A program made the position numbers and the translations under genes. A model generated the notes under the pieces. That model had not been told where the DNA came from, searched no databases, and worked only from the letters and a program-made list of their open reading frames with translations. A DNA stretch of 39,333 nucleotides. Origin: Clostridia bacterium. GTDB lineage: Bacteria > Bacillota > Clostridia > Oscillospirales > CAG-272. This document shows positions 1 to 39,333 of the stretch, piece after piece. Position 1 is the first letter of the stretch; each line of letters begins with the position of its first letter. The stretch spans positions 1 to 39,333 of the forward strand of contig JAFTSB010000042.1 of NCBI GenBank assembly GCA_017461945.1. Direction: 5' to 3'.

Positions 1-62
1 ATCACATTGGGCCCGATGATGGTAGTGGGCGGCTGTTGATGGTCAAAGTGTTCATAACTCAT
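1..62 (-). CDS. 5' end of an unidentified leftward gene (partial)
   Basis: Only the first 20 codons are in the window, beginning MSYEHFDHQQPPTTIIGPNV. The ATG at 62 has an AGGAG-type ribosome binding site at 71-76 with good spacing, and a full-consensus promoter lies upstream, so the reading is credible although the product cannot be named. A second in-frame ATG follows two codons later (55). The gene is divergent from the small Cro/CI-type regulator at 169. Confidence 0.6.
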   Translation of the reverse strand, partial: MSYEHFDHQQPPTTIIGPNV

Positions 63-94
63 TTTATAAAGCTCCTGCAATATACTCCTATATG

Positions 95-123
95 ATTATA
101 TACTCAAAAAATACAATTGTCAA
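95..123 (-). promoter_or_regulatory. Full-consensus sigma-A promoter of the leftward partial gene
   Basis: Read on the minus strand, TTGACA (118-123) and TATAAT (95-100) are separated by exactly 17 bp, so both hexamers match the consensus fully. Transcription should start near 88, about 26 nt before the ATG. The sequence TATACTC occurs directly repeated at 81-87 and 99-105 around the -10. That could be an operator for the regulator encoded next door (inference). Confidence 0.75.
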
Positions 124-168
124 TGAGATATATATTTTTTAAAATATAGAAGAAGGGAGGGTATGCAC

Positions 169-381
169 ATGGTAAAATTAACGTTAGATGTCTATTTGAA
201 GGCACATCGCATCAGTCGATATCAGCTGGCGAAAAAGGCGGAGATCGGCTACCCTATTATTGATAAATATTATAAGAATAAAGTTATGCGCTATGATAGC
301 TTTATTCTGGATCGCATCTGCAAAGCGTTGCAGTGTGATGTGGCAGACATCCTTTCGTTTGAGGACGATGCCAATCCATAA
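169..381 (+). CDS. Small Cro/CI-type helix-turn-helix regulator
   Basis: This 70-residue protein is almost entirely one XRE/Cro-CI DNA-binding domain. Residues 4-25 fit helix 1 and the first half of the HTH (LDVYLKAHRISRYQLAKKAE), followed by a recognition-helix region (GYPIIDKYYKN) and a final helix ending ICKALQCDVADILSFE, typical of single-domain XRE proteins of 65-75 residues. An ATG also occurs at 163, but the AAGGGAGG site at 153-160 is only 2 nt from it and 8 nt from 169, so 169 is preferred. No effector domain is present. It likely controls itself and/or the divergent gene at 62, but its target cannot be shown from sequence. Confidence 0.85.
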   Translation: MVKLTLDVYLKAHRISRYQLAKKAEIGYPIIDKYYKNKVMRYDSFILDRICKALQCDVADILSFEDDANP

Positions 382-418
382 AAAACCGTGGATGTGGGCC
401 ACGGTTTTTTATTTTTTT
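380..418 (+). terminator. Rho-independent terminator after the HTH gene
   Basis: CCGTGG (386-391) pairs with CCACGG (399-404). The stem is extended by A6/T6, and the T6 is followed by A and T7. It overlaps the stop codon of the small regulator. Confidence 0.85.
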
Positions 419-438
419 AAAATATTTCTAAAAAACCA

Positions 439-475
439 TTGACAAATCGTCCTATAACAGATATAATTATTTTAG
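439..475 (+). promoter_or_regulatory. Promoter and probable PerR box of the perR-rubrerythrin operon
   Basis: TTGACA (439-444) and TATAAT (462-467) are spaced by 17 bp. The -10 is embedded in a 7-1-7 near-palindrome, ATATAAT-T-ATTTTAG (461-475). It matches the known PerR box (TTATAAT-N-ATTATAA) at 11 of 14 half-site positions. A repressor bound there would cover the -10, so autoregulation by the downstream PerR-like protein is the natural inference. Confidence 0.7.
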
Positions 476-500
476 AACCATTCCAAAACGGAGGTGACCT

Positions 501-875
501 ATGACAACCAAACGTGCCGCGATTTTGCAGGTGTTGCGAGAGTCAGAAGGGCATTTGCAGCCCGATGAAATTTATCGCCGTGCCAAAGAGCTTTATCCCG
601 GTATGGTGCTGGCCACGGTATATAATAATTTGCACGCTTTGTGCGAGGCCGGCTTGATCCGCCGCGTGCGGACCGCTGACGGGGCCGATTTTTATGATAA
701 GACCCCCACCCCACACGAGCATGCTATCTGCACCTCCTGCGGCCTGATGCTGGATCTGGAGCTGGGCGACCTGCTGCAAGAGTTTGCCACCAAAACCGAT
801 CTGCCGATCCTTTCTTACGATCTGATCGTGCATACACAATGTCCCAAATGCCATGCCGAAAAGGCAGAAGCTTGA
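501..875 (+). CDS. perR: Fur-family peroxide/metal-responsive repressor, PerR-like
   Basis: This 124-residue Fur-superfamily protein is slightly short at the N-terminus. It has a winged-helix DNA-binding domain at residues 1-60 ([20 protein letters not shown], then [17 protein letters not shown]) and a C-terminal metal/dimerisation domain. The structural zinc site is seen as CTSC (about 78-81) and CPKC near the C-terminus; an HEH pair just before CTSC fits the regulatory metal site. The start has a strong GGAGGTGA site at 490-497. Coupling to rubrerythrin 23 nt downstream, with no terminator between, argues for PerR rather than Fur or Zur: PerR de-represses peroxide defence genes when its metal-site histidines are oxidised. 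The promoter carries a matching box. Confidence 0.85.
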
Positions 876-898
876 TTTTTATAAAGGAGTATACTACT

Positions 899-1432
899 AT
901 GGAACTGAAGGGAAGCAAAACCGAACAAAATCTGATGACTGCCTTTGCAGGCGAAAGCCAGGCACGCAACAAGTACACCTATTTTGCCAGCGTTGCGAAG
1001 AAGGAAGGATATGAGCAGATCTCCGAGATCTTCAGCAAGACCGCTGACAATGAAAAGGAGCACGCCAAAATGTGGTTCAAGCTCCTGGGTGAGCTGGGTA
1101 ACACCGCCCAGAACCTGCTTGCCGCTGCCGAGGGCGAGAACTATGAGTGGACCGATATGTACGACACCTTTGCCAAAGAGGCCGAGGAGGAGGGCTTTGC
1201 CGATATCGCCGCCAAGTTCCGTGCCGTTGCCGCCATCGAGCGCAGTCATGAGGAGCGTTATCGCGCCCTGCTGAACAACGTGGAAATGCAGACCGTGTTC
1301 AGCAAGAGCGAGGAGACCATGTGGGAGTGCCGTAATTGCGGCCATCTGGTGATGGGCAAAAAGGCTCCCGAAACCTGCCCCGTTTGCGCACATCCTCGCA
1401 GCTATTTCGAGGTTCGCAAGGTCAATTATTGA
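899..1432 (+). CDS. rbr: Rubrerythrin
   Basis: This 177-residue non-haem iron protein reduces hydrogen peroxide in anaerobes. The N-terminal ferritin-like four-helix domain carries the di-iron ligands in [12 protein letters not shown] (about 19-30), EKEH, EEEGF and ERSHEERY. The C-terminal rubredoxin-like domain shows paired CRNCG and CPVC motifs (about residues 142-161) that bind one iron. The start at 899 follows AAGGAG (884-889) with 9 nt spacing; the reading frame is open further upstream, but that would overlap perR. It lies 23 nt after the PerR-like gene and very probably shares its transcript, so it should be induced by peroxide. The following terminator closes the operon. Length and domain order are those of a standard rubrerythrin. 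Confidence 0.95.
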
Positions 1433-1446
1433 TCCCCAACCATTAA

Positions 1447-1480
1447 CCGCCTGTGGCAAAGCCACAGGCGGTTTTTGTTG
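1447..1480 (+). terminator. Terminator of the perR-rbr operon
   Basis: CCGCCTGTGGC (1447-1457), loop AAA, GCCACAGGCGG (1461-1471), then TTTTTGTT. The 11-bp stem is perfect. Confidence 0.9.
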
Positions 1481-1554
1481 TATCCACAAATAAACCTCCG
1501 GCTATGCCTTGTAGGGAGGCTCTTGTTACATTGTCGCTAAAGTTAAGATCTGAA

Positions 1555-1943
1555 GTGCGTTTGACGCACCGCGGGGAGCAGAGGGCTTTGTCCGCATCTG
1601 CAAAACCACCCGTTTGACGGGTGGATTATTATTTGTAGCTTTCGCGAAAATAGACCACCTGAGGTGGAAATGCTTTAGCCATAGGCTCTCCCTATGGGAG
1701 AGCTCCCGCGATAGCGGGTGAGAGGGAGCCCTCTCCGTCGGCACCGCCGCCACCTCTCCCAAAGGGCGAGGCTTTGTCGGGTTTTCGACGATGGTGCGCC
1801 AATTGCTATGGATGTGTTTTTGATACATCGTGAAATGTGGGCGACATCATAGCCTTGAAGGATGGGTGCAAACCACGCGCGAAGCGCGTGGTTTTGACTG
1901 CGTCGGAGCGGCCCCTGACTGCTTTGAAAGCATGGATGCTTTC
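1555..1943. repeat. Hairpin-rich interspersed element in a 580-bp gene-free spacer
   Basis: No credible gene lies between 1433 and 2065. The spacer contains a run of short perfect stem-loops with tiny loops: GTGCGT-TTG-ACGCAC (1555-1569), CCACCCGT-TTG-ACGGGTGG (1606-1624), CCACC-TGA-GGTGG (1655-1667), GCTCTCCC-TAT-GGGAGAGC (1685-1703), CCCGC-GATA-GCGGG (1705-1718), CCACGCGC-GAA-GCGCGTGG (1873-1891) and GAAAGCAT-GG-ATGCTTTC (1926-1943). Looser ones lie at 1776-1789 and 1811-1829. Open frames across it are low-complexity and antisense-like and are not called. It resembles the multi-hairpin interspersed repeats common in Clostridia genomes; its function is unknown. Confidence 0.6.
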
Positions 1944-2064
1944 GGGGGAACTGTTTGCTCCGTTGGGTTTCCTTAACAAAACACAAACATTTCACAAAAC
2001 TTTTAGAAATAGGAGTACACTATATTATAACAGTAAAATCCGATACGATAGCTTGGAGGACGGT

Positions 2065-3630
2065 ATGAAGAAAACCATTGCGTATAATGTCAATGGCAAA
2101 ACGGTTGAACGGCAGTATAGCTATATCCCCGTGCGCTATATCATCGCCGTTTTGCTGACCATTCTGGAGGTGCTGGCCATCATCGGCATTGTGGTGGCCC
2201 TTTGCTATTACGTTCCTTATTTTTATGTGGCGGCATTCGTCACCGAGGTTTTTTGTGTGGTGGGTATCATCGCCTCGGATGACAACCCCGATTATAAGGT
2301 GCCGTGGCTGCTGTTTGTGCTGATTTTGCCCATTGCCGGCTTTATGCTTTACTTTATTTTTTATTCACGCAAGCTGCAAAAAAAGCTGCTGCAGCGCTTG
2401 GCAGAGCTAAAGCAAAGTGCTTATACCAAAAAAGAGCCCTCCTTGCTGGGGGAGCTGCACGAAAAAAATCCCGTGGCGGCTTCTCAGGCGCGAATGTTGA
2501 CCCGTATTGCCGGCACCGATGTGTTTACCCATACGGCACAAACCTATTTTTCCTTGGGTGAGGAAATGTTTGCCGCTATGCTCCCCGATCTGGAGCAGGC
2601 CGAGCGTTTTATTTTTATGGAGTATTTCATCATTGAAGAAGGGGAGTTCTGGAATTCGATTCTGGAGGTGCTAAAGCGCAAGGCGGCCGCTGGGGTCAAC
2701 GTCCGTGTGATCTATGACGATATCGGATGCATGAACACCCTACCCGGCAATTATGCCAAGACCCTGCGCAGCTTTGGCATCGAGGCCGCTCCCTTTTCCC
2801 GCTTGCGCGGAAATGCCGATAGCGAATTCAACAACCGCAGTCACCGCAAGATTCTGGTGATCGATGGCAAGATCGGCTATACGGGTGGTGTGAATATTGC
2901 CGACGAGTATATCAATAAGGTGGTGCGGTTTGGCCATTGGAAGGATACGGGCATCCGTCTCACGGGCGAGGCCGTCTGGGAGCTGACACGTCTGTTTTTG
3001 ACCGACTACGGTATGAGCGTGAAAAAAATGTCCGACCTGCCAAGCGATCTGTATCCCGCTTGTGGCGAGGCAACAGCCGGTGGTTATGTCATTCCCTTTG
3101 GCGATGGTCCGCGCCCCTTGTACCAGCGTGGGGTAGGGCAGAGCGTTATCAGCAATCTGCTCAATGGCGCCACCGATTATGTGTATATGACCACCCCCTA
3201 TCTTATCATTGATAACGATATGTGCCAAAGCATTGAGAACGCTGCCTTGCGTGGGGTGGATGTGCGCATCATTGTGCCGCACATCCCCGACAAAAAGTTG
3301 GTGTTTGGTATGACCCAAAGCTTTTATCCGCGCTTGCTTCGGGCGGGCGTACGCATTTATGAGTACAAGCCCGGCTTTATTCACGCCAAATCCTACGTGG
3401 CCGATGGAAAATACGCGATGATCGGCACCATCAATCTGGATTATCGCAGCTTGGTACATCACTTTGAAAACGGTGTTTGGATGTACGAGTGTGACTGCAT
3501 CCGGGAGATCAAAAAGGATCTGGACGATACGCTGGCGCAATGTGTGGAGATCCAGCCTCAAATGCTGAAGAGAGGGCTCCTGCGGCGGATGCTACGGGCT
3601 GTAGTACGTATTTTTGCACCAATGCTGTAA
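2065..3630 (+). CDS. cls: Cardiolipin synthase, phospholipase-D family
   Basis: This 521-residue membrane enzyme condenses two phosphatidylglycerol molecules to cardiolipin and glycerol. The N-terminus has two to three transmembrane helices (about residues 23-45, 50-70 and 80-99), followed by two PLD catalytic domains. Both HKD motifs are complete: H260-x-K262 with D267 and GGVN, and H440-x-K442 with D447 and GTINLD. The frame is open back to 1837, but the start at 2065 is preferred because it has TTGGAGG upstream and the typical hydrophobic N-terminus; the upstream codons run through the hairpin element. It is followed by a set of small membrane-protein genes and shares an upstream AACATTTCACAAA motif with the next gene, suggesting membrane-stress control (inference). 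Confidence 0.93.
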   Translation: MKKTIAYNVNGKTVERQYSYIPVRYIIAVLLTILEVLAIIGIVVALCYYVPYFYVAAFVTEVFCVVGIIASDDNPDYKVPWLLFVLILPIAGFMLYFIFYSRKLQKKLLQRLAELKQSAYTKKEPSLLGELHEKNPVAASQARMLTRIAGTDVFTHTAQTYFSLGEEMFAAMLPDLEQAERFIFMEYFIIEEGEFWNSILEVLKRKAAAGVNVRVIYDDIGCMNTLPGNYAKTLRSFGIEAAPFSRLRGNADSEFNNRSHRKILVIDGKIGYTGGVNIADEYINKVVRFGHWKDTGIRLTGEAVWELTRLFLTDYGMSVKKMSDLPSDLYPACGEATAGGYVIPFGDGPRPLYQRGVGQSVISNLLNGATDYVYMTTPYLIIDNDMCQSIENAALRGVDVRIIVPHIPDKKLVFGMTQSFYPRLLRAGVRIYEYKPGFIHAKSYVADGKYAMIGTINLDYRSLVHHFENGVWMYECDCIREIKKDLDDTLAQCVEIQPQMLKRGLLRRMLRAVVRIFAPML

Positions 3631-3644
3631 TAAAAATGTTTTTT

Positions 3645-3657
3645 AACATTTCGCAAA
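3645..3657 (+). promoter_or_regulatory. AACATTTCGCAAA motif shared with the cls upstream region
   Basis: AACATTTCGCAAA here and AACATTTCACAAA at 1986-1998 upstream of cardiolipin synthase match at 12 of 13 positions. A shorter copy, AACATTTGTG, sits at 4491-4500 just upstream of the response-regulator promoter. A common regulator site is possible, but no footprint or conservation data support it here. Confidence 0.35.
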
Positions 3658-3752
3658 CAATTTAAAAGCAAATCTCAAAAAAATGGGCGGTACAATACAG
3701 TCACAACATGAAAAAGGGCAACGCCCACACAACGAAAAGGAGATTTGAGCAT

Positions 3753-4118
3753 ATGAACCACAACGATCAGCAATTTGCAGCACAAAACATTCGCGCACAG
3801 TATATGGAAAAGCAGTCCACCGAGCTGGATGCTCTCCGCGAACTGGATGCCAAGGTCAAGCGCCCGGCAAACATTTTTGCTTATGTATTCGGCAGCATCG
3901 GTGCCATTGTGATGGGCGCAGGTATGAGTCTGGTGATGACAGATATCGGTGCCACGTTGGGCCTGGCCTCGGCTATGGTGCCCGGTATTGCCATTGGCGT
4001 GGTCGGCTTGGCAATGGCATTGGTGACCTATCCCATTTACAAGCGCTTGCTGCAGGGCCGCAAAAAGAAATACGCCCCCCAGATCCTGGAGCTGAGCGAC
4101 AAGATCGTCAATCTATAA
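3753..4118 (+). CDS. Small two-helix membrane protein (paralogue of the 7161 gene)
   Basis: This 121-residue protein has a charged N-terminal helix (residues 1-45), two hydrophobic segments (about 47-72 and 77-97), the signature GAGMSLVMTDIG between them, and a short basic C-terminal tail (YPIYKRLLQGRKKKYAPQIL, then ELSDKIVNL). The start at 3753 has AAAAGGAG (3735-3742) at 10 nt; an earlier in-frame ATG at 3708 lacks such a site. It is clearly paralogous to the protein at 7161-7562, matching through MSL-MTD-GA, YPIY and the PEIL/PQIL ends. Related clostridial proteins are sometimes labelled dihydropteridine reductase, but nothing seen here supports an enzyme. Function unknown; probably in the membrane. 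Followed 35 nt later by the 4154 gene. Confidence 0.8.
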   Translation: MNHNDQQFAAQNIRAQYMEKQSTELDALRELDAKVKRPANIFAYVFGSIGAIVMGAGMSLVMTDIGATLGLASAMVPGIAIGVVGLAMALVTYPIYKRLLQGRKKKYAPQILELSDKIVNL

Positions 4119-4153
4119 AACACAAATACGAATAGACGAAAAGGAGAACAGTT

Positions 4154-4414
4154 ATGGGAATCAAGAGCTTTTTTAAGAACGCATTTTCGGATATGAAAAA
4201 GAGTGCCAAGGCACAACACGAGGTCGATAAGGCCAACCTCAATGCCGCCAAGGCAGAGTCCAAGGCCCAGTGGGAGGAGGCCAAGGCTATGGGCGATCCC
4301 AAGAGACGCGATGCTGTGATGCAGGCACAAAGAGATGAGCAGATCGCCAAGGCCGAGGAGCGCAAGGCTGCCGCCGAGGCTCGCATCGCCGCTGCCCAGA
4401 ACCCCAAGCAGTAA
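4154..4414 (+). CDS. Small charged helical protein of unknown function
   Basis: This 86-residue protein is dominated by alanine, lysine, glutamate and glutamine, and is predicted to be one long helix or coiled coil from about residue 15 on. The short amphipathic N-terminus MGIKSFFKNAFSDMKK might lie on the membrane. There are no cysteines and no recognisable family motif. An AAAAGGAG site lies 7 nt before the start. It sits 35 nt after the two-helix membrane gene and before a terminator, so the two form a bicistronic unit. A structural or stress role beside the membrane protein is only a guess. Confidence 0.75.
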   Translation: MGIKSFFKNAFSDMKKSAKAQHEVDKANLNAAKAESKAQWEEAKAMGDPKRRDAVMQAQRDEQIAKAEERKAAAEARIAAAQNPKQ

Positions 4415-4422
4415 AAAATAAG

Positions 4423-4461
4423 TATAGCACATCTGTCAAATGGGAGATGTGCTATATTTTT
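4423..4461 (+). terminator. Terminator after the small-protein operon
   Basis: TATAGCACATCT (4423-4434) pairs perfectly with AGATGTGCTATA (4445-4456) and is followed by TTTTTAAAT. Confidence 0.85.
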
Positions 4462-4499
4462 AAATAATAGCATCGCGCAAACAAAACGTTAACATTTGT

Positions 4500-4517
4500 G
4501 TGTTATAATGATAACAC
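4500..4517 (+). promoter_or_regulatory. Extended -10 promoter with overlapping inverted repeat (response-regulator operon)
   Basis: TGT-TATAAT (4501-4509) forms an extended -10 with no good -35. The perfect inverted repeat GTGTTAT-AATG-ATAACAC (4500-4517) overlaps it, and AACATTT sits just upstream at 4491. A weak -35 plus an operator over the -10 is the layout of a regulated promoter, possibly autoregulated by the encoded response regulator. Confidence 0.6.
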
Positions 4518-4540
4518 TTCAGATCATGGAGGGAAACGGT

Positions 4541-5212
4541 ATGTTTAAAATTTTGGTGGTAGAGGACGATCGGGATCTCAACCGCAGCGTTTGCTCGTTT
4601 TTGAACAACAGCGGCTATGAGGCCACAGGGTGCCTGGATGCCGAGCGGGCCTATGACGAAATGTATAAAACCACCTTTGACCTGATCGTGTCGGATATTA
4701 TGATGCCCCGTATCGACGGCTTTGAGTTTGCCAAGACCGTGCGCTCGCTGAACAGCGAGATCCCGATTTTGTTTATGACTGCCCGTGACGATTTTGCCTC
4801 CAAGCAGCGGGGCTTTCGGGTGGGGATTGACGATTATATGGTCAAGCCCATTGATTTGGACGAGCTGTTTTTGCGCATTGGTGCGCTGCTGCGCCGTGCC
4901 AAAATCGCCTCCAGTCGTCGGCTGCAGGTGGGGAGCTTCATCATGGATGCCGATGAGCGCTCCGCAACCCTGAACGGTGAAGAAATTTCACTAACGGTAC
5001 GCGAATTTGACCTGCTTTACAAGCTGTTGTCCTATCCCAAAAAGACCTTTACCCGCACCCAGCTCATGGATGAGTTCTGGGATGTGGACAGCTCCTCGGG
5101 CACGCGCACGGTGGATGTGTATATGACCAAGCTGCGCGCCAAGCTGGCCGATTGTACCGACTTTGAAATTGTAACGGTCCACGGCCTTGGCTATAAGGCG
5201 GTGATCAAATGA
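4541..5212 (+). CDS. OmpR/PhoB-family response regulator
   Basis: This 223-residue protein has a receiver domain (1-118) with acidic pocket E8-D9-D10, phospho-acceptor D52 (VSDIMMP), T80 and K102 (VKPID), followed by a winged-helix DNA-binding domain (about 125-223) with VREFDLLYKLL, RTQLMDEFW, TRTVDVYMTKLRAKL and VHGLGYKA. The start at 4541 follows GGAGGG; an earlier in-frame ATG at 4496 lies at the promoter and is unlikely. Its last four bases overlap the start of the histidine kinase (ATGA), so the pair is translationally coupled. Probable targets are its own promoter and the nearby membrane genes (inference from a shared motif). Confidence 0.93.
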   Translation: MFKILVVEDDRDLNRSVCSFLNNSGYEATGCLDAERAYDEMYKTTFDLIVSDIMMPRIDGFEFAKTVRSLNSEIPILFMTARDDFASKQRGFRVGIDDYMVKPIDLDELFLRIGALLRRAKIASSRRLQVGSFIMDADERSATLNGEEISLTVREFDLLYKLLSYPKKTFTRTQLMDEFWDVDSSSGTRTVDVYMTKLRAKLADCTDFEIVTVHGLGYKAVIK

Positions 5213-6282
5213 GCGAAAAACGCTATGGGCGCGCGATCCTGCGCGCCATCGGGCATTACATCACTTTTTTTGTGCCCGTGGCCTTTGTGATCACCTGCTG
5301 CCTGATGCTGTTCGTCACCGCGCTTTCCCGCAGCCTTGCCATCGAGCTGACCTCCGAAAACATTTCGGTTGCCGCCAAAATGACGCTGGTAAATGTGTTG
5401 CTCATCAGCCTGCTTTTTTCGGTGATCGACGCTCTGCGCCGCAAGTGGACGGTGGATCGCCCCGTGCGACAGATCACCGCGGCGGCCGAACGTATGATTC
5501 AGGGCGACTTCAGCGTCCGTATTCCCACGGTCAGTAAATTTGCCTCCGATGAAAAATTCAACGAGATCATCGAGTGCATCAATCAAATGGCACAGGAGCT
5601 TTCGGGTGTAGAGACCCTGCGCACCGATTTCATTGCCAACGTTTCTCACGAAATGAAAACGCCGCTTACCGTTATTCAGAACTACGGCACCATGCTGCAG
5701 GCTCCGGGGCTCTCGGAGGAAAAGCGCTTGGAGTATGCCAAGGCGGTTACCGATGCCTCCCGGCGGCTGACCCATATGATGACCAATATTCTAAAGCTCA
5801 ATCGGCTGGAAAACCAGCAGATCTATCCCAAGGCCGAGGCCTTTGACCTTGGCGAGCAGCTTTGCGAGTGCCTCTTGCAGTACGAGCATGTATGGGAGCG
5901 AGAGGGTATTGAGATCGAAACCGATATTGCCGAGGGCGTGACCGTTTGCGCCGATGCCGAGCTGCTTTCGCTGGTGTGGAGCAATCTGCTTTCCAATGCC
6001 TTTAAGTTTACTCCTGCCGGCGGTGCCGTCCGCGTCAGCCTGCAGGCCACCGACAAGCACGCCGTGGTGCAGGTCAGCGATACCGGCTGTGGCATGACGC
6101 CTCAGGTGGGCGCCCATATTTTTGAAAAGTTTTATCAGGGCGACACCTCCCGTGCCACCCACGGCAACGGTCTTGGTCTGGCGCTGGTCAAGCGCGTGGT
6201 GGATATTCTGCAGGGCGAGATCGGGGTAGAGAGTGTGCCCGGCGAGGGCAGCACCTTTACCGTTACCATTGGGAGAGGCTGA
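5209..6282 (+). CDS. Sensor histidine kinase of the two-component pair
   Basis: This 357-residue membrane kinase has two transmembrane helices (about 15-38 and 58-78) separated by only about 20 residues, so it has almost no extracellular sensor and probably senses the membrane or a partner protein. A HAMP-like linker follows (about 80-130), then HisKA with H147 in SHEMKTPL, and an HATPase domain with N-box N263 (NLLSNAFKF), G1 DTGCGM (291-296), F-box FEKFYQGD and G2 GNGLGLAL (319-326). All catalytic motifs are intact. The next gene starts two bases after its stop, so the membrane protein at 6284 is likely its accessory or sensor. Confidence 0.93.
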   Translation: MSEKRYGRAILRAIGHYITFFVPVAFVITCCLMLFVTALSRSLAIELTSENISVAAKMTLVNVLLISLLFSVIDALRRKWTVDRPVRQITAAAERMIQGDFSVRIPTVSKFASDEKFNEIIECINQMAQELSGVETLRTDFIANVSHEMKTPLTVIQNYGTMLQAPGLSEEKRLEYAKAVTDASRRLTHMMTNILKLNRLENQQIYPKAEAFDLGEQLCECLLQYEHVWEREGIEIETDIAEGVTVCADAELLSLVWSNLLSNAFKFTPAGGAVRVSLQATDKHAVVQVSDTGCGMTPQVGAHIFEKFYQGDTSRATHGNGLGLALVKRVVDILQGEIGVESVPGEGSTFTVTIGRG

Positions 6283-6283
6283 T

Positions 6284-7180
6284 ATGGCAGGCTTTGGCAA
6301 GGGGATAAGAGCGTTGTTGTATCCCCCCATCGTGCTTTTGTGGCTGCTGACTCCCACAGCTATGGCGGGGCTTATCCTGACCTTCACTGTGGCACAGGAT
6401 AACACGGTCGCGGCCTGCGTGTGCTATGTGTTAGCGGCCTATGTGCTGACGACGTGGTGCTGCAGGATCCCGCGCATCGTGCACTTTTTTCGCACGTTAC
6501 GGCACCAAAATCCCTTGGTAAAGCGATGGGTGGAGGACGTACGCTTTCGGATGAACGTCTCCCTTTACGGCTCGCTTTTTTGGAACGGTGCTTACGGCTT
6601 TCTGCAGCTGTGGCTGGCCGTTGTAAACCGATCCTTTTGGTACTATTCCTTGGCGTGCTATTACGTGCTGATCGCCGTGATGCGCTTTTTTCTGCTGCGG
6701 TACGTTCAGTGTCACCGCCCGGGTGAGCAAATGACGCTGGAACTGAAAAAATACCGCACCTGCGGTTGGATTTTACTTTTGATGAATCTGACCCTTGCGC
6801 TGATGGTGTTTTTTATGGTGTACTGGAACAGGAGCTTTGTGCATCATCCCATCGTGACCATTGCGATGGCAGCATATACCTTTACGGCCTTTACGGTAGC
6901 CATTGTGGACCTGGTGCGCTATCGTGCCTATCACAGCCCTGCGTATGCGGCAGTCAAAACCGTTCGTCTTGTGGCTGCTTGTGTTTCGATGTTGACCTTG
7001 GAAAGTGCGATGCTGAATGCCTTTGGGGCAGAGACCGATGCCCTGACGCGCCAAGGCCTGCAGGCCGCCACAGGTGCCGCCGTTACGGCTTTTACCGTTA
7101 CCGTTGCTATTTTTATGATCGTTCGGGCCTCGCGTGCCCTGAAAAATAAGGAGCAAACAGATGGACAACAACCAGAATAA
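6284..7180 (+). CDS. Multi-pass membrane protein coupled to the histidine kinase
   Basis: This 298-residue protein is almost entirely hydrophobic, with about eight predicted transmembrane segments and short basic loops. No family motif is recognised. The start at 6284 (MAGFGKGIRALLYPP) has GGGAGAGG 6 nt upstream and lies directly after the kinase stop; upstream in-frame codons belong to the kinase gene. The downstream gene overlaps its last 20 bases. Being wedged between a kinase without a sensor domain and a small two-helix protein suggests an accessory sensing or transport-like role; this is inference. Confidence 0.75.
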   Translation: MAGFGKGIRALLYPPIVLLWLLTPTAMAGLILTFTVAQDNTVAACVCYVLAAYVLTTWCCRIPRIVHFFRTLRHQNPLVKRWVEDVRFRMNVSLYGSLFWNGAYGFLQLWLAVVNRSFWYYSLACYYVLIAVMRFFLLRYVQCHRPGEQMTLELKKYRTCGWILLLMNLTLALMVFFMVYWNRSFVHHPIVTIAMAAYTFTAFTVAIVDLVRYRAYHSPAYAAVKTVRLVAACVSMLTLESAMLNAFGAETDALTRQGLQAATGAAVTAFTVTVAIFMIVRASRALKNKEQTDGQQPE

Positions 7181-7562
7181 TCGATTTTATTATACCTACT
7201 CCGCCAAAGAGCAGGAGGAGATCAAGCGCATTCGGGAAAAGTATACCCACCGTGAGGAGGATAAGATGGCGCGCCTGCGCCGTCTGGATCAGAGCGTGAT
7301 GCAAAAAGCCCAGGCCGCATCCTTGATCTTAGGCATTTTGGGCGCCTTATTGCTGGGCTTTGGCATGAGCCTTGCCATGACCGATCTGGGCGCGGCAATG
7401 GGAATGGGCCGCGTGGCTGCGATGGTGATCGGCATTATCGTCGGTCTTGTGGGCTGTGCCCCCGTGGCCATGGCATATCCCATTTACCGCTTGGTGCTGG
7501 AAAAGGAGCGTGCCAAGGTGACCCCTGAGATCCTGCGCCTCACCGACGAGCTGCTGAAATGA
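7161..7562 (+). CDS. Small two-helix membrane protein (paralogue of the 3753 gene)
   Basis: This 133-residue protein has a charged N-terminal region (1-47, rich in E, K and R), two hydrophobic segments (about 50-75 and 80-102) and a basic tail ending PEILRLTDELLK. It aligns with the 3753 product through LGFGMSLAMTDLGAAMGM, YPIY and PEIL, so the locus contains two copies of the family flanking one two-component system. AAGGAG lies 8 nt before the start, inside the end of the preceding gene (20-nt overlap). It closes the operon before a strong terminator. Function unknown. Confidence 0.8.
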   Translation: MDNNQNNRFYYTYSAKEQEEIKRIREKYTHREEDKMARLRRLDQSVMQKAQAASLILGILGALLLGFGMSLAMTDLGAAMGMGRVAAMVIGIIVGLVGCAPVAMAYPIYRLVLEKERAKVTPEILRLTDELLK

Positions 7563-7566
7563 TCAA

Positions 7567-7601
7567 AGCACGGCGGCCACCATGTGGCCGCCGTGCTTTT
7601 T
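7567..7601 (+). terminator. Terminator of the two-component operon
   Basis: AGCACGGCGGCCAC, loop CAT, GTGGCCGCCGTGCT, then T5. The 14-bp stem is perfect. Confidence 0.92.
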
Positions 7602-7605
7602 ATGA

Positions 7606-7634
7606 TTGCAAAAACGCTGGCCGTGTGCTATAAT
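7606..7634 (+). promoter_or_regulatory. Promoter of the beta-helix gene
   Basis: TTGCAA (7606-7611), 17 bp, then TATAAT (7629-7634) preceded by TG-C (extended -10). The start near 7641 leaves an untranslated leader of about 130 nt before the gene at 7773. I see no riboswitch class in that leader. Confidence 0.7.
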
Positions 7635-7772
7635 GAATAGCGATATACTTTACAAACAGATCCAGCTGTCGCCAACGGACATTCTGGGCGAGCTTACCCT
7701 TTGTCGTTATAGCAATCTGTATACCAAAAAACAGTGACACGTGCATTGATTTTTGCGAAAAAGGAGAGAAAA

Positions 7773-8768
7773 ATGGAAACAAATAAGTGCTATACTCTGC
7801 AAAGCACGGGAGATAACCGAGATCGAAAGGCCGACATCGAGGCCTGCTTGGGTCGGTACAGCGCCTGCGTGCTGGGCCCCGGTAAATTTTATGTCAGTGG
7901 CATTGATATGCCCGATCACACCACCTTAACGGGTCTTGCCAGCGCTACACAGCTAATCCTGTTGCCCGAGATAGAGCATGGGTATACCGTGCGTATGGGC
8001 TCCTATTGCTGCGTGCAGGATCTGACCTTGCTTGGCGCCGAGGAGAAGATCGACCTGCCCGAGACAGTAGGGGAGCGCCACGGCATTTTGTATGAGGGTA
8101 CCGCCACCACCAAGGAGTGGATGGGCCCTGATCTCAAGCTGAATTCGGTGGTCCAGAATTGCCGTATCAGCGGTTATACAGGGGGTGGCCTTACCTGCCG
8201 CGACACCGGCTATTACGTGCGCGCCTCGCTGGCGGTTACAAACTGTCACATTGTCAACTGCGGCGCGGGCATCAACATTTCCCATTACAGCGAGTATCAC
8301 AAATTCACCAATATACAGTGTTGCGAAAACCGTTATGGATGCATCAACAATGGCGGAAACAACGTGTTTGTCAGCTGTGGCTTTGATGCTAACGTGACGG
8401 GCTTTGTGATCGATAACTCCACCGGGCAGTCGCCCAACAACTCCCACGGATCGGTCGTGGGGTGTACCTTCAACCACAACGACAACAATAAGGGAATCGG
8501 TATTCAGATCCTGAACGCCAAAAGCGGTTATGTGTTCACGGGCTGCCAGATGTTTTATTCCAAAATTGATATCGACAATTCTCCCGGCATCCTCTTCAAC
8601 GCCATGAACTTTGGCCGTGATACCGTGATTGCCGTGCGCGGTAAGGGGCTGGTGATGCTCACCGACTGCGTGTTCCACGGCGTGCCCGATACCGCCAATG
8701 TGGATCCCGATGCTCCCACAAAATTCCTCCATTGCTATACGCGCGATGGCGACGAAATCACGCTGTAA
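7773..8768 (+). CDS. Right-handed parallel beta-helix (pectate-lyase-like) protein
   Basis: This 331-residue protein has no signal peptide. After an N-terminal cap (GPGKFYVSGIDMPDHTTLTG) it consists of repeated 20-25-residue coils rich in N, G, C and hydrophobics (for example NCRISGYTGGGL, NCHIVNCGAGINIS, NNGGNNVFVSCGFD, GSVVGCTFNHNDNNKGIGIQ), the pattern of pectate-lyase-fold or tailspike-like beta-helices. No catalytic residues can be assigned. AAGGAG lies 6 nt before the start at 7773; an earlier in-frame ATG at 7734 has no ribosome binding site. It is monocistronic with its own promoter and terminator. Such proteins bind, cleave or epimerise polysaccharides, but the apparently cytoplasmic location makes the substrate unclear. 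Confidence 0.75.
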   Translation: METNKCYTLQSTGDNRDRKADIEACLGRYSACVLGPGKFYVSGIDMPDHTTLTGLASATQLILLPEIEHGYTVRMGSYCCVQDLTLLGAEEKIDLPETVGERHGILYEGTATTKEWMGPDLKLNSVVQNCRISGYTGGGLTCRDTGYYVRASLAVTNCHIVNCGAGINISHYSEYHKFTNIQCCENRYGCINNGGNNVFVSCGFDANVTGFVIDNSTGQSPNNSHGSVVGCTFNHNDNNKGIGIQILNAKSGYVFTGCQMFYSKIDIDNSPGILFNAMNFGRDTVIAVRGKGLVMLTDCVFHGVPDTANVDPDAPTKFLHCYTRDGDEITL

Positions 8769-8774
8769 GTGCAG

Positions 8775-8815
8775 AGAAAAAGCTTTTCCCGGCCGGGAAG
8801 GGCTTTTTCTTTTTC
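8775..8815 (+). terminator. Imperfect terminator after the beta-helix gene
   Basis: AGAAAAAGC (8775-8783) pairs with GCTTTTTCT around an inner TTCCC-GGCC-GGGAA stem, with unpaired bases between the two stems, followed by more T residues. Confidence 0.65.
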
Positions 8816-8864
8816 AAAAGATACCCAATATCGGCAAAATACACGCCTAACTTTGCGAAAAGTA

Positions 8865-8894
8865 TTGACAATATGTAACGAAATCATTTATAAT
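8865..8894 (+). promoter_or_regulatory. Promoter of the agmatinase-like / ParA-like operon
   Basis: TTGACA (8865-8870) and TATAAT (8889-8894) with an 18-bp spacer, in AT-rich sequence. Transcription would start near 8901, about 45 nt before the first gene. No later promoter or terminator is obvious until 15892, which supports one long transcript. Confidence 0.75.
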
Positions 8895-8945
8895 TTAATA
8901 AATATAACTATGTTTATATAAAAAACGACATGGAGGAAACGGACC

Positions 8946-9806
8946 ATGTGGAGAGGCCTTTTAACGGGCGACCGTGATAGCGCGCACGTTGCGGTGTTTG
9001 GCATTGCAAGCGATGCGAATTGCTCCATCGGCCGCGGTGCCGGTGAAGCACCCCGTGTGATGCGGGAATGCAGTGAATTTTTGCCCCCCGCCACCGCCGG
9101 CGGCACACCTTTGACACCCTGTATGTGGGATCTCGGTGATGTCAATGGCTATTGCTATGACGAGGTATTGGCAAAGCATACAGCCTGTGCGGATAAGCCC
9201 TTTACCCTGGTTTTGGGCGGCGACCATTCGGTAAGCATCCTTTCGCAAAAGGCCTATCGCAGTCTGCACTGGGGCCGGATCGGCATCATTCATGTGGATG
9301 CCCATGCCGATATCTGTGACAGCTATCAGAATTCCACCCAGTCTCACGCCTGTGTCAACCGCCGTGCCTTGGAAAACGGCTATGACCAGCAGGATATTGC
9401 CATGGTGGGTATCCGCTCTTACGAGCTGCAGGAGGTGGAATTCCTCAAGGATGCGGCGGTCAAGGTTTATGACGCCGATGCCGTCCGTGGGTTGGGTGCT
9501 GCCGCTGTGGTGGCCGAGCTGACCGAAAAATTCAAGGGCTATGACCGCATCTACCTCAGCTTTGATATTGACGCGGTGGATCCTGCTTATGCGCCGGGCA
9601 CCGGCACGCCGGAGCATTTCGGGCTCACCTCCTTGGAGGTGCGGACGCTGCTCACGGGCATTGTCCGGTCGTTGCCGGTTACGGTAATGGATGTGGTGGA
9701 GGTGGCGCCGCCGCTGGATCAGAACAACGTCACCACCTGGCTTGCGCTGAAATATATTTTGGAAATTTTAAATATCATCGATCAAAAGGAGAAACAGCAT
9801 GGCTAA
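8946..9806 (+). CDS. Ureohydrolase of the agmatinase/arginase family
   Basis: This 286-residue enzyme of the binuclear manganese ureohydrolase fold cleaves a guanidino group to urea (agmatine to putrescine, arginine to ornithine, or a relative). All metal-ligand motifs are present: GGDHS (about residue 90), DAHAD (about 117-121) and SFDIDAVDP with the GTGTPE loop (about 203-220), plus the conserved E in VVEVAPP. The substrate loop reads SHACVNRR rather than the common SHGTPFRR, so the exact substrate is uncertain. GGAGG precedes the start by about 8 nt. The stop lies 8 bases inside the next gene, tying it to the coiled-coil/ParA-like/SpeD-like operon; with the SpeD-like gene at the far end this gives two polyamine-type folds in one operon. 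Confidence 0.85.
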   Translation: MWRGLLTGDRDSAHVAVFGIASDANCSIGRGAGEAPRVMRECSEFLPPATAGGTPLTPCMWDLGDVNGYCYDEVLAKHTACADKPFTLVLGGDHSVSILSQKAYRSLHWGRIGIIHVDAHADICDSYQNSTQSHACVNRRALENGYDQQDIAMVGIRSYELQEVEFLKDAAVKVYDADAVRGLGAAAVVAELTEKFKGYDRIYLSFDIDAVDPAYAPGTGTPEHFGLTSLEVRTLLTGIVRSLPVTVMDVVEVAPPLDQNNVTTWLALKYILEILNIIDQKEKQHG

Positions 9807-11847
9807 CAAAAGAAGATTGCTGAACGGCTCGAAAGAAAAAACATTCTGGCTGTATCGCGATGCCAGCACCGTCGGTGCGGAAATGAAGCAGGATTTCCTG
9901 ACCTCCGAGCTCACCCTGGCCAAGCACGCGACCCGCTTTAAATTCAATTTGAGCGAGACCCAAAAGGAGGAGGGCATTCTGGGCCTTTCCTACGGTGTGT
10001 TCCTGCTTGCCACGCTGATGGATCGCTTTGAATTGAAAACTGCTTTTACGCAGAGCGAACAGAAAAAGCTGATCGGCTCCTTTGCCGAGCTGCTGCGCCA
10101 CGTCAAAGAACAGGGCTTTGATGTTTCTCCCTTTGCCAATGATCAGGTCAATGCACGCTTTTTTGGCTGGAACCGAAACCAATATTCCTTTATCGAGTCC
10201 TTGACCTGGACCATGTCCTGCTTCTTGTACGGCCGCCGGATGCACAATGCCGGCATGCTGACCTTTAGCGAGGAAATGCTAAATGAAATGACCGAATGGG
10301 TTGCCAGAAGCCTTGGCATCCTGGTGGACAATGTCATTCACAAAAACGGCGATCTGGGCTATAAGGAGGAATGTGACGATTACATCGGCTGGGGCCCCCT
10401 GACCGGCAACACCGAGGTCTCGCTCTATTTCACGCACTCGGTGTGTGAGACCTTTGGTGACGTAGAGGATACCATGCTGGGTAACATCGAGCTGCAGATC
10501 GCCGAGGACTGGCAGTATATCGATGAGATAGAAAAGGCCTATCAGCGCTTGTGTGAGGCAAGATTGTTCAAGACCAAGGCACCCCAAGTGGTAACCGCCT
10601 TTAAGCAGATCTGTATGAACGTGGGTAAAAACACCTACGAAAAATATGCCCCCCATCTGGGCAAGCGCTTCTTCTATGCCGACGGCTCTGCTGTGGAGAA
10701 TCTGGAGCAGATCTCCTATTCGATGCAGTCGCCCGTGTTGCTCAATCAGATCTACGCCGTGCTTTGCGTGGTTTACGTCAACTATCACACCCGTGTGCGC
10801 AAGCAAAAGGGCGAGGACGCCTATCGTGACCTGGGTGCCGCTTTGAAGAACGCCATTGATATGACCTATGAGGCTTATGTCGAGCTGCGCCGTCGTGGCA
10901 AGGAGCATCTGGTCAACCGTGAGTATGCCACCTTCTCCGAAACGCACCCCAACAAGGAGATCGGCAAGCGCCTTTCCGGCGAACGCATCAACGTGGCGGT
11001 GCTGGAGACCCTGATCATCAAGGCTAAGGCTATGATCATCACCTATGTATCCAAATATCCCGAAAAGGAGATCGGTGAGGTTTTGGATATCGTGGAGGAT
11101 ACCTGCTCCAATGACCGCTGGCTCTGGAGCGAGATGGGCTATGACCTGCAGCAGACCGAGCGTAGTATTTCGGCCATCCGTGAATTCTACGACTACTATG
11201 AAAAATATCAAAAGGCCAGTGCCGAAAACGATAATCAGGAGCTGCGCGAGTTGCGCGAGGATTACGAGCAGAAGTACCAGAACCTGATGAAAAACCTGGA
11301 GGATGCCGAGCGCAACCATAAGGAGCAGCTGGCAGCCTTGAAAAAGCAATACGCAGAGGAGACCAAGAAAAAGGTCGAGGGCGTGCGCGAGAGCTATAAG
11401 CTGGAGGGCGTTGTACGCGATATGATCGGCACGCAGGCCGCCGAGGTCTTTGCCGAGCAGCTGATCGGTGTACTGGGCCGCATTGCCCAGCACAATATCA
11501 CCGGCTCCGGCAAGCTGTCTGCCCACGATCAGCAGATCAAGGATGCCATTGGCGGCTTTGTCATGTCCTATCTGTTGGCCTATACCAGAAGTGCCAATAA
11601 CCCCGGTGCTGCCAATCAACATTGGGACGAGCATTTGGATGGCATCAGCGAAACCATGCAAAAGGATGCCGCCCGCTTTGCCATCGAGTGGCTTGGGCGT
11701 GTACTGGATCTGAACAGCTATAAGAGAGGGGATTTGGATATCCCCGTTCTGGAGACCGTTTTTGACAAAAAGCACGTGCAGGAGGCTACCTCCAGCCAAG
11801 CGAACACGGTCGGAGGCAACAGCGCCAATAACAACTTGAAAATGTAA
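9799..11847 (+). CDS. Large helical protein with coiled coil, unknown family
   Basis: This 682-residue protein does not match a family I recognise. Residues 1-450 look mostly alpha-helical and include aromatic/glycine patches such as DDYIGWGPLTGN (about 192-203) and GLSYGVFLLATL, loosely reminiscent of helical-toroid folds (weak impression). Residues about 465-540 are strongly charged heptad-like sequence (QELRELREDYEQKYQNL and onward), a clear coiled coil. A further helical domain follows (545-650), then a Ser/Asn-rich disordered tail. There is no signal peptide or membrane helix. AAAAGGAG precedes the start; the gene overlaps the ureohydrolase by 8 bases and ends 11 nt before the ParA-like ATPase. 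A scaffold or partner of that ATPase is the simplest inference. Confidence 0.75.
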   Translation: MANKRRLLNGSKEKTFWLYRDASTVGAEMKQDFLTSELTLAKHATRFKFNLSETQKEEGILGLSYGVFLLATLMDRFELKTAFTQSEQKKLIGSFAELLRHVKEQGFDVSPFANDQVNARFFGWNRNQYSFIESLTWTMSCFLYGRRMHNAGMLTFSEEMLNEMTEWVARSLGILVDNVIHKNGDLGYKEECDDYIGWGPLTGNTEVSLYFTHSVCETFGDVEDTMLGNIELQIAEDWQYIDEIEKAYQRLCEARLFKTKAPQVVTAFKQICMNVGKNTYEKYAPHLGKRFFYADGSAVENLEQISYSMQSPVLLNQIYAVLCVVYVNYHTRVRKQKGEDAYRDLGAALKNAIDMTYEAYVELRRRGKEHLVNREYATFSETHPNKEIGKRLSGERINVAVLETLIIKAKAMIITYVSKYPEKEIGEVLDIVEDTCSNDRWLWSEMGYDLQQTERSISAIREFYDYYEKYQKASAENDNQELRELREDYEQKYQNLMKNLEDAERNHKEQLAALKKQYAEETKKKVEGVRESYKLEGVVRDMIGTQAAEVFAEQLIGVLGRIAQHNITGSGKLSAHDQQIKDAIGGFVMSYLLAYTRSANNPGAANQHWDEHLDGISETMQKDAARFAIEWLGRVLDLNSYKRGDLDIPVLETVFDKKHVQEATSSQANTVGGNSANNNLKM

Positions 11848-11858
11848 GGAGTAAGACA

Positions 11859-12734
11859 ATGATCACGGTTTCTTTTCATTCCTATAAGGGCGGCTCTTGC
11901 CGTACCTCTACCTGCTTTAATACCTTGCCTTTTCTGGCCAGAAAGCTGAACGCTTCCAGCGTTTCCCCCTTGCTTGTTATCGACGCCGACCTGGAAAGCC
12001 AGGGCCTGACCTATCTGTTCCGCGCCGAGGAGGATTTCCGTTATCATAAGCTGTATGATGCCAAGGAGCTGTTCAGCAGCAAAAAGATGCCCAAGGATTT
12101 CCGTGAGGCTTGCTTGCCTGTTGGTGATAAGCTGGGCTTGGAAAAGGAAAGCGTTTATTTCCTGGGTGTCAACGATATGAAAACCTTCGTGGCGCAGAAC
12201 AAGGGTGGCCAAGTGGATGAGGCGCTCAACGAGCTGACCGACCGCGGCTTTTGCGGCATCGTTTACGACACGGCCTCCGGCGACCAGTTCTCGGCCGGTG
12301 CCACCAATAAGAACTCCGATGTGCTGGTGTGCTGCATGCGCCCCACCACCCAGTTCACCACCGGTACCTTCAGCTTCTTGGACCGTATCAGCAAGGAATG
12401 GATCACCCAGGGCGGTATGCAGGTCAGACGCGTGATCGTGCTGCCCACCGCCGTTCCCCGCGAGCAGACGCTGATCGACGGCAAGGACCAGCACAAGGCC
12501 GCGCTGGAAAAGATCGTTGGCAACTGCATGGATGTAAATTTTGAGATCAATCAGGCCTTTATGCACCAGGAGTGCTTTGGTATTCCCGAGGTGGCGCGCT
12601 TTAAGTGGTGCGAGGATGTGCTGTTCCGTCTGGATCTGGAGGATAAGCTCATTTCGGAGCAGGATGCACAGCTGGCCCTGACTCGCTATGAAAAGCTGGC
12701 GGATACCATCATTGAAGAAGGAGAGCAGGTGTGA
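11859..12734 (+). CDS. ParA/MinD-like P-loop ATPase with arginine in the Walker A motif
   Basis: This 291-residue protein of the SIMIBI ParA/MinD class has a deviant Walker A (residues 9-18, YKGGSCRTST). It keeps the signature lysine K10 of KGG but has R15 where the phosphate-binding lysine normally lies. The A' motif LLVIDADLESQGLT and the Walker B-like IVYDTASGD are clear. KGG-x-x-R variants exist in other ParA-like families, so the domain may bind nucleotide with altered or absent hydrolysis. There is no HTH and no plasmid-partition partner nearby, so chromosome or plasmid segregation is unlikely; a switch for assembly of the neighbouring large proteins is more plausible (inference). AAGGAG precedes the start; its stop overlaps the next start. 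Confidence 0.85.
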   Translation: MITVSFHSYKGGSCRTSTCFNTLPFLARKLNASSVSPLLVIDADLESQGLTYLFRAEEDFRYHKLYDAKELFSSKKMPKDFREACLPVGDKLGLEKESVYFLGVNDMKTFVAQNKGGQVDEALNELTDRGFCGIVYDTASGDQFSAGATNKNSDVLVCCMRPTTQFTTGTFSFLDRISKEWITQGGMQVRRVIVLPTAVPREQTLIDGKDQHKAALEKIVGNCMDVNFEINQAFMHQECFGIPEVARFKWCEDVLFRLDLEDKLISEQDAQLALTRYEKLADTIIEEGEQV

Positions 12735-15088
12735 TGATGCAAACACCCAATCAGCCACAGCCCCCCGTCAGAGATTTTTATACTCTGACCATGGAAAATA
12801 TACCGGATCCTACGCTGCGCCGGTATATTTTCGGCATAGCCAACCCCAAGCGCAATAACATTCTCAATGTGCTGATCTCTGCCATGAACAATATGATGCT
12901 CATGTCGTTTTTCAGCCTGTTCGCCATTTGGAAGGAATGCCGTTGCGACATTCGCCGTATGGAGGATGGAGAGGGCGAGGAGCAGCGCTCGGCAGTGCAT
13001 GCCAAGCGTGTCAACGATGTGATGGAAAAGATCTATTGCAACAATATTCTTACGCAAGAGACCATTTCCTTTGTTTTTACCGAGATCTTGTTGGAGGCAC
13101 GCAAAAACCCCGACACGCCCTTTGGCCCCTATATCAAGGGCACCGTCACCGGCTCTAAATTTTCCAAGATCGCAGAGATCATTCGCGTGTGGAAGATCAG
13201 CTATCAGAGATCGGAGAAAAATAACGATCTGCTGGTGTCGCTGTATCAGGAGCTGTTGGAATCCCTCAGCATTCTCAAGTACATGAAGCTGGAGGATGAG
13301 GACGGCCATCTGATCTGCACCATTACCGCCCCCGATGGCACGGGTCTGGAGGCAGATCTGTCTCTGTTTGTCAAGCGCATCGAGGTGGAGGGCTCGGAGG
13401 ATAAGTACTATCTGTATAAGGCCGACCATCGCCGCGGCCGTGTGTATCTGGAGTATATGAACTTTGGTGGCAGCACCATCTATAAAGATGAGGAGGATGA
13501 GAGCGGTCAATTTGTTATTGATCGCGAAACCTTTCTGGCGCTGACGTGCAATCGCTTTGAGCGTGGCAAGCAGGATGACCTCTCCATGAGCCTGCAGATC
13601 AACGATTTCAAGTATATCCATCGCCTTGCCCTTTGCATTTCCGATGTACTGGGCGCCGGCACCAAGCGTGATTTGTTGGATCGCATCAACGAAAAGGATG
13701 TGTACCGCGATAACTTCCGCAATAAGGATATTGAGGAGATCAACTGGGATAACACGCTGGTGATGCTGATGCTAGAGGATGGTCCCAGCGAGATCATTGA
13801 AACGGTGCTGCGCAGCGATATCAACGCCTTTGAAAACATCTTAAAGAGCGTAATGGTGCGCTTTTTGTCCCGCAATGTGGAGATCACCGGCGAGGACGGC
13901 GCGGCCAAGCCGATCACCTATAAGGATCTCAAAAATGAGTACCTGCGCCGCGAACGGCTGGAGCTGGCCTATCAGGAGGTTATGCAAAGCGGTATTTCCC
14001 GCAATCGCAAGGTGCGCACCTGGATCAAGAACGCCCGCATCTTTTTGATGTCGCAGTTCATCATTTCCAAGGTGGCCGAGACCGAGGTGAAAAACGAGGC
14101 TTTCTATGCCGAAAGCATTACCATGAAGCTGCAAAAGATCAACTCGGCCATTGAGAAAAACGGATCGGTCGCCTCTCTCAGCATGATCAACAAAACCCTG
14201 GAGCGTGTGTTCCGCACGTTGATTTTGTTCTATAACGGTATTGTGGAATATGCTAAGGCCCGAGAGGAAAAGCTGAGTCAGTACGGCCTGAACGAGCGTC
14301 ACCGCGAGGGTGTGCTTAAGGAGATTCAGGAGGCCAGCGAGGATGCTTTCTTTACCTACGTTAAGGAGCGTCTGGCGCAAAAGCACACCGTTGATGGCAG
14401 ACCGCCCATCAAAAAGGCATCGCTTGGTATTCTGATCGAGGAGTTCTGTGAGCTCTGCCGCAAGATGGATTCCTCCCGCGGCAAGGCGACCACCTATAAC
14501 GAGGACGGCATGCTGCTGCATTCGGTGATCGGGCGCAGAAAGATCTGTGATCTTTCGATCTTCCGCAAAATCACCGAGCATAGCGCCACCGAGTCCGATT
14601 TCCAAGGCGTGACAAATCCGCCCTTGACTTTGACCGCGTTCTTTAACAAGGTCCTCAAGCACGATGATCCCACTGTCAATGTTGACGACCCCAAGATCAT
14701 CTATAACTACATCAACTACATCAAGGATCTGTTCGAGTTCCTGAATCTCAACGACGATTTCAAAAACAAGAACAGACTGCCGGTGCAAAACATCTTCGAC
14801 CCCATCTTCCCCTATGTGGTGCGGTATAGCGAACGCAACGAAAATCGTGACCGTTGCAGCGTTTGTCAGTACATCATCAATACCGACGGTGGCTTTGAGG
14901 ATACCAAGATCAAGATGCTGACCGAATACGACTATGTGATGAACGAGCTGTATTATTGCATTCCCAATGCTGAATCCTCCACCAAAAACTGGTGGGTTTC
15001 CCCCTTGCTGATCAGCTGCAGACGCTTTGACGAGCTGCTGCTGGAGCGAGGCAACGGCGATGGGGATGACGGCGCAGGCGAGGAGTAA
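12734..15088 (+). CDS. Large protein of unknown family in the ParA-like operon
   Basis: This 784-residue protein is largely alpha-helical by composition, with acidic and basic stretches. A hydrophobic segment at about residues 43-67 (NVLISAMNNMMLMSFFSLFA and onward) might be a buried helix or a membrane segment. A beta-rich region spans about 180-260, and one CSVC pair lies near residue 706 (RDRCSVCQYI). The C-terminus is Gly/Asp/Glu-rich. No nuclease, protease or kinase motif is evident. Start choice is uncertain: GTG 12731, ATG 12734 and ATG 12737 are all in frame, with AAGGAG at 12718-12723; 12734 overlaps the ParA-like stop by one base. Only three bases separate it from the SpeD-like gene, so a functional complex is likely but unproven. 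Confidence 0.75.
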   Translation: MMQTPNQPQPPVRDFYTLTMENIPDPTLRRYIFGIANPKRNNILNVLISAMNNMMLMSFFSLFAIWKECRCDIRRMEDGEGEEQRSAVHAKRVNDVMEKIYCNNILTQETISFVFTEILLEARKNPDTPFGPYIKGTVTGSKFSKIAEIIRVWKISYQRSEKNNDLLVSLYQELLESLSILKYMKLEDEDGHLICTITAPDGTGLEADLSLFVKRIEVEGSEDKYYLYKADHRRGRVYLEYMNFGGSTIYKDEEDESGQFVIDRETFLALTCNRFERGKQDDLSMSLQINDFKYIHRLALCISDVLGAGTKRDLLDRINEKDVYRDNFRNKDIEEINWDNTLVMLMLEDGPSEIIETVLRSDINAFENILKSVMVRFLSRNVEITGEDGAAKPITYKDLKNEYLRRERLELAYQEVMQSGISRNRKVRTWIKNARIFLMSQFIISKVAETEVKNEAFYAESITMKLQKINSAIEKNGSVASLSMINKTLERVFRTLILFYNGIVEYAKAREEKLSQYGLNERHREGVLKEIQEASEDAFFTYVKERLAQKHTVDGRPPIKKASLGILIEEFCELCRKMDSSRGKATTYNEDGMLLHSVIGRRKICDLSIFRKITEHSATESDFQGVTNPPLTLTAFFNKVLKHDDPTVNVDDPKIIYNYINYIKDLFEFLNLNDDFKNKNRLPVQNIFDPIFPYVVRYSERNENRDRCSVCQYIINTDGGFEDTKIKMLTEYDYVMNELYYCIPNAESSTKNWWVSPLLISCRRFDELLLERGNGDGDDGAGEE

Positions 15089-15091
15089 GTC

Positions 15092-15889
15092 ATGAAGCAT
15101 ATGATGATGGATTGCTATGGGGCAATCAACTTCAAGCTGGATGATATGACCGGCATTTACGACCTGCTCAACGGCATTGCGCATCACGCCAAGCTGCAGC
15201 CGGTGGCACCCCCTACCCTGATTCCGTACTACTATTGCGAGGATAAGGACGACGTGGGCATCAGTGCATATCTCTTTTTAAAGGGTGGACACATTACCAT
15301 TCACACCTTCTCCAAGCGAGAATGTTATTTTGTGGATATCATGTCCGATAGCTTTTTCAATGCGGAAATGGTCTACAATTATCTGGAGGTCCATTTGCCC
15401 TTTAATAAGAGCATTTCCAATTACTGTGTCAGCGATCGCCGCATCACCGAGCACAGCAGCGAGACTGTGACCGAGGACGATTTCGGCCCCCATCTGGTGG
15501 GACGCCTGCGCCCCCGTGAGCCCTTGACGCTGGACCGCGCTTTCCACGCGCTGGAGCGCTTGGTAGAGGCCGCTAATATGACCCCTATTTGCCGTGCAGC
15601 CGTGATCAAGGATAGCTCTCGCGATCCGCACTTTGTGCAAGGGATCATCGTCATTGCTCAAAGTCACATTTCGCTGTACTACGATATCGAAAACGACGTG
15701 CTGTATTTTGACCTGTTCTCCTGCGCCTATTTTGATTTCAGCCGGGTAGAGCAGATCCTCACCGATATGTTTGGTGAAAGTGAGAGTATGCAGCTGGTCA
15801 AGCGCGGCGACAAATACGTCATCAGCCGCAGCGACGATATCGATGCTTCCATTTCCTATATCAGCGGCAAATGGCAGCAAAATATCTGA
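15092..15889 (+). CDS. Tandem AdoMet-decarboxylase-like (SpeD-like) protein with split catalytic residues
   Basis: This 265-residue protein is two fused S-adenosylmethionine-decarboxylase-like domains. Domain 1 (about 1-105) has GGHITIHTF and FVDIMSD where SpeD has SESHLTIHSF and IDVYTCG: the pyruvoyl-forming serine is G66 and the catalytic cysteine is D86, while H67 and H71 remain. Domain 2 (about 145-240) has IIVIAQSHISLYYD and YFDLFSCAY: S191, H192 and C211 are kept, but the processing histidine is Y196. In known SpeD the serine self-cleaves to a pyruvoyl cofactor; whether that happens here is doubtful. The SpeD family assignment rests on pattern alignment by eye. It is the last gene of the operon that begins with an agmatinase-family gene, so a polyamine- or SAM-sensing role is possible. 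Confidence 0.7.
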   Translation: MKHMMMDCYGAINFKLDDMTGIYDLLNGIAHHAKLQPVAPPTLIPYYYCEDKDDVGISAYLFLKGGHITIHTFSKRECYFVDIMSDSFFNAEMVYNYLEVHLPFNKSISNYCVSDRRITEHSSETVTEDDFGPHLVGRLRPREPLTLDRAFHALERLVEAANMTPICRAAVIKDSSRDPHFVQGIIVIAQSHISLYYDIENDVLYFDLFSCAYFDFSRVEQILTDMFGESESMQLVKRGDKYVISRSDDIDASISYISGKWQQNI

Positions 15890-15891
15890 TA

Positions 15892-15932
15892 AAACAAAAA
15901 GGGCGCCTGCAAGGCAGGCACCCTTTTTGTTT
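15892..15932 (+). terminator. Bidirectional terminator between convergent operons
   Basis: AAAAAGGG and GCCTGC pair with GCAGGC and CCCTTTTT around loop AAG, with one mismatch between the two stem parts. A-tracts and T-tracts flank both sides, so it can end the SpeD-like operon and the convergent 529-residue gene. Confidence 0.85.
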
Positions 15933-17521
15933 TAAAAATACAGATACGGTTTGCGATTTTTATGGTTTTTGCGCATCTCTTTCATAAAAGCGCGCACCTT
16001 TTTTCGGCGCGTCTTGTCGTCCTCTACCTGGCCGTCGTTCTCCTCCAGATACAGGGCCTCGCTTAAAACTTTGATCTCATCCCATTGCTTTTTGATGTTG
16101 GTGATGACTGCGAACAAAGGCGAGATCACGGCAACTACCAGAATAAAGAAGGGAACCGACCAGATCTCCAAGGGGTGACCGAAAAAGCGTTCGATCAGCG
16201 TCCAGGAGTTGTTGAACAGCGTGATCTCAGCCACGATGGTGCCAAACAGAGAGACAAAGATCTCAGTCCAAGCAGCCTTGCGCTTTTTCAGCTTGGTTTC
16301 GCGCTGCTTGATGCGCTCTACGTAGGTGTTGCAGATGGTGGTCAGATTTTTGATCTCTTGGGTGAAGTTGTTGTAAAGATCATTGATGGCAAAGGTTTTT
16401 TGCAGTAGGTCATAATACTCGTTGACGTGAATCACCGTGGAAGGGTATTTGAAAAAGGCGCGGAATTTCAAATTGACGGCATTTTCCTCGCAAGTGCGCG
16501 CACGGCGCAGCTGTTCGTGCATGATGGCATAGTCCTTCCCCAGCTTGTCCAGGTGACCGATCTCCCCCATGGTCCGTGCAATGGCGTGGCGCTGGTGGAT
16601 CACGTTCAGGAACAAAAAGTAGTATACGTCCTTGGTTTTTTGATAAAACTGACCCTTGAAAAAGGCGTTTGTGGTCTCGTTTTCAGTGAGGTAGCTGATG
16701 TTGGAAGCCCCGTTGAGCGAGGCCGTCCAATAGGAGTTTTCAAAGGGGTGCAGGGTATCCACCTTGGTGCAGGAGGCATCGTACAGATAGGTCTCCTTAT
16801 AGTTTTTGTTCAGGTGGAACAGCAGATCGCCGATGTTATCCGGCTTATCACTCAGCAGCAGATAGGAATAGACCAGGGGTTTTTCCCTGTCATAGGAGAA
16901 GGCGACATATTGCTGGGGGTCTTCTGCCGGGACCAGCTCCCCGTCCTTGCGGTCAAAGCAGATCTGCTGCAGAATCCGATCGATCAGCTCCTTTACCGAA
17001 AATTCGTGAGGGGTCCAAGTGGCCTGCTTGGTTTCTGCATCCCAACTTTTTTCTTGTAAAGCAAAATGATTTTTCTTGCTCTTGATCTCACCGATGTAGT
17101 AATTGAGTGTGGAGAACATTTCGATGGACGTGCTGCTGTAAGCGCATTCCAGCTCTAAAAAGCCCACCTGGGATTCAAACAAATACAGCTTGATGTTGGT
17201 GATGGCCACCTGCTGAGGGGCCACATCGGCCTGCCTTGGGTGAAATTCCAGCGTGTCCTCCGGGTGAGGGGGGAGATGTATGTATTTGCGGTAATCCACG
17301 TTTAGTTGCAGGCATCGGGCGATCTGAGCGGAGCAACCGCTGTTACTCAAAAGATCTGCCAACCCCTCGCGCAAGGACTCGTTGCCTTGGGCAAAGGGCG
17401 TAAACAGAGGCAGGGGCTTGTTCTTTTTGCTTTGGATCTTTGCCTGCTCGGGTAGCAGAGCCTCAGGAACAAAGGTGAAGGGGAAAATGAATTTTGTGTA
17501 CTGCTTGACGATATCAGCCAT
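15932..17521 (-). CDS. CorA-shaped membrane protein of unknown family
   Basis: This 529-residue protein has a large soluble N-terminal part (1-350), a long helical/coiled segment (about 350-415, ending in basic RETKLKKRKAAW), two transmembrane helices (about 419-436 and 454-474) and a basic cytoplasmic tail. The order resembles CorA-type channels, but the GMN loop that defines CorA is absent between the helices (the loop reads NNSWTLIERFFGHP), so Mg2+ transport should not be assumed. GGGAGGAA lies 7 nt before the start. It is convergent with the ParA-like operon and shares its terminator region; the beta-propeller gene lies 51 nt upstream and is probably co-transcribed. A membrane partner of the neighbouring system is a hypothesis only. 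Confidence 0.7.
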   Translation of the reverse strand: MADIVKQYTKFIFPFTFVPEALLPEQAKIQSKKNKPLPLFTPFAQGNESLREGLADLLSNSGCSAQIARCLQLNVDYRKYIHLPPHPEDTLEFHPRQADVAPQQVAITNIKLYLFESQVGFLELECAYSSTSIEMFSTLNYYIGEIKSKKNHFALQEKSWDAETKQATWTPHEFSVKELIDRILQQICFDRKDGELVPAEDPQQYVAFSYDREKPLVYSYLLLSDKPDNIGDLLFHLNKNYKETYLYDASCTKVDTLHPFENSYWTASLNGASNISYLTENETTNAFFKGQFYQKTKDVYYFLFLNVIHQRHAIARTMGEIGHLDKLGKDYAIMHEQLRRARTCEENAVNLKFRAFFKYPSTVIHVNEYYDLLQKTFAINDLYNNFTQEIKNLTTICNTYVERIKQRETKLKKRKAAWTEIFVSLFGTIVAEITLFNNSWTLIERFFGHPLEIWSVPFFILVVAVISPLFAVITNIKKQWDEIKVLSEALYLEENDGQVEDDKTRRKKVRAFMKEMRKNHKNRKPYLYF

Positions 17522-17572
17522 TGCATATTCCTCCCAAACGATATTTGAAATATAAAAATGATGGGATCGAGA

Positions 17573-18649
17573 TTACTCGGTGATTTCCTCAAAGCCGAGG
17601 GGAGCTGCGCCGGTGTAACGGTAAAGGTGGGCTTCACTGAGGTACGTGGTCTTCAGCCCTTTGATCGAGCCGGGGTGTGAGAAATAAAAGCGTCCGTCAC
17701 CCAGCGAATGGATGCCCGTGGAGCCCAGAGGAAAGCGGAAGCCGCGCACGCCACTTGGCTCGTGCACAAGTCCCACGTCGGCCATTTTCAGCAGCCAGCC
17801 CAGCTCACCGCCAAGGCCCTTCAATTCGCTCATAGTGGGGGCCGCGGAGCCGTCGATCACGTACATCGGATAGTTGGGGTACTGGGGCTTTTCGCCCTTG
17901 TAAACGCATACAAACCAGTTGCCTGTATAGGCATCGTAGCACAGATTCTGCACGCCCCAGGTGGTGTTGCCCGTAAAGAAGAAGCAGATCTTATCAGGGT
18001 GCAGGCCGCTGTGGTGGGGGTGACTTTGGAAAAGGGGCTGCGCCACGGCAGAGAAGGTGCGCCAATCATAGCAAAGCAGCATCTGATGGTCGTTATCCTC
18101 GCGGTTTACGTCGCCGTAATTGCCACAGCATACCATCAGCTGGGTGGGGGAATCCTTCGGCGCGCCGAAATCGGGGCCAAAGGATAAGCCGTCAATGCCG
18201 CTGCAGGCGTATTTGTGGGGCTTGCCGTCGTGGCTGACTCCTTCATAGTATTCGGTGATCTCGGGCAGGTAAACGGCCGTCATCACGCCGTCCTTTTCGG
18301 CATCCATATCCACACGGTCGATCTTATCCACGTCAAAAATAGAAATGTAAAAGGCGTTTTCCACGGGCACGCCCTCCAGGCCTGCATTTTTGAAAATGCC
18401 TTGACCGATCACGTCATTTTTGAACTCCAGCGAGCCGTATACACGTCCGTCCTCTTTGTTAAAGTCGATGCAGCCAAGGTGCCCTACCAGGCCTTTCACG
18501 GTGCCGATGAGGTTGCCAAGCAGGTCGGTTTTGACCAGAACGGTGGTAAAGGAAAAATAGGCATAGCCCTTTTCGGTGTCAATGGCAATGCCCTGGACAT
18601 GACCGTTTTTCCAACGGCCGCCGTCGATCATAAGGGGGAGCTTGCTCAT
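17573..18649 (-). CDS. Probable cytoplasmic beta-propeller protein
   Basis: This 358-residue protein has no signal peptide. Repeated segments of the type HVQGIAIDTEKGYAYFSF, GHLGCIDFNKEDGRVYGSL, NLCYDAYTGNWFVCVY and STGIHSLGDGRFYFSHPG fit the blades of a six- or seven-bladed propeller of the NHL/PQQ-like kind. Conserved His-rich patches (SHPHHSGLHPDK) may be functional. The frame is open further upstream, but ATG 18649 has AAAGGAGA at a proper distance and lies just downstream of the promoter at 18690. No catalytic family is recognised. It probably forms a transcript with the downstream 529-residue gene, since no terminator is seen between them. Confidence 0.7.
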   Translation of the reverse strand: MSKLPLMIDGGRWKNGHVQGIAIDTEKGYAYFSFTTVLVKTDLLGNLIGTVKGLVGHLGCIDFNKEDGRVYGSLEFKNDVIGQGIFKNAGLEGVPVENAFYISIFDVDKIDRVDMDAEKDGVMTAVYLPEITEYYEGVSHDGKPHKYACSGIDGLSFGPDFGAPKDSPTQLMVCCGNYGDVNREDNDHQMLLCYDWRTFSAVAQPLFQSHPHHSGLHPDKICFFFTGNTTWGVQNLCYDAYTGNWFVCVYKGEKPQYPNYPMYVIDGSAAPTMSELKGLGGELGWLLKMADVGLVHEPSGVRGFRFPLGSTGIHSLGDGRFYFSHPGSIKGLKTTYLSEAHLYRYTGAAPLGFEEITE

Positions 18650-18689
18650 GGGGAAATCTCCTTTCGGGATATGGTAAGGATTTGATATC

Positions 18690-18718
18690 ATTATAGCAAG
18701 CGTATGGCGAAAAAGCAA
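18690..18718 (-). promoter_or_regulatory. Promoter of the beta-propeller gene
   Basis: On the minus strand TTGCTT (18713-18718), 17 bp, TATAAT (18690-18695), with TG-C ahead of the -10. Confidence 0.75.
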
Positions 18719-18730
18719 GTGGGGAACGCT

Positions 18731-18764
18731 AAAAAAGTCCGTGGCGACCATGCCGCCACGGACT
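18731..18764 (-). terminator. Terminator of the DUF378 gene
   Basis: On the minus strand AGTCCGTGGCG pairs with CGCCACGGACT around a short loop and is followed by T6. Confidence 0.85.
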
Positions 18765-18786
18765 CTCGGCTTCTCGCGTACGCGCT

Positions 18787-18999
18787 TTAAGCCTCGTCTC
18801 GTACCTCGTCGGGGCGAAACAGCAGCGAAATGCACCATACTCCCGCAAGACCGACAACGGTATAGATAATGCGTGCCATCAGCGTATCCATGCCGCCGCT
18901 GATCCAAGCCACCAGGTCAAATTGAAACAGACCGATCGCCCCCCAGTTCAGGGCACCGATGATGGTCAGGATCAAAGCAATTCTATCCATAATTCTCAT
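18787..18999 (-). CDS. DUF378 family small membrane protein
   Basis: This 70-residue protein has two hydrophobic helices (about 6-25 and 38-60) and the DUF378 hallmarks LTIIGALNWGAIGLFQFDLV and ARIIYTVVGLAGVW. The family is widespread in Firmicutes and has no established biochemical function. The start at 18999 (MRIMDRIAL) follows GAGGTGAAGG; an ATG 30 bases upstream is in frame but lacks a site. It is divergent from the nucleotidyltransferase gene and is a single-gene unit with its own terminator. Confidence 0.9.
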   Translation of the reverse strand: MRIMDRIALILTIIGALNWGAIGLFQFDLVAWISGGMDTLMARIIYTVVGLAGVWCISLLFRPDEVRDEA

Positions 19000-19120
19000 G
19001 GCCTTCACCTCACTTTCAAGACCGCGCAAAAATCAAAAGCGGCGATCTTCAACATTAGTTTGGCTCATTGCACCGGATGCAAACAAGGAAAAATTTGTGC
19101 AACGGCTGTTGCGTGTGTGC

Positions 19121-19149
19121 TTTACAGATGTTCCAAAATGTGGTATACT
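19121..19149 (+). promoter_or_regulatory. Promoter of the nucleotidyltransferase operon
   Basis: TTTACA (19121-19126), 17 bp, TATACT (19144-19149) with TG-G before it (extended -10). It should drive the four closely coupled genes up to 22516. Confidence 0.75.
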
Positions 19150-19177
19150 AATAAAAATGATGAAAGGGGGCACCGCT

Positions 19178-20395
19178 ATGGAGTCGCAAATCGTATGCCG
19201 AATTCCGTCTTATGTAAAAGCTGTAACCGATGCACTGCAAAAAGCGGGGCACCGTGGGTATCTGGTGGGGGGCAGTCTGCGCGATCTGCTTCTTGGCAAA
19301 ACGCCCCACGACTATGATCTTACCACCGATGCCACCCCCGACGAGATGTTGGAGATCTTTTCGGCCTTTCGCACCATTCCAACGGGACTGAAGCACGGCA
19401 CTCTGACCGTGATGTCTGAGGGGAATCCCATTGAGGTCACCACCCATCGGGTGGATGGGGATTATCTGGATAGCCGCCGCCCGGAAAGCGTTTCCTTTAC
19501 CCGCCGCTTGGAGGAGGATCTTTCCAGACGGGATTTCACCGTTAACGCCATGGCGTGGAACCAGGAGCTGGGACTGGTGGATCTGTTCGGTGGCCGTGAC
19601 GATCTGCAACGGGGCGTGATCCGCGCGGTGGGCAACCCCGTGGCGCGGTTTACCGAGGATGCGTTGCGCATTCTGCGCGCCTTTCGGTTTTCGGCACAGT
19701 TGAATTTTGCCATTGATCCCGATACCCTTGCCGCCGCAGGCTTGCAACGGGAGGGACTTTCTAAAATTTCGGCCGAACGTGTTTTTTCAGAAATCAAACG
19801 ACTGCTGGTGGCCCCCGCCGCCGCGCGAGGGTTAGCGGCTCTTTGCGAGTCGGGCTGTGAGCGTGAGGTGTTCCACGGTCTGCCTTTGCGCCACGAGCTG
19901 TTTGAAAGGCTGGAGGCACTCCCACCCGAGGCTGCGCTGCGCTTGGCGCTGCTGCTGTGTGATCACACCCCTGCCAAGGCAGAGGCGCTGTGCCGCGCCT
20001 GGCGCACCTCGAACGTCTTTTGCGACAGCGTAACCGACTTTTTGGCGGCATTTTCTGCCGATCTCCCCCATACATCCTATGAGGCGCGGCGGCACGTCTG
20101 CAGCTTTTGGAAGGGGTGGGAAGGCGCCATGCAGCTGCGCACCGCCTTGGGACAGAATGTGGAGGAATGTCGTAAAATCTGCCATACGGTTGCCAAAAAC
20201 GGCACCGCTGTGGAGATCAAGCGCCTTGCCGTGAATGGCCGAGAGCTGCAAACGCAGCTGGGGGTCGCCCCACGCGACACGGGCACATTGTTGCTGCAGC
20301 TGCAGGATCTGGTCTGGCAAGACCCTGCCCGAAACAAAAAAGCGGTCCTGCTGGAGCTGGCCCGCGCGATCCTGAATAAGGAGATGAGTGTATGA
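19178..20395 (+). CDS. cca: tRNA nucleotidyltransferase / poly(A) polymerase family (CCA-adding enzyme)
   Basis: This 405-residue class II nucleotidyltransferase has GGSLRDLLLG (31-40), metal-binding D45-x-D47 (HDYDLTTDA), the VTTHRVDGDY element, RRDFTVNAMA (motif B) and the EDALRILRAFRFSAQL nucleotide-recognition helix, followed by a helical C-terminal part. It adds or repairs the CCA end of tRNAs; in some Bacillota the work is split between CC- and A-adding proteins, so the exact specificity is unresolved. The start at 19178 follows AAAGGGGG; a much longer in-frame opening upstream crosses the promoter and is not used. It overlaps the hydrolase start by four bases. Both tRNAs in this window already encode CCA, so repair is the likely main duty for them. 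Confidence 0.93.
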   Translation: MESQIVCRIPSYVKAVTDALQKAGHRGYLVGGSLRDLLLGKTPHDYDLTTDATPDEMLEIFSAFRTIPTGLKHGTLTVMSEGNPIEVTTHRVDGDYLDSRRPESVSFTRRLEEDLSRRDFTVNAMAWNQELGLVDLFGGRDDLQRGVIRAVGNPVARFTEDALRILRAFRFSAQLNFAIDPDTLAAAGLQREGLSKISAERVFSEIKRLLVAPAAARGLAALCESGCEREVFHGLPLRHELFERLEALPPEAALRLALLLCDHTPAKAEALCRAWRTSNVFCDSVTDFLAAFSADLPHTSYEARRHVCSFWKGWEGAMQLRTALGQNVEECRKICHTVAKNGTAVEIKRLAVNGRELQTQLGVAPRDTGTLLLQLQDLVWQDPARNKKAVLLELARAILNKEMSV

Positions 20396-21330
20396 GTAAT
20401 GTGATTTTTGAGGAACGTACCTTTCTATCGTCCAATGGCACCACACGGGTGCATTGCTATATCTGGCGGCCTGACCAAGAAAAGCCAAAGGGCATCATTC
20501 AGCTTTCCCACGGTATGTGTGAGTATGCGCAGCGCTATGATGCTTGGGCACGGCGCTTTTGCGCGGCCGGCTATATTTTCTGTGGCAACGATCATTTGGG
20601 CCACGGCCGCACGGCACAAAATGAGCAGGAGCTGGGCTTTACCGCCACCCGTGGCGGCGCCGCTTTGTTGGTAGAGGATCTGCACACCATGACCCGTATG
20701 ATGCAGGAAAGCTTTCCGGGTCTGCCCGTGGTGCTTTACGGACACAGTATGGGATCTTTTGCGGCACGCGCCTATCTGACCCAATACGGCAACGAGCTGG
20801 CCGCAGCACTGATCAGCGGTACTGCCGGGCCGGAGCAGCCCACCAGCATCGCCCGTGGACTGGCGCGTCTGTTGGTTAAGACCAAGGGCGATCATCATCG
20901 CAGCCGCTTTCTCACCTCACTGGCCTTTGGCAGCTACAATCAGCACTTCAAGGAGGAGGCCGACTCCCGTTCGTGGTTGACCCGTGTCAAGTCCATCCGC
21001 GAGGCTTATCGGCAGGATCCTCTCTGTCGCTTTGTCTTTACCGCAGGCGGCTATGAGACGCTGTTTGATCTTTTGCACACGGTGTCGCGCCCTGCTTGGG
21101 CAGAAAAGGTGCCGCGCGAGCTGCCCATCCTGCTGTTTGCAGGGGATGAGGATCCCGTGGGCAATTACGGCAAGGGCGTGAAGGAAATCTACAACCGTTT
21201 GCGCAAAAACGGTTGTGAAAATGCAATGATCCGCTTATATGCAGGGGGCAGACACGAGATGCATAACGAAGAAAATGCAGACGAGGTCTTTGCTGATCTG
21301 ACAGCGTTTTTGGAGGGTGTTTTGACATGA
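20392..21330 (+). CDS. Alpha/beta hydrolase, monoacylglycerol-lipase / lysophospholipase type
   Basis: This 312-residue serine hydrolase of the alpha/beta fold (serine aminopeptidase S33/Hydrolase_4 group) has nucleophile S119 in GHSMGS, the oxyanion region LSHGMCEYAQRY (about 38-49), the DHLGHGRT motif (about 67-74), an acid in LLFAGDEDPVG (about 245) and H in GGRHEMHNE (about 282). The probable substrate is a monoacylglycerol or lysophospholipid in the cytoplasm; there is no signal peptide. It is coupled on both sides by 4-bp ATGA overlaps, to the nucleotidyltransferase and to ruvX. Confidence 0.9.
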   Translation: MSNVIFEERTFLSSNGTTRVHCYIWRPDQEKPKGIIQLSHGMCEYAQRYDAWARRFCAAGYIFCGNDHLGHGRTAQNEQELGFTATRGGAALLVEDLHTMTRMMQESFPGLPVVLYGHSMGSFAARAYLTQYGNELAAALISGTAGPEQPTSIARGLARLLVKTKGDHHRSRFLTSLAFGSYNQHFKEEADSRSWLTRVKSIREAYRQDPLCRFVFTAGGYETLFDLLHTVSRPAWAEKVPRELPILLFAGDEDPVGNYGKGVKEIYNRLRKNGCENAMIRLYAGGRHEMHNEENADEVFADLTAFLEGVLT

Positions 21331-21776
21331 GCATAGAAGATATCAAGGCCACCACAGGGCGCGTGATGGGCGTGGATTTCGGCGAGGCGCGCACCGGCCT
21401 TGCGGTGTCCGATGCGGCAAGGCTGCTGGCCTCCGGCATTGGTAATATCCCCGGGGGCGGCTTGGAAAAGACCGCTGAGCTGGTGGTGAATGCCGCTAAA
21501 GAGCAAAGAGCCGTAGCGGTGGTTATTGGCTTACCCGTGAATATGAACGGAACCGAGGGCCCCCGTGCCGAGCGTGCCAGACGGTTGGCCGAGCTGGTGG
21601 CCCAGCGTGAGCCCACCTTGGCCATTGCCCTGATGGACGAGCGCATGACCACGATGGCGGCCTCTCGCTTTCTCAATGAGACCAACACCCGTGGCAAAAA
21701 ACGCAAGGGCGTGATCGATACTCTGTCGGCGCAGATCATTTTGCAAAACGCATTGGATCGGTTAAAGCAGCTATGA
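21327..21776 (+). CDS. ruvX: RuvX/YqgF-family RNase H-fold protein
   Basis: This 149-residue protein has the RNase H-like signature GVDFGEARTGLAVSD at the N-terminus, VVIGLPVNMNGTEGPRAERA in the middle and LMDERMTTMAASRFLNE near the C-terminus, all as in YqgF/RuvX. The family acts in pre-16S rRNA 5'-end processing and has been proposed as a Holliday-junction resolvase. It overlaps the hydrolase and the following metallopeptidase gene by four bases each. Confidence 0.93.
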   Translation: MSIEDIKATTGRVMGVDFGEARTGLAVSDAARLLASGIGNIPGGGLEKTAELVVNAAKEQRAVAVVIGLPVNMNGTEGPRAERARRLAELVAQREPTLAIALMDERMTTMAASRFLNETNTRGKKRKGVIDTLSAQIILQNALDRLKQL

Positions 21777-22516
21777 GTGTTGCCAAAGCAGAAAGCCGCT
21801 CTTTTACCGTCAACGGTGAGAAAATCACCTATACGTTAGAGCGAAAAACCATCAAACGCTTGAATTTGCGTGTCAAACGGGATGGGGAGATCCACGTCTC
21901 TGCTCCCACGCGAATGCCGCTTGCTACCATCGAAAGCTTTTTGAGGGAAAAGGCCGCCTGGATCCGGGCCGCCCACAGTCGCGTGATGGCCAGGAGGGGA
22001 GAGACGCCCACCTTGGAGCCCGGCGATGTCATCGTGCTGGAGGGAGTGCCTCACGGCGTGATCCTGCACGTGGGAAATCGGCCCGGCGTGCGGCGCGAGG
22101 CCGGAGTCCTGCACATTACGGTGACTGAGCCGCAGAACGCCGCCGAGCGAATGCAAGCCTTTCGCCGCTTTGTGAAAACCGAGGCAAAGCGCGTGCTGAC
22201 CGCACGTGCTATGGATATCTACCGGGAATTCGCTCCCCATCCGGCTACCTTTCCTACGCTTTCCTTCCGGTGGATGAGCAGCCGCTGGGGTTCTTGCACG
22301 GCGTCGAAAAATCACATCACATTAAACGAAAAGCTGCTGTTTGTTGAGCCGCGCCTTGCAGATTACGTGATCTATCACGAATTTTGTCATTTTAAATACC
22401 AAGACCATTCTGCCGCCTTTTATCGGCATCTGGCCTCTTTTCTGCCCGACCATGCCGCCGCTCGCGCGCAGCTGCGAAGCACGCCGATCCCCGTACTGGA
22501 GGGCGAAGGCTGTTAA
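21773..22516 (+). CDS. YgjP/DUF45-type zinc metallopeptidase
   Basis: This 247-residue protein has the DUF45 (YgjP) layout: an N-terminal beta-rich part (VNGEKITYTLERKTIKRLNL and onward) and a C-terminal metalloprotease-like domain with SSRWGSC, the zinc motif HEFCH near residue 202 and a downstream H (FKYQDHSAAFY). Relatives are M48/SprT-like proteins of unknown substrate. The first base of the start overlaps the ruvX stop region (ATGA). It is the last gene of the operon; the next gene has its own promoter. Confidence 0.88.
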   Translation: MSVAKAESRSFTVNGEKITYTLERKTIKRLNLRVKRDGEIHVSAPTRMPLATIESFLREKAAWIRAAHSRVMARRGETPTLEPGDVIVLEGVPHGVILHVGNRPGVRREAGVLHITVTEPQNAAERMQAFRRFVKTEAKRVLTARAMDIYREFAPHPATFPTLSFRWMSSRWGSCTASKNHITLNEKLLFVEPRLADYVIYHEFCHFKYQDHSAAFYRHLASFLPDHAAARAQLRSTPIPVLEGEGC

Positions 22517-22525
22517 ACGAAAATG

Positions 22526-22554
22526 TTGACATTGTAAAAAATGTATGCTATACT
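22526..22554 (+). promoter_or_regulatory. Promoter of the YbjN-like gene
   Basis: TTGACA (22526-22531), 17 bp, TATACT (22549-22554), with TG-C before the -10. Confidence 0.8.
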
Positions 22555-22584
22555 GGTATTACATTACATTATGGGGGTGTAGAT

Positions 22585-23058
22585 ATGAGCTATTCTCAGG
22601 CTATCTATGACAAAATCGAGGAATATTTTCAGGAGTTTGGCTGGAAGTACCGTTTTGTAGAGGACAAGGAATATTTCCGCGCCGGCTTCAACATTGACTG
22701 CAAGCTGGGCGAGACCACTCTGATGGTTCGTCCCCGCGATACCTTTTACACCGTGCACGCGACCATTAAGGTCAATGCCGACAGCGATTGCCGCCTGGCC
22801 GTGGCTGAGTATCTGACCCGTGCCAACTACGGCTTGAACTGGGGCAACTTTGAAATGGACATGAACGATGGAGAGATCCGCTATAAGATCCTGGTGGACT
22901 GTGGTGACCATTGCGAGTGCCTGCCCTCCAACACCGTGTTTGAAAACAGCATCGTGCTGGCCGTACAGATGATGAAAAAGTACGGTGACGGTCTGCTGGC
23001 CGTGATGTATGGCTTCAAAACGCCCGAGCAGGCCTGCAAGGATGCCGAGGCTAAGTAA
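22585..23058 (+). CDS. YbjN-domain-like protein
   Basis: This 157-residue cytoplasmic protein begins with a helix (YDKIEEYFQEFGWKYRF), continues with a five-strand-like region (FRAGFNIDCKLGETTLMVRP, FYTVHATIKVNADS), then AVAEYLTRANYGLNWGNFEM, the YbjN-type helix with the conserved N-x-G-L-x-W-G-N-F segment, and ends with a helix. YbjN-like proteins form a chaperone/secretion-chaperone-like fold and have been linked to motility and stress in other bacteria; no activity is known here. The ATG at 22585 follows GGGGGTGT. Single gene with its own promoter and terminator. Confidence 0.75.
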   Translation: MSYSQAIYDKIEEYFQEFGWKYRFVEDKEYFRAGFNIDCKLGETTLMVRPRDTFYTVHATIKVNADSDCRLAVAEYLTRANYGLNWGNFEMDMNDGEIRYKILVDCGDHCECLPSNTVFENSIVLAVQMMKKYGDGLLAVMYGFKTPEQACKDAEAK

Positions 23059-23060
23059 AG

Positions 23061-23101
23061 AAAACAAAAAAATCCCGACACGTGTCGGGATTTTTTGTTT
23101 T
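23061..23101 (+). terminator. Near-perfect bidirectional terminator
   Basis: ATCCCGACAC/GTGTCGGGAT with flanking A7/T6 and further AAAAC/GTTTT forms a palindrome of about 40 bp between the convergent YbjN-like and lipoprotein genes. Confidence 0.92.
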
Positions 23102-23109
23102 CTGGTGGT

Positions 23110-24534
23110 TTAACCGTCCATATCCATTACGGTGAAATAGATCACGATCTCGCTGTCGTCGATGGGGAACCGCAGGCGGTAAACGCCGGTCTCCAAGGGG
23201 AGATAGGGTGTGTTTGATTCCGCTGCCCCGTCGGCGGCAAAGGTCAGAGCGAGGTCTGCGTGGTCATAGGCATCCAGGGCATGGAAGGTGTCATTTGTTT
23301 GATCCCCCTGCACGTTGGCAGGCGCTTGCTGCCATACGCCGCTTTGCCAGACCTCAAGGATCACTTTTTGCTCTCGCACTATGAGATCTTGTTCCGTATC
23401 GTTGAACAATCGCACATTCAACCGCACCACAGGCACATTCAGATCGGTCGAGGTTATCACACCCACCATCTTGGTGTTTTGCCGGATGCCGTCTGCCCAA
23501 TAGGCGTGCCCGATGTCGATCACGTTTTCAATGTGTAATACGCTGAAATAGGCCACAGCCTCCAGGCCGTCGGTCTCCGGCCCCGACAGGGTATAGGGCT
23601 GTCGCAGGCGGTAAAGCCCGGGCTGCAGGGCGGCGTAGACAGCCCCCTCATCGCCTAACCTCCAGGTGTAGCTCACAATATCGTTTGTATAGGGGCCGTG
23701 GGTGTCAAAGGTGTAGGGTACCGAATGCTCCGCCGTCTCGGGCACGGCGCTGGGCGCTTGCTTCCAAACGCCGTTCTCATACCGCTCCAGCACACGATCC
23801 TTGAAATCCAGATGGACCTTGTAGCCCGAGTCGTTGCGGATGGAGATTTTCAGTTGGGATATTGGCGCGGTCAGAGGGGTTGCGTGTTCTGCATACATGG
23901 TGATCCCACGACGGGAGTGGATACCGTTTGCCACATAGGTGGCGCTCATCTGCTCCTCGGTGAGGGTGGGATTGTCCGGAATCGTCGCAGCTCCGGGCTC
24001 GGTTACCGTAAAATAGGCGACTGCCTCTCGGATCTCGGAAAGTGTTTCGTTTTCATCCAAAATAAAGTGATAGGAGTGGCGGATGCGATACGTGCCCACA
24101 CCCAGCATTTGTTCCTGCCTGCCGTAATATTGGCCGGGGAAGGAAATGGTGGAATGATACAGCAAGCTTACGATCTCTCTGGCATAAGAGTAACGGCCGG
24201 TCTCCCATCCGTTTTGCTTGTATACCGGCAACTCGTTCCAGACACCGTCTTCGTAGATATCAACCGCATATCCGCCGTAATTCAGCGAAATAGGGCAGCC
24301 GGTGTTGTTGACGACATCATAGGAGATCTTATTCACAGGAGCTGTGAGCTGGCCCGGGATCAGCACCAGCGAGACCAGCGAGCTTTGCAGGGTGTTGTCG
24401 GTGTGATATAAATGGCCGGCAGGCTGGTATTGCGCTGTGGTGTTGCCGTCGGTGGGCAGGGGATCCTCCGGTCGCTGGCATCCAAAGCAAAACAGTAGAG
24501 CCAATAGCAGCAGCAAAGAAAGAATGTGTTTCAC
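23110..24534 (-). CDS. Lipoprotein with three Ig-like repeats
   Basis: This 474-residue protein has a lipoprotein signal (VKHILSLLLLLALLFCFGC). The cysteine at about residue 19 is the likely lipidated residue, although the preceding FCFG is an unusual lipobox. Three tandem domains of about 130 residues follow, each carrying a version of N-D/N-T/S-G-..., W-x-x-AP and G-x-Y-R-(I/L)-R-x-x-Y/F (for example GTYRIRHSYHF, GLYRLRQPYTL, GVYRLRFPI), consistent with a bacterial Ig-like (Big_14-like) repeat. The start is GTG at 24534 with GGAGG 5 nt upstream; upstream ATGs have no site and would bury the signal peptide. Probably displayed on the outer face of the membrane; ligand unknown. Confidence 0.8.
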   Translation of the reverse strand: MKHILSLLLLLALLFCFGCQRPEDPLPTDGNTTAQYQPAGHLYHTDNTLQSSLVSLVLIPGQLTAPVNKISYDVVNNTGCPISLNYGGYAVDIYEDGVWNELPVYKQNGWETGRYSYAREIVSLLYHSTISFPGQYYGRQEQMLGVGTYRIRHSYHFILDENETLSEIREAVAYFTVTEPGAATIPDNPTLTEEQMSATYVANGIHSRRGITMYAEHATPLTAPISQLKISIRNDSGYKVHLDFKDRVLERYENGVWKQAPSAVPETAEHSVPYTFDTHGPYTNDIVSYTWRLGDEGAVYAALQPGLYRLRQPYTLSGPETDGLEAVAYFSVLHIENVIDIGHAYWADGIRQNTKMVGVITSTDLNVPVVRLNVRLFNDTEQDLIVREQKVILEVWQSGVWQQAPANVQGDQTNDTFHALDAYDHADLALTFAADGAAESNTPYLPLETGVYRLRFPIDDSEIVIYFTVMDMDG

Positions 24535-24629
24535 GGTGGCCTCCTTTCTCAAAAAACGCGAAAGGCCTTGCTCTTCGCGTGGATGCAGTATGGTGATCCA
24601 ACGCGGGATACAGGGCATCTTTATCTACG

Positions 24630-24658
24630 ATTATAGTATAGCAAATTCGCGTGTCCAA
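24630..24658 (-). promoter_or_regulatory. Promoter of the lipoprotein gene
   Basis: On the minus strand TTGGAC (24653-24658), 17 bp, TATAAT (24630-24635). A second overlapping pair, TTGCTT/TATACT, is also at 17 bp. The leader contains a 6-bp stem, CGCGAA (24557-24562) with TTCGCG (24574-24579). Confidence 0.65.
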
Positions 24659-24747
24659 AGCAAGTGTTTTGAACGGACAGTATAAAAAAAGCACCCACGG
24701 TGTGCTTGCGGTAGAGCAATATAAAATTGAATATACCTACCGACAGG

Positions 24748-24787
24748 AAAAGGACGAGAAATTGCTAAAATTTCTCGTCCTTTTTTC
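24748..24787. terminator. Strong terminator at the edge of the AT-rich islet
   Basis: AAAAGGACGAGAAATT pairs with AATTTCTCGTCCTTTT around GCTAA, with T-runs readable on both strands. It can end the minus-strand SLOG gene. A weaker minus-strand stem plus T7 (AGCAC/GTGCT) follows at 24683-24710. No gene is visible between 24535 and 24822. Confidence 0.8.
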
Positions 24788-24822
24788 TTGACAAGCTCTG
24801 TCTTAATTAAAGACACAACAAA

Positions 24823-25152
24823 TTATTTGCAAAGTATAATCTCACATAGTTTTCCCGTTTTTTCGGCATATTTTATAACCGATAACGTCCCCTTTGAGTG
24901 CCCGTCCCAGAAAGCAATGATTTTATCCGCATAATCTACTATTTTTTTATTTCTCGCGATTGGCGCGGCACGACCGTACCTCTCATATTGAGGCAAAAAG
25001 ACCGTCAGCTTTAAGCCATTCTTTTTCGCATATTCCGCCGCGCAAGAATCTACGCCGACCGCCCCGCCCGAAACGATTTCATCTCCGTCGGATATATACA
25101 TACCGATATCGGTTACGAAAACGCTTCTTGAACCAACAACTGCAACTTTCAT
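24823..25152 (-). CDS. SLOG/DprA-like Rossmann-fold protein
   Basis: This 109-residue single-domain protein has the SLOG nucleotide-binding pattern: VAVVGSRS at the N-terminus, EIVSGGAVGVDSCAAEYA (about 28-45), a YER-YGRAAP-ARNKKIVDYADKIIAFWDG middle and GT in the HSKGTLSVI loop. Such proteins bind or process small nucleotides and are common in nucleotide-signalling or defence loci (family knowledge). The ATG at 25152 has GGAG 6 nt upstream; an ATG 12 bases earlier is in frame but poorly placed. The gene is distinctly AT-richer than its neighbours and divergent from a ribbon-helix-helix gene, which suggests recent acquisition. Confidence 0.8.
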   Translation of the reverse strand: MKVAVVGSRSVFVTDIGMYISDGDEIVSGGAVGVDSCAAEYAKKNGLKLTVFLPQYERYGRAAPIARNKKIVDYADKIIAFWDGHSKGTLSVIKYAEKTGKLCEIILCK

Positions 25153-25187
25153 AAATATCTCCAATCAAATATTTCATCTACTTAAAT

Positions 25188-25251
25188 TAAGTATACTTAC
25201 AACATTATACCATAAAATAATCTTAAAATATACTTACATTAAGATTATTTT
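25188..25251 (+). promoter_or_regulatory. Operator-like repeats between the SLOG and ribbon-helix-helix genes
   Basis: TAAGTATACTTA (25188-25199) is a perfect 12-bp palindrome. TATACTTACA is directly repeated at 25192-25201 and 25229-25238. The inverted repeat AAAATAATCTTAA (25214-25226) / TTAAGATTATTTT (25239-25251) has perfect 13-bp arms and ends right at the ribosome binding site of the 25262 gene. The small ribbon-helix-helix protein is the likely ligand. Confidence 0.6.
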
Positions 25252-25261
25252 GGAGATTTTT

Positions 25262-25453
25262 ATGAGAAATAAAAATAATAAGCACCTTGGAATTGAAATC
25301 GATCCCGAACTTCATTATAAGCTTCACTATATATCGAAGTATTACGGTCGCTCGGCGAACGGAGAAATACTTTATTTAATTAGACAGGAAATAAAAGCTT
25401 TTGAAAAAAGTGAGGGAGAAATTGAAATTCCCAAAGCACAAAAAACAAATTAA
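25262..25453 (+). CDS. Small ribbon-helix-helix (Arc-like) DNA-binding protein
   Basis: This 63-residue protein has the pattern LGIEIDPELHYKLHYISKYY (beta strand then helix A) followed by GRSANGEILYLIRQEIKAFEK (turn and helix B), which is the Arc/MetJ-type ribbon-helix-helix fold seen in antitoxins and small repressors. GGAG precedes the ATG at 25262; an ATG 12 bases earlier is in frame but overlaps the inverted repeat. It is AT-rich, like the divergent SLOG-fold gene, with operator-like repeats between them. No toxin partner is adjacent, so a repressor of the divergent pair is more likely than a classical antitoxin. Confidence 0.75.
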   Translation: MRNKNNKHLGIEIDPELHYKLHYISKYYGRSANGEILYLIRQEIKAFEKSEGEIEIPKAQKTN

Positions 25454-25473
25454 ATTCGTTTTTCGGGCGGTAT

Positions 25474-25511
25474 AAAAAGGCACTTATGGCAGTTTTGCCA
25501 TAAGTGCCTTT
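25474..25511 (+). terminator. Terminator after the ribbon-helix-helix gene
   Basis: AAGGCACTTATGGCA, loop GTTT, TGCCATAAGTGCCTT. A 15-bp perfect stem with a short T tail, preceded by A5. Confidence 0.8.
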
Positions 25512-25556
25512 GCGTTGGTTTTGTCATTTGATTTGTAGCCTTTAATTCAGGCATAC

Positions 25557-25824
25557 GAAGCACTGCTTCTGTGGACACAGAAGCTATTTTGATTTTGTCG
25601 ATATGCCGTCGCTTTGCTCGGCTCGATATATTTGCCTTGCGGCAAATTCGATATGTTTTTGCTTCGCTCAAACTCGATATGATATAAATCAGTGCTCACG
25701 AAGTGAGCATATCGAGTGCGGCAGCACATATCGAACGCGTTTGCGTATATCGAAAATCCGCATTAGCGGATTTATATCGATGCGTACCTGCTCTATGGCA
25801 GGTACGCTACGCGGAGTGCTTTTT
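25557..25824. repeat. Nested palindromic hairpin array with TCGATAT / ATATCGA spacers
   Basis: Four TCGATAT spacers (25598, 25623, 25648, 25674) are followed by four of the reverse complement ATATCGA (25709, 25728, 25747, 25774). Small stem-loops lie between them, such as TTGCC-TTGC-GGCAA, GTGC-GGCA-GCAC, ACGC-GTTT-GCGT and AAATCCGC-ATTA-GCGGATTT. TGCTCAC-GAA-GTGAGCA forms the centre (25693-25709), and AAGCACT/AGTGCTT bound the ends. Each left spacer can pair with its mirror partner on the right. There are no open frames of merit, no transposase and no CRISPR-like spacers. Probably a mobile or interspersed hairpin element. Confidence 0.65.
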
Positions 25825-25856
25825 TATATTTTACGAATGTGTTATTTACAGCTTGG

Positions 25857-26399
25857 TCATTCTTGGGTGGCCTTTTCGATGAAAAGTGCGCTATAGCCCA
25901 CGATCAGATACACGATGGCGCGCAGGCCCCACAGAATAAAGTCGGGGGTGGGGTCCAGCAAAAACAGGCGCAAGAACACGGTGATCACCACCAGCAGCGC
26001 CGGCACAAAGAAGGTGTTTTTGATCAGCTTGCTGTATTTGGGAGAAAGGCTGCCCAAAATCACCAGCAACAGAGTGACCGATGCCAACCAGTCTACAATG
26101 TTGGTAACGACATAGGGGAAATGTGCCTTTTTGATCAGAATGTAGACACAGTCGGCAGTCTGTGCCAGCGTAAACGCACCAAAGCCGGCCAAGGGAAGCC
26201 ACTCCATGGGCTTTGCGGCGTTGATAAACAGAGAAACGGCGGCGGCCAGCGCGCCAACCAGGCCGATGAGTGTCAGGGCATCCATACCAACAGCACCGTA
26301 AAGGCCAAAGTAAACGATCAGGTGGATGGCGATATAACCGCACATAACAAGACCGGCGGCCAGATTTCGCATAATACGCTTGTTGTTGTTCTTTTCCAT
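25857..26399 (-). CDS. Six-helix membrane protein of unknown function
   Basis: This 180-residue protein has a short basic N-terminus and about six hydrophobic segments (for example AAGLVMCGYIAIHLIVYFGL, LVGALAAAVSLFINA, WLASVTLLLVILGSL, FVPALLVVITVFLRLFLL). No motif ties it to a known transporter family. The start at 26399 (MEKNNNK) follows GTGAGGA; a frame extension upstream crosses the promoter. It is divergent from the putative glycosidase gene at 26574 and has its own full-consensus promoter. The hairpin array lies directly downstream. Confidence 0.75.
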   Translation of the reverse strand: MEKNNNKRIMRNLAAGLVMCGYIAIHLIVYFGLYGAVGMDALTLIGLVGALAAAVSLFINAAKPMEWLPLAGFGAFTLAQTADCVYILIKKAHFPYVVTNIVDWLASVTLLLVILGSLSPKYSKLIKNTFFVPALLVVITVFLRLFLLDPTPDFILWGLRAIVYLIVGYSALFIEKATQE

Positions 26400-26432
26400 A
26401 GCATCCTCACTAACGATAAAATGATTATAAAT

Positions 26433-26461
26433 ATTATAAAAGTACAAGCATTATTTGTCAA
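26433..26461 (-). promoter_or_regulatory. Full-consensus promoter of the six-helix membrane protein gene
   Basis: On the minus strand TTGACA (26456-26461), 17 bp, TATAAT (26433-26438). Confidence 0.8.
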
Positions 26462-26514
26462 GCATAAAAGCGTAATTCTAAATCAAATTTACCGTTTCTT
26501 AATGCAAAAATCAC

Positions 26515-26543
26515 TTTACTTTCCACTTTGGGCGTGTTATACT
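26515..26543 (+). promoter_or_regulatory. Promoter of the putative glycosidase operon
   Basis: TTTACT (26515-26520), 17 bp, TATACT (26538-26543), preceded by TG-T (extended -10). Confidence 0.65.
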
Positions 26544-26573
26544 GGATTTAATCCAATCAAAAGGAGTATTGCT

Positions 26574-28592
26574 ATGTGGTATTCAAGCTCTTACCGTCGC
26601 CATCTTTGCGATATGCATATTGAGGATTGGGATCCGACTTTTTTGTCCCAATTCGACCCCGATGCCTATTTTGAAAATTTGAAGCGCGCCAATGTAGATG
26701 CGGCTATGATCTACCTGCAGTCTCACGTGGGGCTTTGCAACTTCCCTACCAAAGAGGGCAAGATGCATAAAGCCTTTGTGGGGCGCGAAAACGCCTTGGC
26801 CGAGCTGATCGGCAAGTGTCGCCAGAACGGGATCGCCGTGGTAGGCTATTACAGTCTGACCCACGACAACGAGGTTTACGACACACACCCCGATTGGCGG
26901 ATGCTGGATGAAAACGGCATCGGCAAGCGCGGTACTATGGGCAAGGATGGCAAGTATCGCCGTTATGGATATGTCTGTCCCAATCACGAGGAATACCGTG
27001 CCTTTACCCTGCGTCGCATTGATGAAATGGCGGCTTATGCCCGTATGGACGGTATGTTCTACGATATGCCGTTCTGGCCCCATTACTGCCATTGCCCCAA
27101 ATGTCGGGCGCGTTTTATGCAAGAAACGGGTTGGGAGATCCCCAAGGGCGATTTTTCCGATACCCCTGTGTGGCGCAGTTTTTTGAAAAAGCAGCAGGAG
27201 TGGATGGCCGAATTTATCCAGCTGGTTACGGACTATACCAAGCGAGTGATGCCCGGTGCCAGCGTGGAGCATAATGTGGCTTATGCCGCTCTGCCCAGCT
27301 ACAACAAGGGCATGAGCATGGATCTGATGCGCGCTTGTGATTATGCCGGCGGCGATCTGTACGGCACAGCCTATGAGCATTCCTTTACCTGCAAGTTCTA
27401 CTATGCGACCACCACCCATCAGCCCTTTGAATATATGTTCTCCCGTTGTACTCCCGGTTTGCGCAAGCACACGCTGACCAAGTCCGAGGACCGGATCCAC
27501 GCCGCCGTGATGCTGACCTGTGCCAACCACGGTGCTACCTTGTTCATTGATGCCATTGACCCCGTTGGCACGTTGGATCAGCGGGTATACGAGCGGATCG
27601 GAAACGTGTTTGATTTTGAGAAACGGTATGAAAAATATCTGACCGGCACCCCGGTTTCTGACGTAGGCATCTACTATGGCTTCCATAGTCGCTTTCCGGT
27701 CAATGGCAACGAATACACCAACTCCAAGTGTGCCCCTCGCCTTGCCAGACGGATGATCGAGCAGCACATTCCCCACAGTGTGGTGGGCGGTGAGTTCGGC
27801 GATCTGGAAAGCAATCGGGTAATCTATGCCTCTTGTGTGGACGACGAGGAGGGGAAGGGCATTGATCGCCTGCTCTCCTATGTGGAAAAGGGAGGAAAGC
27901 TGATCTTTACCGATGGGCGCTCCAAAAAGCTGTTGAGGGTTTTGCTGGGCACCGATGACGTAACGCTTTGCGATTGTGCTAACACCTATGTGGCACCCAC
28001 CGCCGCTGCCGGCGATCTTTTGGGGGATTTCAATGCCAAATATCCCCTGCCCATAGATGGCTTTGCTCCTGTGGTACGCGGCGTGACCAACGGCACCGTG
28101 CTGGCTACCTTTAACAAACCCTATACGGCCACTCGTGAAAACAAATTTGCCTCCATCCACAGCAATCCTCCCGGTGTGCAGACCGCCATTCCTGCCATTG
28201 TAGAGGGTACGTATGGCAAGGGTTGCTTTATTTGGCTAGCCCATGTGCCCGAATTTGATGTGGAGGAGGAATATACCTTCCTCATCAAGCGTCTGATCGC
28301 ACGGCTGACGGGCGGAGATTTTGCTGTGGAGACCGACGCCCCTGCCGATGTGGAGATCGTGACCTTCCGTGACGGCAACGCCTATTTGCTCTCGGCCGCC
28401 CAGCTGACCGATGCCTATACCGCACGGCAGATCCTTCCTTTCCGCGTTTCGCTAAAGGTTGCGGGCGAGGTGCAGGATGTTCTCTTGCTGCCCAACGAGA
28501 CCTCGATCCCGTTTACGCAAAGCGACGATACCGTTAGCTTTTCGGTCGAAAACTTCCACATTTTCGATATGTTTAAGATCGTGACAAAATGA
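26574..28592 (+). CDS. Putative intracellular glycosidase, GHL6-like TIM barrel with beta-galactosidase-type middle domain
   Basis: This 672-residue protein has no signal peptide. The N-terminal barrel (about 1-370) begins DMHIEDWDPTFLSQFDPDAY and includes the GHL6-like stretches ANVDAAMIYLQSHVGL, VVGYYSLTHDNEVYDTHPDW and MDGMFYDMPFW. A CHCPKCRARF cluster is probably a structural metal site. A second part (about 380-590), with VGIYYGFHSRF, RMIEQHIPHSVVGG and YVEKGGKLIFTDGRS, looks like a beta-galactosidase trimerisation (class I glutamine amidotransferase-like) domain. Substrate unknown. AAAGGAG precedes ATG 26574; earlier in-frame codons run through the promoter and are excluded. Its stop overlaps the next gene (ATGA). 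Confidence 0.8.
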   Translation: MWYSSSYRRHLCDMHIEDWDPTFLSQFDPDAYFENLKRANVDAAMIYLQSHVGLCNFPTKEGKMHKAFVGRENALAELIGKCRQNGIAVVGYYSLTHDNEVYDTHPDWRMLDENGIGKRGTMGKDGKYRRYGYVCPNHEEYRAFTLRRIDEMAAYARMDGMFYDMPFWPHYCHCPKCRARFMQETGWEIPKGDFSDTPVWRSFLKKQQEWMAEFIQLVTDYTKRVMPGASVEHNVAYAALPSYNKGMSMDLMRACDYAGGDLYGTAYEHSFTCKFYYATTTHQPFEYMFSRCTPGLRKHTLTKSEDRIHAAVMLTCANHGATLFIDAIDPVGTLDQRVYERIGNVFDFEKRYEKYLTGTPVSDVGIYYGFHSRFPVNGNEYTNSKCAPRLARRMIEQHIPHSVVGGEFGDLESNRVIYASCVDDEEGKGIDRLLSYVEKGGKLIFTDGRSKKLLRVLLGTDDVTLCDCANTYVAPTAAAGDLLGDFNAKYPLPIDGFAPVVRGVTNGTVLATFNKPYTATRENKFASIHSNPPGVQTAIPAIVEGTYGKGCFIWLAHVPEFDVEEEYTFLIKRLIARLTGGDFAVETDAPADVEIVTFRDGNAYLLSAAQLTDAYTARQILPFRVSLKVAGEVQDVLLLPNETSIPFTQSDDTVSFSVENFHIFDMFKIVTK

Positions 28593-29326
28593 AACGGATC
28601 ATAAGCTTTTTGATGGGCCGCGGACGCCCCTTGGCCGTACTGTTGTTGGGTGCTGTGGCGTTGACCGTGTTTGCGTTGACCACCGATCTGGCTACCCATC
28701 TGGGGCACCCCTGGCAAGCAACGCTGGGAGTGGGGATCGGCTTGATGCTGCTGGCAATTCCTTGTCATTGGTTTGGCGCGTTGGAGCGGATCGGTTACCT
28801 TGCCGCCATACTGCTGAACCTGCTGGGCATGGGAGCCGCCGCCGGCGCCTATTTCATAGAAAGCGGTGTGGGAGGCACTCTGACCGACCTGCTGCCCGCC
28901 ACGGTTTTGCCGCTGCTGCTATTGGCATTGCTTTGCATACTTCTTGCGGCATTCCCCGATTACAAGGTGCCCATTGGTACGTTGACCGTGCTGATCTTCA
29001 TCGGGCTTTTGGTAGCTTCGGTTGTGTTTTGGTGCATACGTGGTGGCGATTTTTATGCATTTTCCTTTTTTTCTCACATCGTGACGCTCTTTTTTGCCAT
29101 TGTATGTGGCGTTACCGCAGACGAGGAGGAACGCCTGCTTTTGCGGGACGCTTCTCTTGGCTCCTTTGGTCTGTTTTCTATCATCGCTGTGGTGGCACTG
29201 ATCGCCCTTTTGCTGGTGGGCGGTGGCGACGGCTGCGATTGCGACTGTAGTGGAGAGTGCTGCGATTGCGGTGATGGATGTAACTGCGGCGATGGCTCCC
29301 GAAAGGGAAAGCGAAAACTCAAATAA
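28589..29326 (+). CDS. Membrane protein with cysteine-rich C-terminal tail
   Basis: This 245-residue protein has about six to seven transmembrane segments over residues 1-210 and then a tail of about 35 residues with eight cysteines alternating with Asp/Gly (GCDCDCSGECCDCGDGCNCG), ending in a basic cluster (RKGKRKLK). The tail looks like a metal- or thiol-reactive patch. No family is recognised. It is coupled by a 4-bp overlap to the putative glycosidase. The strong terminator downstream ends the unit. Confidence 0.72.
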   Translation: MKRIISFLMGRGRPLAVLLLGAVALTVFALTTDLATHLGHPWQATLGVGIGLMLLAIPCHWFGALERIGYLAAILLNLLGMGAAAGAYFIESGVGGTLTDLLPATVLPLLLLALLCILLAAFPDYKVPIGTLTVLIFIGLLVASVVFWCIRGGDFYAFSFFSHIVTLFFAIVCGVTADEEERLLLRDASLGSFGLFSIIAVVALIALLLVGGGDGCDCDCSGECCDCGDGCNCGDGSRKGKRKLK

Positions 29327-29328
29327 AG

Positions 29329-29365
29329 AACGCACACGCGCCAAAGGCGCGTGTGCGTTTCTTTA
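29329..29365 (+). terminator. Terminator of the glycosidase / membrane protein operon
   Basis: AACGCACACGCGCC, loop AAA, GGCGCGTGTGCGTT, then TCTTT. Very GC-rich perfect stem. Confidence 0.88.
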
Positions 29366-29403
29366 TGTCGACCGTCATGCTTGGTCACTTTGCACAGACT
29401 GTG

Positions 29404-30264
29404 TCAAAGATGCGCTCTGACATAATCCAGCATATATGCCGCTTCTGTATCCAAGGCGGTCTCACTGGGATTTTGCAGTAAATTTCTCCACACGTATATG
29501 GATTTTCCTACCTCGCCACCGCTCATCACAAAGGGTTCGGCTACAATACGCCCCTTGTAATCAACCTCGCGCAGGGCATCAAAGATCTCGCTCCAATTCA
29601 AATGCCCGCGTCCGGGGCAGGTACGGTTGTTCTCGCCGATATGAAAGCCCACCAAACGGTCGCCTGCTGTGTGGATGGCATCGCGAATGCTGCCTTCTTC
29701 AATGTTCATATGATAGGTGTCCAGTAAAATGCCAACAGCAGGGTGATCCACCTGTTCTACATAGGCGCGTGCCTCGGCGGCGGTATTGACCAAAATCCCC
29801 TCAAAGCGATTGACGGCTTCAATGCCATAGGTCAGCCCCAGCCCATCGGCAATGGATGCCAGCTGCTTCATGCTGTCAACGCTATGCTGCAGCCGTGTGG
29901 CTTTGTCCAGGTCGGCAGGCACACCCCAGCCAGCATAGCTGACGCCGGAGAGCAGCTTGCCCTCCATTTTGCCGATTTGTGTCATAATGTCGGTCAGATA
30001 ACGGATGCCGCCTTGTCGCACGGTTGCATCAGGAGAGGAAATGTCATAGGCCATATCCAGCCCAAGGCTATAGGTCAACTCCACACCGTTTGCTGCCGCC
30101 AAAGCCTTAAGCTCTGTCAGCTCCGCATTCCCCATATCCAGCAGAGCTTGTGCTTGAAACTCCAATACGTCATAGCCGATTTTTGAAACCTTTTGCACGT
30201 ATTTCTTCAAATCGACCTTCCAGTTATTTTCCCAAAAATTGACAAAAATGCCGATTTTATTCAT
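29404..30264 (-). CDS. Ketose 3-epimerase (D-tagatose/D-psicose 3-epimerase family)
   Basis: This 286-residue TIM-barrel enzyme has the metal ligands E149 (GIEAVNRFE), D182 (LLDTYHMNIEEGSI), H208 (GFHIGENN) and E243 (VAEPFV). These line up within one position of the residues known in clostridial D-psicose 3-epimerase, along with PGRGHLNW and DREA/DTEA-like elements. The reaction would be epimerisation of a ketose at C3 using Mn2+ or Co2+. The start at 30264 has AAGGAG 6 nt upstream. It is the last gene of the fucosidase/lyxose isomerase operon (11 nt after the isomerase stop). Confidence 0.9.
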   Translation of the reverse strand: MNKIGIFVNFWENNWKVDLKKYVQKVSKIGYDVLEFQAQALLDMGNAELTELKALAAANGVELTYSLGLDMAYDISSPDATVRQGGIRYLTDIMTQIGKMEGKLLSGVSYAGWGVPADLDKATRLQHSVDSMKQLASIADGLGLTYGIEAVNRFEGILVNTAAEARAYVEQVDHPAVGILLDTYHMNIEEGSIRDAIHTAGDRLVGFHIGENNRTCPGRGHLNWSEIFDALREVDYKGRIVAEPFVMSGGEVGKSIYVWRNLLQNPSETALDTEAAYMLDYVRAHL

Positions 30265-30275
30265 GAATGTCTCCT

Positions 30276-30953
30276 TCAATATTCGTTGACCAGCAGGCGA
30301 TAAGGAGGCTCGTCCTCCTCAATGGCACACCAGCGATTGCGGATGATGGCGAAAACATTATCGGTGTTGTCATCGTTGATCTTGGAGACCTCGCCGATCA
30401 GCAGATCGCCGCAGCCTGTCTTGGCAAAAAAACGATGGTAAACACCGGGCTCCAACGTAATGCTGTTTCCCGTGGTGATCTCGATGATCTCTCCGGGCGC
30501 AGCGTCGTAATAAGCTCCGTCACGCAGCACGCGCACGGGTTGGGTCAGGTCGGGCTTGCCGTCCGCCCCTTGTGCGGCCAACTGACAACAGAACACACCG
30601 CCAGCCCGGTTGATAATATCCTCGGTCTTGCTGTTGTGATAGTGGAGGGGGATCTCTTGCTCGCAGCCATCCTTTAAAAAGATATATTTTTCGGCATAGG
30701 GCGTGCCCACACCGGGCTCGTGTACGCAACCGTTGCGCACGGTAAACAGTACGGCACCCACGCGGTCAAAATCGCCCGAACCAAAGTCCGACACATCCCA
30801 GCCCAGCATGGTTTTTAGGAGGTTGATACGCTCAGGTCGATGGAACTCGGCTTTTTCAGCGGGCAAGCTGGCAAAAAAGGGGAGCGTCACGTGATGCTGT
30901 TGACAGAGGGCTTCTGCCCAACGGATGGCGGCGTTAATTTCAGATCGTTTCAT
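30276..30953 (-). CDS. D-lyxose isomerase family cupin
   Basis: This 225-residue protein has the D-lyxose ketol-isomerase signatures MKRSEINAAIRWAE at the start, LGWDVSDFGSGDF, the cupin metal site H104-x-H106 with E111 (LHYHNSKTEDIINRAGG) and a later H in LEPGVYHRFF. The family interconverts D-lyxose and D-xylulose, and some members act on D-mannose. It lies 9 nt after the fucosidase stop and 11 nt before the epimerase start, in a sugar-conversion operon without kinase or aldolase. No transporter is adjacent. Confidence 0.9.
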   Translation of the reverse strand: MKRSEINAAIRWAEALCQQHHVTLPFFASLPAEKAEFHRPERINLLKTMLGWDVSDFGSGDFDRVGAVLFTVRNGCVHEPGVGTPYAEKYIFLKDGCEQEIPLHYHNSKTEDIINRAGGVFCCQLAAQGADGKPDLTQPVRVLRDGAYYDAAPGEIIEITTGNSITLEPGVYHRFFAKTGCGDLLIGEVSKINDDNTDNVFAIIRNRWCAIEEDEPPYRLLVNEY

Positions 30954-30962
30954 TGCGTTACC

Positions 30963-32156
30963 TCACCATTCAAATTCAATGACAATGGCCTCGCTGGCCA
31001 GATCGTCTACGGGGATGCCCGTTACGTGCAAAAAAGGGAGCGCCTGACCGTTGGAAAAGTACTCGGGCAACAGGTCAATGGCAGCAGGTAGCTCCTTGCC
31101 GGTGTTCAGCAAGCGAACGCGCTTGGGCACACCGGGGAAAAACTGCAAGGCAATAGAGCTGGAGCGGATACCGTCGGGAAAATGGAAGTGCGTCTTGCCG
31201 TTTTTCTTGGTAACGATGGCCTTATTTGCCCTTAACTTATAGTTGAACTCGTCTGCTTCGTGACAGCAAAGAGCCCCCTCCATCCGCTTGTACCAGTCGC
31301 CGATGCGACGAATACGGGCGGCATAGTCCTCGGTGATCTCGCCCTCGCCATTGGGACCCACGTTCAGCAGATAACTGCTGCCCATGGCCATCATACGGTC
31401 AATGGAGGAGGTCAGGTGGCGGATCGAATAAAAATCCTCGTTCAAGCGATAGCCCCAGCTTTGCTCCCCCACCGAGTTGCAGGCCTCGGTCATACGGGTA
31501 AAGCGGTCGACATCAGCCGATTTATACTCGCGCTCCGGCGTGGAAAAATCGCCCACATCATAGCCGCGGTCATTGATGTAAATGCCGGGCTGCAGCTGGC
31601 GGATCATCTCGTTGAAGGAGGGGTCCTTGATCTTGGGGGGGATATCCCAAAAGAACGTGTAAAGGGGGCCGTAATTGGTGCAAAGCTCGCGGACCTGGTT
31701 GCGTACGTATTCCAGATAAGCAGCCACGTTTACGCCGTTTTCGGTTTTGGCCTTCCATTGATGGGTGGAGGCAGGATTGTAGCCATAAGGGTGATGCCAG
31801 TCGGGGCAGGAATAGTAGAACGAAAGCTTCATATCGTGCTTGGCGCAGGCGTCGGCCAGCATTTTCAGCACGTCCTTGCCATAGGGTGTGTTGGTGATCT
31901 TATAGTCCGAATAGGCTGTATCCCACATACAAAAGCCGTCGTGGTGCTTGGTGGTAAAGCAAATGTACTCCATGCCGGCCTCCTTGGCCAGCAGCACCCA
32001 TTTTTCGGGATCGTATTTCACGGGGTTGAAGGTGTGCATCAGGCCCTCATATTGTTCTCTCGGCCAGTTCATACGGGCAAAAACCTGATCTTGCACGCCG
32101 GTGGCACCGTACAGCCCCCAATGGATAAACATACCAAATTTATTTTCGTGTGTCAT
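30963..32156 (-). CDS. Alpha-L-fucosidase, GH29 family, cytoplasmic
   Basis: This 397-residue enzyme has the GH29 barrel motifs KFGMFIHWGLYG (6-17), TTKHHDGFCMWD (68-79), the DMKLSFYYS strand and the strand bearing the nucleophile, FFWDIPP with D171. The usual acid/base residue of GH29 is poorly conserved and is not assigned here. There is no signal peptide, so the substrate must be imported or intracellular. AAAGGAG is at proper distance before the start at 32156. First gene of the operon with the isomerase and epimerase, divergent from an AraC-type regulator that very probably controls it. Confidence 0.88.
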   Translation of the reverse strand: MTHENKFGMFIHWGLYGATGVQDQVFARMNWPREQYEGLMHTFNPVKYDPEKWVLLAKEAGMEYICFTTKHHDGFCMWDTAYSDYKITNTPYGKDVLKMLADACAKHDMKLSFYYSCPDWHHPYGYNPASTHQWKAKTENGVNVAAYLEYVRNQVRELCTNYGPLYTFFWDIPPKIKDPSFNEMIRQLQPGIYINDRGYDVGDFSTPEREYKSADVDRFTRMTEACNSVGEQSWGYRLNEDFYSIRHLTSSIDRMMAMGSSYLLNVGPNGEGEITEDYAARIRRIGDWYKRMEGALCCHEADEFNYKLRANKAIVTKKNGKTHFHFPDGIRSSSIALQFFPGVPKRVRLLNTGKELPAAIDLLPEYFSNGQALPFLHVTGIPVDDLASEAIVIEFEW

Positions 32157-32183
32157 TTTCCTGCTCCTTTTCGTGTGTTGCTA

Positions 32184-32225
32184 CACCGTTGCGGTGCTAT
32201 TTTTATTATACCGCAAGGCCCTTGC
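32184..32225. promoter_or_regulatory. Candidate operator between the fucosidase operon and araC-type gene
   Basis: GCAAGG-C-CCTTGC (32213-32225) is a perfect inverted repeat lying between the TATAAT of the minus-strand promoter (32205-32210) and the -35 of the plus-strand promoter. CACCG-TTG-CGGTG (32184-32196) lies in the fucosidase leader. Both are plausible sites for the AraC-type regulator. Confidence 0.5.
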
Positions 32226-32250
32226 ATTTGTCGTTGGATTATGTTATTAT
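32222..32250 (+). promoter_or_regulatory. Promoter of the AraC-type regulator
   Basis: TTGCAT (32222-32227), 17 bp, TATTAT (32245-32250) with TG-T before it. Confidence 0.6.
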
Positions 32251-32295
32251 ATTTTTAAAGAATTTACAATATCTTACGAAAACGGAGGTGCATTT

Positions 32296-33063
32296 ATGTT
32301 GCAATCGGCACTTTGTGGCGTGTCCACCGGCCACCGGGAGGGCTTTGTATTCCACACCGACCACGCCCCCCACTATGTTCTGCTGTGCTTTCAAACTCCT
32401 TTTTTCTGTGTGCTGAATGGTAAACGGATCGAGGGGAGGGCAGGGGATTGCCTGCTACAGCGCCCGGGCACAGAGGTGACCCACGGCCCCTTGTCTGCCA
32501 CGGAGCAGTTCATCAACGATTGGATCTATTTCGATGCCGATCCCCAGGAGCTGGCGCCCCTGGCGCTCCCCTTTGACACCTTGATTTCCTTGGGCGATGG
32601 TACAGTTTTTTCGCATCTGATCGATCGGGTGATGAAAGAGAAAATTCGGGGTGATTTGTATAGCGATCGATTGATCAGCGATTGCATCTTTCGGATGCTG
32701 GTGACCGTAAAAAGAGCAGAACGTATCGGGGAAAATGAGGATATTCCGCTGTTCACGCGCTTCAAGGAGCTGCGCGTGGGCATTCTTCGGCGCTATGGCG
32801 ATGACTGGACATTGCAGCGCATGGCTGAGGAGTCGGGCTATTCGGTCAGCCGTTTTTGCGCACTGTATACCGATTTCTTTCACATCAGTCCCATGAACGA
32901 TCTGTTGGAAAAGCGCTTGGAAATGGCCAAGCAATTTCTGGAGCTGGGAGTCTATAAGGTGGGTGACGTAGCCACGCTTTGCGGATTTTCATCTATCCAC
33001 TACTTTTCCAATTTTTTTAAAAAGCGTACGGGGTGTTCCCCGGCCGATTATAAGCCGCGATAA
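32296..33063 (+). CDS. AraC-family transcriptional regulator
   Basis: This 255-residue protein has an N-terminal cupin-like sensing part (HAPHYVLLCFQTPFFCVLNG, GDCLLQRPGTEVTHGP) and a C-terminal pair of helix-turn-helix motifs (about 158-255), with TLQRMAEESGYSVSRFCALY and VGDVATLCGFSSIHYFSNFF, ending in FKKRTGCSPADYKPR, the typical AraC finish. ATG 32296 has GGAGGTG upstream; upstream in-frame codons cross the promoter. It is divergent from the fucosidase operon and most likely activates it on sensing a sugar. Confidence 0.9.
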   Translation: MLQSALCGVSTGHREGFVFHTDHAPHYVLLCFQTPFFCVLNGKRIEGRAGDCLLQRPGTEVTHGPLSATEQFINDWIYFDADPQELAPLALPFDTLISLGDGTVFSHLIDRVMKEKIRGDLYSDRLISDCIFRMLVTVKRAERIGENEDIPLFTRFKELRVGILRRYGDDWTLQRMAEESGYSVSRFCALYTDFFHISPMNDLLEKRLEMAKQFLELGVYKVGDVATLCGFSSIHYFSNFFKKRTGCSPADYKPR

Positions 33064-33140
33064 AGCCGGCACACAGTACAAAAGGGCAGAAGGCCTTGCG
33101 CATTTTTCCTCTTGCATTTTCTGACTGCTTTTTCGTCCGA

Positions 33141-33499
33141 GGTTTGAAAACAGGGAGACTCGGGGCGCTCGTCACTTTCAACCGATGGCGGTTGAAAGGC
33201 TAAGTTTTACTGCGCAAAACTTGCCCCATGCCACCGCGTAGCGGTTGCAATGGTTTTTTTGCACCCCTTGTTCTCGCCATAAAGAAAGCCCCAAGGCGAT
33301 TGGCCTCGGGGCTTTGATGGTCAGGGGTTTGAAAACAGGGAGACTCGGGGCGCTCGTCACTTTCAACCGATGGCGGTTGAAAGGCTAAGTTTTGCTGCGC
33401 AAAACTTGCCCCATGCCACCGCGTAGCGGTTGCAATGGGTTTTCGCACCCCTTGTTCTCGCCATAAAGAAAGCCCCAAGGCGATTGGCCTCGGGGCTTT
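33141..33499. repeat. Two 175-bp direct repeats downstream of the tRNA pair
   Basis: Copies at 33141-33315 and 33326-33499 are nearly identical (one base substitution, a small length change, and loss of part of the right terminator arm in copy 1). They are separated by 10 bp. Each carries CTTTCAACCG-ATGG-CGGTTGAAAG, AAGTTTT...AAAACTT and a GCCCC/GGGGC terminator-like stem. No gene is seen from 33064 to 33504; open frames through the repeats are repeat-derived. Tandem duplication downstream of a tRNA terminator fits a repeat-driven duplication or an integration-site scar. Confidence 0.75.
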
Positions 33500-33507
33500 C
33501 TTTATGG
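33461..33507 (-). terminator. Terminator of the tRNA transcript
   Basis: On the minus strand CCATAAAGAAAGCCCC pairs perfectly with GGGGCTTTCTTTATGG. The stem begins inside the encoded CCA end of the tRNA-Val gene, and T-runs lie within the right arm. Confidence 0.75.
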
Positions 33508-33581
33508 TGGAGACGAGGGGGCTCGAACCCATGACCTCACGGATGTGAACCGTGCGCTCTGACCAACTGAGCTACGCCTCC
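33505..33581 (-). tRNA. tRNA-Val(CAC)
   Basis: A 77-nt cloverleaf on the minus strand. GGAGGCG pairs with CGTCTCC (one G-T pair) in the acceptor stem, AGCTCAGTTGGTCAGAGC forms the D arm, CACGG-TTCACAT-CCGTG the anticodon arm (anticodon CAC) and GGGTTCGAGCCCC-like the T arm. The CCA end is encoded. Confidence 0.92.
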
Positions 33582-33582
33582 A

Positions 33583-33658
33583 TGGTCGGAATGACAGGAT
33601 TTGAACCTGCGACATCCTGGTCCCAAACCAGGCGCGCTACCAACTGCGCTACATCCCG
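33583..33658 (-). tRNA. tRNA-Pro(TGG)
   Basis: A 76-nt cloverleaf on the minus strand, starting CGGGATGTAGCGCAG with the CGGG start typical of proline tRNAs. The anticodon arm is CCTGG-TTTGGGA-CCAGG (anticodon TGG), the T arm GCAGGTTCAAATCCTGT, and CCA is encoded. It lies one base upstream of tRNA-Val and is co-transcribed with it. A ProX-type prolyl-tRNA editing gene is found 0.8 kb away. Confidence 0.95.
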
Positions 33659-33750
33659 ATCTGCTACAGGAAGTCTCCTGTTACCGCTCTATTATAGCAA
33701 AACTGTCGGAGCTTGTCAAGCCCATTTTTCAAACTTTTCGGCAAAAAGAT

Positions 33751-33779
33751 TTGACACGTTTCGCCCCATGTGCTATACT
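33751..33779 (+). promoter_or_regulatory. Promoter of the endonuclease III operon
   Basis: TTGACA (33751-33756), 17 bp, TATACT (33774-33779) with TG-C before it. Confidence 0.8.
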
Positions 33780-33810
33780 GTTATCAATATGCGAAAGCGA
33801 GGTGATTTTC

Positions 33811-34473
33811 ATGACCAAAGCGGAAAAGAAAAAACGCATGGCGGCCATTGTCGAAGCCCTGAAGCAGGTCTATCCCGTTCCGGTCTGCGCGTTGGAATCC
33901 GGCGGTGATCCGTGGCGGCTGCTGGTGATGGGGCGACTGTCTGCCCAATGCACCGATGCCAGAGTGAATATCGTGTGCCGTGAGCTATTTTCCAAATATC
34001 CCGATGCGGCATCTATGGCTGCGGCCGAGTTGGCCGATGTAGAGGCCATTGTGCGCCCCTGTGGCCTATATCATACCAAGGCGCAAAATATCATCGATGC
34101 TTCCCGCATGCTTTTAACCGAGTTCAACGGGCAAATGCCCCACGATATGGAGGAGCTGCTGCGTTTTCCCGGTGTGGGTCGCAAGATCGCCAATCTGCTG
34201 CGCGGCGATCTGTTTGGCCTGCCGGCAATTGTGGCCGATACCCATTGTATCCGTCTTTGTGGACGCTTTGGTATGTACCCCGTGGAGCAAAAAGACCCCA
34301 CACGTGTTGAAAAAATACTGACAGAACTGGTGGACCCTGCCGAGCAAAGTGACCTTTGTCACCGTCTTGTAATGTTTGGCCGTGACACCTGCACCGCACG
34401 CGCCCCTAAGTGCGAGGAATGCCCGTTATACCCATTGTGCGACATGGGCGGCGAAAAAAAGGAGCGAAAATGA
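33811..34473 (+). CDS. nth: Endonuclease III (DNA glycosylase / AP lyase)
   Basis: This 220-residue base-excision repair enzyme removes oxidised pyrimidines. It has LSAQCTDARVN (usual LSAQTTD), the helix-hairpin-helix FPGVGRKIANLL with catalytic K125, D142 in VADTHCIRLC, and a C-terminal 4Fe-4S site with C-x6-C-x2-C-x5-C spacing (CTARAPKCEECPLYPLC). ATG 33811 follows GAGGTGA; upstream in-frame codons lie across the promoter and tRNA genes. The ProX-type gene overlaps its stop by four bases (ATGA). Confidence 0.95.
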   Translation: MTKAEKKKRMAAIVEALKQVYPVPVCALESGGDPWRLLVMGRLSAQCTDARVNIVCRELFSKYPDAASMAAAELADVEAIVRPCGLYHTKAQNIIDASRMLLTEFNGQMPHDMEELLRFPGVGRKIANLLRGDLFGLPAIVADTHCIRLCGRFGMYPVEQKDPTRVEKILTELVDPAEQSDLCHRLVMFGRDTCTARAPKCEECPLYPLCDMGGEKKERK

Positions 34474-35036
34474 ATCCTATGGCATTGGAACACGGCCGCC
34501 CGGCCGATCTGCGCGCACCGCGCGAAATGGTGGCCTATGATACGCTGGATCGCCTGCATATCTCCTACCGTCGCGTGGATCACGCCCCTGCTGATACCAT
34601 GGAGGCTTGCGCCGCTGTGGATGAAATTTTAGGGGGACGTATGTGTAAAAATCTGTTTTTGTGCAATCGGCAATGTACCGATTTTTACCTTCTTTTGATG
34701 CCGGGAGATAAGCCATTTCGCACTAAGGAGCTCTCCGCACAACTGAATGTTTCTCGCCTTTCCTTTGGCTCATCGGAACACATGGAGTCTCTGCTGGGTC
34801 TATCTCCCGGCTCGGTCAGCGTGTTGGGGCTGATCAACGATACCGCTCACCGTGTGCGGCTATTGATCGACAAGGATCTGCTGACGTTCCCGGAAATCGG
34901 TTGCCATCCGTTGGTCAACACCTCCAGCGTTGCATTTTCTATAGAGGATCTGCTGCATACGCTGCTACCAAGCATTGGCCATTCCCCCACCGTGGTGGAG
35001 CTCTCTCACGGCGAAAATGAAGCAAACGCCCGGTAG
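34470..35036 (+). CDS. ProX/YbaK-type aminoacyl-tRNA deacylase
   Basis: This 188-residue protein of the YbaK/ProX editing superfamily carries MCKNLFLCNRQCTDFYLLLM and DKPFRTKELSAQL, SRLSFGSSEHMESLLGLSPGSVSVLGLIND and a tail HPLVNTSSVAFSIEDLL, all typical of ProX-like proteins that hydrolyse mischarged Ala-tRNA(Pro) or relatives. The start at 34470 has AAGGAG and overlaps the nth stop (ATGA). It is coupled to a DNA repair gene and is only 0.8 kb from a tRNA-Pro gene, which may be coincidence. Confidence 0.88.
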   Translation: MNPMALEHGRPADLRAPREMVAYDTLDRLHISYRRVDHAPADTMEACAAVDEILGGRMCKNLFLCNRQCTDFYLLLMPGDKPFRTKELSAQLNVSRLSFGSSEHMESLLGLSPGSVSVLGLINDTAHRVRLLIDKDLLTFPEIGCHPLVNTSSVAFSIEDLLHTLLPSIGHSPTVVELSHGENEANAR

Positions 35037-35066
35037 CGAAAACGCGCTCCCGGGCGCTATTTTTTT
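35024..35066 (+). terminator. Terminator of the nth/proX operon
   Basis: CGCCCGG and CCGGGCG pair with a large inner loop; the right arm leads into T7. The stop codon of the ProX gene lies inside the structure. Confidence 0.75.
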
Positions 35067-35454
35067 GTTACGTAGCGGAAATTTTATGAAAATGCGGCAA
35101 AAATGCCCCCCAAAAAAACGCCGGATCGAGAGAAAATAAAAAAATGTTGATTTTGTGAGTTTTCACAAATATAGTGCTGTCGAAATGAAATGCATTTTTT
35201 TAAAAAATCTACATTTTGTGGCGAAAACCCCACAAAAAGCACTATTTTTAGTGCACGGCAGATAAGCGTCGGAAAACCTTTGGGCAAAATGCACAAACAA
35301 ATATAAAAAAATTGTGGAATAAAAAGGAACGCGTTTTTGAAAAAGTGTTGACAACCGAAAAAAAGAATGTTAAAATAATTTAACATATATAAATATAACG
35401 CCCACGCGTAGGCACGGCATAGTATAATCACGAAAACGAAAGGAGGCAGCAAGC
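35067..35454 (+). promoter_or_regulatory. Long AT-rich control region upstream of the fibre locus
   Basis: No gene is supported between 35037 and 35454. A -35 TTGACA (35348-35353) and TAAAAT (35371-35376) with 17-bp spacing give the likely promoter. Upstream are inverted repeats TTTGTGA-GTTT-TCACAAA (35152-35169), TTTTGTGG...CCACAAAA (35214-35237) and GCACTA-TTTT-TAGTGC (35239-35254), which share a TTTGTG/CACAAA core and could be regulator sites. A further TATAAT at 35423 lacks a -35. Confidence 0.6.
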
Positions 35455-35979
35455 ATGAAGCCGAGAATAATGGTTATTGCCTTGGTAGTTCTGATTACCA
35501 GCGCCCTTGTGGCTGGCGGTATTCTGAACTATACCGAGGATGCCAAAAAAAATATAGAATCCTACATTCGCATCGACACTCACGGCTATGGCGCCGGCAC
35601 GGTTGAGGTTCATGAGCTGCGCCTTGTTCCCGGAGAGGTAAAGGAGCAGACGGTTCTGCTGGCTTGCCCTGTGGAGAACATGTACGATATCGTCATTTCT
35701 TATGAGGAGCTTTCGGAAAGTACCATTAAGCATTTCACTAACGTTGAATTTGAATTTGGCGGCGAGGTGCTTTGCACCGCCTCTCTTGCAGAGCTGTTGG
35801 CAGGCAAGACCGTCACCTTTTCCACACAGCTTTTAGCGGAAAGCAATCAAGAGCTTTTGGTGAGATACTCCATGCCCCACAACACCGGCAATGCTGCCAA
35901 GGGGGCTACAGCCGATTTCAATCTTTGCATCGCCATCACCAGTGAGCTGGCCGGCGAAGGCGTTGATTACGGCACCTGA
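35455..35979 (+). CDS. Secreted or membrane-anchored protein at the head of the fibre locus
   Basis: This 174-residue protein has an N-terminal hydrophobic segment (about residues 5-24, RIMVIALVVLITSALVAGGI) that could be a signal peptide or anchor, followed by a beta-rich extracytoplasmic region. It resembles the TasA/camelysin-type proteins in being a small exported protein with NYTEDAKKNIE directly after the segment, but no precise family is recognised. AAAGGAGG lies 7 nt before the start. It is the first gene after the long AT-rich control region and is followed 63 nt later by the membrane-anchored 36043 protein. Confidence 0.65.
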   Translation: MKPRIMVIALVVLITSALVAGGILNYTEDAKKNIESYIRIDTHGYGAGTVEVHELRLVPGEVKEQTVLLACPVENMYDIVISYEELSESTIKHFTNVEFEFGGEVLCTASLAELLAGKTVTFSTQLLAESNQELLVRYSMPHNTGNAAKGATADFNLCIAITSELAGEGVDYGT

Positions 35980-36042
35980 TACCGATTTGAAAGAGTGGTA
36001 GACCGCTCCGGAAAATAAAAACCTACAAAGGAGACAGAAACA

Positions 36043-36882
36043 ATGAACGTATGGCTCGTAATTTTTGTGGTAGTAGTTGTTGCCTTCTGCTTGTTCTGCA
36101 TGGCGATCGCCATGATGGATATGCTGGGCGATTTCCTGCATCGCCGCAGAAAGCGCGAACGTGACGAGTACGAGGCCGAGCTTGCCAAGAAGGATCAGCA
36201 GCTTGCCGCTCTCGCAGCCGCTCCCGCTCCCGCCCCTGTTGTCGAGCAGCCTGCTCCCGCACCTGCACCCGAACCTACCCCCGCACCTGCTCCCGAACCT
36301 GAACCCGAACCCGAACCCGAAGTGGTTGAGGAGCCTGTTCAGGAGGAGATCCCCGAGGAGGCCGTAGCTGCCCCCGCCGAGGAGCCCGCTGAGGAGCCCA
36401 CCGAAGAAGCCGAAGCTGAAGAAGAGGACGAAGGCGCCGTAACCTTTGTTGCCAGCAAGAGCGAAACTCTCGAAGAGAAGTATCTCGCCCTATCCGCTGA
36501 CGAAAAGCGTTACTACGATGAGATCCTGTTCCACGCTGCAGGCAAGGAGAATGCAAGACGCTTCCGTAACGTGCGTTACGAGGACGTTAAGATCGGCCAG
36601 ACCCGTCTGGTTCGTATGCGCATCAAGCGCGGCGTGATCACTTGCGAATTCACCCTTTACAACACCAACTTCAAGAACTACATCAATGAGAACAAGCTCA
36701 GTGTTAAGCAGGCGCCCACTGTGCTGAAGATCACGGATGAGGCTGCTGTTCGTGCCGCTATCGACAGTATCGATATCGTTGTGAACAACATTGCCGAGGA
36801 GAAGGAGTACAAGAAGCAGCTGGCCCGTGAAAAGAGAAAGGCTGCCCGTCTTGCCGCTCAAGAGGCTGAAAAGGCTGAATAA
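36043..36882 (+). CDS. Membrane-anchored protein with Pro/Ala/Glu-rich linker
   Basis: This 279-residue protein has one N-terminal transmembrane segment (about 3-25), a charged helix, and a low-complexity Pro-Ala-Glu stretch (about 58-130, with APEPTPAPAPEPEPEPEP-like repeats). A C-terminal domain follows (about 145-279), containing LEEKYLALSADEKRYYDEIL, RRFRNVRYEDVKIGQTRLVR and a terminal Lys/Glu-rich helix. By the positive-inside rule the C-terminal region is probably cytoplasmic. Sequence composition differs from the rest of the window. Function unknown. AAAGGAG precedes the start. It lies between two exported-protein genes, so it may serve the fibre locus. Confidence 0.7.
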   Translation: MNVWLVIFVVVVVAFCLFCMAIAMMDMLGDFLHRRRKRERDEYEAELAKKDQQLAALAAAPAPAPVVEQPAPAPAPEPTPAPAPEPEPEPEPEVVEEPVQEEIPEEAVAAPAEEPAEEPTEEAEAEEEDEGAVTFVASKSETLEEKYLALSADEKRYYDEILFHAAGKENARRFRNVRYEDVKIGQTRLVRMRIKRGVITCEFTLYNTNFKNYINENKLSVKQAPTVLKITDEAAVRAAIDSIDIVVNNIAEEKEYKKQLAREKRKAARLAAQEAEKAE

Positions 36883-37002
36883 TTCCCTTCCTATTTAATT
36901 ACGCGCGACCCCCTTATTCTTACATTTGGTTTTACTCGCATTCTGCAAAACCCCTGTTGCGAATAAAATATAATGAAACGATTATTGAAAGGAGGAAAAA
37001 AC

Positions 37003-37791
37003 ATGAAGGCAAAGAAAGGTTTGTTCATGGCGTGTGTATGCATCGTTCTGGCACTTGTGCTGATGGCCGGCGCTACTTACGCTCTGTTCACCGACGAAGT
37101 CAAGCTCACTAACCATTTGGTAGCAGGTGATCTGGAGATTTCGTTGGAGCGTACCTCTCTCACCGCAACTTACCTCACTAACACCGGCAGACTGGCAAAG
37201 ACCACCGACATCAATCGCATAGATTATACGGATGATCTGAACGATGATGTGAATATGTTTGGCCTTGACGGTTCCGACATCGTTATGGCTCCCGGTTGTG
37301 CCAGAAACGCAAAGATGTTCATCAGTAACGGTGCCAATGTTGCATTCGGTTATTATCTGGTATTCACCTTCGATGCTAACACCGTCAATGAGAATCTGCT
37401 CAAGCAGCTCTATTTGACCGTGAAGACCAGCAACGATGATATTACTTATACCGATGTGTACTATGGCTATCTGTTGGCTGACGATTACGCTATTAACACC
37501 AATGGCGAAACCGTTACCATCACCGTTAAGGATGCCACTAAGCTTGGCGGCTATCTGAGCGAAGTTGAGGTTGAGGGCAGTCAGTATTTCACTGTTGAGG
37601 TGAAGTTCGACAACCTCGATGCCGAAACCAATAACAAGGCACAGTCCGATAACGCTCATAACGTTTATCAGACCGTAACCTTTGATATGGTTGTTATGGC
37701 AGAGCAGCTGATGGAAGTGATTGACGAAACCGCTAACAATCCTGTTGCTCCCGAGGCTGCAGTACCCGCAGGCGCAGTAACCAACCCCTAA
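37003..37791 (+). CDS. TasA/camelysin-like protein with SipW-type signal peptide
   Basis: This 262-residue protein has a long hydrophobic signal (about residues 6-27) ending AGATYALFTDE, the typical SipW-cleaved pattern (A-x-A followed by F-T-D) of TasA/CalY family proteins, with probable cleavage after ATYA. A beta-rich mature part follows (VAGDLEISLERTSL, APGCARNAKMFISNGANVAF), consistent with a fibre or matrix subunit. AAAGGAGG precedes the start at 37003; an earlier in-frame ATG at 36973 overlaps the -10-like TATAAT. A GC-rich stem-loop is downstream, and the peptidase gene is 94 nt later. Biofilm or surface fibre formation is family knowledge, not shown here. Confidence 0.85.
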   Translation: MKAKKGLFMACVCIVLALVLMAGATYALFTDEVKLTNHLVAGDLEISLERTSLTATYLTNTGRLAKTTDINRIDYTDDLNDDVNMFGLDGSDIVMAPGCARNAKMFISNGANVAFGYYLVFTFDANTVNENLLKQLYLTVKTSNDDITYTDVYYGYLLADDYAINTNGETVTITVKDATKLGGYLSEVEVEGSQYFTVEVKFDNLDAETNNKAQSDNAHNVYQTVTFDMVVMAEQLMEVIDETANNPVAPEAAVPAGAVTNP

Positions 37792-37799
37792 TTTCAAAC

Positions 37800-37832
37800 G
37801 TGCGCGGCACCCCTCAACGGGTGTCCGCGCAC
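37800..37832 (+). other. GC-rich stem-loop between the TasA-like and SipW-type genes
   Basis: GTGCGCGG...CCGCGCAC with inner ACCC/GGGT and small mismatches. The T-run is missing on the plus strand (A6 follows), so it is not a normal terminator. It may act as an mRNA processing or attenuation element giving different levels of subunit and peptidase (inference). Confidence 0.6.
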
Positions 37833-37885
37833 AAAAAATCTGTTCTCCCCCCGCGAATGGAAAAAACGAGTAGGAGCATGTACGT

Positions 37886-38764
37886 ATGGTATTGAGTGAA
37901 AAAACGCAGAGGATATTAAATATCGTCAAAAACGTGGCGGTTTATGCCATTATGGCATTTGCCATTTTTATGATGATCTTCACCATTTTTTCTGCATCCA
38001 CATTTAATAAAAATGACCGAAGCATCTTCGGCATCAAAATGCTTATAGTACAGTCCGACTCTATGGCCACCGCCGAGGATGGTTCTAAGGGCGCCTTTAA
38101 TGCAGGTGACTTGATCTTCTCGAAAGAGTTGGACAGCTACAAGGATCTGCAGGAGGGCGACATTATCACCTTCCAGTCGGCTGACCCCAAAAGTCTTGGC
38201 CAGACCATCACGCATAAGATCAGATCGAAAACAGTGTCGGCTGACGGCAGCGTCGCGTTTGTCACGTATGGTACTACCACAAATACAGATGATGACGTGG
38301 CCGTTGTTGAAAGCCTGATCCTTGGCAAGTACGTTGGCAAGGTTCCTTTTCTGGGTCAGGTATTTGGTTTTTTAAAGACCACTCCCGGTTATATTGTTTG
38401 TATCCTCATTCCCTTTTTGCTGTTGATCCTGTTCCAGGGTCTGAATTGCGTAAAGCTGTTTAAACAGTATCGTGCCGAGCAGGTTTCTGCACTGCAGGCC
38501 GAGCGCGAAAAGCTGGAGGCCGAACGCGAGGAATCCAAGCAAATGATGGCAACCTTGATTGCAATGCAGCAGCAAATGGCAAGTGGCGCCGCACAGGCAC
38601 CGCAACCGCCCGCTGCAGCCAATGCACCTGCGGAAACGACCAATGATCCCGCACTGGAGGCCGAGCGCCTGAAAAACGAGCAGATGATGCAAGAATTGAT
38701 GGCACTTAAGGCCCAGCTTGCACAGCAGCAAGCACAAAACAATGACAATAACCAGCAGGGTTGA
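37886..38764 (+). CDS. sipW: SipW-type signal peptidase I with coiled-coil extension
   Basis: This 292-residue protein is an ER-type (SipW-like) signal peptidase. Transmembrane helix 1 spans about residues 12-36, catalytic S59 lies in VQSDSM, the GDIITFQS strand follows, and catalytic H110 is in TITHKI (His replaces the Lys of ordinary bacterial enzymes). Helix 2 is at about 168-186. It then has a 100-residue Glu/Gln/Ala-rich coiled-coil tail (about 195-292, including QAEREKLEAEREESKQ and MMQELMALKAQLAQQQAQ), longer than ordinary SipW. AGGAG precedes ATG 37886. It is expected to process the TasA-like proteins encoded on both sides. Confidence 0.88.
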   Translation: MVLSEKTQRILNIVKNVAVYAIMAFAIFMMIFTIFSASTFNKNDRSIFGIKMLIVQSDSMATAEDGSKGAFNAGDLIFSKELDSYKDLQEGDIITFQSADPKSLGQTITHKIRSKTVSADGSVAFVTYGTTTNTDDDVAVVESLILGKYVGKVPFLGQVFGFLKTTPGYIVCILIPFLLLILFQGLNCVKLFKQYRAEQVSALQAEREKLEAEREESKQMMATLIAMQQQMASGAAQAPQPPAAANAPAETTNDPALEAERLKNEQMMQELMALKAQLAQQQAQNNDNNQQG

Positions 38765-38853
38765 ATAGCAACGCAACCCCCACGGTAATTGTTACGAGAA
38801 CGTTCTGTTTCCCGTAAATACATTTTCTCTTAATTTAAGAAAGGAAGAAAATC

Positions 38854-39333
38854 ATGACTAAGACTAAGTCTACCAAAAAGGCATTGATCTTCAGCGTACT
38901 GTCTCTGGTACTCTGCTTGACCATGCTTGTTGGTACTACCTTCGCTTGGTTTACCGACTCTGTAACTTCCGGTCGCAATGTTATCGTCGCTGGTAACCTG
39001 GATGTTGTACTTGAGTACAAGACCAACTGGGACGATGAGTGGACCGTAGTTACTGAAGATACCGTGCTTTTCAATGATGAAGCTCTTTGGGAGCCTGGTT
39101 ATACCGAGGTTGTGTTCTTGCGTGTTTCTAATGCAGGCACTTTGGCTCTGAAGTATAACCTTTCCGTTGATGTTTATAACGAAAAGCCCTCCACCAATGT
39201 TCTTGGTAACGAGTTCTATCTGTCTGATTACATCAAGACCGGTGCCTACACGATGAGTGAGTACAATGGTGAGTGGAACTATGCGGACATTCTGATGCCC
39301 GTTATGTTTGGCACTCGCGAGGCTACTCTCAAG
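38854..39333 (+). CDS. Second TasA/camelysin-like protein (partial, cut by window end)
   Basis: The first 160 codons are in the window. The protein has a SipW-type signal (FSVLSLVLCLTMLVGTTFAW, then FTDSVTSG) with probable cleavage after TTFA, then NVIVAGNLDVVLEYKT, EPGYTEVVFLRVSNAGTLAL and continuing beta-rich sequence, all typical of TasA/CalY subunits (domain PF12389-like). AAGGAAGAAA precedes ATG 38854. It is expected to be the main or second fibre subunit of the locus. Confidence 0.88.
   Translation, partial: MTKTKSTKKALIFSVLSLVLCLTMLVGTTFAWFTDSVTSGRNVIVAGNLDVVLEYKTNWDDEWTVVTEDTVLFNDEALWEPGYTEVVFLRVSNAGTLALKYNLSVDVYNEKPSTNVLGNEFYLSDYIKTGAYTMSEYNGEWNYADILMPVMFGTREATLK

Follow-up and report, generated by a model that had tools for sequence, protein, structure and literature searches.

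The window analysed here, a stretch of 39,333 nucleotides, carries one copy of a conserved, horizontally spreading cassette of scattered distribution, in which a core of three unnamed proteins is accompanied by agmatine-type enzymes and a candidate effector. We put at about one in two the probability that this is an agmatine-linked conflict cassette, probably anti-phage and of the abortive type, whose core gates that one effector, and the cassette suggests a kind of immune system that has not yet been described. This is in agreement with the original prediction of an undescribed system, a description of which was not found in the open-access literature searched. PADLOC, run on the window cassette, returned only weak, partial or coiled-coil matches and recognised no described defence system.

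Gene layout of the window unit

Five open reading frames on the forward strand (8946-15889) are tightly coupled, the junctions between them being, in order, an overlap of 8 nt, a gap of 11 nt, an overlap of 4 nt and a gap of 3 nt, and a reading of ORFs and motifs in the window gave one perfect promoter and one terminator for them. The positions predicted earlier, the common strand and the spacing (overlapping or at most 11 nt) were all reproduced. The features of the unit are as follows.

8865..8894, + strand: sigma-70 type promoter (TTGACA-18-TATAAT), 12/12 match
8946..9806, + strand: ureohydrolase, predicted agmatinase, 286 aa (PF00491, TIGR01230, motifs)
9799..11847, + strand: core protein 1 (CC682), 682 aa, predicted (alpha/alpha)6 toroid followed by a coiled coil
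11859..12734, + strand: core protein 2, KGGxGR-type ParA/MinD-like ATPase, 291 aa (NF047398, motif alignment)
12731..15088, + strand: core protein 3 (P785), 785 aa (ORF; loci of relatives)
15092..15889, + strand: SpeD2, tandem SpeD protein, 265 aa (PF02675, residue alignment)
15892..15932, unstranded: terminator where the SpeD2 and CorA-like genes converge, its stem at 15905-15919 (+) and 15916-15904 (-)
15932..17521, - strand: CorA-like protein, predicted effector (PADLOC profiles, hydropathy, homologues in loci L013 and L038)

The promoter, proposed earlier as the single one of the operon, is the sole 12/12 match within 8700-19000, where six promoter-like sites were observed against 8.6 expected. 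The stem of the terminator claimed after SpeD2 was also found and can be read from the opposite strand as well; terminator-like sites over the whole region numbered 13 against 10.6 expected (sd 3.3), which is within chance. Across the 15 loci of the relatives set, the best promoter-like site no more than 250 nt from the first cassette gene matches at 9-12 of 12 positions, a range obtained without a shuffle control; the site is only 14-16 nt away from the start of the gene in L013 and L017. All five ORFs belong to the unit as predicted, but its extent was drawn too short: in L013 and L038 the gene that comes next after SpeD2, in the same orientation, is a homologue of the CorA-like gene, and the unit is therefore taken to include this sixth gene and to run to 17521.

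The core and its candidate effectors in related loci

The set of relatives comprises 15 loci in 14 genomes, the window counted among them. Genes for CC682 and the ATPase are common to all 15, P785 or a short form of it is present in each of the 14 loci that are not cut off, and an effector gene is found in every locus, coding for a TIR protein in 12 and for a CorA-like two-TM protein in three. The expected conservation of gene order was upheld for the succession CC682-ATPase-P785 (or short form)-SpeD2, which occurs in 11 of the 15 loci and more than by chance, but all five genes in strict order, an agmatine enzyme at their head, are confined to six, three of them with the short form of P785. 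Similarly, a ureohydrolase as first gene holds for the window, the only locus with an agmatinase before the core, but elsewhere this slot is filled by an agmatine deiminase (five loci), a TIR gene (seven) or neither (two).

The cassette is present in 11 of 395 genomes of the family, its own genome counted, and its gene trees are discordant with taxonomy. Cassette genes were absent beside a conserved tRNA nucleotidyltransferase gene in the six same-genus loci read, the flanks scanned by Pfam hold mostly ordinary genes, and the cassette as a whole is suggestive of a mobile unit. A conflict system, offered originally as one of several options, is supported by the core, the swapped effectors and the scattered distribution.

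None of the three middle proteins matches a Pfam family above its cut-off. CC682 had been described as a coiled-coil protein; a long coiled coil is indeed present, but it lies behind the main part (residues about 13-470), which is predicted to fold as an (alpha/alpha)6 toroid. The ATPase motif of the window copy, KGGSCRT, is of the KGGxGR type, and the KGGVGR-motif variant AAA ATPase model NF047398 was matched by all eight ATPases scanned, the window protein scoring 3.3e-10 and 40.6 bits, below the cut-off of 90. NF047398 names merely the domain. In the eight aligned rows K10, G11, G12, R15, D42 and D44 are invariant and the canonical KGGxGK[ST] is absent, an Arg replacing the GK[ST] lysine in 8/8, which bears out the earlier view that the ATPase is not of partition type; the ParA_partition model NF041546 was matched by three of the eight (best 9.5e-6). 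P785 is 785 aa long from a GTG start and 784 from the ATG at 12734, and among its relatives a TIR is inserted in two and a GNAT fused in one.

The TIR or CorA-like protein is probably a swappable, cell-damaging effector, as judged from sequence. A Glu is conserved in all 12 TIR domains at the putative NADase position, which we take to be that of the TIR NADase residue. The product of 15932-17521 matches the PADLOC profiles CorA PDLC01043 (1.6e-8) and PDLC01175 (0.0034), and a hydropathy scan places two hydrophobic stretches near its C end. It is 48 and 52% identical to the copies in L013 and L038; within this trio PDLC01043 matches one protein and PDLC01175 two, and the similarity to CorA is weak. 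No match to it was found in 253 other family genomes drawn. Of the proteins of the window, seven were scanned with PADLOC, and none gave a TIR or Thoeris match.

Agmatine-type enzymes and SpeD2

The product of 8946-9806 belongs to the arginase family (Pfam Arginase PF00491, E 5.5e-64) and is predicted to be an agmatinase, the best of five NCBIfam models matched being TIGR01230 agmatinase at 154 bits, under its cut-off of 174.3. Its nearest solved chain in alignment is guanidinobutyrase 3nio, and in that alignment the motifs GGDH, DAHAD and DID are intact; GGDH, DxHxD and DxD motifs are presumably the Mn ligands of the arginase fold. Agmatinase and agmatine deiminase, which are mutually unrelated, occupy the same cassette slot, and the Cys of the deiminase motif GGGxxHC is retained in 5/5. 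The polyamine theme seen originally in the operon extends to the relatives, where agmatine-type enzymes recur, and the cassette enzymes probably make and destroy agmatine. Nine of the 15 loci have no agmatine-consuming enzyme within the cassette.

SpeD2 had been read as a double AdoMet-decarboxylase-like protein, and AdoMet_dc (PF02675, E 6e-21) does match the product of 15092-15889 in two stretches. It follows the core in 11 of the 15 loci; in two others a SpeA-type arginine decarboxylase stands instead, and the cassette of L018 has no decarboxylase gene. In the C-half the catalytic Ser is kept in 11/11, the His in 10/11 and the Cys in 11/11, with all three present in 10 relatives, and the N-half is degenerate, the place of the catalytic Cys being Asp in 10/11 and Asn in 1/11 and that of the Ser being Gly in 8/11. 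The equivalents of Ser63, His68 and Cys83 in the window protein are S191, Y196 and C211 in the C-half and G66, H71 and D86 in the N-half, so that a Tyr replaces the catalytic His and the full set is incomplete in this copy. Ten genomes that carry SpeD2 were searched, and in each it is the sole AdoMet_dc gene found. None of the ten, six of which are 72-86% complete, gave a full-length match to spermidine synthase; partial matches occur in five, and in three of these, the genome of the window among them, they exceed the family cut-off. Both halves score far better with the phage SpeD speH_1 than with the validated AdoMetDC of S-PM2, although four putative single-domain viral SpeDs match SpeD2 about as well as speH_1 does. 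The speH_1 gene adjoins speE, speB and a further SpeD of canonical type. Because it is the only SpeD found in these genomes, is accompanied by no full-length spermidine synthase match and is nearer to anomalous phage SpeDs than to a validated SAM decarboxylase, SpeD2 is probably a pyruvoyl-type arginine or ornithine decarboxylase. The two loci with a PLP decarboxylase (PF01276) in place of SpeD2 keep the SxHK Lys, and these enzymes are 56-57% identical to one in a SpeD-SpeA-SpeE-SpeB-like operon of another genome (G552).

Proposed model, rival readings and known systems

In the model that we propose, the toroid/coiled-coil scaffold, the KGGxGR ATPase and P785 would form a core that senses an invader and gates a single effector, either a TIR domain that would destroy NAD+ or, in the window version, a CorA-like membrane protein that would permeabilise the membrane. 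The tandem SpeD, or the SpeA-type decarboxylase in two relatives, would convert arginine to agmatine, and the agmatinase or agmatine deiminase would remove it, the hydrolase serving as an off-switch; most likely the effector threshold would be set by how much agmatine is present (or how far arginine is drained) within the complex or close to it. A bolder form, in which agmatine or a conjugate is itself the immune signal, written by arginine decarboxylase and erased by agmatinase or deiminase, with the core releasing a TIR NADase or CorA-like pore, is tentative and rather unlikely; if true it would, to our knowledge, be the first defence pathway signalled by an amino-acid-derived amine rather than a nucleotide.

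SpeD2 and the ureohydrolase may instead be regulatory or structural subunits, ligand-binding pseudo-enzymes that serve a conflict system as sensors of arginine, agmatine or polyamines, with no need of agmatine synthesis. The replaced Cys and mostly replaced Ser of the SpeD2 N-half and the Tyr of the window C-half are consistent with this, but we hold it unlikely given the catalytic residues kept in the C-halves, the intact ureohydrolase motifs and the substitution of SpeD2 by a PLP enzyme with an intact Lys, which argues that the reaction and not the fold matters. An operon that supplies polyamines (arginine to agmatine to putrescine) and merely lies beside unrelated genes would account for an arginase-family gene and a SpeD together, and some genomes in which an anomalous speD has been published also encode speB or aguA/aguB (PMC10407285). 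This is improbable in view of the three large non-metabolic core genes and the TIR or CorA-like gene in 15/15 loci, the nine cassettes with a TIR but no agmatine-consuming enzyme and the presence in so few family genomes.

The ParA/MinD-like ATPase and the scaffold of toroid and coiled coil would also fit a spatial or assembly apparatus outside immunity, with TIR merely an adaptor, but the invariant TIR Glu, its replacement in some loci by a CorA-like protein with two TM stretches in place of the TIR domain and the patchy, tree-discordant distribution make this quite improbable. Least probable of the readings weighed is SAM-linked signalling, in which the substrate of SpeD2 would be SAM or one of its conjugates, to which the CorA-like protein would respond. 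A CorA-like protein does adjoin an AdoMet_dc-fold protein, and in type III CRISPR the ligand of CorA is SAM-AMP, which a SAM lyase is able to degrade (PMC10600005). It is TIR, however, that partners SpeD2 in 8/11 loci, a SpeA-type decarboxylase substitutes for SpeD2 in two and the remaining partner enzymes are agmatine-type; the SAM-linked sensing suggested originally is thus the less likely reading, SpeD2 being nearer to phage SpeD than to a validated AdoMetDC and, in the genomes searched, without a full-length spermidine synthase match.

The preferred reading, an agmatine-linked conflict cassette, would if true place agmatine/polyamine chemistry beside nucleotides as a control point of prokaryotic immunity and would mean that tandem SpeD proteins, by default named SAM decarboxylases, function outside spermidine synthesis. 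It would also provide candidate functions for three unnamed protein families and a further case of TIR and CorA-like proteins swapped on one core, and the same-place replacement of unrelated agmatine-type enzymes needs explaining even if the defence role fails.

Thoeris consists of a TIR protein (ThsB) and ThsA, and the core proteins and polyamine enzymes described here are not known to be components of TIR-effector defence. The cassette resembles Thoeris and other TIR-effector systems in that TIR is a swappable module in most of its relatives, but differs in having those proteins and in a window copy without a TIR match. The NTP-dependent conflict systems of Kaur et al. 2020 (PMC7159879) are likewise multi-gene with MinD/ParA-like and TIR domains, but the cassette has no MoxR or vWA match, and the terms 'polyamine', 'agmatin', 'arginase' and 'AdoMet' are absent from that paper's text. 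PspA operons (PMC11237479, in part) also tie AdoMet decarboxylase and other polyamine genes to a membrane-stress system, although with PspA, band-7 and CesT/Tir chaperones; neither the toroid-ATPase-P785 core nor agmatine enzymes are noted in the excerpt. Like the type III CRISPR CorA module (PMC10600005), the window cassette pairs a small-molecule enzyme with an adjacent CorA-like protein of two TM stretches, but it has agmatine-type enzymes rather than a SAM-AMP synthase and eraser, the sequence similarity is weak, and no Cas genes (Cas10/Cmr included) were recognised among the window genes scanned. The anomalous SpeDA/SpeDC proteins and the SpeD-SpeDC fusions (PMC10407285) resemble SpeD2 in several ways: a SpeD homologue occurs where no full-length match to SpeE does, two SpeD domains are fused in tandem, and SpeB or AguA-type enzymes accompany them; the fusion of V. 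vadensis, however, is degenerate in its C-half and SpeD2 in its N-half, and the SpeD2 gene, unlike those, is located in a TIR/CorA cassette.

Gene content of the cassette

The five reading frames, their overlapping junctions and the promoter all lie where the original prediction had placed them, and a sixth gene follows on the opposite strand:

8946-15889 (+), predicted five-gene operon, its first product an arginase-family ureohydrolase (PF00491, 5.5e-64)
9799-11847 (+), CC682 (CC), predicted (alpha/alpha)6 toroid followed by a coiled coil
11859-12734 (+), ATPase
12731-15088 (+), P785
15092-15889 (+), SpeD2, with two AdoMet_dc domains
15932-17521 (-), CorA-like protein

Upstream, 7734-8768 encodes a 344-residue protein that no family model matched above cut-off; between this gene and the cassette promoter lies a terminator-like hairpin (8783-8801); two tRNA genes lie on the minus strand at 33508-33658.

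The three core proteins (CC, ATPase and P785) matched no Pfam or NCBIfam family above cut-off, and PADLOC gave at most weak or partial matches on the cassette. The ATPase weakly matches the NCBIfam KGGVGR-motif variant AAA ATPase model (3.3e-10, 40.6 bits against a cut-off of 90), as did all eight ATPase members scanned. Its P-loop in the window reads KGGSCRT, and K10, G11, G12 and R15 are invariant across eight aligned ATPases, so that arginine stands in for the usual GK[ST] lysine. The CorA-like protein has two hydrophobic stretches near its C-terminal end (418-436 and 456-474) and was matched by PADLOC CorA models, derived from type III CRISPR loci, at residues 282-466 (1.6e-8) and 35-172 (0.0034).

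Layout and distribution of related loci

Within the window's family 5 of 295 genomes carried the ATPase, and 11 of 395 did so in a profile search (overlapping draws, own genome counted in each). Searching with P785 at order level gave 3 of 394 genomes including the window's own, and the class-level search 2 of 391, again including its own, the other being a remote match. In the families of genomes G408 and G552 these were the only positives (1/9 and 1/197 respectively). Fifteen loci from 14 genomes were read, the window included, with Pfam applied to the cassette genes and chosen neighbours; one genome (G1079) contributes two loci, one of them ending at a contig end.

Gene order in the loci read
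Window: agmatinase-CC-ATPase-P785-SpeD2, then CorA-like on the opposite strand
L013, L038: agmatine deiminase-CC-ATPase-P785-SpeD2-CorA-like, single strand throughout
L008 (contig JAFQAQ010000002.1, Clostridia MAG from goat caecum), L039, L040: TIR protein (591-599 residues)-agmatine deiminase-CC-ATPase-short P785 (230-239 residues)-SpeD2
L014, L017, L041, L042, L043: TIR-CC-ATPase-P785-SpeD2
L044: TIR-CC-ATPase, then contig end
L018: TIR-CC-ATPase-P785 fused to GNAT; no SpeD2
L015, L016: CC-long ATPase-P785 homologue with inserted TIR-165 residue CxxCxxCC protein-Orn/Lys/Arg decarboxylase

The predicted conservation of the five-gene order thus holds for CC-ATPase-P785 (or its short form)-SpeD2, seen in 11 of the 15 loci, and fails for the first gene, an agmatine-type enzyme standing directly ahead of the core in six. 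Every locus has a putative effector: 12 carry TIR, as a gene or as a domain, and the remaining three a CorA-like gene. Of the 14 loci that no contig end interrupts, 13 have a predicted decarboxylase. The short P785 form of L039 matches the window's P785 used by itself as query (2.8e-7), and those of L008 and L040 connect to P785 via L039. In L038 the P785 homologue (7444-9660) is split into two pieces (7444-7830 and 8014-9660), through either misassembly or gene decay. The CorA-like homologues of L013 and L038 (48 and 52% identity) lie downstream of SpeD2 on its strand. A profile of the three CorA-like proteins found no copy among 253 other family genomes drawn; both these genomes would have matched and so were absent from that draw.

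Several loci carry further genes. In L018 (6186-9074), which is without SpeD2, a GNAT acetyltransferase that could act on an amine is joined to the C-terminal end of the P785 homologue. The CxxCxxCC-type protein (164-165 residues; L015:6176-6673, L016:11063-11557) is encoded after the P785 homologue with its TIR insert and before the decarboxylase. In L040 a gene some 640 bases downstream of SpeD2 (13790-14986) combines an SPFH/Band-7 domain with an additional TIR domain. SpeD2 is immediately followed on its own strand by a Radical SAM gene and a PPDK-N/PEP-utilizer gene in L043 (13364-16538), and in L039 (3684-8101) by two genes (733 and 738 aa) with three hydrophobic stretches each and no Pfam family.

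The distribution is scattered and suggests a mobile cassette. In the ATPase and CC trees G408, from another taxonomic family, nests in a clade of the window's family; the copy in G281, a genus mate of the window, is among the two that diverge most; L013 and L038 group closely yet belong to different genera; and one genus (g23) has copies in three separate clades. The cassette is present in 2 of 20 listed members of the window's genus. The neighbouring tRNA nucleotidyltransferase gene (18959-20395) turned up in a further 17 genomes of the genus, and its surroundings in the six read held no cassette gene, in an ORF set that included the cassette ORFs apart from that of the ATPase, masked by an opposite-strand ORF. 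A homologue of the intervening neighbour (17573-18907) is present without the cassette in two of these six (L096 and L099), which places the right border at 17521/17573.

SpeD2 and agmatine as a proposed common theme

One study (PMC10407285) describes Ser63, His68 and Cys83 as essential for self-processing of T. maritima AdoMetDC, SpeD-SpeDC fusions, and SpeD without spermidine synthase as a route to finding arginine and ornithine decarboxylases. When these places were located by ungapped distance in 11 SpeD2 sequences, the C-terminal half kept Ser and Cys in all 11 and His in 10. The exception is the window's own SpeD2, with Tyr in place of His at residue 196, which may leave it weak or make it a binding subunit. 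In the N-terminal half Ser is replaced by Gly in 8/11, His is kept in all, and the Cys place holds Asp (10/11) or Asn (1/11).

SpeD2 was the sole AdoMet_dc gene found in all ten SpeD2-bearing genomes searched. The one full-length match to spermidine synthase (PF01564) came from G552, a genome that lacks SpeD2 but encodes a SpeD of its own; six of the ten SpeD2 genomes are 72-86% complete. Partial PF01564 matches in five of the ten (E 3.8e-8 to 8.2e-4), above the family cut-off in three including the window's genome, are taken as putative other Rossmann proteins.

Profiles of the two SpeD2 halves scored 66.7 and 84.7 bits against speH_1 of Microcystis phage MaAM05, as against 33.2 and 24.3 bits for the AdoMetDC of phage S-PM2, validated in PMC9992855, and 27.4 and 26.9 bits for the second SpeD of MaAM05. 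Four single-domain viral SpeDs (L067, L069, L071, L077) score at about the speH_1 level, with 54.8-62.6 bits for one half and 77.5-85.5 for the other; the stretches searched around them showed no homologue of speE, agmatinase or deiminase. By sequence, then, SpeD2 is distant from the tested AdoMetDC and close to proteins without assigned activity. In MaAM05 (MW495066.1 246749-250084) speH_1 stands in a row with the second SpeD, speE and speB, and is a candidate pyruvoyl arginine decarboxylase. Gene company alone leads us to prefer arginine over ornithine as the putative substrate of SpeD2.

L015 and L016 encode a PLP decarboxylase that shares 56-57% identity with one in G552. The G552 gene is flanked by an AdoMet_dc gene and the full-length PF01564 gene, then an arginase-family gene (31% over 208 residues to the window's ureohydrolase, 2.4e-22), a SpeD-SpeA-SpeE-SpeB-like operon. 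With the PF01276 protein from the window's genome the L015 and L016 enzyme shares only 27-28% identity. A PF01276 gene of some kind occurs in 12 of 13 of these genomes, and therefore the operon decarboxylase is not simply their only one. With either SpeD2 or a SpeA-type enzyme in the decarboxylase role, two unrelated predicted decarboxylases thus occupy one role, and two unrelated enzymes, agmatine-acting by family name, take the first slot ahead of the core. The case for agmatine draws most of its strength from this two-fold replacement, which is contextual evidence.

Proposed mechanism and comparison with known systems

We propose that CC, the ATPase and P785 together would form a sensor-gate, around which agmatine would be supplied by SpeD2 (or SpeA) and removed by agmatinase or deiminase. 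The effector would be set free when this balance is upset or when the core itself is triggered. Gene layout, substitutions, residue conservation and the scattered distribution are observed, while the substrates, the direction of signal and a role in defence are inferred. To judge by the window's consensus promoter, the parts are probably produced before need and kept in check.

In the literature searched and in PADLOC, Pfam, NCBIfam and PDB comparisons, no described system had this gene set. Since no tested system family fits, type III CRISPR lying outside the families tested, we hold with moderate confidence that the cassette is new in kind at the system level: its effectors belong to a known type, and the core with its agmatine module, to our knowledge, does not.
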